Origin: Ectothiorhodospira shaposhnikovii
GTDB taxonomy: Bacteria > Pseudomonadota > Gammaproteobacteria > Ectothiorhodospirales > Ectothiorhodospiraceae
Assembly (NCBI RefSeq): GCF_022227765.1
Contig: NZ_JAJMLZ010000002.1
Coordinates: 62,001 to 126,000, forward strand
Reading direction: 5' to 3'
DNA length: 64,000 bases
Below the pieces are notes generated by a model. It was given only the letters and a program-made list of their open reading frames with translations, did not search any database and was not told the DNA's origin. Positions 1-64,000 of this stretch are shown here, one piece after another (the first letter of the stretch is position 1; every line of letters begins with the position of its first letter). The position numbers and the translations under genes are program-made.

Positions 1-2
1 GC

Positions 3-488
3 CCCTTGCGATTGACATCGGGCTACCTTCTGAATGGCCAAGGCAGTCGGACTGAGTCACTCATCGCGGGGGAGTCCGCCACACTATGTTTCGAGTATGA
101 CTCCAGCGAAAACCTGGATGATCTGTCACTCACCTTCACCATCTACAATGATACCGGCACTGCCATCACCAGCGTGAGCACTGGGCTCAAAAATTTCTCA
201 ATACGCCAAACCGGCACCCAGGGCATCCTTAGCTGCCACATCCCCAGATGCCCGCTACCACTGGGAGAATACCGGGTAGCAATTCGTGTCGCCTCACATG
301 GCAGGGCACTGGATCAGATTGGGAACGCACTGCGCTTCACGGTCGAAGACTCGGTATTCTTCGGGACGACAAAAGTACCTGATCGTCAATATTGTACAGT
401 GTACATTGACCATGAATGGAATTTAAAAAAAACCATACTAAAGAAACATCCGAACCCTCAATATCAGCCACACAAAAACCCTTCCTAG
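3..488 (+). CDS. C-terminal part of a Wzt-like O-antigen ABC transporter ATPase (5'-truncated)
   Basis: The reading frame is open to the left edge, so only the last ~160 residues of the gene are visible. They resemble the C-terminal beta-sandwich carbohydrate-binding domain of Wzt-type ATPases, which recognises the modified end of an O-antigen or capsule chain before export: alternating strands with the pattern 'LTFTIYNDTGTAI', a 'GILSCHIPRCPLPLGEYRV' segment typical of the strand before the last turn, and a final 'ALRFTVEDS' strand. No nucleotide-binding motifs are present in this portion; they would lie upstream. The last ~40 residues are Lys/Asn/His-rich and unlike the family. The downstream genes (pyruvyl transferase, glycosyltransferases) support a surface-polysaccharide role. 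The assignment rests on fold-like pattern and context only. Confidence 0.55.
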   Translation, partial: PLRLTSGYLLNGQGSRTESLIAGESATLCFEYDSSENLDDLSLTFTIYNDTGTAITSVSTGLKNFSIRQTGTQGILSCHIPRCPLPLGEYRVAIRVASHGRALDQIGNALRFTVEDSVFFGTTKVPDRQYCTVYIDHEWNLKKTILKKHPNPQYQPHKNPS

Positions 489-617
489 TGCTTCAATTAC
501 CTAAAAGTCACGACCTATAAAGCAAAACGGTGAAGCGCATGAGATGGCAGGGTCATCCTAAAAATCGACGAAACTCGAGCCCACAGCAGCGCACTCGCAC
601 TAATCATAGAGGCTGAC

Positions 618-1706
618 ATGGATCGCTTGTCGCACTCCACTCCCGAGATCAGCGTGTCTAACTCATCAGATAACTTCGAATCCACTACCGCCCTTGGATC
701 TCAAGCACTAAAGTATGCCGCACTGGTGCATGACATTCTGGACCCGCTGATAGCCCACGGCTCTCCCGTAGCGCTGTTCGATTTTCCAAATTATTCAAAT
801 GTTGGTGATAGCGCAATCTGGCTGGGGGAAGAGGCCTTTTTAAGCAAGCGTCCCGATCTTCATACGGTCGCGGTGGAAGACTGCGGCATCCGGCACTATG
901 GCCTTCCTGACTTGCCAGACTCAGCGATCATACTCATACAAGGCGGTGGCAATCTGGGGGATCTCTGGCCCCATCATCAGGCCCTGCGGGAAAAGCTCAT
1001 CGGACATTACCGGCAACACCGTATTATCCAACTGCCTCAGTCCATTCATTTCAGGGATGCAACCAACGCGGATCAGTGCCGAGACACCTTCAGCGGCCAC
1101 CCGGATTTTCACTTGCTGGTTCGTGATCATGACAGTCTGGAGCAGGGGCAACGACTTCATCAAGGCCCCACTTATCTGTGTCCGGATATGGCTCTCTGCC
1201 TCGGCCACCTGCCTCGTACCACCCCCTCACGCTACCCCGTGGTTGGATTGCTGAGAACGGACAAGGAAGCAATCAACGACGAAGCTTTTCCAGCACCACT
1301 GGGAGATACCCTTATTGTCGACTGGATCGACGAATCGCCATCCCGTACCCAGCAGATCACAAAAGTCATCGAAAGAATACAAATTCAATATCCGCGTCGA
1401 TCATCCATACTCTATGGTATCAAGCGTCGGCTTTACCATCAGTTGGCCAAGGAACGCCTCAAGCGTGGTTGCGACATTCTGAGTTCGGGCCATGTTGTCA
1501 TTACAGACCGACTACATGCACACATTCTCTGCACCTTAATGGGTATTCCCCATGTGGTTCTAGATAATAACTATCGTAAGATCGGCAATTTCCGTGATGC
1601 TTGGCATACAGGAGAAAACATATGTGCCTCGGCATCAACCCTCGCTGAAGCCAAGGATAAAGCTGAGGAATTATTCAACACCTTTCAGGCATCTGGGCCG
1701 AAATAA
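618..1706 (+). CDS. Polysaccharide pyruvyl transferase family protein
   Basis: The 362-residue product belongs to the family (WcaK/EpsI/CsaB type) that adds ketal-linked pyruvate from phosphoenolpyruvate to sugars of exopolysaccharides. Visible family landmarks are 'FPNYSNVGDSAIW' near residues 56-68, the glycine-rich 'QGGGNLGDLW' at 108-117, and 'VVITDRLHAHIL' in the C-terminal half, the conserved Asp-Arg-x-His segment. An AGAGG ribosome-binding site lies 5 nt before the ATG. It sits between a Wzt-like fragment and an ATP-pyrophosphatase gene on the same strand, so it probably belongs to one transcription unit for lipopolysaccharide or capsule decoration. The acceptor sugar cannot be told from the sequence. 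Base composition is clearly lower in GC than the genes after 6 kb. Confidence 0.85.
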   Translation: MDRLSHSTPEISVSNSSDNFESTTALGSQALKYAALVHDILDPLIAHGSPVALFDFPNYSNVGDSAIWLGEEAFLSKRPDLHTVAVEDCGIRHYGLPDLPDSAIILIQGGGNLGDLWPHHQALREKLIGHYRQHRIIQLPQSIHFRDATNADQCRDTFSGHPDFHLLVRDHDSLEQGQRLHQGPTYLCPDMALCLGHLPRTTPSRYPVVGLLRTDKEAINDEAFPAPLGDTLIVDWIDESPSRTQQITKVIERIQIQYPRRSSILYGIKRRLYHQLAKERLKRGCDILSSGHVVITDRLHAHILCTLMGIPHVVLDNNYRKIGNFRDAWHTGENICASASTLAEAKDKAEELFNTFQASGPK

Positions 1707-1741
1707 CCGATCACGTCCACTTTCTGAGAGAGACTCAGTTC

Positions 1742-2914
1742 ATGACAGATAAGACCATAAGACTTTCAAGTAGTGGAGTGACCACGGAATCGGGCTGGTC
1801 GAAAGTAAACTGGACGCTTAAGGGGTTGGAGCCGGATGATTTCATTCTCAGCCATGAAATACCCGAGCAAGACCAGAACCTATTGAGTGATCCGCAGTGT
1901 GGCGATCATGCATTATGTGCCATCCTGTTGAAAGCGATGGAGCAGAAGGACGACATCGTTGTGGAAGGAAAGGTCTCCCCGAAGTTACTTGACGGACTGG
2001 AAACCCTACAAGCCATCTGGCACCGATGGCGACCTGAGCGTTATCAACTCATCAAGATATTTGCCGAAGAGGAATGCGAAACTGTCCCGGCAAAAAATGA
2101 GCGGCCAGCGATTTTTGCCTTCTCCGGAGGCGTTGATGCCTCGTTTACCTTGTTCCGCCATCTACACAATCAAGCTGGCCGTAACAAATACAAACCCGCC
2201 GCGGCACTTTTGATTCATGGCATGGATATCCCCCTGGATCGTGATGATTTCTTCCAAAATGCCGCCACACGTGCAGAACAAATACTGGATGGCTCCGGGG
2301 TTCGACTAATCCGTATGCGAATGAATTGTCGGGAACTACTTCAAAGATGGGAAGACAGCTTTGGACTACAATTAGCGGCATGCTTCTTGCTATTCCAGGC
2401 CAACTATGCTGATGCCGTTCGAGGCAGTGAAGAACCCTATGAATCTCTCATTTTCCCTTGGGGGTCCACCCCATTGACCGACCCCTTAGCCTCAACGGCA
2501 TGCATGGAAATGAGGCATGATGGTTGCGATTTTGATCGAACGGAAAAAGTGTACTGGCTAGCAAAAAACACAAAAGCATCAGAGTATTTACGGGTGTGCT
2601 GGGAAGGCCCAAGACCTGACAGAAACTGTGGTGAGTGTGAGAAATGCATCCGCACAATGCTAAACTTCTGGGCAATGGACTTGCCGATACCAAAAGCCTT
2701 CCCCACTCAGTTAACGCCAAAGCGTGTCTCATCAATCCGAATACGAAACCGCATTCAACACACCTACCTCATTAATTTATTGAGATTCGCGGAACGACAC
2801 CATCCAAAAGACGATCAGATACTAAAAGCACTACAAAAACGCCTAGGACATACAGGGCCAAAAAATGCAGCAAGAAGAGCCGGTTACCTTGCAAAAAGAA
2901 TATTGGGAATATAG
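1742..2914 (+). CDS. QueC-like ATP-pyrophosphatase of unknown function
   Basis: This 390-residue protein has a PP-loop of N-type ATP-pyrophosphatases, 'FSGGVDAS' at residues 127-134, which binds ATP and activates a substrate by adenylation; the last Ser of the usual SGGxDS motif is replaced by Ala followed by Ser. Four cysteines at 286, 296, 299 and 302 (C-x9-CGEC-x2-C) reproduce the spacing of the zinc site of QueC (7-cyano-7-deazaguanine synthase). The first ~115 residues are an extra domain that I do not recognise, and the overall sequence is not QueC itself. The gene follows the pyruvyl transferase by 35 nt and precedes a glycosyltransferase, so modification of a glycan or its precursor is more likely than tRNA modification. 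Substrate unknown. Confidence 0.6.
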   Translation: MTDKTIRLSSSGVTTESGWSKVNWTLKGLEPDDFILSHEIPEQDQNLLSDPQCGDHALCAILLKAMEQKDDIVVEGKVSPKLLDGLETLQAIWHRWRPERYQLIKIFAEEECETVPAKNERPAIFAFSGGVDASFTLFRHLHNQAGRNKYKPAAALLIHGMDIPLDRDDFFQNAATRAEQILDGSGVRLIRMRMNCRELLQRWEDSFGLQLAACFLLFQANYADAVRGSEEPYESLIFPWGSTPLTDPLASTACMEMRHDGCDFDRTEKVYWLAKNTKASEYLRVCWEGPRPDRNCGECEKCIRTMLNFWAMDLPIPKAFPTQLTPKRVSSIRIRNRIQHTYLINLLRFAERHHPKDDQILKALQKRLGHTGPKNAARRAGYLAKRILGI

Positions 2915-3037
2915 CTCATTAAAAATTGATAAGCACAACACATAAAACATCATAACATGACAATCTTCCAGCTCTCACGCCGCACCCGCCTCCCCAATAC
3001 CATTATAATCAATCAAAACCGGCTACATCATTAGAAA

Positions 3038-4237
3038 ATGCCTCATAGACATCCTCCAATTGCAGCCTTTTCCCCTCACCCATGGAAAGAAAGCCAGTGG
3101 ATGAACCGACAACACTTATTGTCTCGCCTGGCTTCTCGAGGATGGCCAATTTACTATACAACAGGAGCACTGGACCTGTGGGATCGCCATGGAAATGCTT
3201 GGAAAAAAAGTCACTGGCTAGGCAAGACAGAACCGATAGATGGCGTAAGTCTATATCATGCCGGGAAATTAATACCACGTTGGCGAAATCAACCGCGCTG
3301 GGATCAACTGGCGCTGAAACACCATACTCGGCGCCTTTGCAAGATATCAATGAAGCATCATGACAACCAACCCATTATGATGCTTTTTCACCCCGGATTC
3401 TGGCCTTATGTGGAATATTTAACTCACTACCCGATCATCTTTCATGCCTATGATCTCTATTCCGCTCAGCCAGACTGGAATGAGGAAAAAGAAAGTTTCC
3501 AAACCGCTCTTTTACAGCGTGCCAACTTGGTCACGGCATCATCAAAAAGCATTGCAGAAATATTAGAAAAGGAGTCCGGAAGAAACATAGCTTATCTACC
3601 TAACGGGGCTGACGTGAAGGCATTCAACTATCAAAATGTGGGAAATTGTCCTGATGACCTTGCAGCCATACCCCAGCCCCGGATCGGCTATATTGGAGCC
3701 ATCAACAAAAAGGTGGACTTGAGAATTATAGCTGGCATTTCCAAAGCTCGACCAAACTGGAATTGGTGCTTAATAGGCCCGATTGCACATAATGAATTAC
3801 AATCCGACCCAGAACTTTTTGCAGCATACAAACATTGCCTAAACTCTACCAATGTACACTTTCTCGGCGAACGCCGGCACGACATCATTCCGTCTTATGC
3901 CAATCACATGGATATCAACACCATGTGCTATCGCTGTGATGGCGATGGATGGTGGAAAAACATATACCCCTTAAAAATGCATGAGTATCTCGCAACAGGA
4001 AAACCAGTCGTCAGCTCAGATGTTCCCTCTGTTCGGGAATATGCCGATGTAATCGCCATCGCCAACGATGATCATCAATGGATCAACCTACTGCAAGCGT
4101 GCTTGCAGAATGGTGGCGCTGGATCCTCGGATCAGCGCCTTGCGGTCGCACAACAGAATAGCTGGGAAACGCGCGTCACCCAACTTGAGCAATGGCTGTT
4201 GCAACTTTCTAAAGCAGAATACGATCCCCTGCGCTAA
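3038..4237 (+). CDS. Glycosyltransferase, GT4-like (GT-B fold)
   Basis: The 399-residue product has the two-domain layout of GT-B retaining glycosyltransferases: an N-terminal acceptor domain, a linker reaching 'VTASSKSIAEILEK' and 'YLPNGADVKAF' (187-196), and a nucleotide-sugar domain starting 'RIGYIGAINKKVDL' (215-228) and ending with 'PLKMHEYLATGKPVVSSDVP' (311-330), where Lys/Glu contact the sugar nucleotide. It resembles TuaH-type transferases. It would add one sugar to a lipid-linked repeat unit on the cytoplasmic side. The ATG at 3038 has no good ribosome-binding site; an in-frame ATG 21 codons later is an alternative. Only 12 nt separate its stop from the convergent GT2 gene. Donor and acceptor are unknown. 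Confidence 0.8.
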   Translation: MPHRHPPIAAFSPHPWKESQWMNRQHLLSRLASRGWPIYYTTGALDLWDRHGNAWKKSHWLGKTEPIDGVSLYHAGKLIPRWRNQPRWDQLALKHHTRRLCKISMKHHDNQPIMMLFHPGFWPYVEYLTHYPIIFHAYDLYSAQPDWNEEKESFQTALLQRANLVTASSKSIAEILEKESGRNIAYLPNGADVKAFNYQNVGNCPDDLAAIPQPRIGYIGAINKKVDLRIIAGISKARPNWNWCLIGPIAHNELQSDPELFAAYKHCLNSTNVHFLGERRHDIIPSYANHMDINTMCYRCDGDGWWKNIYPLKMHEYLATGKPVVSSDVPSVREYADVIAIANDDHQWINLLQACLQNGGAGSSDQRLAVAQQNSWETRVTQLEQWLLQLSKAEYDPLR

Positions 4238-4249
4238 AACTGTAGCACT

Positions 4250-5209
4250 TCACCCTGAACGAAAAAACAAAGCTCCCAAAAGATTACGAGCCGTCCTCCG
4301 ACAGGGATAAGCCTTGAGTGCTTCCATCGCCTTCTGCAAAGACTCACTTCTTTCGCCTGCCCTACGAAGATGCATGGAACATCCAATCAACTCATCGCTC
4401 AATTGCTGATGCATGAGAGGCGCCTTACTCCTTGAGCGGTCGTCGATCATCTTCCTGATCGCATAGGCTTGCCAAAAACAAGCTCGCGCACGTATTCGAT
4501 GAAATCCCACGGGATCACATGCCATATCGACTCCAGATGAAAGACTGCCGGGAACACGCTTTGCCCACGCATGAACCCGTTTATCAAGAACAATATCCCC
4601 CACTCTGGAAAGTTCCCAAACCATCAGCACATCACCCCTCAGCTTCATGCTGGAATCAAATCCACCCACACGCCGAGCAGCGACTGCATCTATCAATGCT
4701 GCCGAAAGATGACCAACAAAGAATATGTGCTCTAACTCCCGACTCCGTGTGCGCTGATATACTTCATAAAACCCCGGAACAGGGTGATAATCATCCATCA
4801 AATGAGGGGCTGGCATGATAGGGATATTCGATTCAGGCCTGGAGATGAGTCCACCAAGAAAGACTGCTTGAGAAAAAGACCTCGCAAGTTCAGTCAAGCG
4901 CTCAATGTGTATTTCTACCCAAGCGTCGTCATCATCCAAAAATGCAATATAGCCATCCTCAACAGCTTCCAGCCCTCTATTTCTCGAAGGATACAGACCA
5001 GACTGTTCATAGCGATGATACTCTACTGGAATCGGCGCATTTTTTGCGATTTGAGCCACCACCTCGGAAGTACCATCACTACTGCCATCGTCTATAACGA
5101 TCAACTTGCATACTGACGACGTCTGTTTGAATACAGACATGATTGCGTCTTCAAGTAATTCTTTTCGGTTGAAGGTATTGATTACTGCTGTGACTTTAAT
5201 TTTAGTCAT
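4250..5209 (-). CDS. Glycosyltransferase family 2
   Basis: The 319-residue product starts with the GT-A signature 'VTAVINTFNR' and has the nucleotide-binding 'IDDGSSDGT' (39-47) and the metal-binding acidic run 'FLDDDDAW' (90-97). This marks an inverting family 2 transferase using a nucleotide-diphosphate sugar at the cytoplasmic membrane. I chose the ATG at 5209 because the family fold begins exactly there; the frame extends to a GTG at 5266 whose extra 19 residues look non-homologous. No C-terminal membrane segment is obvious. The gene is oriented against both neighbours, so it has its own promoter in 5210-5321. Specificity unknown. Confidence 0.82.
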   Translation of the reverse strand: MTKIKVTAVINTFNRKELLEDAIMSVFKQTSSVCKLIVIDDGSSDGTSEVVAQIAKNAPIPVEYHRYEQSGLYPSRNRGLEAVEDGYIAFLDDDDAWVEIHIERLTELARSFSQAVFLGGLISRPESNIPIMPAPHLMDDYHPVPGFYEVYQRTRSRELEHIFFVGHLSAALIDAVAARRVGGFDSSMKLRGDVLMVWELSRVGDIVLDKRVHAWAKRVPGSLSSGVDMACDPVGFHRIRARACFWQAYAIRKMIDDRSRSKAPLMHQQLSDELIGCSMHLRRAGERSESLQKAMEALKAYPCRRTARNLLGALFFRSG

Positions 5210-5321
5210 CAGATTCACCCGCCCTATAAAATCTGGAAACTTGCTGGCAAAATCCAGCTTGTACACCCATGACCCAGGGAAATAGACTTATGGTAAACAG
5301 ACTTGAAAGGACGGGGCAACC

Positions 5322-5966
5322 ATGCTGAGAACCATCGCCTTATTCATTTTTTTGCTGCCATTCCCCTTTATTGTGAATGCGAATCAATTTGTTGGCGGAG
5401 AACTGGAATGTGGGAGCCTGAAAAATCCGGACGGTCCCAATGATTATCGCCGCGCGGATTTCAGCAAAGGTATCCCTCAGGGAGACAACCACTTTACCCC
5501 CGAAATCGAGCGACTGGAACGGGGACGCACCAGCATATTACTGGGTGATATCGACTACACCCTGCGCTCTTGGCCAAACCACCACCGTGCGCTGTGGGCC
5601 GTATCCAGATACGAAAGACTGAATAATGGACGGTTGCCTAACGCGGATCAGCTACGTGGCTGGCGCCGTAGCGCAGACTGCTACTTCGACCGTGCCATGC
5701 GCTTCACCCCCGACGATGGCACCGTCAGGATGCTCTACGGCATGCATTTGCATCTCTCCGGACATCCCCGGCGCGCGCTCCCTCATTTCGAAAAAGCCGC
5801 TGAGCTAGGCGAAGATTCCGCCGAATTTCACTACAATTTCGGACTGTTGCTGTTTGATCTGAGAGATTACCGTGCCGCCAGGGAGCAAGCCGAGAAAGCT
5901 TATTCTCTCGGCCATCCACTGCCCGGCCTGCGAAACAGGCTGCAGCGAGCAGGTCACTGGAACTGA
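5322..5966 (+). CDS. Secreted TPR-repeat protein
   Basis: The 214-residue product begins with a signal peptide (hydrophobic residues 5-18, cleavage likely after 'VNA' at 20) and so is exported to the periplasm. The mature part contains at least two tetratricopeptide-like units in the last 80 residues ('GTVRMLYGMHLHLSGHPRRA', then 'AEFHYNFGLLLFDLRDYRAA'), giving a helical protein-binding surface. TPR proteins of this kind are common in exopolysaccharide loci, where they hold export or modification complexes together. An AAGGACGGGG ribosome-binding site precedes the ATG. It lies 23 nt before the flippase gene and is probably co-transcribed with it. No specific family name could be assigned. Confidence 0.7.
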   Translation: MLRTIALFIFLLPFPFIVNANQFVGGELECGSLKNPDGPNDYRRADFSKGIPQGDNHFTPEIERLERGRTSILLGDIDYTLRSWPNHHRALWAVSRYERLNNGRLPNADQLRGWRRSADCYFDRAMRFTPDDGTVRMLYGMHLHLSGHPRRALPHFEKAAELGEDSAEFHYNFGLLLFDLRDYRAAREQAEKAYSLGHPLPGLRNRLQRAGHWN

Positions 5967-5989
5967 ACAGATAATCAGAGCGTTCTTTT

Positions 5990-7456
5990 TTGGCCAATAC
6001 CCCCACCAGCGTCGCCAAGGGCGCCGCGCTGACCATCACCATGCGCTGGACCGACCGCCTGATCGGTCTTGTCAGCGTCATCATCCTTGCACGCCTTTTG
6101 GCGCCCGAGGATTTCGGCATCATTGTCATGGCCTCCCTGGTCATTGGCCTGGCGGATGTTCTGCTGGATCTGGGCGTGCATGTGGCCCTGATTCAGACCC
6201 CCTCTCCATCTCAGGATCATTACAACACGGCCTGGACGCTGCGTCTGCTGCAATGTGCGGCGGCCGCCGCGCTGGTGTGGGTGGCGGCGCCGTGGGCGGC
6301 GGTCTTTTTTGACGAGCCAAGCCTCACCCTGGTCATACAGATTCTTGCCCTCTCCTTTTTATTGAGCGGGCTGGAGAATATCGGCATCGTGAATTTCCAG
6401 AAGGAGATGCGCTTTGTCGAGGATTTCCAGTTCCTGTTTGCCCGGCGAATGGCCGGCTTTGTGACCACCATCGGGGCCGCCTTCGTGCTGCAGTCGTTCT
6501 GGGCACTGGTGATCGGGACTTTGGCGGGGCGTGCCTTCGGCCTGGTATTGAGCTATGTGATGCATCCCATGCGGCCCCGGCTGAGTCTGGCCCGATTCCA
6601 TGAGATTTTTGGTATTTCACAGTGGGTACTGGTGCGCAATATCGGTGTCTATCTGGATCAATCGTTGCACATGATGTTGGTGGGGCGGCGGGACAGCACC
6701 ACCGTGACGGGGGGATATTCCCTGGCCAACGAGATTTCCAGCATGCCCACCACCGAACTGCTGGCGCCGATCAATCGGGTGCTGTTCCCGGCCTTTGTGC
6801 GGGTGAAGCAGGATCTGACTGAACTCAAGCGTCTATTCCTGCTGGCGCAGGGGGTACAGGCCTTGATCGTGATTCCCGCCGGCACGGGGCTGGCCCTGGT
6901 GGCCCGAGAGGCAGTGGCCATACTGCTGGGTGAGCAATGGGGGTTCATCGTGCCTTTCGTGGAGATCATCGCGCTGGTCACGGTGGTCACCGCCCTGCTC
7001 TCCAGCGGCATCTATGTCTGCCTGACCCTGGGGCGTGTGAAGCTGGTGGCTGCCTATACCTGGTGGCAAGTGGGTGTTTTTGCCGTGCTCGCGGTGATGC
7101 TCCTGCCCCAGGCGGGTGCCTTGGAAATCGCTTGGTTGAGATTGTTCGTGGCGGCACTGGGGGTGGCCGTGTTTGCCGGGTTGCTGACCCGGACATTGTC
7201 GGGTCTGAAAGTGGGCGAGTTGGTGGGTGTGGTCTATCGGCCCCTGCTGGCGGCCCTTTTCATGGCACTGTGCGTGACGCAGCTTGGCGAGTTGATCCCG
7301 GGACCGGAATGGCTAATCCTGATGGCCCGCATCGGCTTGGGCATGGTCAGCTACATGTTGGCCATCATCCTGCTGTGGTGGCTGGCGGGCCGCCCCGCCG
7401 GGGCGGAAGCCTATGTGCTGAGGCAGGTACTCAGGCTGCGGCGGCGACATGACTGA
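5990..7456 (+). CDS. Lipopolysaccharide/oligosaccharide flippase (Wzx-like)
   Basis: This 488-residue integral membrane protein has about twelve predicted hydrophobic helices and the N-terminal pattern of the PST/MOP flippase family, 'RLIGLVSVIILARLLAPEDF' at residues 23-42, the hallmark of Wzx/RfbX proteins that move lipid-linked oligosaccharide units across the inner membrane. The later segment 'VYLDQSLHMMLVGRRDSTTV' is the equivalent of the second conserved motif. The start is a TTG at 5990, just 6 codons after an in-frame stop and without a clear Shine-Dalgarno site; an ATG 18 codons in is the alternative. A strong hairpin terminator follows the stop codon immediately. It may serve either the O-antigen block upstream or the XrtA exopolysaccharide, which has no other flippase in this window. 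Confidence 0.85.
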   Translation: MANTPTSVAKGAALTITMRWTDRLIGLVSVIILARLLAPEDFGIIVMASLVIGLADVLLDLGVHVALIQTPSPSQDHYNTAWTLRLLQCAAAAALVWVAAPWAAVFFDEPSLTLVIQILALSFLLSGLENIGIVNFQKEMRFVEDFQFLFARRMAGFVTTIGAAFVLQSFWALVIGTLAGRAFGLVLSYVMHPMRPRLSLARFHEIFGISQWVLVRNIGVYLDQSLHMMLVGRRDSTTVTGGYSLANEISSMPTTELLAPINRVLFPAFVRVKQDLTELKRLFLLAQGVQALIVIPAGTGLALVAREAVAILLGEQWGFIVPFVEIIALVTVVTALLSSGIYVCLTLGRVKLVAAYTWWQVGVFAVLAVMLLPQAGALEIAWLRLFVAALGVAVFAGLLTRTLSGLKVGELVGVVYRPLLAALFMALCVTQLGELIPGPEWLILMARIGLGMVSYMLAIILLWWLAGRPAGAEAYVLRQVLRLRRRHD

Positions 7457-7495
7457 AAAGGCCCCCTGCATCGTCATGTGACGCAGGGGGCCTTT
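7457..7495. terminator. Bidirectional rho-independent terminator
   Basis: A perfect 13-bp stem (7457-7469 pairs with 7483-7495) is flanked by AAA on one side and TTT on the other, so it can stop transcription from both the flippase (+) and the convergent PEP-CTERM gene (-). The 13-nt loop contains a small palindrome of its own (GTCA/TGAC, 7473-7482). Confidence 0.9.
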
Positions 7496-7537
7496 GCCGA
7501 TACGCCCTATGAGTGAAGACGGACGGGGCTCATTCCA

Positions 7538-8428
7538 TCAAGAAAACATCCGGCGACGACGCATGGCGGAGAGCAGGCCCAGAATACCCATGCCCATCAG
7601 CAGCAGGCTACCGGGTTCGGGGATATCCGTCCGGACATGCTCGGCATAGACCCGGATATTGATGTCGCTGGACTTGTCCCAACCAAAACCGTCGGAATCC
7701 ACCATGCCACCGAAAACGATTTCATCCAGGCCGGCATTACCGAAGAACCAGCGGTACAGGTCATCCGACTGATCCTGAGGGGTGCCGCTCAGAGCGGCGT
7801 TGGAAGCATGGTTGAACCACAGGGGCTGGGGATCACCCGTGGTACTGATGCCGTCCGCCGCAAAGAGATATTGGCCTTCGGAGAAGATCCCCAGATCAAA
7901 GAAGTCAATCTGCCAGATCTGAATGAAACTGCCACCGGACCCCTGGTAGGCCACACCGGGGTTATCCGGATAATCCACAGGAGTGATGGTGACGTTGGCA
8001 TTGTCCGTCTCATTACCGGTCACGTTGGCTGTTGCCACGCGCGGCACCACCGTGTCTTCTCCCTGATCCTGCCCCAGGAACAGGGAAATGGTCTGGTAAC
8101 GATCACCCAGTTGGAAATCGGACTCATACCCTCCTGCAATGGCCCAGACGGTGATCCGGTAAATATTCCAGTAGTCGGTGTGCTTGGGCTGACAGGACAG
8201 GCAAGGCAGGGTGAAATCATCACCGGCAATCCATGCATCGCCGGTTCCACCGGCTTCACTGCCGAAATCCCAAGCCACGTTGCTTCGATCCGGACCGGCA
8301 ACGTTATTGAGGTTTGTATTGGGGAGTCCGCGATCAACAACCAGCGCCGCCGAAGCAACACCGCTCATCCCCATCGCCAGCAGCCCAATCATGCCGCCGG
8401 CAATACATGCCGATTTTAGCGTTTTCAT
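7538..8428 (-). CDS. PEP-CTERM sorting domain-containing exported protein
   Basis: The 296-residue product has a signal peptide (cleavage likely after 'GVASA', residue 27) and a C-terminal PEP-CTERM tripartite signal at 269-296: the tetrapeptide-containing 'IPEPGS', a hydrophobic helix of about 16 residues, and the basic run 'RRRR'. Exosortase A cuts such tails at the inner membrane, releasing the protein towards the outer surface or matrix. The middle is acidic and rich in Gly, Asn and Asp, with one CxxC pair ('PCLSC'); I do not recognise a domain. It is a likely substrate of the XrtA encoded at 22600-24195. Upstream lies a sigma-54 type promoter (8467-8483), with an untranslated leader of about 30 nt. 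Confidence 0.9.
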   Translation of the reverse strand: MKTLKSACIAGGMIGLLAMGMSGVASAALVVDRGLPNTNLNNVAGPDRSNVAWDFGSEAGGTGDAWIAGDDFTLPCLSCQPKHTDYWNIYRITVWAIAGGYESDFQLGDRYQTISLFLGQDQGEDTVVPRVATANVTGNETDNANVTITPVDYPDNPGVAYQGSGGSFIQIWQIDFFDLGIFSEGQYLFAADGISTTGDPQPLWFNHASNAALSGTPQDQSDDLYRWFFGNAGLDEIVFGGMVDSDGFGWDKSSDINIRVYAEHVRTDIPEPGSLLLMGMGILGLLSAMRRRRMFS

Positions 8429-8466
8429 TGATGTCTCCGACGTCGCTTGATTTCTCCGCCTGAAAC

Positions 8467-8483
8467 AAGCAAAAAAGACACCA
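8467..8483 (-). promoter_or_regulatory. Sigma-54 (-24/-12) promoter of the PEP-CTERM gene
   Basis: On the minus strand the sequence reads TGGTGTCTTTTTTGCTT. The invariant GG and GC pairs are 12 nt apart, exactly the RpoN spacing, and the flanks match TGGyry and TTGCt. The implied start site, about 12 nt after the GC, leaves a short leader before the ATG at 8428. The second PEP-CTERM gene has a comparable element. Confidence 0.75.
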
Positions 8484-8553
8484 GTTTTTTAATTCATTGA
8501 TAATCAAAGCCTTAAAAAGGCCAGAGAGGTATTTTAAGATGAGGATGTCAACC

Positions 8554-8578
8554 ATCCCGACAGTGAGGTTATCAGGAC
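8554..8578 (-). promoter_or_regulatory. Candidate activator-binding site upstream of the sigma-54 promoter
   Basis: About 70-95 bp upstream of the -24 element lies an imperfect inverted repeat: on the minus strand TCCTGAT, then after about 8 nt TGTCGGGAT, i.e. ATCCCGACA on the plus strand. A near-identical ATCCTGACA occurs at a similar distance before the other PEP-CTERM gene. This is the usual position for an enhancer-binding protein site. Confidence 0.35.
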
Positions 8579-9630
8579 AAAGGGACCCGCGTTGAAGCCG
8601 CATTGACCGCATTGAGCAATAGGCGCGCCATGAAGCGGGATGGAATGCGATCCCAAGGTGAAAAGCGAGGCAGTTGCCAGCGGTCGGCATTCCGGGTAGC
8701 CACGCCACCGGCGGTGCTGAAGGCGGCTTCGAAACCCAGATCGCGCACCAGCCTGACATGTTCGGCCTGATAGTCATCAAACGGACGGCCGTTGGGATAG
8801 GCGAACAGGGTCACCGACTCATCCAGCAGGGACTGCAGCTCGGCTCGTCCCTGCTGGATTTCCTGCCGCACCGTCTCGATGCCCACGGTCGTGAAAATGG
8901 GATGGCTGACCGTATGACAGCCCAAGACCATGCCGGATTTCTGCAACCGTCGAACCTGGTTCGAGGTCATCATCAGGTCCGTGGGCAAACCGCTCGATAC
9001 GGGCTCGATGATGCGCTGTATCAGTGCATCACGGTCGGAAGGGTCCAGGTTTTTCAACAGGGCAATGAGTCGGCGAGTGGAACGGCGTTTTTCATGAATC
9101 GAGCCGGTCAGGAAACGCTGGCCCAGACTGTCGCTCAGATCCAGCAGGTCGGTTTCCATCAGGCGCATGGCCTCGATCACCGTGTCATGCCACATCCGCC
9201 CACCATCCAGATAGCCGGTGGAGATGAAAAACGTGGCGGGAACGCGATGCTTCAGCAGAATGGGCAAAGCCACGTTGGCATTGTCCGCGTAACCGTCGTC
9301 AAAGGTCACGCAGACCGCCTTGGGAGGCAAGGTGCCCTGGCTCAGTCTCTCCATGGCCTCCGGCAGGCTCAGCAAGTTGAAGTGTTCCGCCAGCAAGGCA
9401 ATCTGCCAGTGAAAGGTTTCGGCATCCAGTGCTTCCGGTCTGAAGGGGTCCGGCTCGGGAAGGACCTGGTGGAAGATGAGAATGGACAGTCGCCCATTTG
9501 CGCCACCCTTGCAGATCATGGGCAACAGCCTTCCGGTCAGATCCACCAGGCCGCGATCCAGTCGACTACTGGGCTCCGGAGTCAGCAAGTTGCGGGACAT
9601 ACCGGAAATGGTTGCAGTGTAATGTGTCAT
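8572..9630 (-). CDS. Polysaccharide deacetylase (carbohydrate esterase 4-like)
   Basis: The 352-residue product carries the NodB-domain motif 1, 'TFDDGYADN' (109-117), whose two Asp residues supply the catalytic base and a metal ligand, a motif 2-like 'GCHTVSHPIFT' with the metal-binding histidines, and a third segment 'FAYPNG'. It would remove N- or O-acetyl groups from polysaccharide. It differs from the XrtA-operon deacetylase at 26470-27348. The ATG at 9630 is preferred because it overlaps the stop of the upstream glycosyltransferase in an ATGA, as do the other genes of this operon; the open frame continues upstream to 9759. No signal peptide is evident, so action on a lipid-linked intermediate in the cytoplasm is possible. 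Confidence 0.85.
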   Translation of the reverse strand: MTHYTATISGMSRNLLTPEPSSRLDRGLVDLTGRLLPMICKGGANGRLSILIFHQVLPEPDPFRPEALDAETFHWQIALLAEHFNLLSLPEAMERLSQGTLPPKAVCVTFDDGYADNANVALPILLKHRVPATFFISTGYLDGGRMWHDTVIEAMRLMETDLLDLSDSLGQRFLTGSIHEKRRSTRRLIALLKNLDPSDRDALIQRIIEPVSSGLPTDLMMTSNQVRRLQKSGMVLGCHTVSHPIFTTVGIETVRQEIQQGRAELQSLLDESVTLFAYPNGRPFDDYQAEHVRLVRDLGFEAAFSTAGGVATRNADRWQLPRFSPWDRIPSRFMARLLLNAVNAASTRVPLS

Positions 9631-10733
9631 GGTTCCATCGCCTCCCGATAGACGCCATATAACACCTGGCGTACCTGCTCCCATTGAAAGCCACCCACCG
9701 CCTCCAGACCGTTGCGGCGCAGCCGTGAAACTAGGCCAGGGGAATCCATGAGTCGGCATACGGCCTCGGCCATGGCCCGGGGTTCACCCGGAGGCACCAG
9801 CAGGGCGGTGCTGCCATCCTCCACCAGATAGGGTACGCCCCCCACATGGGTACTGACGACGGGAACCCCACTGGCCAAGGCCTCCAGAATGGAGTTGGGG
9901 GTGTTATCGATCAGACTGGGATTGAGCATGATGTCGGCACTGCGATACAGGTCCGGCAGCAGGCCAACTTCCAGACGGCCGGCAAACGTGACCCACGGCG
10001 TCAGTTGCAGCGATTGCACCAGGGCCTCCAGGGCGGGGCGCTCCGGTCCGTCACCGGCGATGGTCATTCGCGCCTCGGGGTGATGTTCCCGGATCAGGGC
10101 CAGGGCACGGATGGCCGTGGCGTTGTCGTAGATGTCTTCCAGGTTACGGGTCACGATGAGGTGCGGCCCCCCTCCCCCCGCTCCAGGGGTACAGGGGACA
10201 TAGGATCGATGCGGGGCAAATTTTGAAAGGTCGATCACATTGGGGACCACCACCGCCTCGGCATGGAAACGCCCAAAGACATCCCGCAGAAAGCCGGAGG
10301 GAACGATGATGCGCGACGCCCGCGACATGGTGGGGCGTATCCAGCGCCAGGACTGCTCGAAGAAGGCTTCCGCCCCACCGCCCCGGTAATTGACGACCAC
10401 CGGCACCCCCCGGATACGCCCGATCCAGATGGCGGGGGCCGCGAACAGATGCCAGGACCAACCGGAGTTGGCCATGACATGCATGACGCTGATTCGGTCG
10501 CACAGCCGCCACAGGGATACCACATAGGGGACAAGACGAAACAAGGCGCGCACGCCGCGGATGCGCTCAATCCAGCCGGGGTGATAGGGCGCGTTCATCT
10601 GGACCAGTTTCACCACCAGATGATCCTCCTGCAGCAGACGGGCCAGCTGCCGGGTCTGGTTGGCAATGCCGCCGGGGGGGGGTGGCAACGGCCCCACCAG
10701 ACCGATGCGCCAGGTCGGTTCAGGTATGTTCAT
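9627..10733 (-). CDS. Glycosyltransferase, GT4 family
   Basis: The 368-residue product opens with the GT-B nucleotide-fold signature 'WRIGLVGPLPPPPGGIANQT', and its C-terminal half has 'MTIAGDGPERPALE' and 'NPSLIDNTPNSILEALASG', the E-x7-E-like region that holds the nucleotide sugar in family 4 enzymes. The ATG at 10733 overlaps the stop of the CapK-like gene (ATGA), which rules out the 42-codon longer frame. It is the fourth gene of a five-gene operon (dehydrogenase, GT4, CapK-like, GT4, deacetylase). It presumably adds a sugar to the same glycan as its neighbour at 12084; donor and acceptor are unknown. Confidence 0.85.
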   Translation of the reverse strand: MNIPEPTWRIGLVGPLPPPPGGIANQTRQLARLLQEDHLVVKLVQMNAPYHPGWIERIRGVRALFRLVPYVVSLWRLCDRISVMHVMANSGWSWHLFAAPAIWIGRIRGVPVVVNYRGGGAEAFFEQSWRWIRPTMSRASRIIVPSGFLRDVFGRFHAEAVVVPNVIDLSKFAPHRSYVPCTPGAGGGGPHLIVTRNLEDIYDNATAIRALALIREHHPEARMTIAGDGPERPALEALVQSLQLTPWVTFAGRLEVGLLPDLYRSADIMLNPSLIDNTPNSILEALASGVPVVSTHVGGVPYLVEDGSTALLVPPGEPRAMAEAVCRLMDSPGLVSRLRRNGLEAVGGFQWEQVRQVLYGVYREAMEP

Positions 10734-12073
10734 GGGCGAGATGCGTAGGCTTCCGAAATCAAGGTGACGTACTTCCCGGACTTCCCCGGCGGGATGTGGT
10801 CGGGAAACGAGAAGGTGACGGGAAGATCCGTGCCCATCATGCCCTGCATCCCGCGACACACCTCATCCAACAGGGCCTGGGGGAACGGGGCATCGCGCAC
10901 CAGTAGGATCTCGATGGACAGGTCTCGACGCTGGATGATGCGGAACTGCTTGAGATCCGGCAGTTCCCGCAGGATGCCCACCAGGGCGGCACTGTGGATC
11001 AGACTGCCGTCCCGAGCCACGATGAAATCCGTCATACGCCCCATGACCTGCCCCAGGGTGGGCAGGGTGAGTCCGCAGGGACAGGGCTCCGCCTCCAACG
11101 CCACTCGATCACCGAGACGGTAGCGCAGCAGGGGCATGCCGTGGCCGTCCAGATTGGTCACCACCAGGTCACCCACGCCCTGTGCATCGGGCTCATCCAC
11201 CTCCAGCAGTACATGCTCGGCGGCGATGTGCAAGCGTCCGGCGGGGCATTCGTGGGCCAGATGTCCGCCGTCACGGGAACCGTATTCGTTGCCCACCGGA
11301 CACTGGAAGACCTCCAGCATCTTGTCCCGCTGGTTGGGATAGAGGACTTCGGAGGTGCAGGTCACCAGTTCAGGGCGCCAGCCGCCGAAGGCTTGTGGGT
11401 GGCGTTCCATGTAAAGGGCCACATGGTAGAGCACGGTAGGGTAGCCGTAGACCAGTCGAGGACGGAAACGGCGCAGTTGTTCCGCGCCTCGGGCCAAGGC
11501 CTCGTCACGCAGGTCCAGCCCAGAGATCACCACCTGATTGAGAAACCGGCGGTCCTTGAAGCGGCGCAAGGCGTCCTGCTTGCTCAGCTCCACCGGGGAC
11601 CCCCAGTAATCCACCTGACGGCTCCCGGGCTCGATGCCGAACCAGGCCCGGCCCCGCAACTTGGCGGCATTGTGCCAGGATTCCTTGATGGGATCGGTGT
11701 AGAACACCAGGGGCTGGCCGGTGGAGCCGCCGGTGGTATGGCGAATCAGCCGATCCCGGTGGTCATCGGCCGTCAGATCGTCCAGGTATTCGCGCACATC
11801 GGCCCTCTCCAGCAGGGGCAGCCGGGTCAGGACCTCCCGGCCCAGTTCTTCCGGATGGGACACCCCCAGCGCCTCGAAGCGCCGGCGGTAGAAGGGCACA
11901 TGGTGCCAGCAATGGGTCATGAGCCTTTGCAGCTTGCGGTCCTGCAGGGCCTTGAGGGCATCCGGAGACAGGCGTTCACTGCCCCTCAGCGAGGCATAAC
12001 AGGCGGCAGTGCCGCGTCCCCGAAGGCGTTCATGGAGGGGGAACACCACCGAACGAACAAACCCTTCATGCAT
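10730..12073 (-). CDS. CapK/phenylacetate-CoA ligase-like adenylate-forming enzyme
   Basis: The 447-residue product belongs to the ANL superfamily branch of PaaK and CapK. It has the AMP-binding P-loop 'HTTGGSTGQPLVFY', a 'NEYGSRDGG' motif corresponding to the aromatic/adenine-binding strand, 'LRYRLGDRV' with the ribose-binding Asp, and a small C-terminal domain ending near 'GKSGKYVTLI', where the catalytic Lys is expected. These enzymes activate a carboxylate as acyl-adenylate, often then transferring it to CoA or another acceptor. CapK homologues occur in capsule loci with unassigned roles. Placed between two glycosyltransferases, it may activate an acyl or aryl group that decorates the polysaccharide. 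The gap to the upstream gene is 10 nt, so it is co-transcribed. Substrate unknown. Confidence 0.8.
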   Translation of the reverse strand: MHEGFVRSVVFPLHERLRGRGTAACYASLRGSERLSPDALKALQDRKLQRLMTHCWHHVPFYRRRFEALGVSHPEELGREVLTRLPLLERADVREYLDDLTADDHRDRLIRHTTGGSTGQPLVFYTDPIKESWHNAAKLRGRAWFGIEPGSRQVDYWGSPVELSKQDALRRFKDRRFLNQVVISGLDLRDEALARGAEQLRRFRPRLVYGYPTVLYHVALYMERHPQAFGGWRPELVTCTSEVLYPNQRDKMLEVFQCPVGNEYGSRDGGHLAHECPAGRLHIAAEHVLLEVDEPDAQGVGDLVVTNLDGHGMPLLRYRLGDRVALEAEPCPCGLTLPTLGQVMGRMTDFIVARDGSLIHSAALVGILRELPDLKQFRIIQRRDLSIEILLVRDAPFPQALLDEVCRGMQGMMGTDLPVTFSFPDHIPPGKSGKYVTLISEAYASRP

Positions 12074-12083
12074 GGAACACCCC

Positions 12084-13298
12084 CTACCCTTGCCCGTTCA
12101 TGGTCCTTTGGCAGATATCCTCAAAACACCTGGCCACCGCCAGGGAGGAGCAGTGATCTTCCACGTGGCGGCGGGCGGCCTGTGACAGCCGTAGCCGCAG
12201 GGCCGAATCCGACAGGAGCCGGTCCAGGGCCTGGGCCATGGCCTCGGGGGTATCCGCCTGCAAAAACTGCTCGCCATCGGTGAGCGGCAGGCCTTCCACC
12301 CCCAGCCCGGTGGAAACCACCGGCAGGCCCATGGCCATGGCCTCGTAGGCCTTGATGCGGGTGCCGCCCCCCACCCGCAGGGGGATCACATAGGCCGCGC
12401 CACCGTATACATGGGGGCGGATGTCATCCACAAAGCCGGTGAAGGTCCAGGGCAGGTTGCGCCGGGCCGCCTGCTCCACCAGTTCCGGATGGGGCCTGCG
12501 TCCCACCACGGTCATGCGCGCACCGGGGCGACGCTGCGCCAGCAAGGGCCAGACCTCGTCCATGAAAAAGCGGATGCCGTCGATGTTGGCCTGCCAGTCC
12601 ATGGCACCGGTGAAGATCAGGTGGTCCCCGTCGCCGGGCGGCTGGTAGGCAAAGAAGTCCAGATCCACGCCGGTGGGGATGGCCTCCACCCGACGGTTCC
12701 GGGGCATGGCCCGGAATGCCTCGGCATCCCGTTCCGAGACTGCCACCACGGTATCGAAGCGGGGCAGTTCCCGGGCTTCGAAACGAGCCATCTTGCGATG
12801 CTGGCCCCGCCAGACGTAGCGTTTCAAGGGGTGGCCGGCCACCTCGGCATGCCGGCGAAAAATCTCCGCCTCCACGTTGTGGGTGAACATCACGGTGGGG
12901 CACAGGCTGTGGAGGGGGGCCAGGGTGGCGGCGTGGATGAAATCGAACACGGCCACCTGGGCACCCTGCTGAAGCTGTTCACGCACCCGGCGGCGGGCAA
13001 CGGGGTTCACGCCGGCGGCCACGGAAACAGGCTTGAGGGACAGTAAATGGCGCAGCCGGGTGATCCTGTGCAACGGCCCGACACTACGGGCCGGCCAGGC
13101 GATGAAGCGGTCGCAGACCGCTTCGATCTCTTCCCGATGTCGGGCCGTCTGCTCGGGCGTGGCCGGCGACATGAGGGTGATGTGAAACCGCCCGCCCTTC
13201 ATGCCCCGCAGGATCTGGGTGGTGCGGATCTTGCCGCCTTCGTCGGTGGGAAACAGAAACCGGGGTGACACAAAGACCAGGGACGGACGTTCGCTCAC
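12084..13298 (-). CDS. Glycosyltransferase, GT4 family (similar to XrtA-system sugar transferases)
   Basis: The 404-residue product begins 'LVFVSPRFLFPTDEGGKIRT', the same N-terminal pattern as the XrtA-associated transferase at 24192-25406 ('YLVHRIPYPPNKGDKIRSF'), and shares its 'IFTGAMDWQANIDGIRFF' and 'RVGGGTRIKAYEAMAMGLPV' segments. The two therefore look like paralogues, each near 404 residues. The GTG start overlaps the stop of the dehydrogenase gene by 4 nt, so translation is coupled. The conserved 'PLRVGGGTRIK' and following Glu form the nucleotide-sugar pocket. It may use an activated uronic acid or mannose made by the upstream dehydrogenase, but that is inference from context. Confidence 0.85.
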   Translation of the reverse strand: MSERPSLVFVSPRFLFPTDEGGKIRTTQILRGMKGGRFHITLMSPATPEQTARHREEIEAVCDRFIAWPARSVGPLHRITRLRHLLSLKPVSVAAGVNPVARRRVREQLQQGAQVAVFDFIHAATLAPLHSLCPTVMFTHNVEAEIFRRHAEVAGHPLKRYVWRGQHRKMARFEARELPRFDTVVAVSERDAEAFRAMPRNRRVEAIPTGVDLDFFAYQPPGDGDHLIFTGAMDWQANIDGIRFFMDEVWPLLAQRRPGARMTVVGRRPHPELVEQAARRNLPWTFTGFVDDIRPHVYGGAAYVIPLRVGGGTRIKAYEAMAMGLPVVSTGLGVEGLPLTDGEQFLQADTPEAMAQALDRLLSDSALRLRLSQAARRHVEDHCSSLAVARCFEDICQRTMNGQG

Positions 13299-14611
13299 CA
13301 GCAGATCCCCTGATAGGCGGCCTTGAGGGCGCCGCGGTCCTTGATACCCACTAGGTCAAGTACCTGCTGTTCCGGACCGGCATGGGCCAGCAACTGTGCC
13401 ACCAGCGGGGCATCACTCAGCCCCAGGACGATCACTTCCGAGTGTTCGATGAGGGCACGGCAATCTTCCATCAGCAGGGAGGCGATATGGGGCAGTGTCT
13501 CCTCGATGTAGCGCCGGTTGGCGCCGATGACCCGGGACAGCTGCACGTTGGGGTCGTGGATCTTCAGGTCCATGCCCTTGCCGATCAGACGCTCCGCCAG
13601 TTCCACCAGGGGGCTTTCGCGCATGTCGTCGGTGCCGCTCTTGAAACTCAGACCGATCAGGCCCACGCGCCGCTTGCCGCTGTCCAGGACAAAATCCACC
13701 GCATGGTCGATCTGCTGCTGATTGCTGGGAATGAGGCTGCCGAGCATGGGTAGCTCGGTGTCCTGCTCCTTGGCCATGTAGAGGACCGCCCGCAAATCCT
13801 TGGGCAGGCAGGAGCCGCCGAAGGCAAAACCGGGACGCAGGTAAGCCGGGGAAATGTTGAGCTGGCGGTCCCGGGTGACCAGTTCCATCACCTCGCGGGA
13901 GTCCAGGCCCAGGGACTGGGACAGGCGTCCCACCTCGTTGGCAAAGACGATCTTGAGGGCGTGGAAGGCATTGCAGGCGTACTTGACCATTTCCGCCGTG
14001 CCGATCCCGGTACCCACGAACTCGCAGGGCAGATGTTCGAAGATGGGCTTCACCTGGTCCAGGGTGCGTTCGGAATCGGCACCCACCACGGTGAAGGGGG
14101 GATGATCATAGTCCTTGATGGAGGAGCCTTCCCGCAGGAACTCCGGCTGGAAGGCCAGGCCGAAGCCCTCCCCCACCCGCTTGCCGGATGCGGATTCCAG
14201 CGTCGGCCCCACCAGCTCCAGGGTGGTGCCGGGCTTGACGGTGGAACGCAGCACCACGGTGTGATAGTGGTCCGTCAAGGCCAGGGCCTCGCCGATCTGC
14301 CGGGCCACGTTGCGCACGGCGGCAAGATCCTGGCTGCCGTTGCGGCTGGAGGGGGTGCCGACGCAGATGAAGGACACCTCCGAACGGCGGATGGCTTCGC
14401 TCACGTCGTTGGTGACCGTCAGGCGTCCCGCCTGTACCACCTGGGCAGTGAGTTCCTGGATGCCTTCCTCCACGATGGGGGAGTGCCCCCGACGCAACAG
14501 ATCCAGCTTGTGCGGGTCGATGTCGACCCCGACGACCTCATGGCCATCCCGTGCCAGACACGCGGCCGAGACCGCCCCCACGTACCCCATCCCAAAGATC
14601 GCGATTCTCAT
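13295..14611 (-). CDS. GDP-mannose 6-dehydrogenase-like nucleotide-sugar dehydrogenase (AlgD type)
   Basis: The 438-residue product oxidises a nucleotide-activated hexose to the uronic acid with two NAD+. It shows the NAD-binding 'GMGYVG' (7-12), 'FICVGTP' (81-87), the acyl-enzyme loop 'GFAFGGSCLPKD' with catalytic Cys268, and C-terminal 'LSFKSGTDDMRESPLVELAE'. Length, the position of Cys268 and the C-terminal ending 'GICW' all recall Pseudomonas AlgD more than UDP-glucose dehydrogenases, so GDP-mannuronate is the more likely product, though UDP-glucuronate cannot be excluded. It is the first gene of a five-gene minus-strand operon, and its start lies only 39 nt from the divergent asparagine-synthase homologue. 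Confidence 0.85.
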   Translation of the reverse strand: MRIAIFGMGYVGAVSAACLARDGHEVVGVDIDPHKLDLLRRGHSPIVEEGIQELTAQVVQAGRLTVTNDVSEAIRRSEVSFICVGTPSSRNGSQDLAAVRNVARQIGEALALTDHYHTVVLRSTVKPGTTLELVGPTLESASGKRVGEGFGLAFQPEFLREGSSIKDYDHPPFTVVGADSERTLDQVKPIFEHLPCEFVGTGIGTAEMVKYACNAFHALKIVFANEVGRLSQSLGLDSREVMELVTRDRQLNISPAYLRPGFAFGGSCLPKDLRAVLYMAKEQDTELPMLGSLIPSNQQQIDHAVDFVLDSGKRRVGLIGLSFKSGTDDMRESPLVELAERLIGKGMDLKIHDPNVQLSRVIGANRRYIEETLPHIASLLMEDCRALIEHSEVIVLGLSDAPLVAQLLAHAGPEQQVLDLVGIKDRGALKAAYQGICW

Positions 14612-14650
14612 GCTGGTCCATCCCGATGGTTCGGATTACCATGATTATTC

Positions 14651-16492
14651 ATGTTCCATGATGCACCCGCCATGACCGACTCCCCCAAGTTGCACGACGT
14701 GAGGCCAACCCAGGGCATTGCAGGCGCGCTGACCACGGCCGACGACTTCGACACCGTGATCCGTTCCACACTTTCCGGAAGACTGGAGGGCGGCGCCCTG
14801 GTCAGTCAAGGGCCGGCCTTCTGTGCCGCTGCCGGTGGTGGTGTGCTGCAAACCGATGGACTGATCCTGACCCTGACAGGCCGGGCGCATCATGGCGACG
14901 CTACCAGCGTGGATGCCGTCCTGCAAGCACTGGCCCGGGATTACCGCCGTCAGGGCGCGGCAGCACTGACCGTCCTCAAGGGGCCTTTTGCGCTGGCGAT
15001 CCTGGAGCCGGAACGCGGGCGCGGCCTGCTGGCGGTGGACAAGATCGGCATCCGGCAGCTCTATTATGCCCAGGACGGCACCCGGCTGAGCTTCTGCAGT
15101 GCCCTGGCCCCACTGGTGGAGGCGGGGCTGGGCGGTGATCTGGATGCCCAGGCGATCCATGACTATGTGTACTGTCATTTCATCCCCAGCCCCCGAAGCA
15201 TCTACCAGGGCATCCGCAAGCTGCCCGGCGGGCATGTGCTGGAGTGGGAGCGCGGGACGCATCGGGTACGCCCCTACTGGCTGCCCCGCTTTGAGGAAAC
15301 TCCCGTGGATGTGGCCGGGGCGGGCAAGGAGATGCTGGCGATCATCGAGCAGGCGGTGCGCGATGTTGCCGCATCGCCGGAAGCGCCGCGCACCGCCGCG
15401 TTTCTGAGCGGCGGACTGGACAGCTCCACCGTCACCGGGATGCTGGCCAGGGTGAGCGACGAGGCCCACGCCTACTCCATCGGTTTTGATGTGCCCGGTT
15501 ACGACGAGATGGAATATGCCCGGCTTGCCCGAGGCCATTTCGGGGCCGTCGGCCATGAGTATTACGTCACGCCGGACGACATCACCACCTGGCTGCCGCA
15601 TGTGGCGACTGCTTGCGATGAGCCGTTCGGTAATTCCTCCGTGCTGCCGGCGTTTCTGTGTGCCCGCAAGGCCCGCGAGGAAGGGGTGGAACTGATGCTG
15701 GCCGGGGATGGCGGGGATGAGCTGTTTGCCGGCAACGAACGCTATGCCAAGCAGGGTGTATTCGAGCATTTCAACCGCCTGCCCGCCTGGGCCAGACAGG
15801 GGCTGATCGCGGGCACGGCCCCGCTGGCGAATCTGCCGCTGCTGCGCAAGGCCCACAGTTATGTCACTCAGGCGCGGATTCCGCTGCCGGATCGGATGGA
15901 TACCTATGCCTTCCTGGAGCGCCATGATCCCCGGGAGGTTTTCACGGCGGGGTTCGTCGGCACGGTGGACCTGCATGCCCCCAGGGATCTGAAGCGAGGC
16001 CTGTTCGCGGCACCGGAAGGGGCTTCCCTGCTCAACCGCATGCTGTATCTGGACTGGCATTTCACCCTGCACGACAACGATCTGGTGAAGGTGAACACGG
16101 CCTGCCGGCTGGCCGGGGTGGAGGTAGCCTATCCGATGCTGGCCGAAGACCTGATGATGCTCTCCAACCGGATTCCGTCGGCGCGGAAGCTCAAGGGCAA
16201 CCAGTTGCGGTGGTTCTACAAACAGGCCTGCCGGGATTTTCTGCCGGAGGCCATCATTCAGAAGAAAAAGCATGGTTTCGGCCTGCCCTTCGGCATCTGG
16301 CTGCGGGATCATCCGCCCCTGCGGGATCTTGCCCTGGATGCACTGACCCGCCTCAAGGGGCGGGACATCATCCGGCCCGAGTTCATCGACGAGCTGATCC
16401 GCCTGCACCGGGACAAGCACGCCGCCTATTACGGGGAGCTGGTGTGGGTGCTGATGGTGCTGGAGCTGTGGCTGGCCGGACGCCGGCCTTGA
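14651..16492 (+). CDS. Asparagine synthase-like protein with degenerate glutaminase domain
   Basis: The 613-residue product has a complete ATP-pyrophosphatase domain, with P-loop 'FLSGGLDSS' at 251-259, 'AGDGGDELFAG' and the C-terminal 'QKKKHGFGLPFGIWL' segment of class B asparagine synthases. The N-terminal glutamine amidotransferase domain is present in outline ('GPFALAILE', then 'PSPRSIYQGIRKLPGGH') but lacks the catalytic Met-Cys-Gly start: there is no Cys before residue 58. It therefore should not hydrolyse glutamine itself and may use free ammonia or another nucleophile. The ATG at 14651 or at 14672 could be the start; both lack a good ribosome-binding site. It stands alone on the plus strand, divergent from the GDP-mannose dehydrogenase operon. 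A role in amidating sugar acids of the exopolysaccharide is plausible but unproven. Confidence 0.8.
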   Translation: MFHDAPAMTDSPKLHDVRPTQGIAGALTTADDFDTVIRSTLSGRLEGGALVSQGPAFCAAAGGGVLQTDGLILTLTGRAHHGDATSVDAVLQALARDYRRQGAAALTVLKGPFALAILEPERGRGLLAVDKIGIRQLYYAQDGTRLSFCSALAPLVEAGLGGDLDAQAIHDYVYCHFIPSPRSIYQGIRKLPGGHVLEWERGTHRVRPYWLPRFEETPVDVAGAGKEMLAIIEQAVRDVAASPEAPRTAAFLSGGLDSSTVTGMLARVSDEAHAYSIGFDVPGYDEMEYARLARGHFGAVGHEYYVTPDDITTWLPHVATACDEPFGNSSVLPAFLCARKAREEGVELMLAGDGGDELFAGNERYAKQGVFEHFNRLPAWARQGLIAGTAPLANLPLLRKAHSYVTQARIPLPDRMDTYAFLERHDPREVFTAGFVGTVDLHAPRDLKRGLFAAPEGASLLNRMLYLDWHFTLHDNDLVKVNTACRLAGVEVAYPMLAEDLMMLSNRIPSARKLKGNQLRWFYKQACRDFLPEAIIQKKKHGFGLPFGIWLRDHPPLRDLALDALTRLKGRDIIRPEFIDELIRLHRDKHAAYYGELVWVLMVLELWLAGRRP

Positions 16493-16631
16493 GTGTAAAA
16501 AATTCCGACACCACCCCCGCCTTCATCGTCCGGCCTCCGCATGGCCCCCCAAAAACGAGGGCAGGCCTGGGGGCTGGGCGCGGTTTATTAGCCATTTTCT
16601 GCCTTGAAAAGCCGCATCATGGGGTCTTTCT

Positions 16632-16656
16632 ATCCTGACAGGCAGAAACATCGGAT
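16632..16656 (+). promoter_or_regulatory. Candidate activator-binding site upstream of the sigma-54 promoter
   Basis: ATCCTGACA at the left end matches ATCCCGACA found before the first PEP-CTERM gene at 8 of 9 positions, and ATCGGAT at the right end gives a partial inverted repeat. It lies about 76-100 bp upstream of the -24 box. The proposal rests on two sites only. Confidence 0.35.
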
Positions 16657-16730
16657 TTTTTTACAATCTCAAGACTAAAAGCTTGAGGCACTCCGCATAA
16701 AATCGCATCCGGAAGCCATCACCCCGCTAC

Positions 16731-16747
16731 AGGCACACTTCATGCTT
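16731..16747 (+). promoter_or_regulatory. Sigma-54 (-24/-12) promoter of the second PEP-CTERM gene
   Basis: The sequence AGGCACACTTCATGCTT contains GGCAC and TGCTT with GG and GC 12 nt apart, the diagnostic RpoN spacing. The implied start near 16757 leaves a leader of about 45 nt, which includes a GAAGGA ribosome-binding site 10 nt before the ATG at 16802. Confidence 0.75.
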
Positions 16748-16801
16748 AAAAACTAGCATGCAGTTTTCCACCGAGCGCTTTTCGTGAAGGATCCAACGTC
16801 G

Positions 16802-17452
16802 ATGAACACAGCCCACAACAAGAACAACACACTGAAGCATCTAGTCATGGCACTGTTGGTCGGCGCCGGCACCTTGGTGGGTACGGCTCAGGCTGCGGTC
16901 ATTACCCTGACGACCACGGTAACCAACGCGCCTAACCAAATTAGCTTTCAAAAGACGGGCAGCACATCAGGGGAAATCAACGGTTGGCAGGTGCAGGGCA
17001 TCCCCACGTTTTTGTTCAAAGTCACGAATACCAACGCAAACATTAACAACAGAATAATTACTGTGGAGTTGAAGCTTGAAGGTGCTCGTGACGAATGGGA
17101 ATGGTCTGATACCTATTCGCTTACCGGCACAATTAGCAAGAACGCTAGTACCTATGCTCTCAATTGGAGTAACCTGACCATCGGCACTGCGCCCAATGAG
17201 GGAATCCCATACATTCGGCTCAGCTTCGCCCCCTTGAGCGTCGTAGGTCAGGCCGAGGGTTCGATAAATCCCATTTTCAGCTCCTGGTTACCGTCCGCAA
17301 ATTCATTAGGCGGATCATCAGAAAGCAATCCCGACAACCTCAACACCCCGAACAACCTCGTCACCGCCGTCCCCGAACCCGGCATACTGGCCCTGTTCGG
17401 TGCCGGCCTGCTTGGCGCAATGGGCTTCCTGCGGCGCAGACGCGCCATCTGA
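16802..17452 (+). CDS. PEP-CTERM sorting domain-containing exported protein
   Basis: The 216-residue product has a Sec signal peptide (hydrophobic core around residues 14-28, cleavage likely after 'AQA' at 31) and a C-terminal sorting signal at 190-216: 'VPEPG', a hydrophobic helix and a terminal 'RRRR' cluster. It is thus a second likely substrate of the XrtA encoded at 22600. The mature region is Asn/Thr/Ser-rich and beta-strand-like, with no recognised enzyme domain and no Cys, as is usual for matrix PEP-CTERM proteins. The ATG at 16802 is chosen over an in-frame GTG at 16784 because a GAAGGA site precedes it and the signal peptide then has normal length. A sigma-54 promoter lies upstream; repeat hairpins follow downstream. 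Confidence 0.88.
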   Translation: MNTAHNKNNTLKHLVMALLVGAGTLVGTAQAAVITLTTTVTNAPNQISFQKTGSTSGEINGWQVQGIPTFLFKVTNTNANINNRIITVELKLEGARDEWEWSDTYSLTGTISKNASTYALNWSNLTIGTAPNEGIPYIRLSFAPLSVVGQAEGSINPIFSSWLPSANSLGGSSESNPDNLNTPNNLVTAVPEPGILALFGAGLLGAMGFLRRRRAI

Positions 17453-17472
17453 TCCTTGCCCGTCGTAGCAAG

Positions 17473-17590
17473 GCTCTCCCCTCACCCCACCCCCTCTCCC
17501 GCAAGGGGAGAGGGGCTTACCTTCCCCCACGGATTGGGAACTGGTCTTACCCCCTTCTCCCCTCGGGGGAGAAGGACCGGGGATGAGGGG
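17473..17590. repeat. Dispersed C/G-rich hairpin repeat (two units)
   Basis: Two neighbouring hairpins of the 'CTCACCCC...CTCTCCC' type: stem 17491-17500/17506-17515 and stem 17553-17562/17566-17575. The same consensus occurs inverted at 50399-50470. Such extragenic repeats are scattered through many proteobacterial genomes; here they can also terminate transcription between two convergent genes. The second unit includes the stop codon of the methyltransferase gene. Confidence 0.75.
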
Positions 17591-18371
17591 AACGTTTGGC
17601 GGACACCAGGATGGCGTGGCTGAGCAGGCTGCCCAACCCCGGAACGGCCCGGATCAGCCGCCGCATCCAGGGCCTTTCCAGCAACGACTGATACCGCTGC
17701 AGACGCCCCGGCAGGATGGGGATCCAGTGCACCCGCACCTCCGTGGCCCCTTCCCGTTCCAGCCAGACGGCAAGATCACCGACCCGGTCGTACCGAAGAC
17801 CCGGTGCACGCCCCGTCAATCGGGCCACCAGACACCGGATCCGGGTGGTCAGGCAGTCACGGTTCAGAGCGTCGATCCAGACCTGTCCACCCGGTCGGGT
17901 GGCATGCACCAGCTCCCGCACTGCCTGCTCCGGCCGTGACAGGGCCTGCATCACACCAAAACACAGGACACCGTCCAGGGAAGCGGGACGGATCGCCAGC
18001 TGCGTCACATCCCCCACGGCCCAGGTCATCGCCGCCGGACTGCGTTCCCGGGCCTTTTGTACCGAGGGCAGGGAATAGTCCATGCCGATGGGACTGACGC
18101 CCTGCCCGGCCAGATAACGGGTATAACTGCCGGCCCCGCAACCCACGTCCAGCCACAGGGCGCCCGGCGCATCCCCCGGCCAGAGGCGCTGAAAGTTTCT
18201 CAACCGGGCCTCCAGGCCGGACCGCGTCCAGCCGGCGATGTCGGCGTCATCCTGACAGACCTTACCGCGCTGAATGAAGCGTTGACGCCATTGTTCTTCG
18301 AATTTTGGGCGGGGCATGAAGTCTTGGGAAAAATTCTGGGCGGGCTGATAGTTTGAGGCTTGGAACCGCAT
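17547..18371 (-). CDS. Class I SAM-dependent methyltransferase
   Basis: The product (about 274 residues) has the Rossmann-fold methyltransferase motifs in order: motif I 'LWLDVGCGAGSYTRYLAG' binding S-adenosylmethionine, an acidic residue ending strand 2 ('GMDYS'), motif II/III around 'WAVGDVTQLAIRPASLDGVL', and 'HATRPGGQVWIDALNRD'. The substrate is unknown; small-molecule or lipid/glycan acceptors are typical for this group. The start is uncertain: ATG at 18371, ATG at 18317 (just before the conserved region) or a TTG at 18383, none with a good ribosome-binding site. The last ~14 residues ('SPHPRSFSPEGRRG') are encoded by a dispersed repeat, so the natural C-terminus has probably been replaced. 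Divergent from the DAHP synthase gene. Confidence 0.75.
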   Translation of the reverse strand: MRFQASNYQPAQNFSQDFMPRPKFEEQWRQRFIQRGKVCQDDADIAGWTRSGLEARLRNFQRLWPGDAPGALWLDVGCGAGSYTRYLAGQGVSPIGMDYSLPSVQKARERSPAAMTWAVGDVTQLAIRPASLDGVLCFGVMQALSRPEQAVRELVHATRPGGQVWIDALNRDCLTTRIRCLVARLTGRAPGLRYDRVGDLAVWLEREGATEVRVHWIPILPGRLQRYQSLLERPWMRRLIRAVPGLGSLLSHAILVSAKRSPHPRSFSPEGRRG

Positions 18372-18438
18372 TGCACAATGCAATGCATTTTCGCGTTAGA
18401 CTGTCAAGATTGTCACCCTTTTACGCCGGATCACCCGC

Positions 18439-19515
18439 ATGACCACAGCTCAGACCGAAAACCTCAACATCGCCGCCATGGACTACATGCCCTCCCCCCG
18501 GGAGATCAAGGCACAGTTCCCCCTGTCCGATGCCGCGGCCCGCAGTGTCCTCGCCGGGCGCAAGGCCCTGTGCGACATCCTGGACCATCGGGATCCGCGC
18601 CTGTTCGTGGTGGTGGGTCCCTGCTCCATCCACGACCCCGAGGCCGGCATGGACTATGCCCGACGCCTGAAGACGCTGGCGGACGAGGTATCGGATGTCA
18701 TGCTGCTGGTGATGCGGGTCTATTTCGAAAAGCCCCGCACCTCGGTGGGCTGGAAGGGGTTCATCAACGACCCCCATCTGGATGACACCTTCCGCATCGA
18801 CGAGGGCATGGCCAAGGCCCGGCGATTTCTGATGGACATCAATGAGCTGGGGCTGCCGGCGGCCACCGAGGCCCTGGACCCCATCGCGCCCCAGTACTAC
18901 GGCGATCTGATCGCCTGGACGGCCATCGGCGCCCGCACGGCGGAATCCCAGACCCATCGGGAGATGTCCTCGGGCCTGTCCACTCCCGTGGGCTTCAAGA
19001 ACGGCACCGACGGCGACCTGAGCGTGGCTATCAACGCCATTCTATCGGCCGGCAGCCCCCACAGTTTCCTGGGCATCGGCAATGACGGGCAGTCGGTGAT
19101 CCTGCGCACCCGGGGCAACCGTTACGGCCATCTGGTGCTGCGCGGCGGTAACGGGCAGCCCAACTATGACACCGTCTCCGTGGCCCTGGCGGAGCAGGCC
19201 CTGGACAAGGCCGGCATCCCCCGGAACATCGTGGTGGACTGCTCCCACGCCAATTCCTCCAAGAACCCGGCGCTTCAGCCGCTGGTGATGAAGGATGTGA
19301 TGCACCAGATCCGGGAGGGGAACCGTTCCATCGTGGGGCTGATGGTCGAGAGTTTCCTGGAGGCGGGCAATCAGCCGCTGACGGCGGATCGTTCCAAGCT
19401 GCGCTACGGCTGTTCCATCACCGATGCCTGCGTGGACTGGGCGACCACGGAGGAGATGATCCGCAACGGTGCGCAGATGCTGCGGGAACTGATCGACGAT
19501 CGTATCTCGGCTTGA
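18439..19515 (+). CDS. 3-deoxy-7-phosphoheptulonate synthase (class I, AroF/G/H type)
   Basis: The 358-residue enzyme condenses phosphoenolpyruvate and erythrose 4-phosphate, the first step of the shikimate pathway. Conserved blocks are 'VVVGPCSIHDPEAGMDYARR' with the metal-ligand Cys, 'MRVYFEKPRTSVGWKGFIND', 'GARTAESQTHREMSSGL', 'PVGFKNGTDG' and 'DCSHANSSK'. Length matches E. coli paralogues (350-356), and the sequence pattern is closest to the tyrosine-type AroF from memory; which amino acid inhibits it cannot be read with certainty. It lies between the two exopolysaccharide operons but belongs functionally to aromatic amino acid synthesis. A repeat hairpin (19518-19546) follows immediately and may end transcription. 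Confidence 0.93.
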   Translation: MTTAQTENLNIAAMDYMPSPREIKAQFPLSDAAARSVLAGRKALCDILDHRDPRLFVVVGPCSIHDPEAGMDYARRLKTLADEVSDVMLLVMRVYFEKPRTSVGWKGFINDPHLDDTFRIDEGMAKARRFLMDINELGLPAATEALDPIAPQYYGDLIAWTAIGARTAESQTHREMSSGLSTPVGFKNGTDGDLSVAINAILSAGSPHSFLGIGNDGQSVILRTRGNRYGHLVLRGGNGQPNYDTVSVALAEQALDKAGIPRNIVVDCSHANSSKNPALQPLVMKDVMHQIREGNRSIVGLMVESFLEAGNQPLTADRSKLRYGCSITDACVDWATTEEMIRNGAQMLRELIDDRISA

Positions 19516-19517
19516 AA

Positions 19518-19546
19518 CCTGGACTCCCGCTTTCGCGGGAGTGACG
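19518..19546. repeat. Dispersed 29-bp hairpin repeat (copy 1)
   Basis: The unit CCTGGACTCCCGC-loop-GCGGGAGTGACG forms an 8-bp stem (19523-19530 with 19535-19542). A second copy at 58535-58563 differs at only two or three bases. One reading frame gives 'VTPAKAGVQ', the familiar translation of this widespread proteobacterial repeat. Its place between convergent genes suggests terminator use. Confidence 0.8.
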
Positions 19547-19547
19547 C

Positions 19548-21440
19548 TCACCCTTCGTTGCGCCGCAAAAACGCCTCGAACATGAACAGGGACCACAGGG
19601 GGGCGCTGTAATCCCGGCGCCCGCTCACATGAGCATCCACCAGATGCCGGAGGGTGTTCATCTCGAAAAGACCGGCATCCTGTAGCCGCTCACCGAGGAT
19701 GGTATCTTGCAGACGCTGTTTCAGGGGGCTGCGGAACCACTGGTCCAGGGGCACGGCAAAGCCCTGCTTGCGCCGGTACAGGATGTCGTTGGGCAGGTGT
19801 GGCTCCATGGCCTTCTTCAGCAGGTACTTCCCTTCCCCACCCCGGAGCTTGAGCGACGGCGGCAGGCCCGAGATCCATTCCACCAGAGGATGATCCAGGA
19901 TCGGTACCCGAACCTCCAGGGCATGGGCCATGCTGGCCCGGTCCACCTTGGTGAGGATGTCGCCGGGCAGATAGGTCTTCATGTCCAGGTACTGGACCAG
20001 GGACAAGGGGTCTTCCACCGGCGCGCGGGCGGCGTGGCGGCGCAGCACGTCCACCGCCGTGTGTCCCTCCAGCTGCCGCCGAAAGGCGGGGCTGTAGAGG
20101 TTCAGGCGCTGCTCGTCGCGGATGACCGCGATATTGTTGAAATACCCTTCCACCGCGTCCCTGGCCAGGGCCTGGAAGGTGGCGCGGGCGCGGAACATCC
20201 GGGGAGCCCGGTCCAGCTTGGGATATATCCGTCCCAGGGTGCCGAACAGGGGACGCCGCAACCCCAGGGGCAGATGGTTGCGCACCCGTTCCTCCTGTAG
20301 ATGGAATCGGTAACGCCGGTATCCGGCCAGGGTCTCATCCCCGCCATCCCCCGACAGGGCCACGGTGACGTCCTGCCGGGCCAGCTCGCAGACCCGGTAG
20401 GTGGGCAGAGCCGAGCTGTCGGCAAAGGGTTCGTCGTAGAGATCCGCCAACCGGTCCAGCAGGCTGAAGTCATCCGGGTCCACCTGCCGCTGCCGGTGGC
20501 TGGTATGGTAGCGCTCGGCCACCTGGGCGGCATGGGCGGACTCGTCGTAGCGGGGATCGCTGAAGCCGATGGAGCAGGTCTTGACCGGGTCGTCCATCAG
20601 GCCCGCCATCATGGCCACCACGGCGCTGGAGTCCACGCCGCCGGACAGGAAGGCCCCCAGGGGCACCTCGGCCACCAGACGGATGCGTACCGCTTCGCGC
20701 AGGCGCTCCACCAGCGCCTCCATGGCCTGGGCCTCGTCCATGGGGGCATGGGGCTGGAAGGGTACGTCCCAGTATTCCCGTGGCTCCCCCGGTGCGCGGC
20801 CCCGCTGCAACAGCAGGGTGTGGCCGGGGGGCAGCTTGTGTACGCCCTGGTAGATGGTGCGCGGCTCGGGCACGTAGCCGTAGGCGAAATATTCGTCCAC
20901 CGCCCGGGGGTCCAGCGACCGGGGCAGATCCGGGTGGGCCATCAGAGCCTTGAGTTCGGAGGCGAAGATGCACTGGCCATTGGGCAGATAGGCATAGTAG
21001 ACGGGCTTGATGCCCAGGCGGTCCCGGGCCAGGAACAGGCTTTGGCGGTTGCGGTCCCAGACGGCGAAGGCGAACATGCCGCGAAAGTGACGCACGCAGT
21101 CTTCGCCCCATTCTTCCCAGGCATGGACGATGACTTCGGTGTCGCAATGGGTGCGGAAGGTGTGTCCGGCGGCCTTGAGTGTGTCGGTCAGCGCCGGGAA
21201 ATTGTAGATCTCGCCGTTGTAGGTGACGGCCACGGTGTGGTCTTCGTTGAACAGGGGCTGCTGGCCGCTGGAGAGGTCGATGATGGACAGGCGGCGGTGG
21301 GCCAGCCCGACCCCGGGTTCCAGGTGGACGCCGCCTTCATCGGGGCCACGGTGGAACTGGGTCTGGTTCATGCGTTCCAGCAGTCCCCGGTCGATGGGGG
21401 CCTGGCCCTGGATGTCGAAGATCCCGGTGATGCCGCACAT
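19548..21440 (-). CDS. XrtA/PEP-CTERM system amidotransferase (asparagine synthase family)
   Basis: The 630-residue product is a full-length glutamine-hydrolysing asparagine synthase homologue: nucleophile Cys2 in 'MCGITGIF', 'RGPDEGG' (31-37), 'YNGEIYN' (74-80), then the ATP-pyrophosphatase P-loop 'FLSGGVDSS' (264-272) and 'LSGDGGDETLAGY'. The length and the position at the end of the XrtA operon match the exosortase A-associated amidotransferase 1 family (TIGR03108), thought to amidate sugar carboxylates rather than make asparagine. It starts 5 nt after the stop of the preceding transferase gene. It has intact catalytic residues, unlike the homologue at 14651. The repeat at 19518 lies just past its 3' end. 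Confidence 0.88.
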   Translation of the reverse strand: MCGITGIFDIQGQAPIDRGLLERMNQTQFHRGPDEGGVHLEPGVGLAHRRLSIIDLSSGQQPLFNEDHTVAVTYNGEIYNFPALTDTLKAAGHTFRTHCDTEVIVHAWEEWGEDCVRHFRGMFAFAVWDRNRQSLFLARDRLGIKPVYYAYLPNGQCIFASELKALMAHPDLPRSLDPRAVDEYFAYGYVPEPRTIYQGVHKLPPGHTLLLQRGRAPGEPREYWDVPFQPHAPMDEAQAMEALVERLREAVRIRLVAEVPLGAFLSGGVDSSAVVAMMAGLMDDPVKTCSIGFSDPRYDESAHAAQVAERYHTSHRQRQVDPDDFSLLDRLADLYDEPFADSSALPTYRVCELARQDVTVALSGDGGDETLAGYRRYRFHLQEERVRNHLPLGLRRPLFGTLGRIYPKLDRAPRMFRARATFQALARDAVEGYFNNIAVIRDEQRLNLYSPAFRRQLEGHTAVDVLRRHAARAPVEDPLSLVQYLDMKTYLPGDILTKVDRASMAHALEVRVPILDHPLVEWISGLPPSLKLRGGEGKYLLKKAMEPHLPNDILYRRKQGFAVPLDQWFRSPLKQRLQDTILGERLQDAGLFEMNTLRHLVDAHVSGRRDYSAPLWSLFMFEAFLRRNEG

Positions 21441-21445
21441 GTTTT

Positions 21446-22603
21446 TTATCTCTTGGAGAGTCTGTCATAGACGTTCAGGTAGCCCTGCACCATGGCTTCC
21501 AGGCTGTAGCGCTGCCGTGCCCGCTCCCGGGCGGTGCCGCCGTGGGTCCGCGCCAGGGCCATGTCGTCCAGATAGTCGCTCAGGGCGTCGGCCAGGGCCT
21601 CGGGATCGCCGGCGGGGATCAGGGTGCCGGTCTGGCCCGGCTCGATCAGGTCGGGATTGCCCCCCACCGCGGTGCCGATCACCGGCAGACCGGTGGCCAT
21701 GGCCTCCAATATGGTGTTGCAAATGCCTTCCGCCAGGGAAGGCACCACGCACAGGTCCATCGCCGCCATCAGGTCGGGAATGTCGTCACGGTTGCCGGGC
21801 AGCCAGGCCAGGTCGGCAACACCGGCTTCCCGCAGACGGGCCTGCAGCCCCTCCCACAGGGGGCCGTCTCCGATCATCACCAGACGCAGCCTGCGCTTCA
21901 GCCCTTCATCCCGCCTCAGCAGGGCAAGCACGGCCTCCACCAGGATATCCGGGGCCTTGACCGCCTGCATCCGCATGACAGCGCCGATGACAACAGCCTC
22001 CGGGGGCGCGAATCCCTCCGGCAGGATGGAGCGGACCTGGGCCTTGTCCCGGGGTGAAAAACGGACAACATCCACCCCGTTGCAGATATGGTTCAGGCGG
22101 GCCGGGGCCACGCTGATCTGCCGTGACAGGTAATCCAGCTGGTGCCGGGACAGGGCAATGTACTGGCCCACCAGGGGCCGGAACACACGGCGCAGGTGCC
22201 GGGTTTTGGCCCGGGAGCCGTCCAGATCACCGATGTCCCAGCCATGCTCGCCATGGACACGCCGCCTCACCCCCGCCAGGGCGGCAATGGCCTGGGTCTC
22301 CAGGGTGGCCATGTTGCGGGTATGGACAATGTCCGGCCGCAGTCGGCGCAGCAGCCGCCAGAGCCGGCCGTGGACCTTGAGGTCCTTGCCCTCCTGCTTG
22401 TGCAGAGCATGCAGCGTCACGTCGTCGCGGCGAATGCGGCGACTGAAATCGGTGTAGTCCGTCATGCACACGATGGCATGGCGGTAGCGGTCCGCCGGCA
22501 TGTGGTTGATCAGGTTGACCAGACCGTTCTCCATGCCGCCCACGTCCAGACGATGAATGATGTGGGCCACCAGCGGTGGTGTACCCCGCGGGCCGTTGGT
22601 CAT
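21446..22603 (-). CDS. XrtA-associated glycosyltransferase (TIGR03088 type, GT4)
   Basis: The 385-residue product begins 'VAHIIHRLDVGGMENGLVNL', the signature of the PEP-CTERM/EpsH1-associated sugar transferase family, and has the GT4 pocket residues in 'LCVVPSLAEGICNTILEAMA' followed by 'TGLPVIGTAVGGNPDLI'. It would transfer a sugar to the lipid-linked repeat unit on the cytoplasmic face. The ATG overlaps the exosortase stop codon (ATGA), so the two are translationally coupled, as is usual in this operon. Donor and linkage are unknown. Confidence 0.9.
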   Translation of the reverse strand: MTNGPRGTPPLVAHIIHRLDVGGMENGLVNLINHMPADRYRHAIVCMTDYTDFSRRIRRDDVTLHALHKQEGKDLKVHGRLWRLLRRLRPDIVHTRNMATLETQAIAALAGVRRRVHGEHGWDIGDLDGSRAKTRHLRRVFRPLVGQYIALSRHQLDYLSRQISVAPARLNHICNGVDVVRFSPRDKAQVRSILPEGFAPPEAVVIGAVMRMQAVKAPDILVEAVLALLRRDEGLKRRLRLVMIGDGPLWEGLQARLREAGVADLAWLPGNRDDIPDLMAAMDLCVVPSLAEGICNTILEAMATGLPVIGTAVGGNPDLIEPGQTGTLIPAGDPEALADALSDYLDDMALARTHGGTARERARQRYSLEAMVQGYLNVYDRLSKR

Positions 22604-24195
22604 GAGCCTGACTCCGGCCGGTATTCCACCTGGATCAGCCCGGGCATGCGGGTCAGGAAATCCTGCAGGACGGCCCGCCCCTCATCGGCGGTGATCGGGA
22701 ACTCCGTGGTCACGGCCACCAGCAGCGAGCCGTCCCGATGGCCACTGAGCCGGGCCCAGGCCTCCAGGAGCTTGACCTCGATGGGTCGGGCGGTGGCACG
22801 ATCCGCCACCTGGTACCAGTGCCAGACGATGCGGCCGCGATCTCCGGGACCGCGCATGACCGTTTCGCGGACCATGTGGGGCTCGCCGCCGGCAAGGATC
22901 ACGCCGCGCCCGGACTCGGAAATCCGGCGCCAACGGACTTCATCGTAGATCAGGTTGCCGTAGGTGATGAGATCCGTACCGGCCTGGTCATGACGGTAAT
23001 GAGACAGGTGCAACGCCAGCTCACGTCCGTTTTCAGACCGGTAGGCATGCTGGGACTGGTAATCCGGCTCGGCAAACCGGGGCTGCCAGACCGGTGATTC
23101 GTCCCGCTGGGGTAAGGTCCAGCCCGTGACCTGGGGGGCCACCGGATAACGGTCACCGGCCAGGGCGGCCATGCGCTGGTTGAGGCCCATCTCGGTCAGG
23201 GGGGCCATGGACAGAACCACGGCGGCCAGGACAAGGGGCATGACCACCGGGGAGACCGCCATGGGGGACGGGTTCCCGGCCCGTGTGGTCGGCTGTTGCC
23301 GGCTCCCCTCTTCCGGATGGTCGTCTTCCCGGAACAGGCTGCCCACCCAGAACAGCAGGAACATCACCACGCCGAAGAACAACCAGCCGTAGATCAGATG
23401 GTCCACCCCGACGGCGTGTTCCATGTCGGTCCAGTGGGCGATCATGATGATGCCGTAGGCCCGCAGGCCGTTGGCCACGATGGGCACGATGATGGCGAAG
23501 GCCGTGAACACCAGTCGCCGCCAGAGGCTGCGGTAAACCAGATAGGCGTACACCAGCCCCAGGGCCACCGAGGCGATCAGATAGCGGATGCCGCTGCAGA
23601 CCTCGGCCACCACGAAATCCCCGGCGGGAATGCTGATGTAGTAGCCCTCGGCAAATACCGGCAGCCCCGTCAGACGCAGCATGAGCACGGTGAACCAGGC
23701 GGTATAGTCCTGCAGGATGGGGACCAGGAAGCTCCCCACCGGCCAGGCGAAGAAGACATAGGCCAGGGGGAAAGTCAGCGCCCTGGAGATGCCAAGCCCC
23801 AGAATGGTGATGACCAGGGCGGGCACCATGGCCACTACCACGAAGGTCTGGACCACGGTGACATCGGCGGCCCGGGCCAGAATCCAGCCGAAACCGAGGG
23901 CGGCGATCAGCAGGATGCCCAGGTAGCTGGGCTGGGGGGTGAGTTCGGCCAGTCGGCGGCGCATGCGCCAGGCCAGAAACAGGCTGATGGGCAGGATGAC
24001 CAGGCCGTGGGCGTAGGTGTCGGAAGTGGTCCAGATATGCACCAGCTTCTGCACACTGGGCCAGTAGAGGAGCACCATGGCGCCCATGCCCGCGACCAGG
24101 AGCCCCAGGGCCAGGGGCCATGACAGGCCCGCACTCCGTGGGGCTGCCGGGTCTGCTGATGGATGTTCAGCCGATGTTGAGACAGTGGTGTTCAT
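22600..24195 (-). CDS. xrtA: Exosortase A fused to an EpsI domain
   Basis: The 531-residue product is the sorting enzyme of the PEP-CTERM system. The N-terminal ~285 residues hold eight or so membrane helices and the transpeptidase-like catalytic residues: Cys200 in 'AEVCSGIRYL', Arg245 in 'ANGLRAYG' and His266 in 'GVDHLIYGW'. After a hydrophilic linker (290-310) and one more hydrophobic segment comes a periplasmic EpsI-type domain (about 345-525), which in other genomes can be a separate gene next to epsH. It cleaves the PEP-CTERM tails of exported proteins such as those at 7538 and 16802. It overlaps both neighbours by 4 nt, inside the polysaccharide operon. Confidence 0.95.
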   Translation of the reverse strand: MNTTVSTSAEHPSADPAAPRSAGLSWPLALGLLVAGMGAMVLLYWPSVQKLVHIWTTSDTYAHGLVILPISLFLAWRMRRRLAELTPQPSYLGILLIAALGFGWILARAADVTVVQTFVVVAMVPALVITILGLGISRALTFPLAYVFFAWPVGSFLVPILQDYTAWFTVLMLRLTGLPVFAEGYYISIPAGDFVVAEVCSGIRYLIASVALGLVYAYLVYRSLWRRLVFTAFAIIVPIVANGLRAYGIIMIAHWTDMEHAVGVDHLIYGWLFFGVVMFLLFWVGSLFREDDHPEEGSRQQPTTRAGNPSPMAVSPVVMPLVLAAVVLSMAPLTEMGLNQRMAALAGDRYPVAPQVTGWTLPQRDESPVWQPRFAEPDYQSQHAYRSENGRELALHLSHYRHDQAGTDLITYGNLIYDEVRWRRISESGRGVILAGGEPHMVRETVMRGPGDRGRIVWHWYQVADRATARPIEVKLLEAWARLSGHRDGSLLVAVTTEFPITADEGRAVLQDFLTRMPGLIQVEYRPESGS

Positions 24196-25406
24196 GGCGA
24201 CTCCAACAATGTCACGAACCGCTCCATGTGCTCGGCCCAGCTGTAATGTTCGCAGACACAGGCCCGCCCCAGCCGCCCCAAACCCGGAGACAGGTTACCG
24301 GAGAGGACATCGCAGGCCAGCCGGGCCAGGGTGACCGGGTCTTCGCTCACCGGCCATTCCAGACCCTCGCAGGCGCGCAGTCCATCCAGTGCCTGGGGGG
24401 TCACCAGCACCGGCTTGCCCATGGCCATGGCCTCCAGCACCTTGTTCTGGATCCCCCGGGCGATCCGCAGCGGCGCCACCGCCGCCTCGGCATGGGTCAG
24501 ATAGGGGCGCACATCCTTCACCGCGCCCGTGACCTGGACGCCGTCGATCTGCTCCAGTTGTTTCACTTCCCTGGCCGGCCGGGCGCCGACAATGGTGAAA
24601 CGGGCATCGGGGTGATCCAGTCGCACCAGGGGGAAGACCTCTCGGGCAAACCAGCACACCGCATCCACGTTGGCCCAGTAGTCCATGGCGCCGGTGAAGA
24701 CCAGATGCTGCTCACCCACCCCGTACGGGCGGGGATACTCTCGTTCCGGGCTGAAATAATCCACGTCCACGCCGTTGTCGATGGCATGGATGCGACCGGC
24801 CGACTCCGGCGCCAGCGTCCGGAACAGGGCCGCCTCCTGCTCACTGACGAAGGCACCCGCGTCCGTCAGGGACGCGACACGGCGCTCGAAGGCCAGCAGA
24901 CGACGGGATTCCCGGGCATAGATCCGGTTCATGGGAAAGCGATGGGAAGCGGCGTACTGGCGCCACTTGTCCGAGTCCACATCGACGAAATCCACCACGA
25001 CCCTGCGACCGGCATGGTCTTCCGGTCGCAGGTACTGGGCCATGGCGGACGAGAAAATCAGGACCCGTTCCACGCCCTGGTCCAGTATCCGGCGCACCCA
25101 TTGCCGCATGGGTCGGCTGTCGTAGTAAGGCTCCGACAGGGAGCGGCCGTCCATGAAGCCCCGCAGACTCGCCAGCTTGGCCAACGGCGGTCGCAACGGC
25201 AACAGGCAGGTGCTCTCGCACAGGCAAGCCACGTCTTCCCGGTAACGCCAGTCGTGGGGGTCGTCCACGAACGCCCCCAGGTGAATGCGGTAGCGCCCCG
25301 CCAGGTGCTTGAGCAGGTTGAATGACCGGATCTTGTCCCCCTTGTTGGGCGGATACGGGATCCGGTGGACCAGGTAGAGCAGCGCCGGGCGTGTGGTGTC
25401 GTTCAT
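24192..25406 (-). CDS. XrtA-associated glycosyltransferase (TIGR03087 type, GT4)
   Basis: The 404-residue product starts 'LLYLVHRIPYPPNKGDKIRS' and continues with the 'FVDDPHDW' and 'LVFTGAMDYWANVDAVCWFA' blocks typical of the PEP-CTERM/XrtA system sugar transferase called stp1, ending with the nucleotide-sugar pocket 'APLRIARGIQNKVLEAMAMG'. I set the start at the ATG at 25406, where it overlaps the FemAB stop (ATGA); the frame stays open to 25838, but that upstream part is only a shadow of the FemAB gene. It is a paralogue of the transferase at 12084. It acts in the cytoplasm on the lipid-linked exopolysaccharide unit. Confidence 0.92.
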   Translation of the reverse strand: MNDTTRPALLYLVHRIPYPPNKGDKIRSFNLLKHLAGRYRIHLGAFVDDPHDWRYREDVACLCESTCLLPLRPPLAKLASLRGFMDGRSLSEPYYDSRPMRQWVRRILDQGVERVLIFSSAMAQYLRPEDHAGRRVVVDFVDVDSDKWRQYAASHRFPMNRIYARESRRLLAFERRVASLTDAGAFVSEQEAALFRTLAPESAGRIHAIDNGVDVDYFSPEREYPRPYGVGEQHLVFTGAMDYWANVDAVCWFAREVFPLVRLDHPDARFTIVGARPAREVKQLEQIDGVQVTGAVKDVRPYLTHAEAAVAPLRIARGIQNKVLEAMAMGKPVLVTPQALDGLRACEGLEWPVSEDPVTLARLACDVLSGNLSPGLGRLGRACVCEHYSWAEHMERFVTLLESP

Positions 25407-26473
25407 CCCAGACCCCGGGAGAGACGGGGACCGATCAGGTTGGCCACCGGGGTGGGCAGACGCTTCCAGGCCTCGATGAAGAGACGGTACTTGGGGTTCA
25501 GGGGGTTGATCTCGGGGATGGCATCCGCCTTCACCAGATGGTACTCGTAGTAGAGCGGCTGGGGCTGGAAGCCCCAGTTCTTCTTGAAGCTGAAGGAGCC
25601 GGTGCCCCGCTTGCTGCGACCGTAGTCGAAGCACCGGTAGCCGGCGGCGCAGGCGTGGCGCATGACCTCCCAGTAGAGGAAATCGAATCCGGCCAGTTCC
25701 CGGGCCGTGGGCATGCCGCCGCCGTAATAGGGCAGCACCTCGTCGCGGAAGCAGAAGCTGAGCACGCTGCTCACCGGCTGGTCCCGGTGGGTGACGGTGA
25801 GAATCCGGGCATCCTGGCCGAAGGTGTCCAGCAGGCACTGGAAATAGCGGCGGGAGAACACGGGGGTGCCCAGGCGACGCACGCTGTCGGCATAGATGCC
25901 GAAGAAGGTGGCGACCTCATCCTCGAACCGGGATGCAAGCCCGTGCTTGATGCCCTTGCGCACCATGGCCCGCTGCTTGCGGGGGATCGCCAGCAGGTTG
26001 GCTTCTTCCTCCGGCTCGATGGGCTTGCGAAAGGTGACGTAGAGATCATCCTTGCAGGGCCACTGGGGGCAATGACGATGCTGGTGACGCAGTTCCAGAT
26101 AATCCACCTGAAGTGCCTCCGCCAGATCCCGGGCCGCGTCGATCAGGGCCTGGGCCGTGGCTTCGTCGTCGGCGGCCACGCCGCCGTAGACACAAAAGGG
26201 CATGGAGATGAGGGCATTGCCGAACAGCAGGGTCTTCACATGGCCCAGGGGCAGGATACCCCGTATCCGGCCGTCCTGTTCCGCGTACAAAAAGTGCGCG
26301 GGATGTCCGAAGGCCTCCCGCAGTACCCGGCGCCAGCCGCTGCGGTGAAAGAAGGTGGCTTCCGGGCATGCCATGACATAGGCATCCCAGCGGGCCTCGT
26401 CGCCATCCTCAAGATGACGGATGGTCGGTGCTGTGCGGGCGTCACTGCCCTTGGTATCCATGACTGCATTCAT
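25403..26473 (-). CDS. XrtA/PEP-CTERM system FemAB-like protein (GNAT fold)
   Basis: The 356-residue product matches the FemAB-related family of exosortase loci (TIGR03019 type). It has a double acyltransferase fold: N-terminal 'DEARWDAYVMACPEATFFHR', the middle 'RKQRAMVRKGIKHG', and the C-terminal 'FDYGRSKRGTGSFSFKKNWG', which is the most conserved segment of the family. FemAB proteins transfer an aminoacyl group from tRNA to a cell-wall precursor; in XrtA loci the acceptor is unknown and may be an amino sugar of the exopolysaccharide. Overlaps both neighbours by 4 nt. Confidence 0.9.
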   Translation of the reverse strand: MNAVMDTKGSDARTAPTIRHLEDGDEARWDAYVMACPEATFFHRSGWRRVLREAFGHPAHFLYAEQDGRIRGILPLGHVKTLLFGNALISMPFCVYGGVAADDEATAQALIDAARDLAEALQVDYLELRHQHRHCPQWPCKDDLYVTFRKPIEPEEEANLLAIPRKQRAMVRKGIKHGLASRFEDEVATFFGIYADSVRRLGTPVFSRRYFQCLLDTFGQDARILTVTHRDQPVSSVLSFCFRDEVLPYYGGGMPTARELAGFDFLYWEVMRHACAAGYRCFDYGRSKRGTGSFSFKKNWGFQPQPLYYEYHLVKADAIPEINPLNPKYRLFIEAWKRLPTPVANLIGPRLSRGLG

Positions 26474-27348
26474 GCGGGATTCACTGCCTGTTCAAGAAAG
26501 ATCCTATCCATGCGTCCCCATTGAAAATCCGACAACAGCCGTTTGAGCCGGCCTTCGGTGCGGGACAGATTCAGGTAATGACGCACCCGGGTCTTGAGCC
26601 CGAGCCCGGTCTGACGGGGCTGATCGGGGTCGATCTCCCAGGGGTGGAAATAGAACACGGCGGCCTGCCGGTCCCGCTGGTTGACCTGACGAATGGCCCA
26701 GCGGGAGACTTCATAGGGCAGCAGGCGGAAATAACCGCCGCCGCCGCAGGGAAGCTTTTTGCCCAGCACTTCCACGGTGGTGACGGGGATTTCCACCAGA
26801 TCGCCCTGCCCCGGCCGGAAGGAGAAGCGGGGTGCCTCGGGCATGCCGTAGAGATCGTGGTGGACCGGATAGATGCTGGAACTGTAGCGGTGGCCGGTTT
26901 CCCGCAGGGTATCCAGGGCCCAGAGATTGTCGCGGCCGATGGAGTAGCTGGCGGCCCGGTAGCCCAGTACCGGGGCACCTACGGTGTCTTCCAGCAAGGC
27001 CCGGGTTCGGGTCACGTCCTGGCGGAAGGCCTCGGGGGTCTGCTCCGTGGCCCGGATATGGGACCAGCCGTGGCTGGCAATCTCGTGGCCTTCGGCCTGG
27101 GTGCGCCGGACCAGTTCGGGATAGCGTTTTGCCACCCAGCCCAGGTAGAAGAAGGTGGCCTTGGTGTCGTGGTCCGCAAAGAGCTGGAGGATGCGGTCCA
27201 CATTGCGTTCCACCCGGCAGGGGAGTTCGTCCCAGGTGCCGCGACAGATGTGGTTTTCAAAGGCGGAGACGTGGAAATAGTCTTCCACGTCCACGGTCAT
27301 CGCGTTGCGGATGCCTTGGATGGGGCTGGGTCTGGATGTGTTCATCAT
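26470..27348 (-). CDS. XrtA system polysaccharide deacetylase (TIGR03006 type)
   Basis: The 292-residue product has the NodB-fold metal site: 'MTVDVEDYFHVSAFE' with the catalytic Asp pair, 'EIASHGWSHIRATEQTPE' with the two His ligands, and 'LGYRAASYSI' with the conserved Arg; the C-terminal 'FYFHPWEIDPDQPR' is typical of the PEP-CTERM-locus subfamily. It would deacetylate amino sugars of the growing polymer. There is no signal peptide, so a cytoplasmic site is likely. A GGGAGG ribosome-binding site lies before two adjacent ATGs. It follows the ATPase gene by 31 nt. Confidence 0.92.
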   Translation of the reverse strand: MMNTSRPSPIQGIRNAMTVDVEDYFHVSAFENHICRGTWDELPCRVERNVDRILQLFADHDTKATFFYLGWVAKRYPELVRRTQAEGHEIASHGWSHIRATEQTPEAFRQDVTRTRALLEDTVGAPVLGYRAASYSIGRDNLWALDTLRETGHRYSSSIYPVHHDLYGMPEAPRFSFRPGQGDLVEIPVTTVEVLGKKLPCGGGGYFRLLPYEVSRWAIRQVNQRDRQAAVFYFHPWEIDPDQPRQTGLGLKTRVRHYLNLSRTEGRLKRLLSDFQWGRMDRIFLEQAVNPA

Positions 27349-27379
27349 TTTGCGCCTCCCCTGATTGTCTGCAAGAAGA

Positions 27380-28402
27380 TCACTCCTTCATCAAATGTTT
27401 CACCGCCCGCCGCAGCAGGGAAACCTCCCGGTAAAAGGACTTCTCCAGAGACTGAATCCGGCTCTCCAGGGCGGACACCCGTAACTCGATGTTGCCCCAG
27501 GAGTAATGGGCGGGCAGGCCCTGACCGTCATAGATGCCCCGGTTCATGCCGTCTTCCACCGGACCGACACCCACCTCCTCCGGGATGGCGCTGATCTCTT
27601 CGCCCAGCTCCCGGGCCACGGCCTGGACCACTTCGGCATCGATCCCGTGACGTTCCTCCAGAAAGGCATACAGCAGCAACCGATCCGCCAGGCTGTTGAT
27701 GCGACGGGGAATGCCCTGGGTCTGCCGGTAGATCTCGGCAAAGGCCTCGGTCTCGAAAGCCGGGTCGTTCTTCCACCCCGCATGTTCCAGCCGGTAACGG
27801 ATGTATTCCTCGGTCTCTTCCCGTGACAGCGGCGTGAGGTGGCAGGCGGCGATGAAACGCTGGCGAAACTGTTCCAGCTCCGCCATCTGCAGGGTGCGCC
27901 GGAACTGATTCTGTCCCAACAGGAAGCTCTGCAACAGCGGCCGACCGGCAAGCTGGAAGTTGGACAGCATGCGCAACTCCTCCAGGGCATGGGGCGGCAG
28001 GTTCTGGGCCTCGTCGATCACCAGCAGAACCCGCTTGCCTTCCCGGGACTTGTCCACCAGAAAACGCTCGATGCGGGTGAGCAGGTTGGCCTTGCTGTCG
28101 CTACCCACCTGCATGCCGAAGGCCATCGCCACCATGCGCAGCAGGTCGTCGGCGTGGAGCTGGGTGGTGACGATCTGGGCGGCAAAATAGTCCCGCTCGG
28201 AGATGTCGTTGAACAGCATGCGCACCAGGGTGGTCTTGCCCGTCCCCACATCGCCGGTGATGGCGATGAAACCCTCTCCCTGACTCAGGCCGTACTGCAG
28301 ATAGGCCAGGGCCCGCTTGTGGATGCGGCTACCGAAAAAGCACCGAGGGTCGGGGCTGAGCTGGAAGGGCTTGCGATCCAGTTTGAAATAGGCTTCGTAC
28401 AT
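27380..28402 (-). CDS. XrtA-associated AAA ATPase (TIGR03015 type, ExeA-like)
   Basis: The 340-residue product has the Walker A motif 'TGDVGTGKTTLV', Walker B 'VLLVIDEAQNLPPHALEELR' and the N-terminal 'YFKLDRKPFQLSPDPRCFFG' of secretion ATPases of the GspA/ExeA group. The same N-terminus recurs across exosortase loci. The last ~60 residues form a predicted coiled coil ('VSALESRIQSLEKSFYREVS'). It probably energises or regulates assembly of the polysaccharide export machine at the inner membrane. It lies 8 nt after the outer-membrane protein gene in the same operon. Confidence 0.92.
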   Translation of the reverse strand: MYEAYFKLDRKPFQLSPDPRCFFGSRIHKRALAYLQYGLSQGEGFIAITGDVGTGKTTLVRMLFNDISERDYFAAQIVTTQLHADDLLRMVAMAFGMQVGSDSKANLLTRIERFLVDKSREGKRVLLVIDEAQNLPPHALEELRMLSNFQLAGRPLLQSFLLGQNQFRRTLQMAELEQFRQRFIAACHLTPLSREETEEYIRYRLEHAGWKNDPAFETEAFAEIYRQTQGIPRRINSLADRLLLYAFLEERHGIDAEVVQAVARELGEEISAIPEEVGVGPVEDGMNRGIYDGQGLPAHYSWGNIELRVSALESRIQSLEKSFYREVSLLRRAVKHLMKE

Positions 28403-28410
28403 GGGCGGCC

Positions 28411-29847
28411 CTAGAAGGTCCTGCTCAGGGTGGCGGTGATGCGGTTCTCCTGGTAATCGAAATCGTCCTGATTGGAGTCACGCTCCTGGTAGCGGTATTC
28501 AATGGCGGCGGAGGTGTTGGCACCCAGGGTCCGGCTCAGGCCGAGACCCACGTTCCACAGGTCGTCCTTGCGGTTGTCCAGATCATAATCGGAGCGCTGC
28601 CACTGGGATGACAGGGTGGCCTGGGTACGCGGGGCGACCCGCCAGCCCAGGTTGGCACTGAAGCTGTTGATTTCCTGATCACCCCGATCCGTCTGGTAGA
28701 GTCGTTCTTCCCGGGCGGCCGCAAGCCCCCAGGAAAGCTTGGAACGCTGTCCCGACACCGAGATATTGAGACGCTTGGAGATGTAGGCGTCCGGCACCAG
28801 TTCAGGGAAAAGGAAGAAGATTGGAAACCCATCGTCATCCACGACAGGCAACCCGGTTTGGCCGTCTACGATGAGGAAGGGGACGAACTCCACCCGATTG
28901 AGGCTGGCCAAGGACTCCGAGTAGTTCACCTGCCAGGTCGCGTGCCGGAAACGATGGCTGAAGGTCAGGCCGTAGGTATCATCGAAGAAGCGTTCGCCGT
29001 AGAAGGCATCCAGGCTGGTGCGGGGACCGGGCAACCAAGTGAATCCGGCGCGCCAGAAGGTGTCGTCCGGGTCCGCCGCTTCGGCGGCCCGATTGTACCG
29101 GTTGCGCTCATCCCCACCCGCCGCATAGACGCTGAACTGGGGGCTGATGTTCAGACGAACCAGGGCCTCCAGGGATTCCAGGGTCACATCGGTGCCGTCG
29201 TCGTAGGCGGACTTATCCCAGGAATAGGACAGCGCCCAGCCCACCGTGGTGAAACGGGGACCGCTGTCCAGGGTGGCCTGAATCCGCTGATTCTCGCTGT
29301 TGTTGCTGGTGATGCCTCCGGACTGGTAGTCCACCTTGTCCCAGGTGTAACGCAGTTCCCCCGTGGCAAAACTGCCGAAGCCCTGACGCCAGTAGGGGGA
29401 CAGAGAATAACGGGCCACGTCGGAGCGTGCCCCGGTAGAGATGTTGTCACCGGCAAAACCGTCCCTGGAATCCCTCAACTGCTGTCCGTAACTGGCCGAT
29501 GCATCGAGGAACAAGGTCTCACGGATCAGGGTGGTGGTGCTGGTACCCGCGAACTGATGATAGACGGTATTGCGACCGTCATCCTCCCAATAGGCCAGGC
29601 TCTGCAGGTTGTAGCCCAGGGAAAGATCGGTGCGCCCGCCGGATCGTTGTAGTGAAAAACCGGTATTGAGTTGGGAGACCGAATCACTTTCCTTGTCTTC
29701 GCTCCGGGGGGCCAGGTTCACGTTGTCCGTATAGGTCTGGGACACGGAGACACGGGGCGTGAGGTCCCAGCTTCCCGCTTGGGCGGCGGCGCCGACATGC
29801 ACCAGCGCCAGGGAGCCTAACAGGGTGCCGAAGGGCTTGATTCTCAT
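28411..29847 (-). CDS. XrtA-system outer-membrane beta-barrel protein (TIGR03016 type)
   Basis: The 478-residue product has a signal peptide (cleavage after 'AAAQA', about residue 24) and then long alternating strands rich in aromatic residues ending in Phe ('ITATLSRTF'), the classic outer-membrane barrel C-terminus. Repeated 'TDLSLGYNLQSLAY'-like amphipathic strands indicate a large barrel. Its place between the tyrosine kinase and the ATPase genes is the standard position of the PEP-CTERM system-associated outer-membrane family. A role as the polymer exit channel or as a partner of the export lipoprotein is likely but not shown by the sequence. Confidence 0.88.
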   Translation of the reverse strand: MRIKPFGTLLGSLALVHVGAAAQAGSWDLTPRVSVSQTYTDNVNLAPRSEDKESDSVSQLNTGFSLQRSGGRTDLSLGYNLQSLAYWEDDGRNTVYHQFAGTSTTTLIRETLFLDASASYGQQLRDSRDGFAGDNISTGARSDVARYSLSPYWRQGFGSFATGELRYTWDKVDYQSGGITSNNSENQRIQATLDSGPRFTTVGWALSYSWDKSAYDDGTDVTLESLEALVRLNISPQFSVYAAGGDERNRYNRAAEAADPDDTFWRAGFTWLPGPRTSLDAFYGERFFDDTYGLTFSHRFRHATWQVNYSESLASLNRVEFVPFLIVDGQTGLPVVDDDGFPIFFLFPELVPDAYISKRLNISVSGQRSKLSWGLAAAREERLYQTDRGDQEINSFSANLGWRVAPRTQATLSSQWQRSDYDLDNRKDDLWNVGLGLSRTLGANTSAAIEYRYQERDSNQDDFDYQENRITATLSRTF

Positions 29848-30854
29848 GCCGGCGTTTCCTTGGCGGTGTCGGACTTGCCGTGGTAACCGTAGCCGTAGCC
29901 ATATCCATACCCGTAGTTGCCCAGGGTGCGGCGGACCTTGTTCAGCACCAGCCCGATGGGCTTGGAGGTATCCAGCATGGCCAGGGCATCCTTCACCGTA
30001 CCTTGCAGGGTGCGGCTGGACTCGACCACGAACACGATCTGCCCCACCAGACCGGCCACCACCACCGACTCGCTGGTCAGCAGCAAGGGCGGGGAATCGA
30101 AGATCACCACCCGATCCGGGTAGCGCTCCGCCAGTTCCCGGGTGAGCCGAAGCATGTCTTCACTGGCCAGCAGTTCGTTGGAATGGGGATGGTAGCGTCC
30201 CATGGGGATGACCCGCAGCTTGGGGACATTGGTCTTGATGATCACATCCCCCACGTCCAGATCCTTGTCCAGCAGCAGGTCGATCAACCCGGGCCCCTGG
30301 GGCGTGCCGAGGACATGATGGACGCGGGCGCGCCCGACGTCGGCATCCACCAGCAGCACCGTCTTGTCCATTTCCATGGCGATGCTCATGGCCAGGTTGA
30401 TGGCGGTGAAGGTCTTGCCTTCCCCCGACTTGGCGCTGGTTACCATAATGAGGTTGCCCTGATCGACCAGTTCGGCGCCGCGGCCGAAGGCATTGGCCAG
30501 CAACGGGCGCTTGATCATGCGGAATTCCTCCGAAACATGATTGCGTTCGGAGTTGGCGGTGATGAAGCCCTGTTCCCGCAGATGGGCCAGATTCAGCGCC
30601 ACGTACCGATCCGAGGCCGGATCCACGTCCGGCGGTGGCGGCGGAATATCGGGCAGGGTGTCGAAGGGCGGCATGGGGGCCGAAACAGACGGGGTTTCCC
30701 GTTGATCATCCGTCGTCTTGCGGCTGACCGCGGTGGTTATGGCTGGTGCCCGCGCTTCGGGTTCGGCGCGAGGCAGGTCACGGGTCTCGGGGCCGGCTTC
30801 CAACCGGCGCACCGCCTTCTCGATGAGGCTCAGATCGGTCTGTTTGTCGCTCAT
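29844..30854 (-). CDS. XrtA-associated tyrosine autokinase (BY-kinase)
   Basis: The 336-residue product is a bacterial tyrosine kinase of the CpsD/Wzc-catalytic type: Walker A 'SAKSGEGKTFTA' (140-151), Walker A' 'VLLVDADVGRARVH' (167-180) and Walker B 'VVIFDSPPLLLT'. The C-terminus carries a cluster of six alternating Gly-Tyr pairs ('GYGYGYGYGYGY') that would be autophosphorylated and so control polymer length together with the chain-length protein encoded next to it, whose gene it overlaps by 4 nt. The N-terminal 80 residues are Pro/Ala-rich and disordered. The tyrosine cluster is written in a tandem hexanucleotide-like repeat (about 29881-29918). Confidence 0.93.
   Translation of the reverse strand: MSDKQTDLSLIEKAVRRLEAGPETRDLPRAEPEARAPAITTAVSRKTTDDQRETPSVSAPMPPFDTLPDIPPPPPDVDPASDRYVALNLAHLREQGFITANSERNHVSEEFRMIKRPLLANAFGRGAELVDQGNLIMVTSAKSGEGKTFTAINLAMSIAMEMDKTVLLVDADVGRARVHHVLGTPQGPGLIDLLLDKDLDVGDVIIKTNVPKLRVIPMGRYHPHSNELLASEDMLRLTRELAERYPDRVVIFDSPPLLLTSESVVVAGLVGQIVFVVESSRTLQGTVKDALAMLDTSKPIGLVLNKVRRTLGNYGYGYGYGYGYHGKSDTAKETPA
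29881..29918 (-). repeat. Short tandem repeat coding for alternating Gly-Tyr
   Basis: Six consecutive GGNTAY-type units encode the tyrosine-rich tail of the kinase. Such a run can gain or lose units by slippage without shifting frame, because each unit is 6 nt. Confidence 0.7.
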
Positions 30855-32413
30855 CCCAGCAGCCTCTCAACGATGGACAGGTGAATGCCGCCGGCAGCCA
30901 CCACGGCAAAGTATGCCGCCAGCAACAGCCCTCCCACGCCGGCGAAGGATATCAGTTCGATCCGTTCCCGCAGGCGTCGCTTCGAACTGGTGAGCAGGCT
31001 CACCGTGCCCAGCACCGGGAAGCCGGTGACCTTGTTGAGGGAGCGGCGATTGTCGAAGACCGGCCGTAGCTGACCGATCAGGAAGGCCAGGCCGCCGCCG
31101 ATGCCCAGCCCCGCCAGCAGGGCCATGGAGAACATGGCGGGGCGATTGGGGGCGGATGGGGACGAGGGGACCCGAGCCGGCTCGATGACCCGGAACTGGA
31201 CCTGCTCGCCACGCTCCTCGACGCTACGGCTCAGGGCGGCCGACTCCCGGCGACGCAGGAGCTGCTCGTACTGTTCACGGTTGACGTTGTAGTCCCGATC
31301 CAGCCGCGACATCTCCGCCTCGATGTCGGGGATGATGTCCACCAGACGCTGCAGTTCCGCCACCTGACTCTGGTGCTGCTGCAAGCGGACCCGCAGGCTG
31401 GCGATTTCCACGTCCGCGTTGGACAGGGTCATGCGCATCTGCTGATACACCGGGTTGGTATCCAGTTGCTCCATGCTGGGACCGCTCTGGCGGGCCAGAC
31501 GGATCTCCTCCTCCCTCTGGACCTGCAGATCCTCAATGGTGCGGCGGATGCTCTGAATGTCCGGATGCCGTTCCGTGAAGGTCAGCAACAGTTCGTCCAG
31601 GCGGGCCTGAAGGTTCTGAATACGGGCATCAATGGCCGCCGTCGCCTGAGTGGTCCGGGTGCCACCCATGATGCCGAACGTGGGTTCTTCACCGATCAAT
31701 TGTCGCCGAATTTCCTCGCGGCGATTTTCCGCCTCTCTCAGACGCAGCTGGGTTTCCTCCAGCAGGCTTTGGGCCTGCTGAAGGCGGGAGTAGTAGTTTC
31801 CTCGATCCCCCGGTAGCAGACCGACGTTGTCACGACGAAAGTCCGCCAGACGCCGCTCCGCGGCAGCCAAGCGCTGCTCAAGCTCCCGGATCTGCTGATC
31901 CAGGAAGCGCCGTGCCACGTCGGTATCCGTCCGGGTATCCCCCAGCGCACCTTCCACGAAACGGTTCAGCAGGGCCTGGACCACGTCATAGGCATGCCGC
32001 GGATTGCCGTGGGTGTAGGCGATGGTGTAGACGTTGTCCTGGCGGCCCGCGGAAATACTGATACCACTGCGCAGCTGACCGACGATCCGCTGCATGTCCG
32101 CATCGGTGTGGGCCTGAAGGTGCAGATCCGTGGCCCGAGCCACCTCTTCCAGGTTGGGGCCGGTCAGCATGGTGCGGGTCATGAAGGCCACCCGCTGGGA
32201 GACGTTGGTGTCCACCGCCAGGCCCCGGAGCAGGGGACGGAGCATGGATTCCGTATCCACGTGTACCTGAGCGGAAGCGCGGTACTGATCCGGCAGCTGG
32301 GAGACATAGAGCCAACCGGCCATGCTCACCCCCCAGGCAACCACCAGGACCACCCAGCGATAGCGCCAGATGTCGCGCAAGTAGCCCAGGATCTGAGAGA
32401 TGATTTCCTGCAT
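30851..32413 (-). CDS. XrtA-system polysaccharide chain-length determinant (TIGR03007 type)
   Basis: The 520-residue inner-membrane protein has the Wzz/polysaccharide co-polymerase layout: an N-terminal membrane helix (about residues 19-37), a long periplasmic region with extensive coiled coil ('LEQRLAAAERRLADFRRD', 'RLREAENRREEIRRQ'), a Pro-rich segment before the second helix ('PSSPSAPNRPAMFS'), and an extra C-terminal membrane span. It sets chain length by binding the tyrosine kinase, which here is a separate protein encoded directly downstream with a 4-nt overlap. Gap of 77 nt after the export lipoprotein gene. Confidence 0.92.
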   Translation of the reverse strand: MQEIISQILGYLRDIWRYRWVVLVVAWGVSMAGWLYVSQLPDQYRASAQVHVDTESMLRPLLRGLAVDTNVSQRVAFMTRTMLTGPNLEEVARATDLHLQAHTDADMQRIVGQLRSGISISAGRQDNVYTIAYTHGNPRHAYDVVQALLNRFVEGALGDTRTDTDVARRFLDQQIRELEQRLAAAERRLADFRRDNVGLLPGDRGNYYSRLQQAQSLLEETQLRLREAENRREEIRRQLIGEEPTFGIMGGTRTTQATAAIDARIQNLQARLDELLLTFTERHPDIQSIRRTIEDLQVQREEEIRLARQSGPSMEQLDTNPVYQQMRMTLSNADVEIASLRVRLQQHQSQVAELQRLVDIIPDIEAEMSRLDRDYNVNREQYEQLLRRRESAALSRSVEERGEQVQFRVIEPARVPSSPSAPNRPAMFSMALLAGLGIGGGLAFLIGQLRPVFDNRRSLNKVTGFPVLGTVSLLTSSKRRLRERIELISFAGVGGLLLAAYFAVVAAGGIHLSIVERLLG

Positions 32414-32490
32414 GGCGGTCTCCTCGCCTTCACATACCGCGGGACGCCGAACCGGCGTCCGTATTACCGACGTGCGGGGGTAAGTCTGTC

Positions 32491-33114
32491 TTAGAACCAG
32501 GACTCGGGAATGATGAGGATATCGCCGGGCAGCACGGCCACATTGGCCTCGATATCCCCCTTGTTGATCAGGTCATTGATGCGGACCCCGAACTGCCGAG
32601 CTTCGCCGTTGATGTTGCGCACGATGGAGGCCCGGTTGCCGGCGGCAAACTCCGTCACGCCGCCCACGGCGATCATGACATCCAGCAGGGTCATGTTTTC
32701 GTTATAGGGAATGGCCTGGGGGTTGGCCGCCTGCCCCACCACCCGGATCTGCTGGTCATAGGGTCCGCGGAAACCGGTGACGATCACGGTGACCACCGGG
32801 TCACGCACATAGACGGAGAGCACTTCCTCCATGTCCCGGGCCAGCTGGGTCGGGGTCTTGTTGGCGGCGGGGACATCTTCGATGAGGGGAGTGGTGATCT
32901 TGCCGTCGGGGCGGACCGGCACCGACATGGACAACTCGGGCTGGCGCCAGACGAAGATGTTGACGTTGTCGCCCGGTCCGATGATGTAGTCGGGACTGCC
33001 GGTGAACTCCACGGCTTCCAGGGGGGGATGTCTGGTGGCACAACCGCTGAGCACCAGGATCAGCAACGAAACGACGAGAAGACCGATACAGCCTGACAGG
33101 CGATGCTTGTTCAC
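32491..33114 (-). CDS. XrtA-system polysaccharide export lipoprotein (Wza-like)
   Basis: The 207-residue product has a lipoprotein signal peptide with lipobox 'VLSGC' (Cys25) and one poly-export domain, 'DYIIGPGDNVNIFVWRQPEL' and 'VRPDGKITTPLIEDV', followed by a SLBB-like segment ending 'GDILIIPESWF', the usual terminal motif of TIGR03027 proteins. It is shorter than Wza and may depend on the barrel protein of the same operon to cross the outer membrane. The GTG start is supported by a strong AAGGAGG site 6 nt upstream. It is the first gene of the eleven-gene XrtA operon (33114 down to 19548). Confidence 0.92.
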   Translation of the reverse strand: MNKHRLSGCIGLLVVSLLILVLSGCATRHPPLEAVEFTGSPDYIIGPGDNVNIFVWRQPELSMSVPVRPDGKITTPLIEDVPAANKTPTQLARDMEEVLSVYVRDPVVTVIVTGFRGPYDQQIRVVGQAANPQAIPYNENMTLLDVMIAVGGVTEFAAGNRASIVRNINGEARQFGVRINDLINKGDIEANVAVLPGDILIIPESWF

Positions 33115-33373
33115 GTGCTCCTCCTTTTCACGGACCCAGGTCCGCTGGGCAATCCGGCAGTCGCGGGGACTGGCTCTGAATCAGGCTTGAGTACAGCCGA
33201 TCCAATCAGCAAATGCCCCTTGAAAAGGAGCATAAGTGAGAACTGCGTCACAAATCAACAGACCGGTAACTGATGGTTATCACTTTCCAGCGATGATTTA
33301 CCGGCCCACGGCGTCACCTTACCCACAGCCTTGGCGCAGTTTATCACCGCGCCCTTCCCTCCCGGTAGACGGA
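33115..33373. promoter_or_regulatory. Promoter region of the XrtA/EPS operon
   Basis: About 260 bp upstream of the first operon gene and downstream of the OsmC gene on the same strand. It must hold the operon's promoter. I looked for a -24/-12 element with GG/GC spacing on the minus strand and found none, so control seems to differ from that of the two PEP-CTERM genes. No coding sequence or RNA gene was seen. Confidence 0.4.
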
Positions 33374-33799
33374 TCACTCCGGCTCCCGAATCTCGAAATC
33401 ATGGGTGATCTCGGCGGTCCTGCCCAACATGATCGAGGCGGAGCAGTACTTTTCCGCGGACAATTCAACCGCACGGGCCACCTGCTTTTCGGCAAGATTG
33501 CGGCCAGTGACGATGTAATGGGCATGGATGCGGGTGAACACCTTGGGGTGTTCCTCGGCCCGCTCGGCCTCCAGCATCACTTCGCAGTCCGTGATGGCCT
33601 GGCGGGACTTCTGCAGGATCTGCACCACATCGAAGGCGGAACACCCGCCCATGCCCATCAGCAGCATTTCCATGGGACGCGGCCCCAGATCCCGTCCACC
33701 GAACTCCGGCGGTCCGTCCATGACCACGGCATGACCACTTCCGGATTCGGCCACGAAGGTCATGTGATCCACCCATTTCACTCTTGATTTCATCTGCAT
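33374..33799 (-). CDS. OsmC family protein
   Basis: The 141-residue product has the OsmC/Ohr fold signature: 'MEMLLMGMGGCSAFDVVQIL' with the first redox Cys, and 'AVELSAEKYCSASIMLG' with the second. Members reduce organic or fatty-acid hydroperoxides through these two cysteines, using lipoylated proteins or thiols as reductant. The ATG at 33799 has an AAGGGA site at suitable distance; the much longer open frame upstream overlaps the CRP gene and is spurious. It resembles the YhfA subgroup, which often sits next to crp, as here where it is divergent from the crp homologue. Confidence 0.88.
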   Translation of the reverse strand: MQMKSRVKWVDHMTFVAESGSGHAVVMDGPPEFGGRDLGPRPMEMLLMGMGGCSAFDVVQILQKSRQAITDCEVMLEAERAEEHPKVFTRIHAHYIVTGRNLAEKQVARAVELSAEKYCSASIMLGRTAEITHDFEIREPE

Positions 33800-33955
33800 G
33801 ATTTCCCTTGGAACAAGGCTGACGCCCCTCTGATTCGACAAGGTGGGGGCTTTACCATAAACTGTGGCGGGGTAAAAACAATAATCATGATCCCCGACAC
33901 TACAATCCGTCACCCCACGACGGCACCCCACCGGTCCTTCTCTACGAGGTGGACA

Positions 33956-34594
33956 ATGAGCATGTTGCCAAGGCAAAAGCAGATGCCTGACCCGGCGCTG
34001 GAAAAACTGCTGTCTCATTGCCATCGGCGGCAATACCCCGCACGCTCCACCGTCATTCACGCGGGGGATCGACCGGAGACGCTGTACTATATCATCCAGG
34101 GTTCGGTCAGCGTGACCATAGAGGACGAGCACGGCCATGAAATCGTGCTGGCCTATCTCAATCCCGGTCAGTTTTTCGGTGAAATGGGCATCTTTGCCTC
34201 CCAGGCCCGCAGTGCCGGCGTGGTGACCCGCGCCCCCACTGAAACCGCCGAGATCCACTACCCCAAATTCCTTGACCTGGCCATGCAGGACCCGCAGATC
34301 ATGTTTCTGCTGGCCACCCAGTTGGCGGCCCGGTTGCGGGAAACCAGCCGCAAGGTGATCGATCTGGCCTTTCTGGATGTCACCGGACGCATCGCCCGCA
34401 CCCTGATGGAACTGGCCCAGCAGCCCGATGCCATGACCCACCCCGAAGGGATGCAGATCCGCATCACCCGGCAGGAACTGGCCAAGATCGTGGGCTGCTC
34501 CCGGGAAATGGCCGGTCGGGTGCTCAAGGAACTGGAGGAGAAGGGCCTGATCACGGCCCACGGCAAGACCATCGTGGTATTCAACGCCCGCTGA
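33956..34594 (+). CDS. crp: cAMP receptor protein (CRP/Vfr)
   Basis: The 212-residue regulator aligns along its length with E. coli CRP. The cAMP pocket is kept ('GQFFGEMGIFASQARSAGV' holds the Glu and the Arg-Ser pair), as is the hinge 'LAFLDVTGRIARTLMELAQQ', and the recognition helix 'GCSREMAGRVLKELEEKGLI' keeps the Arg, Glu and Arg that contact TGTGA. The start at 33956 follows a GAGGTGG site; an upstream ATG at 33887 would add 23 non-homologous residues. Expected to respond to cAMP and to control many genes, including surface polysaccharide and motility genes in related bacteria. Divergent from the OsmC gene and separated from recQ by 21 nt. Confidence 0.93.
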   Translation: MSMLPRQKQMPDPALEKLLSHCHRRQYPARSTVIHAGDRPETLYYIIQGSVSVTIEDEHGHEIVLAYLNPGQFFGEMGIFASQARSAGVVTRAPTETAEIHYPKFLDLAMQDPQIMFLLATQLAARLRETSRKVIDLAFLDVTGRIARTLMELAQQPDAMTHPEGMQIRITRQELAKIVGCSREMAGRVLKELEEKGLITAHGKTIVVFNAR

Positions 34595-34615
34595 GTCCGC
34601 CCCGAGACCGGCCCG

Positions 34616-36427
<1,812 letters not shown>

Positions 36428-36435
36428 CTGACTCC

Positions 36436-36654
36436 TCAGACAGGAACCCGGGCGACACCAGCGGCCTGATCGCGGGCGGCGCGGCGGGCACGGATACGAT
36501 CCCAGACCTTTTCATGGAAGTGATAGGCCACGGTGTTGATCATCGGTTCGATCAAGGCGGCGAGTCCACCGATCACGAGACTGCCGGTCAGGGCGTAGAC
36601 CACGGCAAAGGCGACGGTGAAGTGTACAACGGCGAAGCTGGCGGTCTTGATCAT
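36436..36654 (-). CDS. DUF2061 domain-containing small membrane protein
   Basis: The 72-residue product has two hydrophobic helices ('[18 protein letters not shown]' and '[20 protein letters not shown]') followed by a basic tail, the pattern of the DUF2061 family of unknown function. The ATG at 36654 gives the family length; the frame extends to 36768 without homology. It is followed by recQ after 8 nt. An AT-rich region upstream contains a Fur-box-like sequence (36704-36718). Function unknown. Confidence 0.8.
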
Positions 36655-36703
36655 GGCGGCGTCTCCCGAATCTGATGTGTCCTTGATTGAGAGACTAAAC
36701 AAA

Positions 36704-36718
36704 TGCGAATGATTATTG
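36704..36718. promoter_or_regulatory. Possible Fur box upstream of the DUF2061 gene
   Basis: On the minus strand CAATAATCATTCGCA matches the 7-1-7 Fur consensus TGATAATCATTATCA at 11 of 15 positions, in an unusually AT-rich stretch 50-64 nt before the start codon. Suggestive only. Confidence 0.35.
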
Positions 36719-36764
36719 AAATTGATTCTTACAATATCCCCGATAGAAGTACCGAATAACAGCT

Positions 36765-39398
36765 TCAATCCAGACTCCGCGAGGCGACCTCGTACACGTC
36801 CCGGGACAGTCCGGGATGGGCCACGATCCGCTCCAGACAGCGCCGCATTGAGCCTTGACGCTCCTCGTCAAAACGCCGCCAGCGACTCAGACTGGTCACC
36901 AGCCGAGCCGCGATCTGCGGGTTGAGGGCGTCCAGTTCCAGGACGCTGTCGGTAATCAGCCCGTGACCGGACCCATCCAGGGCGTGGAAATGCACCGGGT
37001 TGGCCATGGCAAAGGTCCCCAGCACCGCCCTCACCCGGTTGGGATTGCGGATGCTGAAACCGGGGTGGGACATCAGTCCCCGCACCCGATCCAGCGCGCC
37101 CGGGGCCGCATCCATCGCCTGCAGGCCGAACCACTTGTCCAACACCAGGGGATCGTCGCGCCAGCGGGCCTCGAAATGGGCCAGGGCCTGGTCACGGGCC
37201 TCCCCAGGGCAGTCCAGCAACGCCCGCAGGGCGCCCATGGCATCGGTCATGTTGTCGGCGGACCCATAATGGGTCCGGGCCAGGGCCACCGCCTCGGCCT
37301 CGCCGGAGGCGCACAGATAGGCCAAGCACAGGTTGCACAGACGGCGGCGTCCCATGGCCGTCGCATCCATGCCTTGCGCCCCCGCCGTGGCCTCATAGAC
37401 GGCACGGAACCGATCCCCCAGGGCGGCGCCCAGGGCCTGGCGCAGGAACTGTCGGGCCTGATGGATCGCATCCACGTCCACCACCGCCATCTGCTCCGCC
37501 AGATAGCCTTCTCCCGGCAGGGTCAGGGCCTCGGCCACCAGGGCGGCGTCCAGCGCCCCGTTGGCCAGCACCTGGCCGAAAGCCTGCGCAAAACGGGCAT
37601 CCAGCGTCAGGGGTTGCCCCGCTTGGACGGCCTCGATCAGTCCCTGCAGTACCTTCAGGGCAAACTGCTGGCCCGCCTCCCAACGGTTGAAGTCGTCCGT
37701 GTCATGGGCCATGAGGAAGGCCAGCTGCGCATCGGTGTAGGGGAAGCGCAGATTCACCGGCGCCGAGAATCCCCGCAACAGTGAGGGGACCGGCAACTCC
37801 GGCACGTCCTGGAACACGAAGACATGGGTGGGCGCGGTCAGCTCCAGGGTGCGCTCACCGGCAACGGCACTGTCCTCCCCCTCCAGGCGCAGGGGGATCT
37901 CCTGCCCCCGGGCATCCAGCAGGGCCATGACCAGGGGAATGTGCAGGGGCAGCTTTTCCGGCTGGCCCTTGGTGGGAAGGCAGGACTGGCGCACCGTGAG
38001 CCGGTAGGTGGCGGTCCGCGGGTCATGCTCCCCGGTCGCCTCCAGCAACGGCGTTCCGGCCTGGTCATACCAGCGGCGGAACCGGGAAAGATCCCGGGCA
38101 TTGGCATCCTCCATGGCCTTGACGAAATCGTCCGTGGTCACCGCCTGACCATCGTGACGGTCGAAATAGAGGTCCAGCCCGCGGCGGAATCCTTCACGAC
38201 CCAGCAGGGTCTGGATCATGCGCACCACCTCGGCGCCCTTTTCATACACGGTCATGGTGTAGAAGTTGTTGATCTCGATGTAGGACTGGGGCCGCACCGG
38301 GTGGGCCATGGGACCGGCGTCCTCGGGGAACTGCAGGGTGCGCAGGCGCTGGACATCCTGGATCCGCTTGACCGCCCGCAGGCTTTGGTCAGCGGTGAAT
38401 TCCTGGTCGCGAAAGACGGTGAGGCCTTCCTTGAGGGAGAGCTGGAACCAGTCGCGGCAGGTGACCCGGTTGCCGGACCAGTTGTGGAAATATTCGTGGG
38501 CGATGACGCTCTCGATGGCCACGAAGTCGTCGTCGGTGGCGGTATCTGGACGGGCCAGCACGTACTTGGAATTGAAGACGTTGAGCCCCTTGTTCTCCAT
38601 GGCCCCCATGTTGAAGTCGTCCACCGCCACGATCATGTAGATGTCCAGATCGTATTCCCGGCCGAAGGTGTCCTCGTCCCAGCGCATGGATGCCTGCAGG
38701 GAGCGCATGGCGTGATCGCATTTGTCCAGGTTGTGACGCTGCACGTAGATGCGCAGGTCCACCTCCCGTCCGGTTCGGGTGGTGAAGCCGTCCCGCCGGC
38801 AGACCAGGTCCCCCGCCACCAGGGCAAACAGATAGCTGGGCTTGGGGAAGGGATCGTGCCAGACGGCGAAATGACGCCCCTCGGGCAGGTCGCCGCTGTC
38901 GGTGAGATTGCCGTTGGAGAGCAGCACGGGATAGCGGGCCTTGTCGGCCTCGATGCGCACCGTGTAGACGGCCATCACGTCGGGCCGGTCCAGGAACCAG
39001 GTGATGCGACGGAATCCTTCCGCCTCGCACTGGGTGCAGAAGTTGCCGCCGGAGACATACAGCCCCTCCAGCGCCGTGTTGGCCGCCGGGGCAATGCCCG
39101 TCTCCAGGCTGAGTTCACAGCGCTCGGGCAGATCGTGCAGGGTCAGGGTCTCGCCCTCCAGATGATAGTCACCCGGCTGCAGGGGACGGTCATCCAGGCG
39201 GATGTCGTGGAGCACCAGATCCTGGCCGTTGAGTGACAGGGGAGCCTCCCCGTGGCCGTTGCGCGCCAGGGTCAGGCGGGATCTGACCCGGGTATCCTCC
39301 GGATCCAGCACGAAGCACAGGTCCACCGAAAGGATGCGCCACCGGGGGGGTGCGTAGTCCTTGAGATGAATGGCGGCGGGGGCGGTTTCTTTCATCAT
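36765..39398 (-). CDS. pepN: Aminopeptidase N (M1 family)
   Basis: The 877-residue zinc metalloprotease removes N-terminal amino acids from peptides in the cytoplasm. Seen are the substrate-anchoring 'DDFNMGAMENKGLNVF', the zinc site 'VIAHEYFHNWSGNRVTC' (HEXXH) with the third ligand Glu in 'LKEGLTVFRDQEF', and the four-domain length of gamma-proteobacterial PepN (E. coli 870). The start is the first of two adjacent ATGs (39398/39395); a longer frame upstream is not homologous. The ribosome-binding site is weak. It is divergent from bolA. Confidence 0.96.
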   Translation of the reverse strand: MMKETAPAAIHLKDYAPPRWRILSVDLCFVLDPEDTRVRSRLTLARNGHGEAPLSLNGQDLVLHDIRLDDRPLQPGDYHLEGETLTLHDLPERCELSLETGIAPAANTALEGLYVSGGNFCTQCEAEGFRRITWFLDRPDVMAVYTVRIEADKARYPVLLSNGNLTDSGDLPEGRHFAVWHDPFPKPSYLFALVAGDLVCRRDGFTTRTGREVDLRIYVQRHNLDKCDHAMRSLQASMRWDEDTFGREYDLDIYMIVAVDDFNMGAMENKGLNVFNSKYVLARPDTATDDDFVAIESVIAHEYFHNWSGNRVTCRDWFQLSLKEGLTVFRDQEFTADQSLRAVKRIQDVQRLRTLQFPEDAGPMAHPVRPQSYIEINNFYTMTVYEKGAEVVRMIQTLLGREGFRRGLDLYFDRHDGQAVTTDDFVKAMEDANARDLSRFRRWYDQAGTPLLEATGEHDPRTATYRLTVRQSCLPTKGQPEKLPLHIPLVMALLDARGQEIPLRLEGEDSAVAGERTLELTAPTHVFVFQDVPELPVPSLLRGFSAPVNLRFPYTDAQLAFLMAHDTDDFNRWEAGQQFALKVLQGLIEAVQAGQPLTLDARFAQAFGQVLANGALDAALVAEALTLPGEGYLAEQMAVVDVDAIHQARQFLRQALGAALGDRFRAVYEATAGAQGMDATAMGRRRLCNLCLAYLCASGEAEAVALARTHYGSADNMTDAMGALRALLDCPGEARDQALAHFEARWRDDPLVLDKWFGLQAMDAAPGALDRVRGLMSHPGFSIRNPNRVRAVLGTFAMANPVHFHALDGSGHGLITDSVLELDALNPQIAARLVTSLSRWRRFDEERQGSMRRCLERIVAHPGLSRDVYEVASRSLD

Positions 39399-39541
39399 TT
39401 TGCGCGAACAACCGGGTTGGGCGTGTGCCTGACTTCCATGGTGCACTATAGCGTTTTGAGATGGGGGGCGTCCAAGCTTGCCAAACGGACGCCCCTTGAT
39501 GATCATAGCCCCATACCCGACTATTGCACCAGGATATGACC

Positions 39542-39859
39542 ATGAGCATGCAGGCAAGCATCGAGCAGACATTGTTCGAGGGGCTGGACCCGGTTCATCT
39601 GGAAGTGGTGAACGAGAGCGACAAGCACAACGTGCCGCCGGGTTCCGAATCCCATTTCAGGATCACCGTCGCCTCACCCCGGTTCGAGGGCCTGCGCCTG
39701 CTGGCAAGGCATCGTCAGGTCCATGGTCTGCTGGCGCGGGAGTTGTCCGGGGGCATCCACGCCCTGGCGCTGCATACCCTGACGCCGGAGGAGTGGACGG
39801 CCCGGGAAGGTCGGGTGGCCGAGTCTCCCCCGTGCCGGGGTGGGGGGAAGCGGCGCTGA
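39542..39859 (+). CDS. bolA: BolA family protein
   Basis: The 105-residue product matches E. coli BolA over its length: 'HLEVVNESDKHNVPPGSESH', 'HRQVHGLLARELSGGIHALA' and 'LHTLTPEEW'. BolA proteins bind glutaredoxin-coordinated iron-sulfur clusters through conserved histidines and can also act on transcription of cell-shape and stress genes. Of several in-frame starts, the ATG at 39542 has the best-placed AGGA site. Its 3' 197 nt overlap the convergent COG0523 gene on the opposite strand. Confidence 0.92.
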   Translation: MSMQASIEQTLFEGLDPVHLEVVNESDKHNVPPGSESHFRITVASPRFEGLRLLARHRQVHGLLARELSGGIHALALHTLTPEEWTAREGRVAESPPCRGGGKRR

Positions 39860-40814
39860 TCGCCCCCCGGAACCCGGCCTCGATGGCAGCCCAGTCCATG
39901 GCGGCTGTCGGCGCGATGCACTCCACCCGACTGTCACGGCGCCAGGCCACCGGCTCGGCGCTGAAACGTCCTTCCGCCCAGTCGAAGCGCTGCCATTCCC
40001 GGCCGGTGCGCAATACTCCCTTGGCCCGGATCAGGTCCCGCCAGGGCGGGGCCGCGAACAGTGCCTGCACCCGCGACAGGTCGAAGCGCTGTGCGTGGTC
40101 GAAGTGCCAGCCCCGGGCGGTGTCCGCTGGCGGGGCCTGGACGGCACGGCCCAGCGGACGCAGGACCGGCCCGGACACCCCCCCCGCAACCGGCAAATCC
40201 AGCACCGCCGCGTCCACCTCGCCCCGCCGGGCATGAATGATTGCCCGCTTGGGTGGGTACAGGCCCTTGAGGTAATCCTCCACGGCCTGGATCTGTTGCG
40301 GGGTGGCAACGTCCTTCTTGTTGATGATCACCACATCCGCCAAGCTGATCTGGTCCCGGTAGATGGCTGAACGGGACAGACGATCCGCGGAAAAACCGCC
40401 GGGATCGACCACGCAGAGGCTGTTGCCCAGGGTGACCGCCCGGGCCAGCCAGGGGTCCCGCAGGGTGTCGATGATGCCGGCGGGATGCCCAAGGCCCGTG
40501 GGTTCCAGCAACAGCCGGTCAGGCCGAATCTGCCGCAGCAGACGGGTGAGGGCCACCCGCAGGCTCATGGCGCCGGTACAGCAGATGCAGCCACCGGATA
40601 CCTCCCGTACCGCCACGCTGTCGCCACCCGCCGACGAGACCAGCGCGCCATCGATGCCCACTTCCCCGAACTCGTTCACCAGCACCGCCCAGCGCTCGTG
40701 GGCAGGACGCCGGCCCAGCAGGTGCAGCACCGTGGTGGTCTTGCCGGCGCCCAGAAAGCCGGTGATCAGGTTCAGGGTGGTGACGGAGGGTGTCGGGTCA
40801 TCCGGTGGGGTCAT
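39663..40814 (-). CDS. CobW/COG0523 family metal-chaperone GTPase
   Basis: The 383-residue product has the G3E GTPase motifs: Walker A 'GFLGAGKTTTVLHLL', 'VNEFGEVGIDG', the metal-binding 'GGCICC', 'LLEPTGLGHPAGII' and the guanine-specificity 'INKKD', followed by a CobW C-terminal domain. Such proteins insert zinc or cobalt into client enzymes. The expected family end is near residue 320; the remaining ~60 residues are Pro/Gly-rich and run antisense through the end of bolA, so the natural stop was lost or the tail is neutral. It precedes no obvious client gene; the sucrose genes on the same strand upstream are separated by 9 nt. Confidence 0.88.
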   Translation of the reverse strand: MTPPDDPTPSVTTLNLITGFLGAGKTTTVLHLLGRRPAHERWAVLVNEFGEVGIDGALVSSAGGDSVAVREVSGGCICCTGAMSLRVALTRLLRQIRPDRLLLEPTGLGHPAGIIDTLRDPWLARAVTLGNSLCVVDPGGFSADRLSRSAIYRDQISLADVVIINKKDVATPQQIQAVEDYLKGLYPPKRAIIHARRGEVDAAVLDLPVAGGVSGPVLRPLGRAVQAPPADTARGWHFDHAQRFDLSRVQALFAAPPWRDLIRAKGVLRTGREWQRFDWAEGRFSAEPVAWRRDSRVECIAPTAAMDWAAIEAGFRGAISAASPHPGTGETRPPDLPGPSTPPASGYAAPGRGCPRTTPAPADHGPDDALPAGAGPRTGVRRR

Positions 40815-40823
40815 GGCAGCCGG

Positions 40824-43004
40824 TCACTCCTCATCGTCATCCCCGGGCACCCCGCAGCGGCCGAAGAAGTCGTAGTGATCGAAGGCCTCCGCGATGCCGC
40901 CCGCATGGGTGGCATCGGCGAAGTACACCCGTCGGAAGCCGTAGAGATGTTCCAGTTCGGGCTGGTGATTGCCGACCACCACGCCCAGGGTACTGCCCCG
41001 CAGCATGTCCTCGTCATTGCCCGAGTCCCCCGCCACCAGGGTGTGGTCCAGGGGGATACCCCACTTGTCGGCGAAGTAGCGCACGGCAAAGCCCTTGGAA
41101 GCCCGTACCGGCAACAGGTCCAGAAAGTGGTCGTGGGAATAGATGATGTTGGCGTGCAGATCTTCCTGATGCAGCAGTCGCTCGATCTCCTTCATGCCGG
41201 GGGCCTTGGCCGGGTCGACGAAGAAACTGAGCTTGTGGCGGCGCTGATCCTCCGTCGGCTGCAGGGTGATGCCCGGCAGGTCCAGCAACAGGCGGCGCAG
41301 GGCCTCCGGGTTCCAGCGGTGATCGATGTGGCGGGACCAGCCCTGGTCCTCGGTCATCTCCGGGCCGTAATGGATCTCGGCGCCCACGGAAGTGATCATC
41401 ACGTCCGGCGTGGGCACGCCCCATTCCTTGAGTACCTGGATGGCCGAGTCCAGGCGACGACCGGTGGCAATGCCGAAGGCCACCCCCCTGCCCCGCTCCT
41501 TGAGCCGTTGCAGCATCACCCGCAGGGAGCCCCGGTCACCCAGCAGGGTGTTGTCGATGTCGGAAATCAGTGCCCGATCCGCCTGGGACAGCTTGCCGGA
41601 GAGACGCTGCTGCCCCCGGCGATAGCGGCTGGCCTCCCGGCGCAGCCCCTTGAGCCGCTTGATGTAATTCTCCGCGTGACCTTCCCAGGCATAGTGCCGG
41701 CGCACTCCCTTGAGACCGTTGTCGGACAGGCGCTTCCAGCGGTCGGGGTCCACGAGGATGCCGTGGATGGCCTCCGCCATGGCCCGGCAGTCCAGGGGGT
41801 GCACCAGTTCCCCGTTGTTGCAGTGGGCCAGGATGTCCCGGGGACCGCCGTCTTCCGTGGCCACGATGGGGGCGCCGCTGGCGGAAGCCTCGATCAGGGT
41901 CAGACCGAAGGGTTCGGTCAGGGCCGGATTGACGAAGACGCCCCGGGTGCGGGTCACCAAGCGGTAGAGATCGGGCACATCGTCGGCCGCATGATGCTTG
42001 GGGAAGGCTACGGCGCCGTAGAGGTCATGGTCGTCGATGAGCATCATCACCTCGGTGAGGACATCCCGCGGCCCCTTGTCCATCTCGCGGATGCTGTCCC
42101 GGTTGCCGGCGACGATGACCAGGTTGGCGATCTTGCGCAGTGCCGGATGTTCGGCATAGGCCTTGACCAGGGTGGGAATGTTCTTGCGCTCGTCGGGTCG
42201 GGACAGGGCCATGATCATGGGCTTGTCCGGGTCCGCGAGAAAGCGCTTGAGGGTCTGGTAAATGGCTGGACGGGGGGCTCGGGCCCGGGGAGGATGGAAC
42301 CGGCTCAGGTCCGTGCCCGGCGGGATCACCACCATGCGTTCCGGGCGGTAATGGTCGTAGAGGGCATATTGTTCCTCCACCTCCTGCCGGGTGCTGGCAA
42401 TGACCATGTAGGCGTTGCCCAGGACCTCCTCCTCGGCCTCGATGCGGCGACCGATGTGGTAGCGGCGCTCGATCTCGTCCGCCGTGGCGCCCTTCTCCAG
42501 CAGGCGCTCCCGCTTGACCCGACCCAGGGAATGACCGGTCTGCACCAGCGGCACTCCCATCAGGTTGGCCACCCGCACCGCCACGTGCCCGGCATCGGCA
42601 TAGTGGCCGTGCACCACGTCCGGCATCAGGCCCACCTGACGGATGTGCTTGATGGCGTTGTCGGCAAAGCAGTCCAGATAGGGCCAGAGCTTTTCCTTGC
42701 GCAAATAACGGCGTGGGCCGCAGTCCAGGCGGATGATCCGCACCCCGTTGCCCAGGTCTTCTTCCGGCTGGGCATAGTCGTCGGACACCCGGTTGTCCAC
42801 CACCCGGCGGGTGAGCAGGTCGACGCGCCCCACTTCGGGGTGGGCGCCCAGGGCACGGGCCAGTTCCACCACGTACTTGATCTGTCCGCCGGTGTCGGCA
42901 TCGCGTCCTAGTTCCAGGTCATCCCCACGGACCAGGCCGTGGATGCTGATCAGGACGATATACAGGCCCTCGCCCTGACGGGCCTTGCTTTGGGTTTTCT
43001 TCAT
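40824..43004 (-). CDS. Sucrose-phosphate synthase fused to a HAD-type sucrose-phosphatase domain
   Basis: The 726-residue product makes sucrose 6-phosphate from UDP- (or other NDP-) glucose and fructose 6-phosphate. The GT4 part shows 'GRDADTGGQIKYVVELARAL', the fructose-phosphate-binding SPS segment, 'RPDERKNIPTLVKAY' and the E-x7-E motif with Glu364 and Glu372. From about residue 475 a HAD IIB phosphatase domain follows with 'SDIDNTLLGD' (Asp482/Asp484) and 'VAGDSGNDEDM', so the phosphatase site looks intact and the protein may release free sucrose. It overlaps the upstream invertase gene by 4 nt. Sucrose is a common compatible solute in halophilic and drought-exposed bacteria; use for osmoprotection here is inference. 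Confidence 0.9.
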   Translation of the reverse strand: MKKTQSKARQGEGLYIVLISIHGLVRGDDLELGRDADTGGQIKYVVELARALGAHPEVGRVDLLTRRVVDNRVSDDYAQPEEDLGNGVRIIRLDCGPRRYLRKEKLWPYLDCFADNAIKHIRQVGLMPDVVHGHYADAGHVAVRVANLMGVPLVQTGHSLGRVKRERLLEKGATADEIERRYHIGRRIEAEEEVLGNAYMVIASTRQEVEEQYALYDHYRPERMVVIPPGTDLSRFHPPRARAPRPAIYQTLKRFLADPDKPMIMALSRPDERKNIPTLVKAYAEHPALRKIANLVIVAGNRDSIREMDKGPRDVLTEVMMLIDDHDLYGAVAFPKHHAADDVPDLYRLVTRTRGVFVNPALTEPFGLTLIEASASGAPIVATEDGGPRDILAHCNNGELVHPLDCRAMAEAIHGILVDPDRWKRLSDNGLKGVRRHYAWEGHAENYIKRLKGLRREASRYRRGQQRLSGKLSQADRALISDIDNTLLGDRGSLRVMLQRLKERGRGVAFGIATGRRLDSAIQVLKEWGVPTPDVMITSVGAEIHYGPEMTEDQGWSRHIDHRWNPEALRRLLLDLPGITLQPTEDQRRHKLSFFVDPAKAPGMKEIERLLHQEDLHANIIYSHDHFLDLLPVRASKGFAVRYFADKWGIPLDHTLVAGDSGNDEDMLRGSTLGVVVGNHQPELEHLYGFRRVYFADATHAGGIAEAFDHYDFFGRCGVPGDDDEE

Positions 43005-44374
43005 CGTTTCTCGTATCCCTTGAGGCTCAAGACGTCCAGGGTGGACGGGTCCTCGATGAACTTGTGTGACAGGATCAGCGCGGTGGCCGACCAGGTCTGA
43101 TTGAAGTTGGAGCGGCGGCCGATGAGACGGCCGTTGCGCCCGTCGTAGTATTCGGGCCAGCCGTTGGCGTAGAGACGGGGGGCGGCGGTGTCATGGGCAC
43201 GGCGGGCCAGGTCTTCCCGCCCGGCGTGGAGGGCGGCGGCGACGAAGGCCCACAGCAGGGCCGGCCAGTTGCCGCCGTTGTGATAGGACCAGGGGATGTT
43301 CTTGGGATCGGAACCGGTCATCAGCCGCCATTCATCCCCTTCCATGGCGGGGAAACAGATCTTCACCGGCATCATCCCCGCCAGATCGCTCCAGCGCTGG
43401 TCGAACAGGGCCATGATGCGCCGCCCCTGCTCCGGGTCCGCCAGACCGAACAGCACCGCCAGCAGGTTGCCCAGGGAGAAGAAGCGAAAATCCATCCGTC
43501 CCGGTCCCAGGTTGCCCACCAGATAGCCGGTCTGCGGGGGCAACCAGTCGCTGACCCAGGCGGGGATGCTCTCCGGATGGATGTTCAGGGCATTCTCCGA
43601 ATCATGGCCGAAGATCTCGGTACGGTAGCGATGGATCCGGTTGAGCCGGTCCTCGTCCAGCCAGTAATAGTGGCGCACGTACTCGGTGAGCTGGTCCAGA
43701 CGCTTGCACGACTGCTGATGGATGGCCTGGCTTTCCGCGTCTTCCGGGTCCAGCAGTTCCAGGGCCGCCCGCAAAGCGCCGAAGAACAGGGACTGGATTT
43801 CCAGGGGGTGGCCGTAGACCCCCATGCGCCGGTCGATCATGAACGAGCCGTCGGGCACCAGCAGGGTCGGGAAGATCTCGAACCGATCCTGCAGGCAGAT
43901 GTTGAGGATCATGCGCACGCCCCGCCGGCACTCCGGGGAACGGGTGAAGGCGGTATCTCCGCTGACCCGCTCATAGGCCACCAGCAGGATCAGCCACCAC
44001 ATCATGGAATCCACCGGTGCCACCCGGCCGATGGCCCGGTCACCGAAATCGGTGTGGATCTCCTCCTCCCCGGCCTCGTTGCACAGCACCCGGAAACTGG
44101 CGGGCATCACCTTGGCCACCGCCCGGTGACCCTCCACCTCTTCCTGCTGATCCCGCAGCTTGAGCACCAGGGCCAGAAAGTCGCGGACAATGTCGTGGCG
44201 ACCGTCCAGCAGGAACACCAGGCCGGAGGGGACGAAATCCCGGACGAAGCAGTCGGCGTAATTCTCGGCGGGGGCTTGTGCATCCAGGCTGGCGATGGTG
44301 CCGACCACCCGGCCCTGGTAGTGCACCTGGGAGGCCTCAAGGAGGCGGTAGGCGGAGCTGATGGGGTCGGTCAA
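43001..44374 (-). CDS. Neutral/alkaline invertase (glycoside hydrolase family 100)
   Basis: The 457-residue product has the family 100 pattern found in plants and cyanobacteria: 'NYADCFVRDFVPSGLVFLLD' with the catalytic Asp region, 'GRVAPVDSMMWWLILL', 'MGVYGHPLEIQSLFFGALRA', 'KNIPWSYHNGGNWPALLW' and 'NQTWSATALIL'. It hydrolyses sucrose to glucose and fructose in the cytoplasm; there is no signal peptide. The start is a TTG at 44374, chosen because a GAGGGAG site lies 8 nt upstream and the longer frame overlaps the EAL gene. It is co-transcribed between the phosphodiesterase and sucrose-phosphate synthase genes, giving synthesis and breakdown of sucrose in one operon. Confidence 0.9.
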   Translation of the reverse strand: MTDPISSAYRLLEASQVHYQGRVVGTIASLDAQAPAENYADCFVRDFVPSGLVFLLDGRHDIVRDFLALVLKLRDQQEEVEGHRAVAKVMPASFRVLCNEAGEEEIHTDFGDRAIGRVAPVDSMMWWLILLVAYERVSGDTAFTRSPECRRGVRMILNICLQDRFEIFPTLLVPDGSFMIDRRMGVYGHPLEIQSLFFGALRAALELLDPEDAESQAIHQQSCKRLDQLTEYVRHYYWLDEDRLNRIHRYRTEIFGHDSENALNIHPESIPAWVSDWLPPQTGYLVGNLGPGRMDFRFFSLGNLLAVLFGLADPEQGRRIMALFDQRWSDLAGMMPVKICFPAMEGDEWRLMTGSDPKNIPWSYHNGGNWPALLWAFVAAALHAGREDLARRAHDTAAPRLYANGWPEYYDGRNGRLIGRRSNFNQTWSATALILSHKFIEDPSTLDVLSLKGYEKR

Positions 44375-44393
44375 GCGGGGGTCTCCCTCGTCG

Positions 44394-45473
44394 TCATCTC
44401 GGATCTTCGGGCACCTCGGGGGCCGGCGGCGGTGTCGCCGGGCGGGCAAACAGGTAACCCTGCACATAGTCCACCCGCCTGCCGCGCAGCCAGTCCCATT
44501 CGGCGCGGGTTTCCACGCCCTCGGCGATGGTGGCGATGTCCAGTTCGCCGGCCATTTCGATCAGCTTGGCCAGCACCTTCTGGCGGAAGGGGTCCTGGTC
44601 GATCCCTTTCACCATAGCACGATCGAACTTGACGAAATCCGGCCGCAACTCCGCCAGCAGGTTGAGGGAGGCATAGCCGGCGCCCAGATCGTCCAGTGCC
44701 ACGCGAAAGCCGGCCTCGCGATAGAAATCCACGATCCGGCGCAGGTGGGCGGTGTCGGAGACGGCCTCGGTTTCCACCACTTCGAACACGAAACGCTGCG
44801 GATCGGCGCCAAGCCGGCGGACTTCGTTCAGGGTGGTCTGGAGACAGTAGGCCGGATCGTAGATGGTGGTGGGATTGAAATTGATGAAGATATTGCAGCG
44901 GATGTTGTGACCCGTCGCCTGACGAATGGCATTGATGCGGGCGGTCCGGTCAAGCTGGAACATGAGGCGGGCGGCCCTGGCCTGCTCCAGCAACCGATCC
45001 GGATAGATGAGCGAGTGTTCCCCGGGGCTTTGTCCGCGCATGAGGGATTCGTAGGCGAAGATCTGATCCGGGCGCCGGGTATGGACGATGGGCTGGAAAT
45101 GGAACACCAGGCTTTCCGTCTCGATGATGTCCACCAGCCAGCCGCTGCAGGCCCGCGCCAGCAGGGCGTGCAGGCTCTGGGTACGGGGCAGATGGGCGAT
45201 GCCGAAGGATTGATCCTCGGGCAGCAAGGCGGCCTGACAGTCCCGGATCTCGGCCTCGCTCAACTGATCCTTGAGCCGTTGGGCCAGCGGCTGCAGATCA
45301 CCGTTGCCCAGGCGGATCTCCAGAACCCCTTCGATGCCGTTGTGAACCGGATAGCCCTGGGCCTGCAGGTGTTTGTGGAGTGCCTTGAGGGTGTGGGACA
45401 GGAACGGCGCCAGATAGAGCCGCCCCGGTCCGGGTTCACAGCGCTCGATGATCTGGCAGTCTTGGCATGTCAT
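44394..45473 (-). CDS. EAL domain cyclic-di-GMP phosphodiesterase
   Basis: The 359-residue product has an N-terminal region of ~110 residues with a cysteine-rich start ('[10 protein letters not shown]') and then an EAL domain. Catalytic residues are recognisable: Glu in 'AYESLMRG' (the EAL motif reads ESL), Asn in '[10 protein letters not shown]', Glu in 'FEVVETE', the Asp pair in '[12 protein letters not shown]', Lys in 'VKFDR' and Glu in 'AEGVET'. It should therefore hydrolyse c-di-GMP, lowering the signal that promotes biofilm and exopolysaccharide. It is the first gene of the sucrose operon, 19 nt before the invertase. No membrane segment or known sensor domain is visible. Confidence 0.88.
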
Positions 45474-45726
45474 GGCGGACACCTCATCCCAGGGAGTCTT
45501 TCCCTGCCCGGCACTGTCCCAATGTGATGAACACTCACTGCGCACTCCCTATCTGGAGAAAGGTCCCGACAGATCGTCCGTGGACGAACCGGCCTTGACA
45601 TTCTTTCCGGCCATTCTCCCCCGTGGGGCGGGCGAAGGCAGCCCCTCCAGGGTGGATAGGGAAGCGTGGCGATATGATCATAACCGATCCCGGATGGGGA
45701 TCAAAAAACGACGAGGTGTCTGCATC

Positions 45727-46125
45727 ATGAACGAGAAGGTGAGCAAGTCCGAGGCCCAGTGGCGTGCCGAACTGACGCCGGAGCAGTATCGCGTCACCCG
45801 GGAGGCGGGCACGGAACGGGCCTTCACCGGCTGTTTCCATGATCACAAGGCCGCGGGGGTATATCACTGCATCTGCTGTGATGCCCCGCTGTTCAACAGT
45901 GATCACAAGTACGACTCGGGTAGCGGCTGGCCCAGCTACTGGCAGCCAGTGAGTGAATCGGCCCTGGAACGGCATGAGGATCGCAGCCTGTTCATGACCC
46001 GGGTAGAGGTGCGCTGCGCCGGCTGCGATGCCCACCTGGGGCATGTGTTCGAGGACGGCCCACCGCCCACCGGACTGCGCTACTGCATCAACTCGGCGGC
46101 GTTGCGGTTTCAGGGGGCGGAATAG
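45727..46125 (+). CDS. msrB: Peptide-methionine (R)-S-oxide reductase MsrB
   Basis: The 132-residue enzyme repairs oxidised methionine. It has the zinc-binding cysteine pairs 'CICC' and 'CAGC', the conserved '[13 protein letters not shown]', '[20 protein letters not shown]' and the catalytic Cys in '[11 protein letters not shown]'. The ATG at 45727 with a GAGGTG site upstream gives the usual length; a longer frame exists but is not homologous. It lies alone on the plus strand, divergent from the sucrose operon and convergent with the RND pump (gap 19 nt). Confidence 0.95.
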
Positions 46126-46144
46126 CCCCCATCTCCCCGGCACC

Positions 46145-49100
46145 TCAAACCCCGGCTTCCCCATGTTGCCGGTCCAGTTCGTCAATGCGCCTCCCGGTCT
46201 CGCCCGGCGAGGTGGTGTTGCGGGCCAGGGTCTGGTAGGCCACCGGCACCACGAACAGGGTGAACAGGGTGGCGAACAGCACGCCGGCAAACACCACGGT
46301 GCCGATCACGAACCGGCTCTCCGCACCCGGACCGCTGGCCAGGATCAGCGGCAGGGTGCCCATCACCGTGGTGAAGGCCGTCATCAGCACCGGCCGTAGC
46401 CGGATCTGCGCCGCCTCCACCAGGGCCTCCCGGAACTCACGTCCGGTGTCCCGCAACTGGTTGGTGAACTCCACGATCAGAATGCCGTTCTTGGCCGCCA
46501 GACCGATGAGCATGACGATCCCGATCTGGCTGTAGATGTTGAGGGTCTGGCCGGTCAGCAGCAGTCCCACCAGCGCCCCCACCACCGCCAGCGGCACGGT
46601 GGTGAGGATCACCGCCGGCTGGACGAAGCTCTCGAACTGGGCCGCCAGCACCAAAAACACCACCACCAAGGCCAGCACGAAGATGAACAGGATGGCACCA
46701 CCCGCCTCCTTGAACTCCAGGGATTCCCCCTTGTAGTCGATGCGTGCCTCCGCCGGCAGTTCCTCCGCGGCGATACGCTCCAGGTACTCCAGGGCCTCCC
46801 CCAGGGTGTAGCCCGGGGCCAGACCCGCGGTGATGGTGATGGCGCGCATGCGGTTGTAGCGGCTCAAAGTGGCCGCGTCCGCCTGCTCCACGAAACTCAC
46901 CACGTTGGACAGGGGGATCAGCGCCCCCGTGGTGGTGGAGCGCACGTAGATGTTGCGGATGTCGTCGGGGGTCCGGCGCTGATCCGGTATCCCCTCCAGG
47001 ATCACGTCATACTCCTCGCCCCGGTCGATGTAGGTGGTCACCCGCCGCGAGCCCAGCACCGTTTCCAGGGTCCGGCCGATGCTCTCGAAGGACACCCCCA
47101 GATCCGCCGCCCGGTCCTTGTCGATGGTCACCATCAGCTGGGGCCGGGTTTCCTTGAAATCGGAATCCAGATTTCTCAGGTTGGGGTTTTCCGAAGCCCG
47201 TTCGATGATCAGGTCCCGCCATTCCACCAGTTCATCATAGCTGGGACCACCGATGACGAACTGGACCGGCTGGCCCACCCGGCGCCCGCCCAACCCCTGG
47301 CGCATGACGGTGATGGCCCGCACGTCCGGGATCTGGGCCAGTTCGGCGGACAGGGCGCTCATGATCTCCCAGGCGGAGCGCTCACGATCGTTCCAGTGGG
47401 CCAGCACCACGATGCCGAAACCGTTGTTCACCGCCTCCGCGCCGCCGAAGCCCCGCGGGGTGCGGGCCAGCACCCGGATGGCCTCGCCGGATTCGATCAA
47501 GGGCATGAGCCGGGCCTCCACCTGGCGCATCTGGGACTGCATGTGCTCGTAGCCCGCCCCCTCCGGGCCGTCCACCAGGACGAAGAAGGCCCCCCGGTCT
47601 TCCGGCGGGGCGTATTCGTTGGGAATGCGCTCGACCAGACTGATGATGGCCACCAGCATGGCCACCATGACCACCCCGGTCACCACCGGCACCTTGAGGG
47701 AACCCCGCAGCGCCTTGCCGTAGAGGGCCGACAGACGATCAAAGGTTACCGCCATGACATGATTCAGCCCGGTCTTGCCGGTATCCTTGCGGATCAGACG
47801 GGCACACATCACCGGCGACAGGGTCAGGGCCACGATGCTGGAAAAGGCCACCGCCGCCGCCATGGCCAGGGCGAACTCGGTGAACAGACGCCCGATATTG
47901 CCCTCCAGGAAGGCCAGGGGCACGAACACGGAGATGAGAACCAGGGTGGTGGCCACCACCGCAAAACCCACCTGCCGTGCCCCCCGGTAGGCCGCCAACA
48001 GGGGCGGCTCGCCGGCCTCGATGCGCCGATGGATGTTCTCCAGCACCACGATGGCATCGTCCACCACCAGGCCGATGGCCAGCACCAACGCCAGCAGGGT
48101 GAGCAGGTTGACGGAAAAACCCAGGGCATAGAGGGCGATGAAGGCCGCCGTGAGGGAGACCGGCACGGTCACCGCCGGCACCAGCATGGCCCGCACGCTG
48201 CCCAGGAACAGGTAGATCACCAGGATCACCACCAGCATGGCAATGAACAGGGTGGTGAACACCTCCTTGATGGCACCGTCGATGAACACCGAGGTGTCAT
48301 AGCTCATGGCGATGCGGGTGCCTTCGGGCAGGGTGGGGTTGATCAGGTCCACTTCCGCCCGCACCGCCCGGGACACGGCCAGGGTGTTGGCGGTGGACTG
48401 CTGGATGATGCCCAGGCCCACCATGTCCTCGCCGTTGCCGCGCAGTTCGGTACGATCGTTCTCCGGTCCCACCGCCACCCGGGCCACCTCCCCCAGGCGG
48501 ACCAGGTGGCCGTCATCCCCGCGCCGGATCACCAGGCGGGCAAAATCGTCGGCGCTCTGATAGCCGCGGGCCAGGCGCACGTTGAACTCCCGCTGCAGGG
48601 AGTCCACCCGTCCGGCGGGGAGTTCCACGTTTTCCCGCCGCAGGGCGGACTCCACGTCCTCCACCGTCAGGCCCCGGGCGGCCAGGGCCTCCCGGTCCAG
48701 CCAGATGCGCATGGCATACCGCTTGGCGCCGCCGATCCGGATCAGGGCCACCCCGTCCACGGTGGACAGGCGGTCCACCAGGTAGCGCTCGGCATAATCG
48801 GTGAGCTGCAGGCCGTCCATGTGTTCGCTGGCCAGATTGAGCCACATGATGGGATCCGCGTTGGTATCCGCCTTGAACACCTGGGGCGGGTCCGCCTCGT
48901 CCGGCAGCTGTCGCAGCACCCGGGCCACCGCCTCGCGCACGTCGTTGGCGGCGGCGTCGATGTCCCGGTTGATCTGGAATTCGATGGTGAGGCGGGACTG
49001 GCCGTCGATGCTCTCCGAGGAGATCCACTTGATCCCCTCGATGCCGCTGACCCGGTCCTCGATGAGCTGGGTGATCTTGGTCTCGACGATGGCGGCGTTG

Positions 49101-49261
49101 GCGCCCCGATAATCGGTCTGCACCGTCACCACCGGCGGGTTGATATCCGGATATTCCCGCAGGGGCAGACGATCAAAGGACAACACCCCGAAGGTGACCA
49201 GCAACAGGCTGATCACCACGGCCAGGACCGGCCGGCGGTTGGCAACATCGGAAAGGATCAT
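46145..49261 (-). CDS. RND-type efflux pump permease (HAE1 family)
   Basis: The 1038-residue inner-membrane transporter has the twelve-helix RND layout with two large periplasmic loops. The proton-relay residues are present: an Asp pair in 'GLVVDDAIVVLENIHRR' (helix 4) and Lys in 'LIGLAAKNGILIVEF' (helix 10). Length and the N-terminal 'LREYPDINPPVVTVQTDYRG' match multidrug exporters related to MexB/AcrB. It is the partner of the adaptor encoded just upstream (overlap 4 nt); no outer-membrane channel gene is present, so it would recruit one from elsewhere. Substrates cannot be told from the sequence. Confidence 0.95.
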   Translation of the reverse strand: MILSDVANRRPVLAVVISLLLVTFGVLSFDRLPLREYPDINPPVVTVQTDYRGANAAIVETKITQLIEDRVSGIEGIKWISSESIDGQSRLTIEFQINRDIDAAANDVREAVARVLRQLPDEADPPQVFKADTNADPIMWLNLASEHMDGLQLTDYAERYLVDRLSTVDGVALIRIGGAKRYAMRIWLDREALAARGLTVEDVESALRRENVELPAGRVDSLQREFNVRLARGYQSADDFARLVIRRGDDGHLVRLGEVARVAVGPENDRTELRGNGEDMVGLGIIQQSTANTLAVSRAVRAEVDLINPTLPEGTRIAMSYDTSVFIDGAIKEVFTTLFIAMLVVILVIYLFLGSVRAMLVPAVTVPVSLTAAFIALYALGFSVNLLTLLALVLAIGLVVDDAIVVLENIHRRIEAGEPPLLAAYRGARQVGFAVVATTLVLISVFVPLAFLEGNIGRLFTEFALAMAAAVAFSSIVALTLSPVMCARLIRKDTGKTGLNHVMAVTFDRLSALYGKALRGSLKVPVVTGVVMVAMLVAIISLVERIPNEYAPPEDRGAFFVLVDGPEGAGYEHMQSQMRQVEARLMPLIESGEAIRVLARTPRGFGGAEAVNNGFGIVVLAHWNDRERSAWEIMSALSAELAQIPDVRAITVMRQGLGGRRVGQPVQFVIGGPSYDELVEWRDLIIERASENPNLRNLDSDFKETRPQLMVTIDKDRAADLGVSFESIGRTLETVLGSRRVTTYIDRGEEYDVILEGIPDQRRTPDDIRNIYVRSTTTGALIPLSNVVSFVEQADAATLSRYNRMRAITITAGLAPGYTLGEALEYLERIAAEELPAEARIDYKGESLEFKEAGGAILFIFVLALVVVFLVLAAQFESFVQPAVILTTVPLAVVGALVGLLLTGQTLNIYSQIGIVMLIGLAAKNGILIVEFTNQLRDTGREFREALVEAAQIRLRPVLMTAFTTVMGTLPLILASGPGAESRFVIGTVVFAGVLFATLFTLFVVPVAYQTLARNTTSPGETGRRIDELDRQHGEAGV

Positions 49262-50340
49262 GAGCGGCCACCCATGGGCTGGTATTCACGCACCACCTCC
49301 ACGGCGCTGCCGGGGCGGATGCGGACCGTGCCTTCCTGGACCACCCGGGTTCCGGCTTCCAGGCCGTCCAGGATTTCCACGTAGCCTGGCACCCGTCGAC
49401 CGGCCTCCACATCCTGTCGACGCACCCGGTCCTCGTCGGTGACCACGAAGACGTAGTGCTGATCCCGCACCTGCATCAGGGCCGATTCGGGAATGGACAG
49501 GGATTCCATCTGGTCCTTGACCAGGGTGACGGTCAGGAGCATGCCGGGGCGCAAGGCGCCGTCGGGGTTGGGGATGGCGGCGCGCACCATGGCGGCGCGA
49601 GTGCCGGGGTCGACCCGGGTGTCCACGCTGGTGACCTCGCCCTGGAAGGTGCGATCCCGGTAGGCGGCGCTGCGGGCCTCGATGCGCTGTCCCGAGGCCA
49701 CCCCGGGCAGGAAAGTTTCCGGCACGCTGAAGTCCAGCTTGATGACGCTGATGTCATCCAGGGTGGTGATGACGGTACCCGGCGTGACCAGGGCACCGAG
49801 GCTGACGCGACGAAAACCCACCACACCGTCGAAGGGGGCACGGATCACCCGGTCGGCCACCCGGACCTGGGCCGCCTCCAGCCGGGCCTGGGCCTCGCTC
49901 AGGCGGGACTGCTGCTCGTCCAGGCGCTGCCGGGGCAGGTTGCGGTCGGCCACCAGGCCGCGGATGCGCTCCAGCTCCCGACGCTGTTCCTCCACGCTGA
50001 CCTGCCGCTCGCGGGCCTCGGCCATCTCCTCGGCGGCCGCCAGACGCACCAGTACCTGGCCGCGGCTCACCCGCTGACCGTCGCTGAATTCGATGCTCTC
50101 CACCGGCGAGGTGATGCGGGCGGTGATTTCCACCGACTCATTGGCGCGGGCGGTGCCGAGGGATTCCAGACTGGTTTCAAAGTAGCGCTGGGCCACGGGG
50201 GCCACCACCACCGGCACCGGTCCCTGGGCACCGCGGGCCGGCGGCGGCGCGGCGGCGTGATCCGCCAGGATCACGTAGGCAACCCCCGCCAGGATGGCCA
50301 GGGTCAGGATGCCCGGGGCGATCAATTTCTTTCCAGTCAC
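49258..50340 (-). CDS. RND efflux periplasmic adaptor subunit
   Basis: The 361-residue membrane-fusion protein has an N-terminal anchor (about residues 8-25), a lipoyl-like half 'IRAPFDGVVGFRRVSLGALV', a coiled-coil hairpin ('RRELERIRGLVADRNLPRQR' and 'LSEAQARLEAAQVRVAD') and a C-terminal beta domain ('LIPESALMQ'-like 'LSIPESALMQVRDQHYVFVV'). It links the RND permease to an outer-membrane channel. The GTG at 50340 is preferred, with GAGGA 6 nt upstream; the frame is open to 50391 but that part overlaps repeat-flanking DNA. Confidence 0.92.
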   Translation of the reverse strand: MTGKKLIAPGILTLAILAGVAYVILADHAAAPPPARGAQGPVPVVVAPVAQRYFETSLESLGTARANESVEITARITSPVESIEFSDGQRVSRGQVLVRLAAAEEMAEARERQVSVEEQRRELERIRGLVADRNLPRQRLDEQQSRLSEAQARLEAAQVRVADRVIRAPFDGVVGFRRVSLGALVTPGTVITTLDDISVIKLDFSVPETFLPGVASGQRIEARSAAYRDRTFQGEVTSVDTRVDPGTRAAMVRAAIPNPDGALRPGMLLTVTLVKDQMESLSIPESALMQVRDQHYVFVVTDEDRVRRQDVEAGRRVPGYVEILDGLEAGTRVVQEGTVRIRPGSAVEVVREYQPMGGRS

Positions 50341-50384
50341 GTTCAGTCCTCGGCAAAATCGAATCCTTCCGCCAGGGACGGAAG

Positions 50385-50470
50385 GGGGCAATCACCCCCC
50401 CTCTCCCCAAGGGAGAGGGTTGGGGTGAGGGGAAGTCAGGAAATACCCCCCGCCCCCGGGGAGAGGGGGT
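50385..50470. repeat. Dispersed C/G-rich hairpin repeat (inverted copy)
   Basis: Contains stem 50399-50407/50411-50419 followed by 'TTGGGGTGAGGGG' and a further G/C-rich stem. It is the reverse complement of the consensus at 17473-17515. It lies between the RND adaptor gene and the 3' end of the glutathionyl-hydroquinone reductase gene and supplies the last codons of the latter. Confidence 0.7.
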
Positions 50471-51446
50471 CAATGCGATCACGGCCATGGGGCGCCATGA
50501 AATCCAGCGCCGGGCCGCGGGGGATGATACCACCGGGATTCAGATGCTCATGACTGCCGTAGTAATGGGTCTTGATGTGATCCATGTTCACGGTCTCCGC
50601 CACCCCCCGCACCTGATACAGCTCCCGGGTGTACGCCCACAGATTCGGATAGTCCACCAGTCGCTGCCGGTTGCACTTGAAATGGCTGTAATACACCGCG
50701 TCAAAGCGCACCAGGGTGGTGAACAGGCGCCAGTCCGCCTCGGTGATTCGGTCACCCACCAGATACCGCTGCCGGGACAGCCGCGCCTCCAGCCAGTCGA
50801 GGGTCTCGAACAGACGGTCGAAGGCCCGCTCATAGGCGGCCTGCTCGGTGGCGAACCCGGCCCGGTACACACCATTGTTCAACGTGTCATAGACCCTTTG
50901 GTTGACAGCATCGATCTGTCCCCGCAGGGCCTCGGGATAGAAGTCCACGTGCTGATCCGTATGCGCTTCGAAGGCGCTGTTGAACATGCGGATGATCTCG
51001 GAAGACTCGTTGTTGACGATGGTCCGGCGATGCCGGTCCCAGAGGGTGGGCACGGTGACGATGCCGGTGTATTCCGGATCCGCCAGGGTATAGGCCTGAT
51101 GCAGGTATTCAAAGCCGTTGACGTGATCTTCCGTGGCCCCCGGCCAGGGCTGAAAGCGCCAGCCCTGCTCCAGCATGAACGGGTTCACCACCGAGACGCC
51201 GATGACATCTTCCAGCCCCTTGAGGGCACGGAAGATCAGGGTGCGGTGCGCCCAGGGGCAGGCCAGGGACACATAAAGATGATAACGGCCGGGTTCCGCG
51301 GGAAAGCCGCCCTCGCCGGTCGGCCCGGGCGCACCGTCGGGGGTGATCCAGTGCCGGAACAGCGAGTCCTTGCGAATGAATTCACCGTCCTCGGTTTCCT
51401 CGGCCAGCCAGTCGCTGCGCAGCTGGCCCTTGATGAGCAGGCTCAT
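50436..51446 (-). CDS. Glutathionyl-hydroquinone reductase (YqjG/ECM4-like GST)
   Basis: The 336-residue product has the Xi-class glutathione transferase signature: catalytic Cys in 'LYVSLACPWAHRTLIFRALK', 'TVPTLWDRHRRTIVNNESSE' for glutathione binding, and the C-terminal 'RLVDYPNLWAYTRELYQV' and 'HYYGSHEHLNPGGIIPRGP'. Members reduce glutathionyl-hydroquinones in the cytoplasm. The ATG at 51446 has an AGGAGA site. The final ~15 residues ('RIDPLSPGAGGIS') fall in a dispersed repeat; the family normally ends near 'RGP', so this tail looks like a read-through extension. Confidence 0.9.
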   Translation of the reverse strand: MSLLIKGQLRSDWLAEETEDGEFIRKDSLFRHWITPDGAPGPTGEGGFPAEPGRYHLYVSLACPWAHRTLIFRALKGLEDVIGVSVVNPFMLEQGWRFQPWPGATEDHVNGFEYLHQAYTLADPEYTGIVTVPTLWDRHRRTIVNNESSEIIRMFNSAFEAHTDQHVDFYPEALRGQIDAVNQRVYDTLNNGVYRAGFATEQAAYERAFDRLFETLDWLEARLSRQRYLVGDRITEADWRLFTTLVRFDAVYYSHFKCNRQRLVDYPNLWAYTRELYQVRGVAETVNMDHIKTHYYGSHEHLNPGGIIPRGPALDFMAPHGRDRIDPLSPGAGGIS

Positions 51447-51547
51447 GACGTCTCCTGAAAATGGGGAATGGGAATCGAGCATCCAGTGCTCTCAGGTCTG
51501 ACCCGGGCCGACCGGGTTCGTTCAGGCACCGCCGGGGCCGCCGGCGG

Positions 51548-54103
51548 ATGACTTGCCGGTCACGGCAGTCTATAACTGACGGGAAATCCACGCGCGGAGT
51601 TTTCGGCCCCTTGTCCCGCTCACCGAACCGTCCCGGCACAGGGGCACTGATCCTGATCATCGTCCTGCTGCTGACCTGGCTGGCGGGCAGTTATACCGTG
51701 CCGCTGCGTTCCCTGGAACAGGATGTCCGCCAGGCGGCCACCCAGTTGTTGCCCCGGCCGGACCGGCTACCGGGGGTGGTCCTGATCGAGATCCGCGACG
51801 AGGACGTCCGCCGTCACACCCCCTACTCCCGGGCCATCCTGGCCCGGGCGGTGGATCGGCTGCAGGTCATGGGGGCCGCGGGCATCGGCCTGCATCTGGA
51901 CCTGGATCACCCGGAAACCCCGCCCCTGACACCCCGCCCCGACCAGGATACCGATGCCCGTCTGGCCCAGGCGCTGGCAGGTCACGGCAGGGCCCTGGTG
52001 GCCGCCTCCCTGCATCGGGGCAGCGGGCCGGCCTCCCTGCCGGAAGGACGGCTGGACGGCACCACTCCGGCCTGGCCGCAATGGCCGGTCCTGCGGCTGC
52101 TGGCACGCCCGGCCGTCCTGCCCGGGGCCGACAGTCACCTGCGGGTGCCGATCCCACCCCTGTCCGGGGCCGCCACCGTGGCCGTGACACCCTCCGCGGA
52201 TCGTCCGCACCCCCCGGACCCGGCCCTGCTGCCGATACGTGGCGGCCATGCGCCGGGCATGGCCCTGGGGCTGGCGGCCATCCTGGCGGGACATGCGCCC
52301 GGTGATCTGGTGGTGACACCCGGCCGGGGTGTGCGGATGGGCGATGATGTCCTGAGCCTTGGCCCTGACCTGTCGCTCCTTGCCGTGCCGCCACGGCGGG
52401 ATCCCCGGGGACAGGCGCTGGATACCTGGACACTGGACGACCTGCTGATGGAACGGGTGCCGGCGAGCGCGATTGAGGGCCGGGCCGTGGTCATCGGCCT
52501 CAATCAGCCGCATCAGACCCCCTTCATCACCCACGGGGGCCTGAGCCTGCCCCCCGCCGCCTGGACCGCCTGGGCCGCCGGGGCCGTCCACGAAGGTCAC
52601 CGTGTTCGTGTCGGCGGCGGATTCCACGCCCTGGAGCGATGGCTGCTGGCGGCGGCGGCCCTCTACCTGCTCTGGCCGGCAAGCCGTGGGCCGGACTCCC
52701 GTCGCGCCGTCCTCGGCAGCGGCGGCCTGGTTCTCGGCCTGCTGCTGTTGACGCTGACCACCCTGACGGCAACGGGCTGGTGGCTACCGCTCATCCTCCC
52801 CGCCCTGTTCGTCGGGCTGGGGCACGGGCTGCTGGTGGTCCAGGCCCGGCTCACGCGACGCCTGGCGCGGGATCGGCTGGATGCCGCCGAGGCTCGATTG
52901 CAGTTGGGGGCGCAGTTACGGGAGCAAGGGCACCTGGAGCCGTCATTCGCGGCCCTGCAACGCTGTCATGTCCCCCTGGAGCCGCTGTTCGGCGAGTTGT
53001 ACCGACTGGGCCGCGACTTTGAGCGCAGACGTCAGTACGGCCGCGCGGTGGAGGTCTTTCAGTATCTGCGGGACCGGAATCCCGCATTCCAGGATACCGA
53101 GCAACGACTGGCCCGCCTCAAGCCCTTCGCCGGCTCCAGACAGCCCCGTCTCGGTGACATGAAGCACATCCGGGGCGGCAAGGCGTTGCTGCTGTCCGAT
53201 GACGGCACCGACCAGCCCATGATCGGCCGCTACCGGGTGGAAAGACAACTGGGCAAAGGCGCCATGGGCATCGTCTACCTGGGGGTGGACCCCCATATCA
53301 ATCGCCGGGTGGCGATCAAGACCCTGGCCCTGGACCGGGCCTTCGAGCCGGAGGTCAGGGAGGAAGCAAAGCAGCGATTCTTTCGCGAGGCGGAGGCTTC
53401 CGGACGTCTGGATCACCGCCATATCGTGACGGTCTACGATGTGGGCGAGGAGCACGACATGGCCTTCATCGCCATGGATTATCTGGAAGGCGAGCCGCTG
53501 GAGGCCTTTACCCGTCCGGACACCCTGCTGCCCATCCCCGAGGTACTGGAGGCCTGTGCCCAGGTGGCCGAGGGACTGGCCTATGCCCATGAACAGGGCG
53601 TCCTGCATCGGGATGTCAAGCCGGCCAACATCATCTACGACCGAGAGCGACGGACGGTGAAGATCACCGACTTCGGCATCGCCAGCATCATCGGGCACGA
53701 CCGCGGCGGCGGTGGTCCGCGCCAGGGCACCCCCGCCTTCATGTCGCCGGAACTGGTCACGGGTCAGTCGGTGGATGCCCGCGCCGACCTGTTTTCCCTC
53801 GGGGTGTGCCTGTACCAGCTGCTGACGGGTGAACTGCCGTTCAAGGCCGACACCCTGACCGGGCTGATCTCGCAGATCGCCCAGTCGCCGCCCGGGGACA
53901 TTCTGTCGCTGCGCCCCGAACTGGGTCCGGTGATCCAGGTGATGGTGAAAAAGGCCCTGCAGAAAAACCCCGACCTGCGCTACCAGAACGGCACCCAGAT
54001 GGCCAAGGCCCTGCGGGACTGCGGTGACAGCCTCAGGAGAATGCCCCGGCAAGGACAGTACAGCCTGCATGGGAATGACGATGATCATCCACTCGGGTTT
54101 TGA
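51548..54103 (+). CDS. CHASE2-domain serine/threonine protein kinase
   Basis: The product (about 851 residues) combines a periplasmic CHASE2 sensor, bounded by an N-terminal membrane helix and three more helices around residues 355-440, with a cytoplasmic linker containing a TPR-like segment and a eukaryotic-type kinase domain (about 560-830). Kinase motifs: 'LGKGAMGIVYLG', Lys in 'RVAIKTLA', 'LHRDVKPANIIY', 'ITDFGIAS', 'TPAFMSPEL' and 'DLFSLGVCLYQLLTGELPF'. All catalytic residues are present, so it should phosphorylate Ser/Thr in response to an unknown envelope signal. The start is unclear (ATG 51548, or TTG 51611 just before the first helix). Its 3' end overlaps the convergent adaptor gene by 19 nt. 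Confidence 0.88.
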   Translation: MTCRSRQSITDGKSTRGVFGPLSRSPNRPGTGALILIIVLLLTWLAGSYTVPLRSLEQDVRQAATQLLPRPDRLPGVVLIEIRDEDVRRHTPYSRAILARAVDRLQVMGAAGIGLHLDLDHPETPPLTPRPDQDTDARLAQALAGHGRALVAASLHRGSGPASLPEGRLDGTTPAWPQWPVLRLLARPAVLPGADSHLRVPIPPLSGAATVAVTPSADRPHPPDPALLPIRGGHAPGMALGLAAILAGHAPGDLVVTPGRGVRMGDDVLSLGPDLSLLAVPPRRDPRGQALDTWTLDDLLMERVPASAIEGRAVVIGLNQPHQTPFITHGGLSLPPAAWTAWAAGAVHEGHRVRVGGGFHALERWLLAAAALYLLWPASRGPDSRRAVLGSGGLVLGLLLLTLTTLTATGWWLPLILPALFVGLGHGLLVVQARLTRRLARDRLDAAEARLQLGAQLREQGHLEPSFAALQRCHVPLEPLFGELYRLGRDFERRRQYGRAVEVFQYLRDRNPAFQDTEQRLARLKPFAGSRQPRLGDMKHIRGGKALLLSDDGTDQPMIGRYRVERQLGKGAMGIVYLGVDPHINRRVAIKTLALDRAFEPEVREEAKQRFFREAEASGRLDHRHIVTVYDVGEEHDMAFIAMDYLEGEPLEAFTRPDTLLPIPEVLEACAQVAEGLAYAHEQGVLHRDVKPANIIYDRERRTVKITDFGIASIIGHDRGGGGPRQGTPAFMSPELVTGQSVDARADLFSLGVCLYQLLTGELPFKADTLTGLISQIAQSPPGDILSLRPELGPVIQVMVKKALQKNPDLRYQNGTQMAKALRDCGDSLRRMPRQGQYSLHGNDDDHPLGF

Positions 54104-55299
54104 TGTGACTCGGCCCGGACCCGGCCGTTTTCCCGGACCCGGTCTCCCGGATGGGTGATGATGGGCTCCCCCGGATTCAGGCCGTCCAGGACTTGGGTCC
54201 ACAGTCCGCTGCGACGACCGATCTCCACCCGTTGCAGGCGGGCACGCCCGTTCTCGATCCGGAACACGGCCCAGGCATCTTCGTGCCGGAACAGGGCACT
54301 GGTGGGGATCTGGAGTACGTCATCCCCTTCCCAAAGCATGAAGCGGGCCTCCACCCGGTAACCATCCCCCAGATGGCGCCATTGCTCGCGGGGGGATGAC
54401 AGCGTGGACCAGACATGCACCCGCTGCTCCTCCACCCCCAGGGCGGACACCTTCTCAAACCCCGCCGGTTCCACCCGCCGCACCCGGCCCTCCAGAACTT
54501 CGCCGCCGCCCCAGCGTTCCAGGATCACCCGCATCCCGGGACGCAGGCGCACGGCCTCCATGGACAGCAGATCCACCTTGACCTCCAGATCATCCAGATT
54601 ACCCAGTTCCAGTACCGCCTCCCCGGCCTGAATGGGGCCTTCGTCGTGCCGGTGCCGCTGGGTCACCAGCCCCGAGACCGGGGCGCGGACGGCCACGGCC
54701 GGGCTCTCCTCACCGGCGCGACGACCATCGGCCATCTCCAGTACCAGGCGGGCAGAGGCCAGATCGAAGCCCGACACCTCCACCCCGTACCGGGCCGCCC
54801 GTTCCGCCGCCCGGGCCGCATCCCGCACGGCCAGGCGGCGGTCCCTTTCCTCGGCGGCAATCTGGGATTGCCGGAACAGACGCTCGCCGCGTTCATGCTC
54901 CTGTCGTGCCAGGCGGCTCTCGGCCTGGCGGACCTCCAACTCGGCCCGGGCGGCCTCCAGCCGGGCAGCGGCGGCCCGGACGGCCTCCCGAGCCTGTTCC
55001 CGGCTGCGCAGGTCCAGTCCCGGGGCCGGGGCCGGCTCCAGCAGGAACAGGACATCGTCGATGTCCACCGGGTCACCCGGCTCCAGGGTCACCCGCCGCA
55101 GGTAGCCATGGATGGGGGCGGTGACGGTATAGGCATGACGCAGGCGGGTCCGACCCTCCTCCTCCACAAACTCGGCGAAGGGGCCACGGATCACCTCGGT
55201 GGCACTGACCGGGACGGGCGCGGGCCGCAGGGCCAGCCCCAGCAGCACCAGAATGGCCAGGGCGACGAGGGCGATCAGGATCTTCTTGAGCAAGGGCAT
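54085..55299 (-). CDS. HlyD/MacA-like periplasmic adaptor of an ABC exporter
   Basis: The 404-residue product has an N-terminal membrane anchor (residues 6-24), a barrel-sandwich domain split by a coiled-coil hairpin ('AARLEAARAELEVRQAESRL'), and a beta-barrel 'LGNLDDLEVKVDLLSMEAVR'. The start at 55299 places the anchor at the N-terminus; the open frame continues upstream over the permease gene without meaning. It ends the three-gene unit with the FtsX-like permease (17 nt upstream) and ATPase, resembling DevBCA/MacAB-type exporters of lipids or peptides. Substrate unknown. Confidence 0.88.
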   Translation of the reverse strand: MPLLKKILIALVALAILVLLGLALRPAPVPVSATEVIRGPFAEFVEEEGRTRLRHAYTVTAPIHGYLRRVTLEPGDPVDIDDVLFLLEPAPAPGLDLRSREQAREAVRAAAARLEAARAELEVRQAESRLARQEHERGERLFRQSQIAAEERDRRLAVRDAARAAERAARYGVEVSGFDLASARLVLEMADGRRAGEESPAVAVRAPVSGLVTQRHRHDEGPIQAGEAVLELGNLDDLEVKVDLLSMEAVRLRPGMRVILERWGGGEVLEGRVRRVEPAGFEKVSALGVEEQRVHVWSTLSSPREQWRHLGDGYRVEARFMLWEGDDVLQIPTSALFRHEDAWAVFRIENGRARLQRVEIGRRSGLWTQVLDGLNPGEPIITHPGDRVRENGRVRAESHQNPSG

Positions 55300-55316
55300 G
55301 ATGTAAGGTCTGTCGG

Positions 55317-57680
55317 TTATTCGTTGCTCTTGAGTGCGCTCACCATGTCCAGCCGCGCCAACCGGCGCCCGATCAGGAGCACCGACAATACTGCCGCCAG
55401 CAAGACCCCGGCGGCGGAGAAGGCATAGGTGGCCGGGGTGATGACGAACGGTATCCGGAACAGGTCCATGCTCAGGGCCTGGTTCAGCAGCCAGGCAAAC
55501 ACCGTCCCCACGGCCCACCCCAGGGGGATGGCCAGCAGGGTCAGCAGGGCCATCTCGCCGATCAGGACCCAATTGACCTCGCTCCGGCTGAGCCCCAGCA
55601 CCCGCAGGGTGGCCAGTTCCCGCTCCCGTTCGGCAAAGGCGATGCGGGCGTTGTTGTAGACCACGGCGAAGGTGATGGAACCGGCCATCAGCAACAGGAT
55701 ACCCATCATGACCAGCACCGTGTCCTGGATATAGTCCCGGAACTGACGCTCCGCATCATCGATCATGCCGATCCCCGCCACCCGGGGCATCTCCCACAAC
55801 CGTTCGAACAGCCGGTCCTGCTCGTACTCGGCCACCATGAGCCAGGCCCCGGAGAGGGCCGGCCCTTCCCGCATCAGACCGTTCAATGCCCGCCGCTCCA
55901 TGTAGGCACTGACCCCGATGGGTTCATCCACCGTGCCCGCCAGGGGCACCTGCAGGGTACGGCGGTGCCCCTCCAGCACCTCCACCGTGATCCTGTCGCC
56001 GGGTCGCACTCCCAGATATTCCGCCAGATAGCCGGTGAGCAGCAGCCCCTCCGGCGGCAGGTGGACAGGCCGGTAATCCGCGTCCAGCAGGCCCCGCAGC
56101 CGGGGCCGGGCCTCCATGCCCTGGATCACGGTGCGATAGTCCCGGCGTTCGTGGACCAGGCGCACCGGGACCGAGCGATAGCCCTCCACGTACTGCACGC
56201 CCGGCAGGGTCCGCAACTCGGCCAAGGCCCGCTCCGGGGTGGGATCGGTGAAGCTCAGGTGCAGGTCCATCTTCATCACCAGTCGGTACTGGATGTCCAG
56301 CAGATGGTCCACCGCATTGAACTGGTAACTCCCCAGCAGCAGCAACCCGCCGGAGAGGGCGATGCCCAACATGGACATGAAGGCCTTGAAACGGTGTCGG
56401 GAGAGGTTGCGCACGATGATGCGGGTGGGCTGGGACAACAAGCGCCCCAGGGCCGACCGCTCCAGGAGGGAGTGCCGAAACCGTTCCGGTGCCGGTGGGC
56501 GCATGGCCTGGGCCGGCGGCAGGCTGACCGCCTGTCTCACTGCCCGCCAGGTACCCAGCAGGGCCGCCCCGGCGGCCACCGCCAGGGCCAGCAGGATCAC
56601 CTGGGGTCGAAGCCGGAAACTCATCTCGGGAAACCGGTAATATTCCGCGTAAACCCCGGCCAGCGCCTCCGCCGACCAGGACCCCAGCAGGATGCCCAGC
56701 AGGGTGCCCGTCACCACGATCAGGCCGGTGAGCAGACCGAAATGCAGGGCAATGTCCCGGTCGTGGTAGCCGAAGGCCTTGAGGATGGCCACCTGCTGGC
56801 GCTGGGTGCGGATGACGCGTCCCATGAGCACGTTGAGCAGGAAGGCGGCCACCCCCAGGAAGATGGTGGGCAGGACCACCGCCATCACCCGCAGCTGATC
56901 CAGTTCCTCGGACAGGAAGCGATGGGAGACCTGGTCCTCCCGCCCCACCGCGCCGATGCCGCCGTAGGGAGCCAGCCGCAGGTCCAGGGCCTCGATCACC
57001 GCGGCCTCGATCGCACCGGCCCGCAGGGACACCAGCACGCTGTTGAAGGCGCCATCCAGGTCCATGGCCTGGGCCAGGCCCCTGCGGTTCATCCACAAGA
57101 CCCCGTAGCGCTGGTAGTCGGGCAACAGATCCGCCGGCCCCACCTGGTAGATGAACTCCGGCGACAGGGCCACCCCGCTGATGATGAGCCGTTCCAGGCG
57201 GCCGTTGATAATGGCGGTGAGCCGGTCGCCGGGGTGCAGGTCATGGGCCTGGGCAAAGGGCTCGCTGATGACCACCTGGTCCGCCCGACCGGACTCGGGC
57301 AACCCACCCCGGCGCAGATACAGCCGGTTGAGATCGGGCTGGCGGCCGTCGGGCAGCGACAGGATCATGCCCCGCACCGGTTCCTGGAATCCCGGCACTT
57401 CCAGGCGTACCGGCGCCTTGATCCGGGTCTGCACCCGGTTGACGCCGGGGATCGCCTCCAGGCGCGGGGCCAGCCCTTCCGGCGCCCGCCTGAGATCGGC
57501 AAAGACATCGGCAAACTGATGACTGTCGTAAAAGCGATCCTTGGACAGGGTGAGGGCATCCAGGGTGGTGACGGAGAGGATCAGTACCATGATGCCGGCG
57601 GCGATCACCACGGCAATGGCGGCCACCTGCCCCTTGAGCCGGGCCAGATCACGCCACAGCTTGCGGTGGATGGCCCGCAT
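55317..57680 (-). CDS. ABC transporter permease, FtsX-like (two repeats)
   Basis: The 787-residue inner-membrane protein has an N-terminal helix, a periplasmic MacB-like domain, then two FtsX repeats: helices around 265-380 with 'VIRTQRQQVAILKAFGYHDR' and a second set near the C-terminus with 'RERELATLRVLGLSRSEV'. These mechanotransmission-type permeases move envelope lipids or small molecules with an adaptor rather than through a channel. It overlaps the ATPase stop by 1 nt (TGATG), so ATG 57680 is preferred over GTG 57686. Confidence 0.92.
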   Translation of the reverse strand: MRAIHRKLWRDLARLKGQVAAIAVVIAAGIMVLILSVTTLDALTLSKDRFYDSHQFADVFADLRRAPEGLAPRLEAIPGVNRVQTRIKAPVRLEVPGFQEPVRGMILSLPDGRQPDLNRLYLRRGGLPESGRADQVVISEPFAQAHDLHPGDRLTAIINGRLERLIISGVALSPEFIYQVGPADLLPDYQRYGVLWMNRRGLAQAMDLDGAFNSVLVSLRAGAIEAAVIEALDLRLAPYGGIGAVGREDQVSHRFLSEELDQLRVMAVVLPTIFLGVAAFLLNVLMGRVIRTQRQQVAILKAFGYHDRDIALHFGLLTGLIVVTGTLLGILLGSWSAEALAGVYAEYYRFPEMSFRLRPQVILLALAVAAGAALLGTWRAVRQAVSLPPAQAMRPPAPERFRHSLLERSALGRLLSQPTRIIVRNLSRHRFKAFMSMLGIALSGGLLLLGSYQFNAVDHLLDIQYRLVMKMDLHLSFTDPTPERALAELRTLPGVQYVEGYRSVPVRLVHERRDYRTVIQGMEARPRLRGLLDADYRPVHLPPEGLLLTGYLAEYLGVRPGDRITVEVLEGHRRTLQVPLAGTVDEPIGVSAYMERRALNGLMREGPALSGAWLMVAEYEQDRLFERLWEMPRVAGIGMIDDAERQFRDYIQDTVLVMMGILLLMAGSITFAVVYNNARIAFAERERELATLRVLGLSRSEVNWVLIGEMALLTLLAIPLGWAVGTVFAWLLNQALSMDLFRIPFVITPATYAFSAAGVLLAAVLSVLLIGRRLARLDMVSALKSNE

Positions 57681-58396
57681 CACCACACCAGCTGATCGGG
57701 AGACTTGCGGATCGGGTTATCCTCCACCGACTGGACCCGGCCATCCGCCAGCCGGACCACCCGATCCGCCATCTCGCCGATCACCGCGTTATGGGTGATC
57801 ACCGCCGTGGTCGTTCCCAGTTCCCGGTTGATGTCCTGGATCACCCGCAGAACCCGAATCCCGGTGCGGGAATCCAGGGCACCGGTGGGTTCATCGCACA
57901 GCAGCACGTCGGGCCGCTTGGCCACGGCACGGGCAATCGCCACCCGCTGCTGTTCCCCGCCGGAGAGTTGGGCGGGAAAGTGATCCATGCGGTCCTCCAG
58001 CCCCACCAGGGCCAGGGCATCTTCGGGCGACATGGGGTCGCGGGCGATCTCGGTGACGATGGCCACGTTTTCCCGGGCGGTCAGGCTGGAGATGAGGTTG
58101 TAGAACTGGAACACGAACCCCACATGGTGTCGCCGGTACCGGGTCAGTGCCCGGTCGTCGGCCCGGACCAGATCCTGGTCCCGGTAGCGCACCTCGCCGC
58201 CGTCGGCATGATCCAGGCCACCCAGGATGTTGAGCAGGGTGGACTTGCCGGAACCCGATGCCCCCAGCATCACCACCAGTTCACCGGCATGGAGTGTCAG
58301 GTCCACCCCCCGCAGTGCCTGGATACGGACCTCGCCCATCAGGTAGGTCTTGGTGACCCCTCGGGCCAGGAAGACCACTTCGCGCTTTTCGTCCAT
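57680..58396 (-). CDS. ABC transporter ATP-binding protein (MacB/LolD type)
   Basis: The 238-residue ATPase has Walker A '[16 protein letters not shown]', Q-loop '[18 protein letters not shown]', signature '[14 protein letters not shown]', Walker B '[12 protein letters not shown]' and switch 'VITHN'. The pattern with '[11 protein letters not shown]' after Walker A is that of ATPases serving FtsX-like permeases. The ATG at 58396 was taken because the family domain begins a few residues later; the frame is open to 58522. First gene of the exporter operon, divergent from kaiC. Confidence 0.94.
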
Positions 58397-58638
58397 AGAT
58401 AGTCTGAAGATAGCGGCTCTTGAATCACACAGCCCGTGGAGGCAGTATCCCAGGACATAAAGACCCCACTCAAGGAATGTTTCTGCATGACTCATCCTCG
58501 TGAAAGCCGGGACTCCGGTCATGGACCGAAAGTCCTGGACTCCCGCCTGCGCGGGAGTGACGATGATGAACAGGTCATGATCCAGTCAAGTGACGGCACG
58601 ACACTTTTTTGAAACTCAAACACCGGAGATCTCCATCT
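58397..58638. promoter_or_regulatory. Divergent promoter region between the ABC exporter and kaiC
   Basis: About 240 bp with no gene. It must hold outward promoters for both operons. It contains the second 29-bp hairpin repeat (58535-58563) and a related partial CGGGACTCC motif near 58508-58518. Confidence 0.45.
58535..58563. repeat. Dispersed 29-bp hairpin repeat (copy 2)
   Basis: CCTGGACTCCCGC-loop-GCGGGAGTGACG, nearly identical to 19518-19546. Here it lies between divergent genes rather than at a 3' end, so terminator use is less likely than simple repeat dispersal. Confidence 0.8.
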
Positions 58639-60315
58639 GTGACCACGGCAAATCCTGAAACCGCCGCCACCGGCATTCAGGGACTGGACTTCCTGCTGCA
58701 GGGCGGCCTGCCGCGCGGCCGCCCCACACTCCTGCGCGGAGGACCGGGGACGGGCAAGACCGTCATCTCCCTCACCTTTCTCTGCCACGGTATCCGGCAG
58801 GGGGAGAACGGGGTGCTGGTCACCTTTGACGAATCCCCCGAGGCCCTGATCCGGCATGCCGCCGGATTCGGCTTCGCCGCCGACCGTTTCATCGAAGAAG
58901 GACGCCTGCGGATTCTGGACATGCGCCCCGATCGCAACGAAGTGGTCGGCGACTACGTGGAACTCACCGCCGTCATGGCGCGTATCGATCACGCCCTGCA
59001 AAAGACCGGCGCCCAGCGCCTGGTGGTGGATGCCATGGACGTGCTGGAGGGGGCCTTTTCCGCCGAGATCTCCCTGCGCGGGGAGCTGGCCCGGGTGTTC
59101 GACTGGCTGCGGGAATGCCGGACCTCATCCCTGATCACCATTGGTGAACAGGAAGAGTTCACCACGCGCTACGGCCTGGAAGATTACGTGGCGGACTGCG
59201 TGATCGCCCTCAAGCAGGACCTGGACCACCGGGTCATGACCCGACTGCTGCGGGTCGTCAAGCGCCGTGGCGGTGGCCACGGCACCAGCGAGGCACCGTT
59301 CCTGCTGGATGGCGACGGGATTTTCATGATCCCGGTGACCGGATCGGTACTCCGCGCCCGGGTGTCCGATGAACATTTTTCCACCGGCATTCCGGGCCTG
59401 GACGCCATGCTGGGCGGCCAGGGACCTTATCGGGGCTCCACCCTGCTGTTCTCGGGCCAGGCCGGCACCGGCAAGACCAGCATGGCCGCCGCCATGACGG
59501 TCAACGCCTGCGAGCAAGGCAGAAAGGTGCTCTACATCAGCTTTGAGGAGAGCGTGGACGAACTGGTCCGCAACCAGTTGAGCATCGGCGCCGACCTGCG
59601 CCGACACACCGAGGGGAGCGAGGCCGACCGCCGCCTGATCCTGCAACCGGTGCGTGCCGTGGAGCTGGGGCTGGAGGAACACCTGATGCGCATCATGCGT
59701 TCCATTCGCCGCCATCAGCCCGATCTGGTGGTGCTGGACCCCATCAGCAGCCTGGCCACCCGTCGCACCGGCGACAGTGCCAAGGACATGCTGCTGCGCC
59801 TGATCCACCTCATCAAGGAGGCGGGCATCACCGCCGTGGCGACGGAACTGCTCACCGATGACAGCCAGGGCGTGAGTCACCTGGATGTCTCCTCCATGAT
59901 CGACGTCTGGATCAAGTTACGGCGCCATGAGAACAACGGCGAGATGAATCGTCTGATCACCGTGGTCAAGGCACGGGGTCTGCCCATCTCCAGCCAGGTG
60001 AAGGAATTCCGTTTCACCGACCAGGGACTGGTGATCGAGGACCCGTACATCGGTGAAAGCGGCATTGCCTATGGTACGGTTCGCGAGGCACGCCAATCCG
60101 AGGACGAACAGGTGATCGAACAGCTGCACACCGAGCTGTCCCGGGCCATGCAGCGACGCCATGAACTGGATGAGATCAACGCCGCGGCGGAACGGCTGGC
60201 ACGGGCGGAACGGGATACCCGGGCGCTGGACATCGAACGGGAGATTGCCGGGATCGAACGCCGTCTGGCCAATATCCAGCGGGCACGCTCCGCCATCTCC
60301 AGGAGCCGTCAATGA
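58639..60315 (+). CDS. kaiC: KaiC-like circadian clock ATPase/kinase with C-terminal coiled coil
   Basis: The 558-residue product has two RecA-like domains in tandem. CI: Walker A 'GGPGTGKT' (34-41) and 'FDESPE'. CII: Walker A 'GQAGTGKT' (273-280) and the catalytic 'FEES' (302-305). The region matching the autophosphorylation site of cyanobacterial KaiC reads 'SHLDVSSMIDVW': Ser418 matches Ser431 of Synechococcus, and Thr432 is replaced by Ser419. The C-terminus (about 490-550) is a charged coiled coil in place of the short A-loop tail that KaiA binds. The GTG at 58639 follows GGAG; a TTG at 58609 is an alternative. The kaiB gene follows with a 4-nt overlap. No kaiA is present. Confidence 0.92.
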   Translation: MTTANPETAATGIQGLDFLLQGGLPRGRPTLLRGGPGTGKTVISLTFLCHGIRQGENGVLVTFDESPEALIRHAAGFGFAADRFIEEGRLRILDMRPDRNEVVGDYVELTAVMARIDHALQKTGAQRLVVDAMDVLEGAFSAEISLRGELARVFDWLRECRTSSLITIGEQEEFTTRYGLEDYVADCVIALKQDLDHRVMTRLLRVVKRRGGGHGTSEAPFLLDGDGIFMIPVTGSVLRARVSDEHFSTGIPGLDAMLGGQGPYRGSTLLFSGQAGTGKTSMAAAMTVNACEQGRKVLYISFEESVDELVRNQLSIGADLRRHTEGSEADRRLILQPVRAVELGLEEHLMRIMRSIRRHQPDLVVLDPISSLATRRTGDSAKDMLLRLIHLIKEAGITAVATELLTDDSQGVSHLDVSSMIDVWIKLRRHENNGEMNRLITVVKARGLPISSQVKEFRFTDQGLVIEDPYIGESGIAYGTVREARQSEDEQVIEQLHTELSRAMQRRHELDEINAAAERLARAERDTRALDIEREIAGIERRLANIQRARSAISRSRQ

Positions 60316-60599
60316 CCACCGGCCACTACCAGCTCAGACTCTACATCGCCGGCATGACCCCGGCGGCAAGGCGGGCCATCGAGAACCTGGAAACCCTGGC
60401 CAGGGAACTGGGACGGCAGGGGGAACAGGTGGAGATTCAGGTGGTGGACATCATCGAGCGCCCGCAACTGGCGGAAGACGAGCGCATCCTGGCCACCCCG
60501 GTGGTGATCCGCAAACTACCGCCTCCCATCCGCCGGGTGGTGGGAGACCTGTCGGAGCGGGAACGGGTGCTGGTGGGCCTGGACATCCGCCCACTCTGA
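60312..60599 (+). CDS. kaiB: KaiB-like protein
   Basis: The 95-residue product has the thioredoxin-like KaiB pattern: 'QLRLYIAGMTPAARRAIENL', 'EIQVVDIIERPQLAEDERIL' and the cis-Pro-bearing 'ATPVVIRKLPPPIRRVVGDL'. In cyanobacteria KaiB binds the CI ring of KaiC and drives its dephosphorylation; a fold-switching residue pattern cannot be judged here. Its ATG overlaps the kaiC stop by 4 nt, so the two are translated together. It ends 6 nt from the convergent gshA gene. Confidence 0.93.
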   Translation: MTTGHYQLRLYIAGMTPAARRAIENLETLARELGRQGEQVEIQVVDIIERPQLAEDERILATPVVIRKLPPPIRRVVGDLSERERVLVGLDIRPL

Positions 60600-60605
60600 A
60601 AGGGC

Positions 60606-62192
60606 CTATCGAAAATAACGCCGCAGATACTCGGGGAAGGACACGTCATCCTCAGCCTCCATGCGCTGCTGCCGCGCCAGAGACTCCCGGGCCTCGGCCT
60701 CCAGCATCGCCTCCCGCTCCGGGGTCAGCCCCGCTTCCCGCAGCCAGGCCGCATGGGCCAGGGACATCTGCCGGGCAAACTCGTGGAAGCCCTGCTCGTG
60801 CTCGCACATCAGGGCCAGCATGCGGGCGGAAGGCGTCAGCGCCGCATCGGCCACCTTGGCCTGTTGCTCCGCCAGGGATCGGGAATAGGGCTGTTCCGCA
60901 TGGCCGTCATCCAGCACCCGGCACAAGGGCACCATCTGCTCCAGTACCTCGGCGGCCCAGACACGCAGCGGTACCCGCTCATCATTGCGCATGAGCTGCA
61001 GCGACGGGTCCCTGCCCCGGTGGGCGGTGGCACTCTGGTTGTGATCAATGGCAAAACGCTCCAGCTCGCCGATGGGCGGGCTGTCCAGCAGCAGGGCATG
61101 GATCATGAAAGCCTCCAGGAAACGAAGCTGGGACTCATTGACACCCAGGGGATCAAAGGCGTTCACGTCCACCGAACGCAGTTCCACATAGGCCACGCCG
61201 CGCCGCTCCAGGGCCACCGTGGGCCGTTCATCCCCTTCCGTCAGGGGTTTGGGACGCACGGTACTGTAATATTCGTTCTCGATCTGCAGGATGTTGGCAT
61301 TGAGCTGGCGGTATTCGCCGTCCACCTCCACACCGATGCGGGCATACTCCGGCGACGGGGTATTGATGGCGTGGGACAGGCCACGGACATAGCCCTCCAG
61401 GCTGTCGTAGTTGGCCTTGATGCCGCTTTCTTCTTCCTTGCGGTTCTGATACCCGATGTCTCCCATGCGCAGGCTGGTGGCCCAGGGTTCATAGCAGGTG
61501 CTCTCGTCAAACTCCGCCAGGGTGGTGGGCTTGCCGGCGAGGAAGGATCGGCACACCGCCGGAGAGGCGCCGAAAAGATACGGGATCAACCAACCCAGGC
61601 GCTGCAGGTTGCGGATCATGCCGAAATAACCGCGGTCGCGGAACCGGCGGGCATCTTCGCCCGGCACCCCGAGTACCTGCTGATAGATGGGCCAGAAACA
61701 GTCCCCCATGGAAAAATTGAAATGCACCCCGGCGATCACCTGCATCAGGCGGCCGTAACGGTGCCCCAGGCCCAGACGATAGACGGTCTTCATGCGCCCG
61801 GCGTTGGAATCGCCGTAGCGGGCCACCGGAATCCCCTGCTCCCCCGCCAGCACGCAGGGCATGCTGGTGGCCCAGAGGTATTCAGTGCCGATGCGGGGAT
61901 AGGTGAAGGCGTGCAGATCCCGCAGGAAGGCCAGCGCCTCGCCCGGGGTGTCACAGGGCGGGGTGATGAACTCCAGCAGGGCTTCGGAATAGTCGGTGGT
62001 GATCCAGGGGTGGGTCAGCGCCGATCCCAACGCCCTGGGGTGGGGTGTGCGGGCGATGCTGCCGTCCGCGTCCACCCGCAGGCTCTCCTTTTCCAGACCG
62101 ATGCGGGTACCCCGCAGGCATCGGGCACCGCCCAGGTTCAGGATCTGCTGCAGGCGTGTTTCACAGTGGGTGTACAACGTCGACGTCTCCAT
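60606..62192 (-). CDS. gshA: Glutamate-cysteine ligase (class I)
   Basis: The 528-residue enzyme catalyses the first step of glutathione synthesis. Class I landmarks: 'RIGLEKESLRVDADGSIA' near residue 31 with the metal-binding Glu pair, 'ITTDYSEALLEFITPP', 'HFNFSMGD' and 'GVAYVELRSVDVNAFDPLGV'. Length matches gamma-proteobacterial GshA (about 520). The ATG at 62192 is the first in the frame. It is monocistronic, convergent with kaiB and divergent from mtfA (106-nt gap). Confidence 0.96.
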   Translation of the reverse strand: METSTLYTHCETRLQQILNLGGARCLRGTRIGLEKESLRVDADGSIARTPHPRALGSALTHPWITTDYSEALLEFITPPCDTPGEALAFLRDLHAFTYPRIGTEYLWATSMPCVLAGEQGIPVARYGDSNAGRMKTVYRLGLGHRYGRLMQVIAGVHFNFSMGDCFWPIYQQVLGVPGEDARRFRDRGYFGMIRNLQRLGWLIPYLFGASPAVCRSFLAGKPTTLAEFDESTCYEPWATSLRMGDIGYQNRKEEESGIKANYDSLEGYVRGLSHAINTPSPEYARIGVEVDGEYRQLNANILQIENEYYSTVRPKPLTEGDERPTVALERRGVAYVELRSVDVNAFDPLGVNESQLRFLEAFMIHALLLDSPPIGELERFAIDHNQSATAHRGRDPSLQLMRNDERVPLRVWAAEVLEQMVPLCRVLDDGHAEQPYSRSLAEQQAKVADAALTPSARMLALMCEHEQGFHEFARQMSLAHAAWLREAGLTPEREAMLEAEARESLARQQRMEAEDDVSFPEYLRRYFR

Positions 62193-62298
62193 GGGGGCCT
62201 TCCTGAATACCCCATCATCATACTATGGTCATGGCTGAAAACTTCAGTGCCACACGCCATAATCCCCCCTGATCCGCCCCGACCTGGCGCAGCCCCGC

Positions 62299-63081
62299 AT
62301 GATCCCCCTGTTCAAATCCTGGCGCAGACACCGCACCCTGGCCCGGGCGCCCATCCCGGACAGCCTCTGGCATGCCGGGCTGGCGGCCCAGCCCATGCTC
62401 GTCGGCTTCAATGGTACCGAGCGGGCGGAACTGCGCCGCCTGGCCACCCTGTTCCTGGACGAAAAGCACCTCCATGGCGCCCATGGCCTGGAGATCACGC
62501 CCGCCATGGCCCTGCATATCGCCCTGCAGGCGTGCCTGCCCATCCTCCGGCTGGGTATCGACTGGTACGACCAGTGGTCCACCATCATCGTCTATCCGGA
62601 CGACTTCCTACCCCGACGGGAGATCATGGACGATGACGGCATCCTGCACCTGGACGAGAGCCCCTACAGCGGCGAGGCCTGGGAACGGGGACCGGTGCTG
62701 CTATCCTGGGCGGCGATGGCCGCGGGGGAGCCGCTGGCCATTCATGAATTCGTCCATACCCTGGACCTGCGCAACGGCGTGGCTAACGGCATGCCGCCCC
62801 TGCACCCGGAAATGTCCATCCAGGACTGGACCCGGGCCATGAGCAGGGCCTACGATGAACTCCATGCCCGGCTGGACCGGGACGAGCCGGTGGAACTGGA
62901 TCCCTATGCGGCCAGTGATCCGGGTGAATTCTTTGCCGTGATGAGCGAATATTTCTTTGCCGAACCCTGGACCCTGGCGCAATCCTGTCCGGATGTCTAC
63001 GGGCAATTCCGCCAATTCTACCGTCAGGACCCGTTGGCCAGGCTGCCGCGGGGTCCCGGCATCTTGCACGTTAAGGAGTAA
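62299..63081 (+). CDS. mtfA: MtfA-type zinc peptidase (M90 family)
   Basis: The 260-residue product has the zinc motif 'IHEFVHTLDLRNG' (HEXXH), flanked by 'GPVLLSWAAMA' upstream and 'FAVMSEYFFAEPWTL' downstream, where the third ligand Glu lies, as in E. coli MtfA, an aminopeptidase that also binds the repressor Mlc. The first 60 residues ('LFKSWRRHRTLARAPIPDSL') are typical of the family. It is followed after 3 nt by the DUF2058 gene with an AAGGAG site, so the two form an operon. Confidence 0.92.
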   Translation: MIPLFKSWRRHRTLARAPIPDSLWHAGLAAQPMLVGFNGTERAELRRLATLFLDEKHLHGAHGLEITPAMALHIALQACLPILRLGIDWYDQWSTIIVYPDDFLPRREIMDDDGILHLDESPYSGEAWERGPVLLSWAAMAAGEPLAIHEFVHTLDLRNGVANGMPPLHPEMSIQDWTRAMSRAYDELHARLDRDEPVELDPYAASDPGEFFAVMSEYFFAEPWTLAQSCPDVYGQFRQFYRQDPLARLPRGPGILHVKE

Positions 63082-63084
63082 GAC

Positions 63085-63645
63085 ATGACCCAGACCCTCC
63101 GCGAGCAGTTGCTCCAGGCCGGACTGGTCACCGAAGAACAGGTCAAGCAGGTCGAACAGGCCAAGGCCCCCAAACCCCGTCAGGGCGAACGCGGGGGACC
63201 ACGCAACGGCAAGCCGGGCAAGGGTGGCGGCCATGGGGCCGGGCCCGGACGCCGGGACCCGCGGACCCGGAACCGCGGGTCCGGCAAGTCCCGGGAGCAG
63301 ACACCTCCCGGCACCCCCCGAAGACAACAGGCCTCGACGGCGGCACCTCGGGCCGGCGCCGCTCCCGATGCCCGCGCCCTCAAGCAGCAGCTACGGACAC
63401 TGGTGGCCGCCCATCGGGTGAACAAGGAGGAAGCCGATGTGGCCTATCATTTCCAGGTGGGCACCACCATCAAGCACCTCTACGTGACGGCCGAACAACA
63501 AGCGGCCCTGGCGGAGGGGCGGCTGTGCATCGCCTTTCTGGATGGCCGACGCAACCTGCTGCCCGTGGAGCAGGGGCGCGAGATCCTGCGCATCGATCCA
63601 AGCCGCACGGTGATCTTTCCCGGCGATGACGACGCCACCCCATGA
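63085..63645 (+). CDS. DUF2058 family protein (YaiL-like)
   Basis: The 186-residue product starts with the conserved 'LREQLLQAGLVTEEQVKQVE' helix, has a long Gly/Arg/Pro-rich basic linker (about residues 30-95) and a C-terminal domain 'EADVAYHFQVGTTIKHLYVT' and 'GRLCIAFLDGRRNLLPVEQG' typical of DUF2058 proteins of unknown function; the basic linker suggests nucleic acid binding. It is co-transcribed with mtfA. Confidence 0.88.
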   Translation: MTQTLREQLLQAGLVTEEQVKQVEQAKAPKPRQGERGGPRNGKPGKGGGHGAGPGRRDPRTRNRGSGKSREQTPPGTPRRQQASTAAPRAGAAPDARALKQQLRTLVAAHRVNKEEADVAYHFQVGTTIKHLYVTAEQQAALAEGRLCIAFLDGRRNLLPVEQGREILRIDPSRTVIFPGDDDATP

Positions 63646-63704
63646 CCCGGCCACTGAATCGACCGGGGCCGGGACCCTCACTGCTCTTCATACAGGCTCA
63701 AGAC

Positions 63705-64000
63705 ATGCGACGCCAAAGAACCAAGCCGACCGTTTTTCTCACGGCCCTGCTGCTGATCGCCCTGACGGGATGGCACATGACGGCCTGGGCCGCACCCTCC
63801 GGCGGGGGAGCCACCTGGCCGGGCTATATCCCCCTGCAGCCGGCCCTGGTGGTGAACCTGGACAACCCCCGGCGGGCCCAGTATCTACAGCTCAATGCCC
63901 AGCTCTATGTGGAGACGGCACAGGAGGCCCAACTGGTGGAACACCACATGCCGGTGATCCGGCATCACCTGATCCTGTTCTTCGGCGGCCGCGACCCGGA
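63705..64000 (+). CDS. FliL-like flagellar basal body-associated protein (3'-truncated)
   Basis: The window shows the first ~98 residues. A signal peptide or signal anchor (hydrophobic 10-24, possible cleavage after 'AWA') is followed by 'YIPLQPALVVNLDN', 'AQYLQLNAQLYVET' and 'VEHHMPVIRHHLILFFGGRD', which match the conserved periplasmic domain of FliL. FliL supports the stator and motor torque. No other flagellar gene is nearby, so a FliL paralogue with another role is possible. The gene continues past the right edge. It starts 59 nt after the DUF2058 stop. Confidence 0.75.
   Translation, partial: MRRQRTKPTVFLTALLLIALTGWHMTAWAAPSGGGATWPGYIPLQPALVVNLDNPRRAQYLQLNAQLYVETAQEAQLVEHHMPVIRHHLILFFGGRDP

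Follow-up and report, generated by a model that had tools for sequence, protein, structure and literature searches.

The PEP-CTERM protein gene at 7538..8428 (minus strand) of Ectothiorhodospira shaposhnikovii raises the question of how such a gene is switched on. It lies in a window of 64,000 nucleotides, by which we mean the whole stretch of DNA analysed here. The gene encodes 296 aa with a TIGR02595 match at residues 269-293 (23.1 bits, cut-off 16), and its product is a secreted biofilm-type protein. A contig search for relatives turned up a Rhodobacteraceae MAG with a single partial match, 42% over residues 177-272; this match was left out of the analysis. A sequence-only reading of this DNA had proposed a sigma-54 promoter with a GG-N10-GC -24/-12 element about 40 nt before the ATG. 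The element is present: TGGTGTCTTTTTTGCT at 8468..8483 (minus strand) has the GG-N10-GC spacing exactly, and 40 nt separate its C(-12) from the ATG at 8428. Transcription would be expected to start (+1) near 8457.

The sigma-54 -24/-12 consensus is TGGCACG-N4-TTGCW. TGGTGTCTTTTTTGCT agrees with it at 8/12 positions, the weakest score among the genome's five PEP-CTERM promoters. In the window the pattern TGGYRY-N5-TTGC occurs 3 times against 1.36 expected, a count reached in 15/100 shuffles, and the neighbouring deacetylase gene contains one of the two further copies (8616-8630). Taken alone, the -24/-12 element is therefore weak and not beyond chance, and we rejected TGGYRY-N5-TTGC on its own as evidence of a promoter because its frequency in the window is at chance level.

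What lifts the match beyond chance is an enhancer box upstream, combined with the -24/-12 element. The 17-nt box TGTCGGGATGGTTGACA (8546..8562, minus strand; 11/12) is separated from the element by a spacer of 62 nt, and its centre is computed to lie at about -98. By length, TTTACA end and spacing we assigned it to motif 1 of Haft et al. (PMC1569441), the predicted PrsR site. The promoter sections of that 2006 paper describe motif 1 (17 nt, ending TTTACA), a spacer and a -24/-12 motif before 99/167 proteobacterial PEP-CTERM genes, with a spacer of mean 62.8, SD 10.6 and range 32-92, and predict PrsR as the activator. The window's second PEP-CTERM gene (16802..17452, plus strand, ATG at 16802; 216 aa; TIGR02595 25.4 bits, cut-off 16) had been said to share the arrangement of the first. 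This is so for the GG-N10-GC core, found in AGGCACACTTCATGCT at 16731..16746 (plus strand; 9/12), and not for the pattern that the same reading had put forward: TGGYRY-N5-TTGC misses AGGCACACTTCATGCT, since an A precedes GG and ATGC stands where TTGC is expected. The enhancer box of this second gene, CATCGGATTTTTTTACA (16649..16665, plus strand; 10/12; spacer 65 nt), has CATCGG in place of TGTCGG and escapes the strict composite pattern of box and promoter. Neither of the two boxes had been noticed by the sequence-only reading.

The layout recurs across the genome. All 5 PEP-CTERM genes over the cut-off (four matches under it were left out) have a box (10-12 of 12 positions) and a GG-N10-GC element (8-10 of 12), with spacers of 62, 65, 74, 74 and 95 nt. 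The strict composite with a gap of 45-75 occurs 3 times in the 3.34 Mb genome, only before PEP-CTERM genes, and 0 times in the reversed control. A gap of 76-106 adds 2 further matches, one belonging to the fourth PEP-CTERM gene and the other, C12:39539-39647, to an HprK/PqqD-like operon discussed below. A relaxed composite (TCGG start, gap 70-100) has 4 matches in the genome, of which the one at C39:137736 seems to be due to chance, its sole possible box lacking TGTCGG and the surrounding stretch being full of open frames. As a side observation, a 952-aa TPR-like ORF (L028, 4963-7821, minus strand), a candidate for PrsT, converges on the PEP-CTERM gene at C12:174.8 kb.

We extended the search to a class sample of 369 genomes, with the reversed pattern as control. 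The composite with a gap of 45-75 was found in 77/369 genomes (161 matches, against 4 in the control), and that with a gap of 76-106 in 28/369 (41 matches, against 1). Of the 161 matches at the shorter gap 150 were analysed, 135 of them with a box ending ACA; the 15 with a box ending CCA were kept separate as weak. PrsR scored over its cut-off in 106/369 genomes and was present in 66/77 genomes with the composite pattern versus 40/292 without it (Fisher P 3.6e-33, a value overstated because the genomes are related). Eleven of the 77 pattern genomes have no PrsR, and 40/106 PrsR genomes have no strict match at gap 45-75. Downstream ORFs were chosen automatically, and several look wrong-frame; 128 of the 135 listed matches had one, 111 of these complete. 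Among these complete ORFs TIGR02595 was matched in 53/111 (E <=0.1) and PF07589 in 55/111 (E <=0.01), whilst a PxP, hydrophobic and basic tail, by a rule of our own, was present in 64/111 and absent from 47/111. A second box (at least 10/12) lay within 250 nt upstream in 50/175 promoters among the matches listed; in the opposite orientation the count was 9.

The proteins expected to act at such a promoter are encoded in the genome. PrsR (729.9 bits, cut-off 502.6) and PrsK (767.5 bits, cut-off 300) are the products of adjacent genes on contig C12. RpoN is present in one copy, and three proteins belong to the HU/IHF family: IhfA (163.5 bits, cut-off 120.25), IhfB (153.2 bits, cut-off 119.95) and a third nearest to HU. 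Directly readable from the sequence are the box and the -24/-12 element, the distance between them, and the genes for PrsK, PrsR and RpoN. Together with the layout at 5/5 PEP-CTERM genes and the co-occurrence across the class, they support the proposal of a sigma-54 promoter. We put the probability that gene 7538..8428 is transcribed from a looped sigma-54 promoter under PrsR/PrsK control at roughly 0.86.

Two other accounts of this promoter have to be weighed. If the -24/-12 match were fortuitous, an ordinary sigma-70 or ECF promoter would drive the gene, as the near-chance rate of the element alone in the window would allow. We consider this very improbable given the composite with the box and its repetition at 5/5 over-cut-off PEP-CTERM genes; moreover, no sigma-70-like promoter was found on the minus strand of 7450-8620, where one weak site lies on the opposite strand. 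Alternatively, the promoter could depend on sigma-54 and be opened by a different NtrC-type activator, for which candidates exist, as 14 stretches of the genome match the PrsR model at <=1e-20. Yet one alone exceeds the PrsR cut-off, genomes of the class that have the box tend to have PrsR as well, and the sections of PMC1569441 that deal with the regulator tie the 17-nt motif to PrsR by phylogenetic profile, so that we give another activator a slim chance.

Control by PrsR through a loop gains detail from the distances between box and promoter. We assembled 177 box-promoter pairs among the matches listed, namely the 135 above and 42 with longer gaps (76-106). Their spacers peak near 52, 62-64, 74, 85 and 95-96 nt, and empty gaps recur at 55-59, 67-68, 88-92 and 98-104 nt. 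The best period is about 10.95 nt, that is, one turn of DNA, and 161/177 pairs are in phase within 2.7 nt. For the 94 pairs outside 60-66 nt the Rayleigh Z is 35.7, compared with maxima of 13.6 in 2000 uniform simulations and 17.8 in 2000 smoothed ones. Steps of 11 nt in the box-promoter spacing are thus an established regularity of sequence across the class. Because the spacers advance by one turn at a time, box and promoter presumably have to lie on facing sides of the DNA.

Between the box and the promoter of gene 7538..8428 there is an IHF-like site, TAAGGCTTTGATT (8502..8514, minus strand). Its other strand, AATCAAAGCCTTA, corresponds to WATCAANNNNTTR, the E. coli IHF consensus as quoted in PMC5963220, at 9/9 positions. 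The distance from the site to the -24 element is 18 nt, and part of it is shared with a short terminator-like hairpin. At this place, 17-20 nt before the -24 element, IHF-like sites of at least 7/9 occur in 2/6 composite promoters of the genome (8502..8514 and one on C4, 7/9), and the second PEP-CTERM gene has none of at least 7/9 at the expected place. Across the class, the spacer contains YAANNNNTTGATW, which is the E. coli consensus read on the opposite strand, at the same 17-20 nt before the -24 element. Among the 135 matches listed, a set that is not blind for IHF because the element was first spotted by eye in that listing, IHF-like sites of at least 7/9 are present in 71/135 (dinucleotide shuffles: mean 6.8, max 14), of 8/9 in 38/135 (mean 0.8, max 5) and perfect in 15/135 (mean 0.03, max 1). 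The 42 longer-spacer pairs were gathered after the IHF idea had been noted, two of them coming from this genome and having been seen earlier; here the site is found in 15/42 (shuffle mean 1.9, max 7), with 9/18 at 83-87 nt and 1/11 at 93-97 nt. The set with CCA-ending boxes gives 3/15 (shuffle mean 0.41, max 3). The element keeps to the promoter and not to the box, its distance from the box being about 20, 31 and 42 nt in the three spacer classes. Moreover, a de novo EM motif search without IHF input returned a TAACTCATTGATT-like motif 14-16 nt before the promoter in 96/135 of the matches listed. We regard the IHF-like element before the -24 element as, in all likelihood, a sequence regularity across the class. 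At loci L195, L197 and L200 (genomes G021 and G277), which belong to the spacer class of 95-97 nt, another A+T-rich stretch (AAATTTAAG...ATGTA) replaces the IHF-like site.

Both regularities admit other explanations. The 11-nt steps could reflect shared descent of copied promoters instead of a need for helical phasing, and many of the promoters do come from the same genomes, the 177 pairs among the matches listed representing 73 genomes and 48 families. When one pair per family was drawn (500 draws), Z still averaged 22.2 and was never below 14.2, and outside 60-66 nt it averaged 11.3 with a lowest value of 4.8. With the empty gaps recurring as well, we find shared descent unlikely as the source of the steps. 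The identity of the conserved element is less secure. It could amount to A+T richness, to the site of another regulator or, at 8502-8514, to part of the upstream gene's terminator: A+T richness extends over all of the sequence preceding the promoter, the perfect match coincides with the terminator-like hairpin, and most promoters of this genome have no good IHF match. Against this, the shuffles quoted above preserve A+T content and fall far short of the observed counts, the other strand at the same place yields 6 matches among the 135 listed and 0 perfect ones, and the de novo motif recovers the IHF consensus including its 4-nt gap. A non-IHF origin is accordingly a real possibility, if in our view the less favoured one.

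Taking the PrsR-controlled, looped promoter as our reading, the following mechanism may be envisaged. The sigma-54 promoter of gene 7538..8428 would stay silent until PrsR acts. The kinase PrsK would phosphorylate the response regulator PrsR, which would then bind the box at 8546-8562 and touch RNA polymerase through a DNA loop. Such a loop would require the box to keep to one side of the DNA helix, as the class distances in steps of about 10.9 nt suggest, and a bend introduced by IHF at 8502-8514 would help it to form.

The sorting and export machinery of the window presents a different picture. The sorting enzyme, exosortase XrtA, is encoded at 22600..24195 (minus strand; TIGR03109, EpsI domain, 339 bits, cut-off 208), where there is no composite match. 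The XrtA/PEP-CTERM system exopolysaccharide export gene at 32491..33114 (minus strand; TIGR03027, 248.3 bits, cut-off 180) probably stands at the head of the XrtA operon. No box of at least 9/12 lies in the 500 nt upstream of it, and the best GG-N10-GC in that stretch scores 8/12 and is 392 nt away. The sequence-only reading had described the XrtA operon as devoid of the element, which is correct for these 500 nt, and had suggested that machinery and substrates are controlled differently. Different control of export machinery is not a general rule, given that in another genome (G179) a polysaccharide export gene (L116, 1156-1944, minus strand) lies behind a composite promoter, so that the regulon can include genes for export.

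The regulon may also reach beyond PEP-CTERM genes. The composite promoter at C12:39539-39647 (minus strand; locus L065) lies outside the window, 22 kb to its left, and has two full TGTCGG boxes. The first gene behind it encodes a 242-aa secreted leader protein whose leader reads SRRRF and which matches no NCBIfam family. Next come a PqqD-like ORF, whose TIGR04353 score of 32.9 bits is below the cut-off of 35, and the beginning of a gene for an HprK-related kinase, a fragment of which scores 42.6 bits against TIGR04352 (cut-off 200). Several other genomes have this set of genes behind composite promoters too. Related leader proteins are found behind composite promoters at L147, L167 and L063 (E 7e-6 to 5e-4), a weaker relative at L216 (E 0.01), and L223 is linked via L167. 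HprK-like starts occur in 8 promoter loci of 8 genomes, this one included, among the matches listed. Searches of the open-access literature for PEP-CTERM with HprK, and for HPr-rel-A, found nothing. We offer, at about even odds, the wider proposal that PrsR promoters throughout the class share one looping design (a sigma-54 promoter, a box on one face of the helix and an IHF bend some 19 nt upstream of the -24 element), and that the regulon also covers a Tat-leader/PqqD-like/HprK-related operon, which would place two surface systems on one signal.

In summary, a matrix-protein gene appears to be tied to a two-component, all-or-nothing promoter, and the sequence rule of box, phased distance, IHF-like site and -24/-12 element is specific enough for the regulon of a new genome to be listed from it. 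Should both phasing and IHF prove true, production of biofilm and floc matrix would depend on DNA bending in addition to the PrsK signal. The HprK/PqqD-like operons provide a new lead on further PrsR targets. Our literature search covered open-access work, with subscription papers mostly outside it. Within that scope no description of an IHF site or of helical phasing in PEP-CTERM promoters turned up, titles on helical phase between enhancers and sigma-54 promoters concerning other systems and those on PEP-CTERM with integration host factor concerning Geobacter expression and fruit-fly symbionts, and the 11-nt spacing steps and the IHF-like element are new relative to that literature.

The promoter arrangement as such has been known since 2006, and gene 7538..8428 joins the predicted regulon. 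It resembles the system of Haft et al. (PMC1569441) in its 17-nt box with a TTTACA-like end, spacer of 62 nt, -24/-12 element, PEP-CTERM gene and possession of both PrsK and PrsR. It differs in its leader, which is 40 nt from GC where the published leaders average 71, counted from motif 2, and in the promoter sections of that paper the spacer appears as mean, SD and range, without 11-nt steps or an IHF-like element. In Aquincola tertiaricarbonis RN12, transcription of pepA needs RpoN1 and its start has been mapped at a -24/-12 element (2023, PMC9850573). That promoter likewise precedes a PEP-CTERM gene and has a predicted enhancer upstream, whereas ours belongs to another species and another PEP-CTERM gene, and the account of the pepA promoter there makes no mention of an IHF site. 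Sigma-54 promoters commonly involve IHF, according to PMC7962754. The order of enhancer, IHF-like site and -24/-12 element seen here is that of NtrC-type promoters with IHF, but the regulator would be PrsR, the box is much closer and phased, and the IHF-like site is a predicted one.
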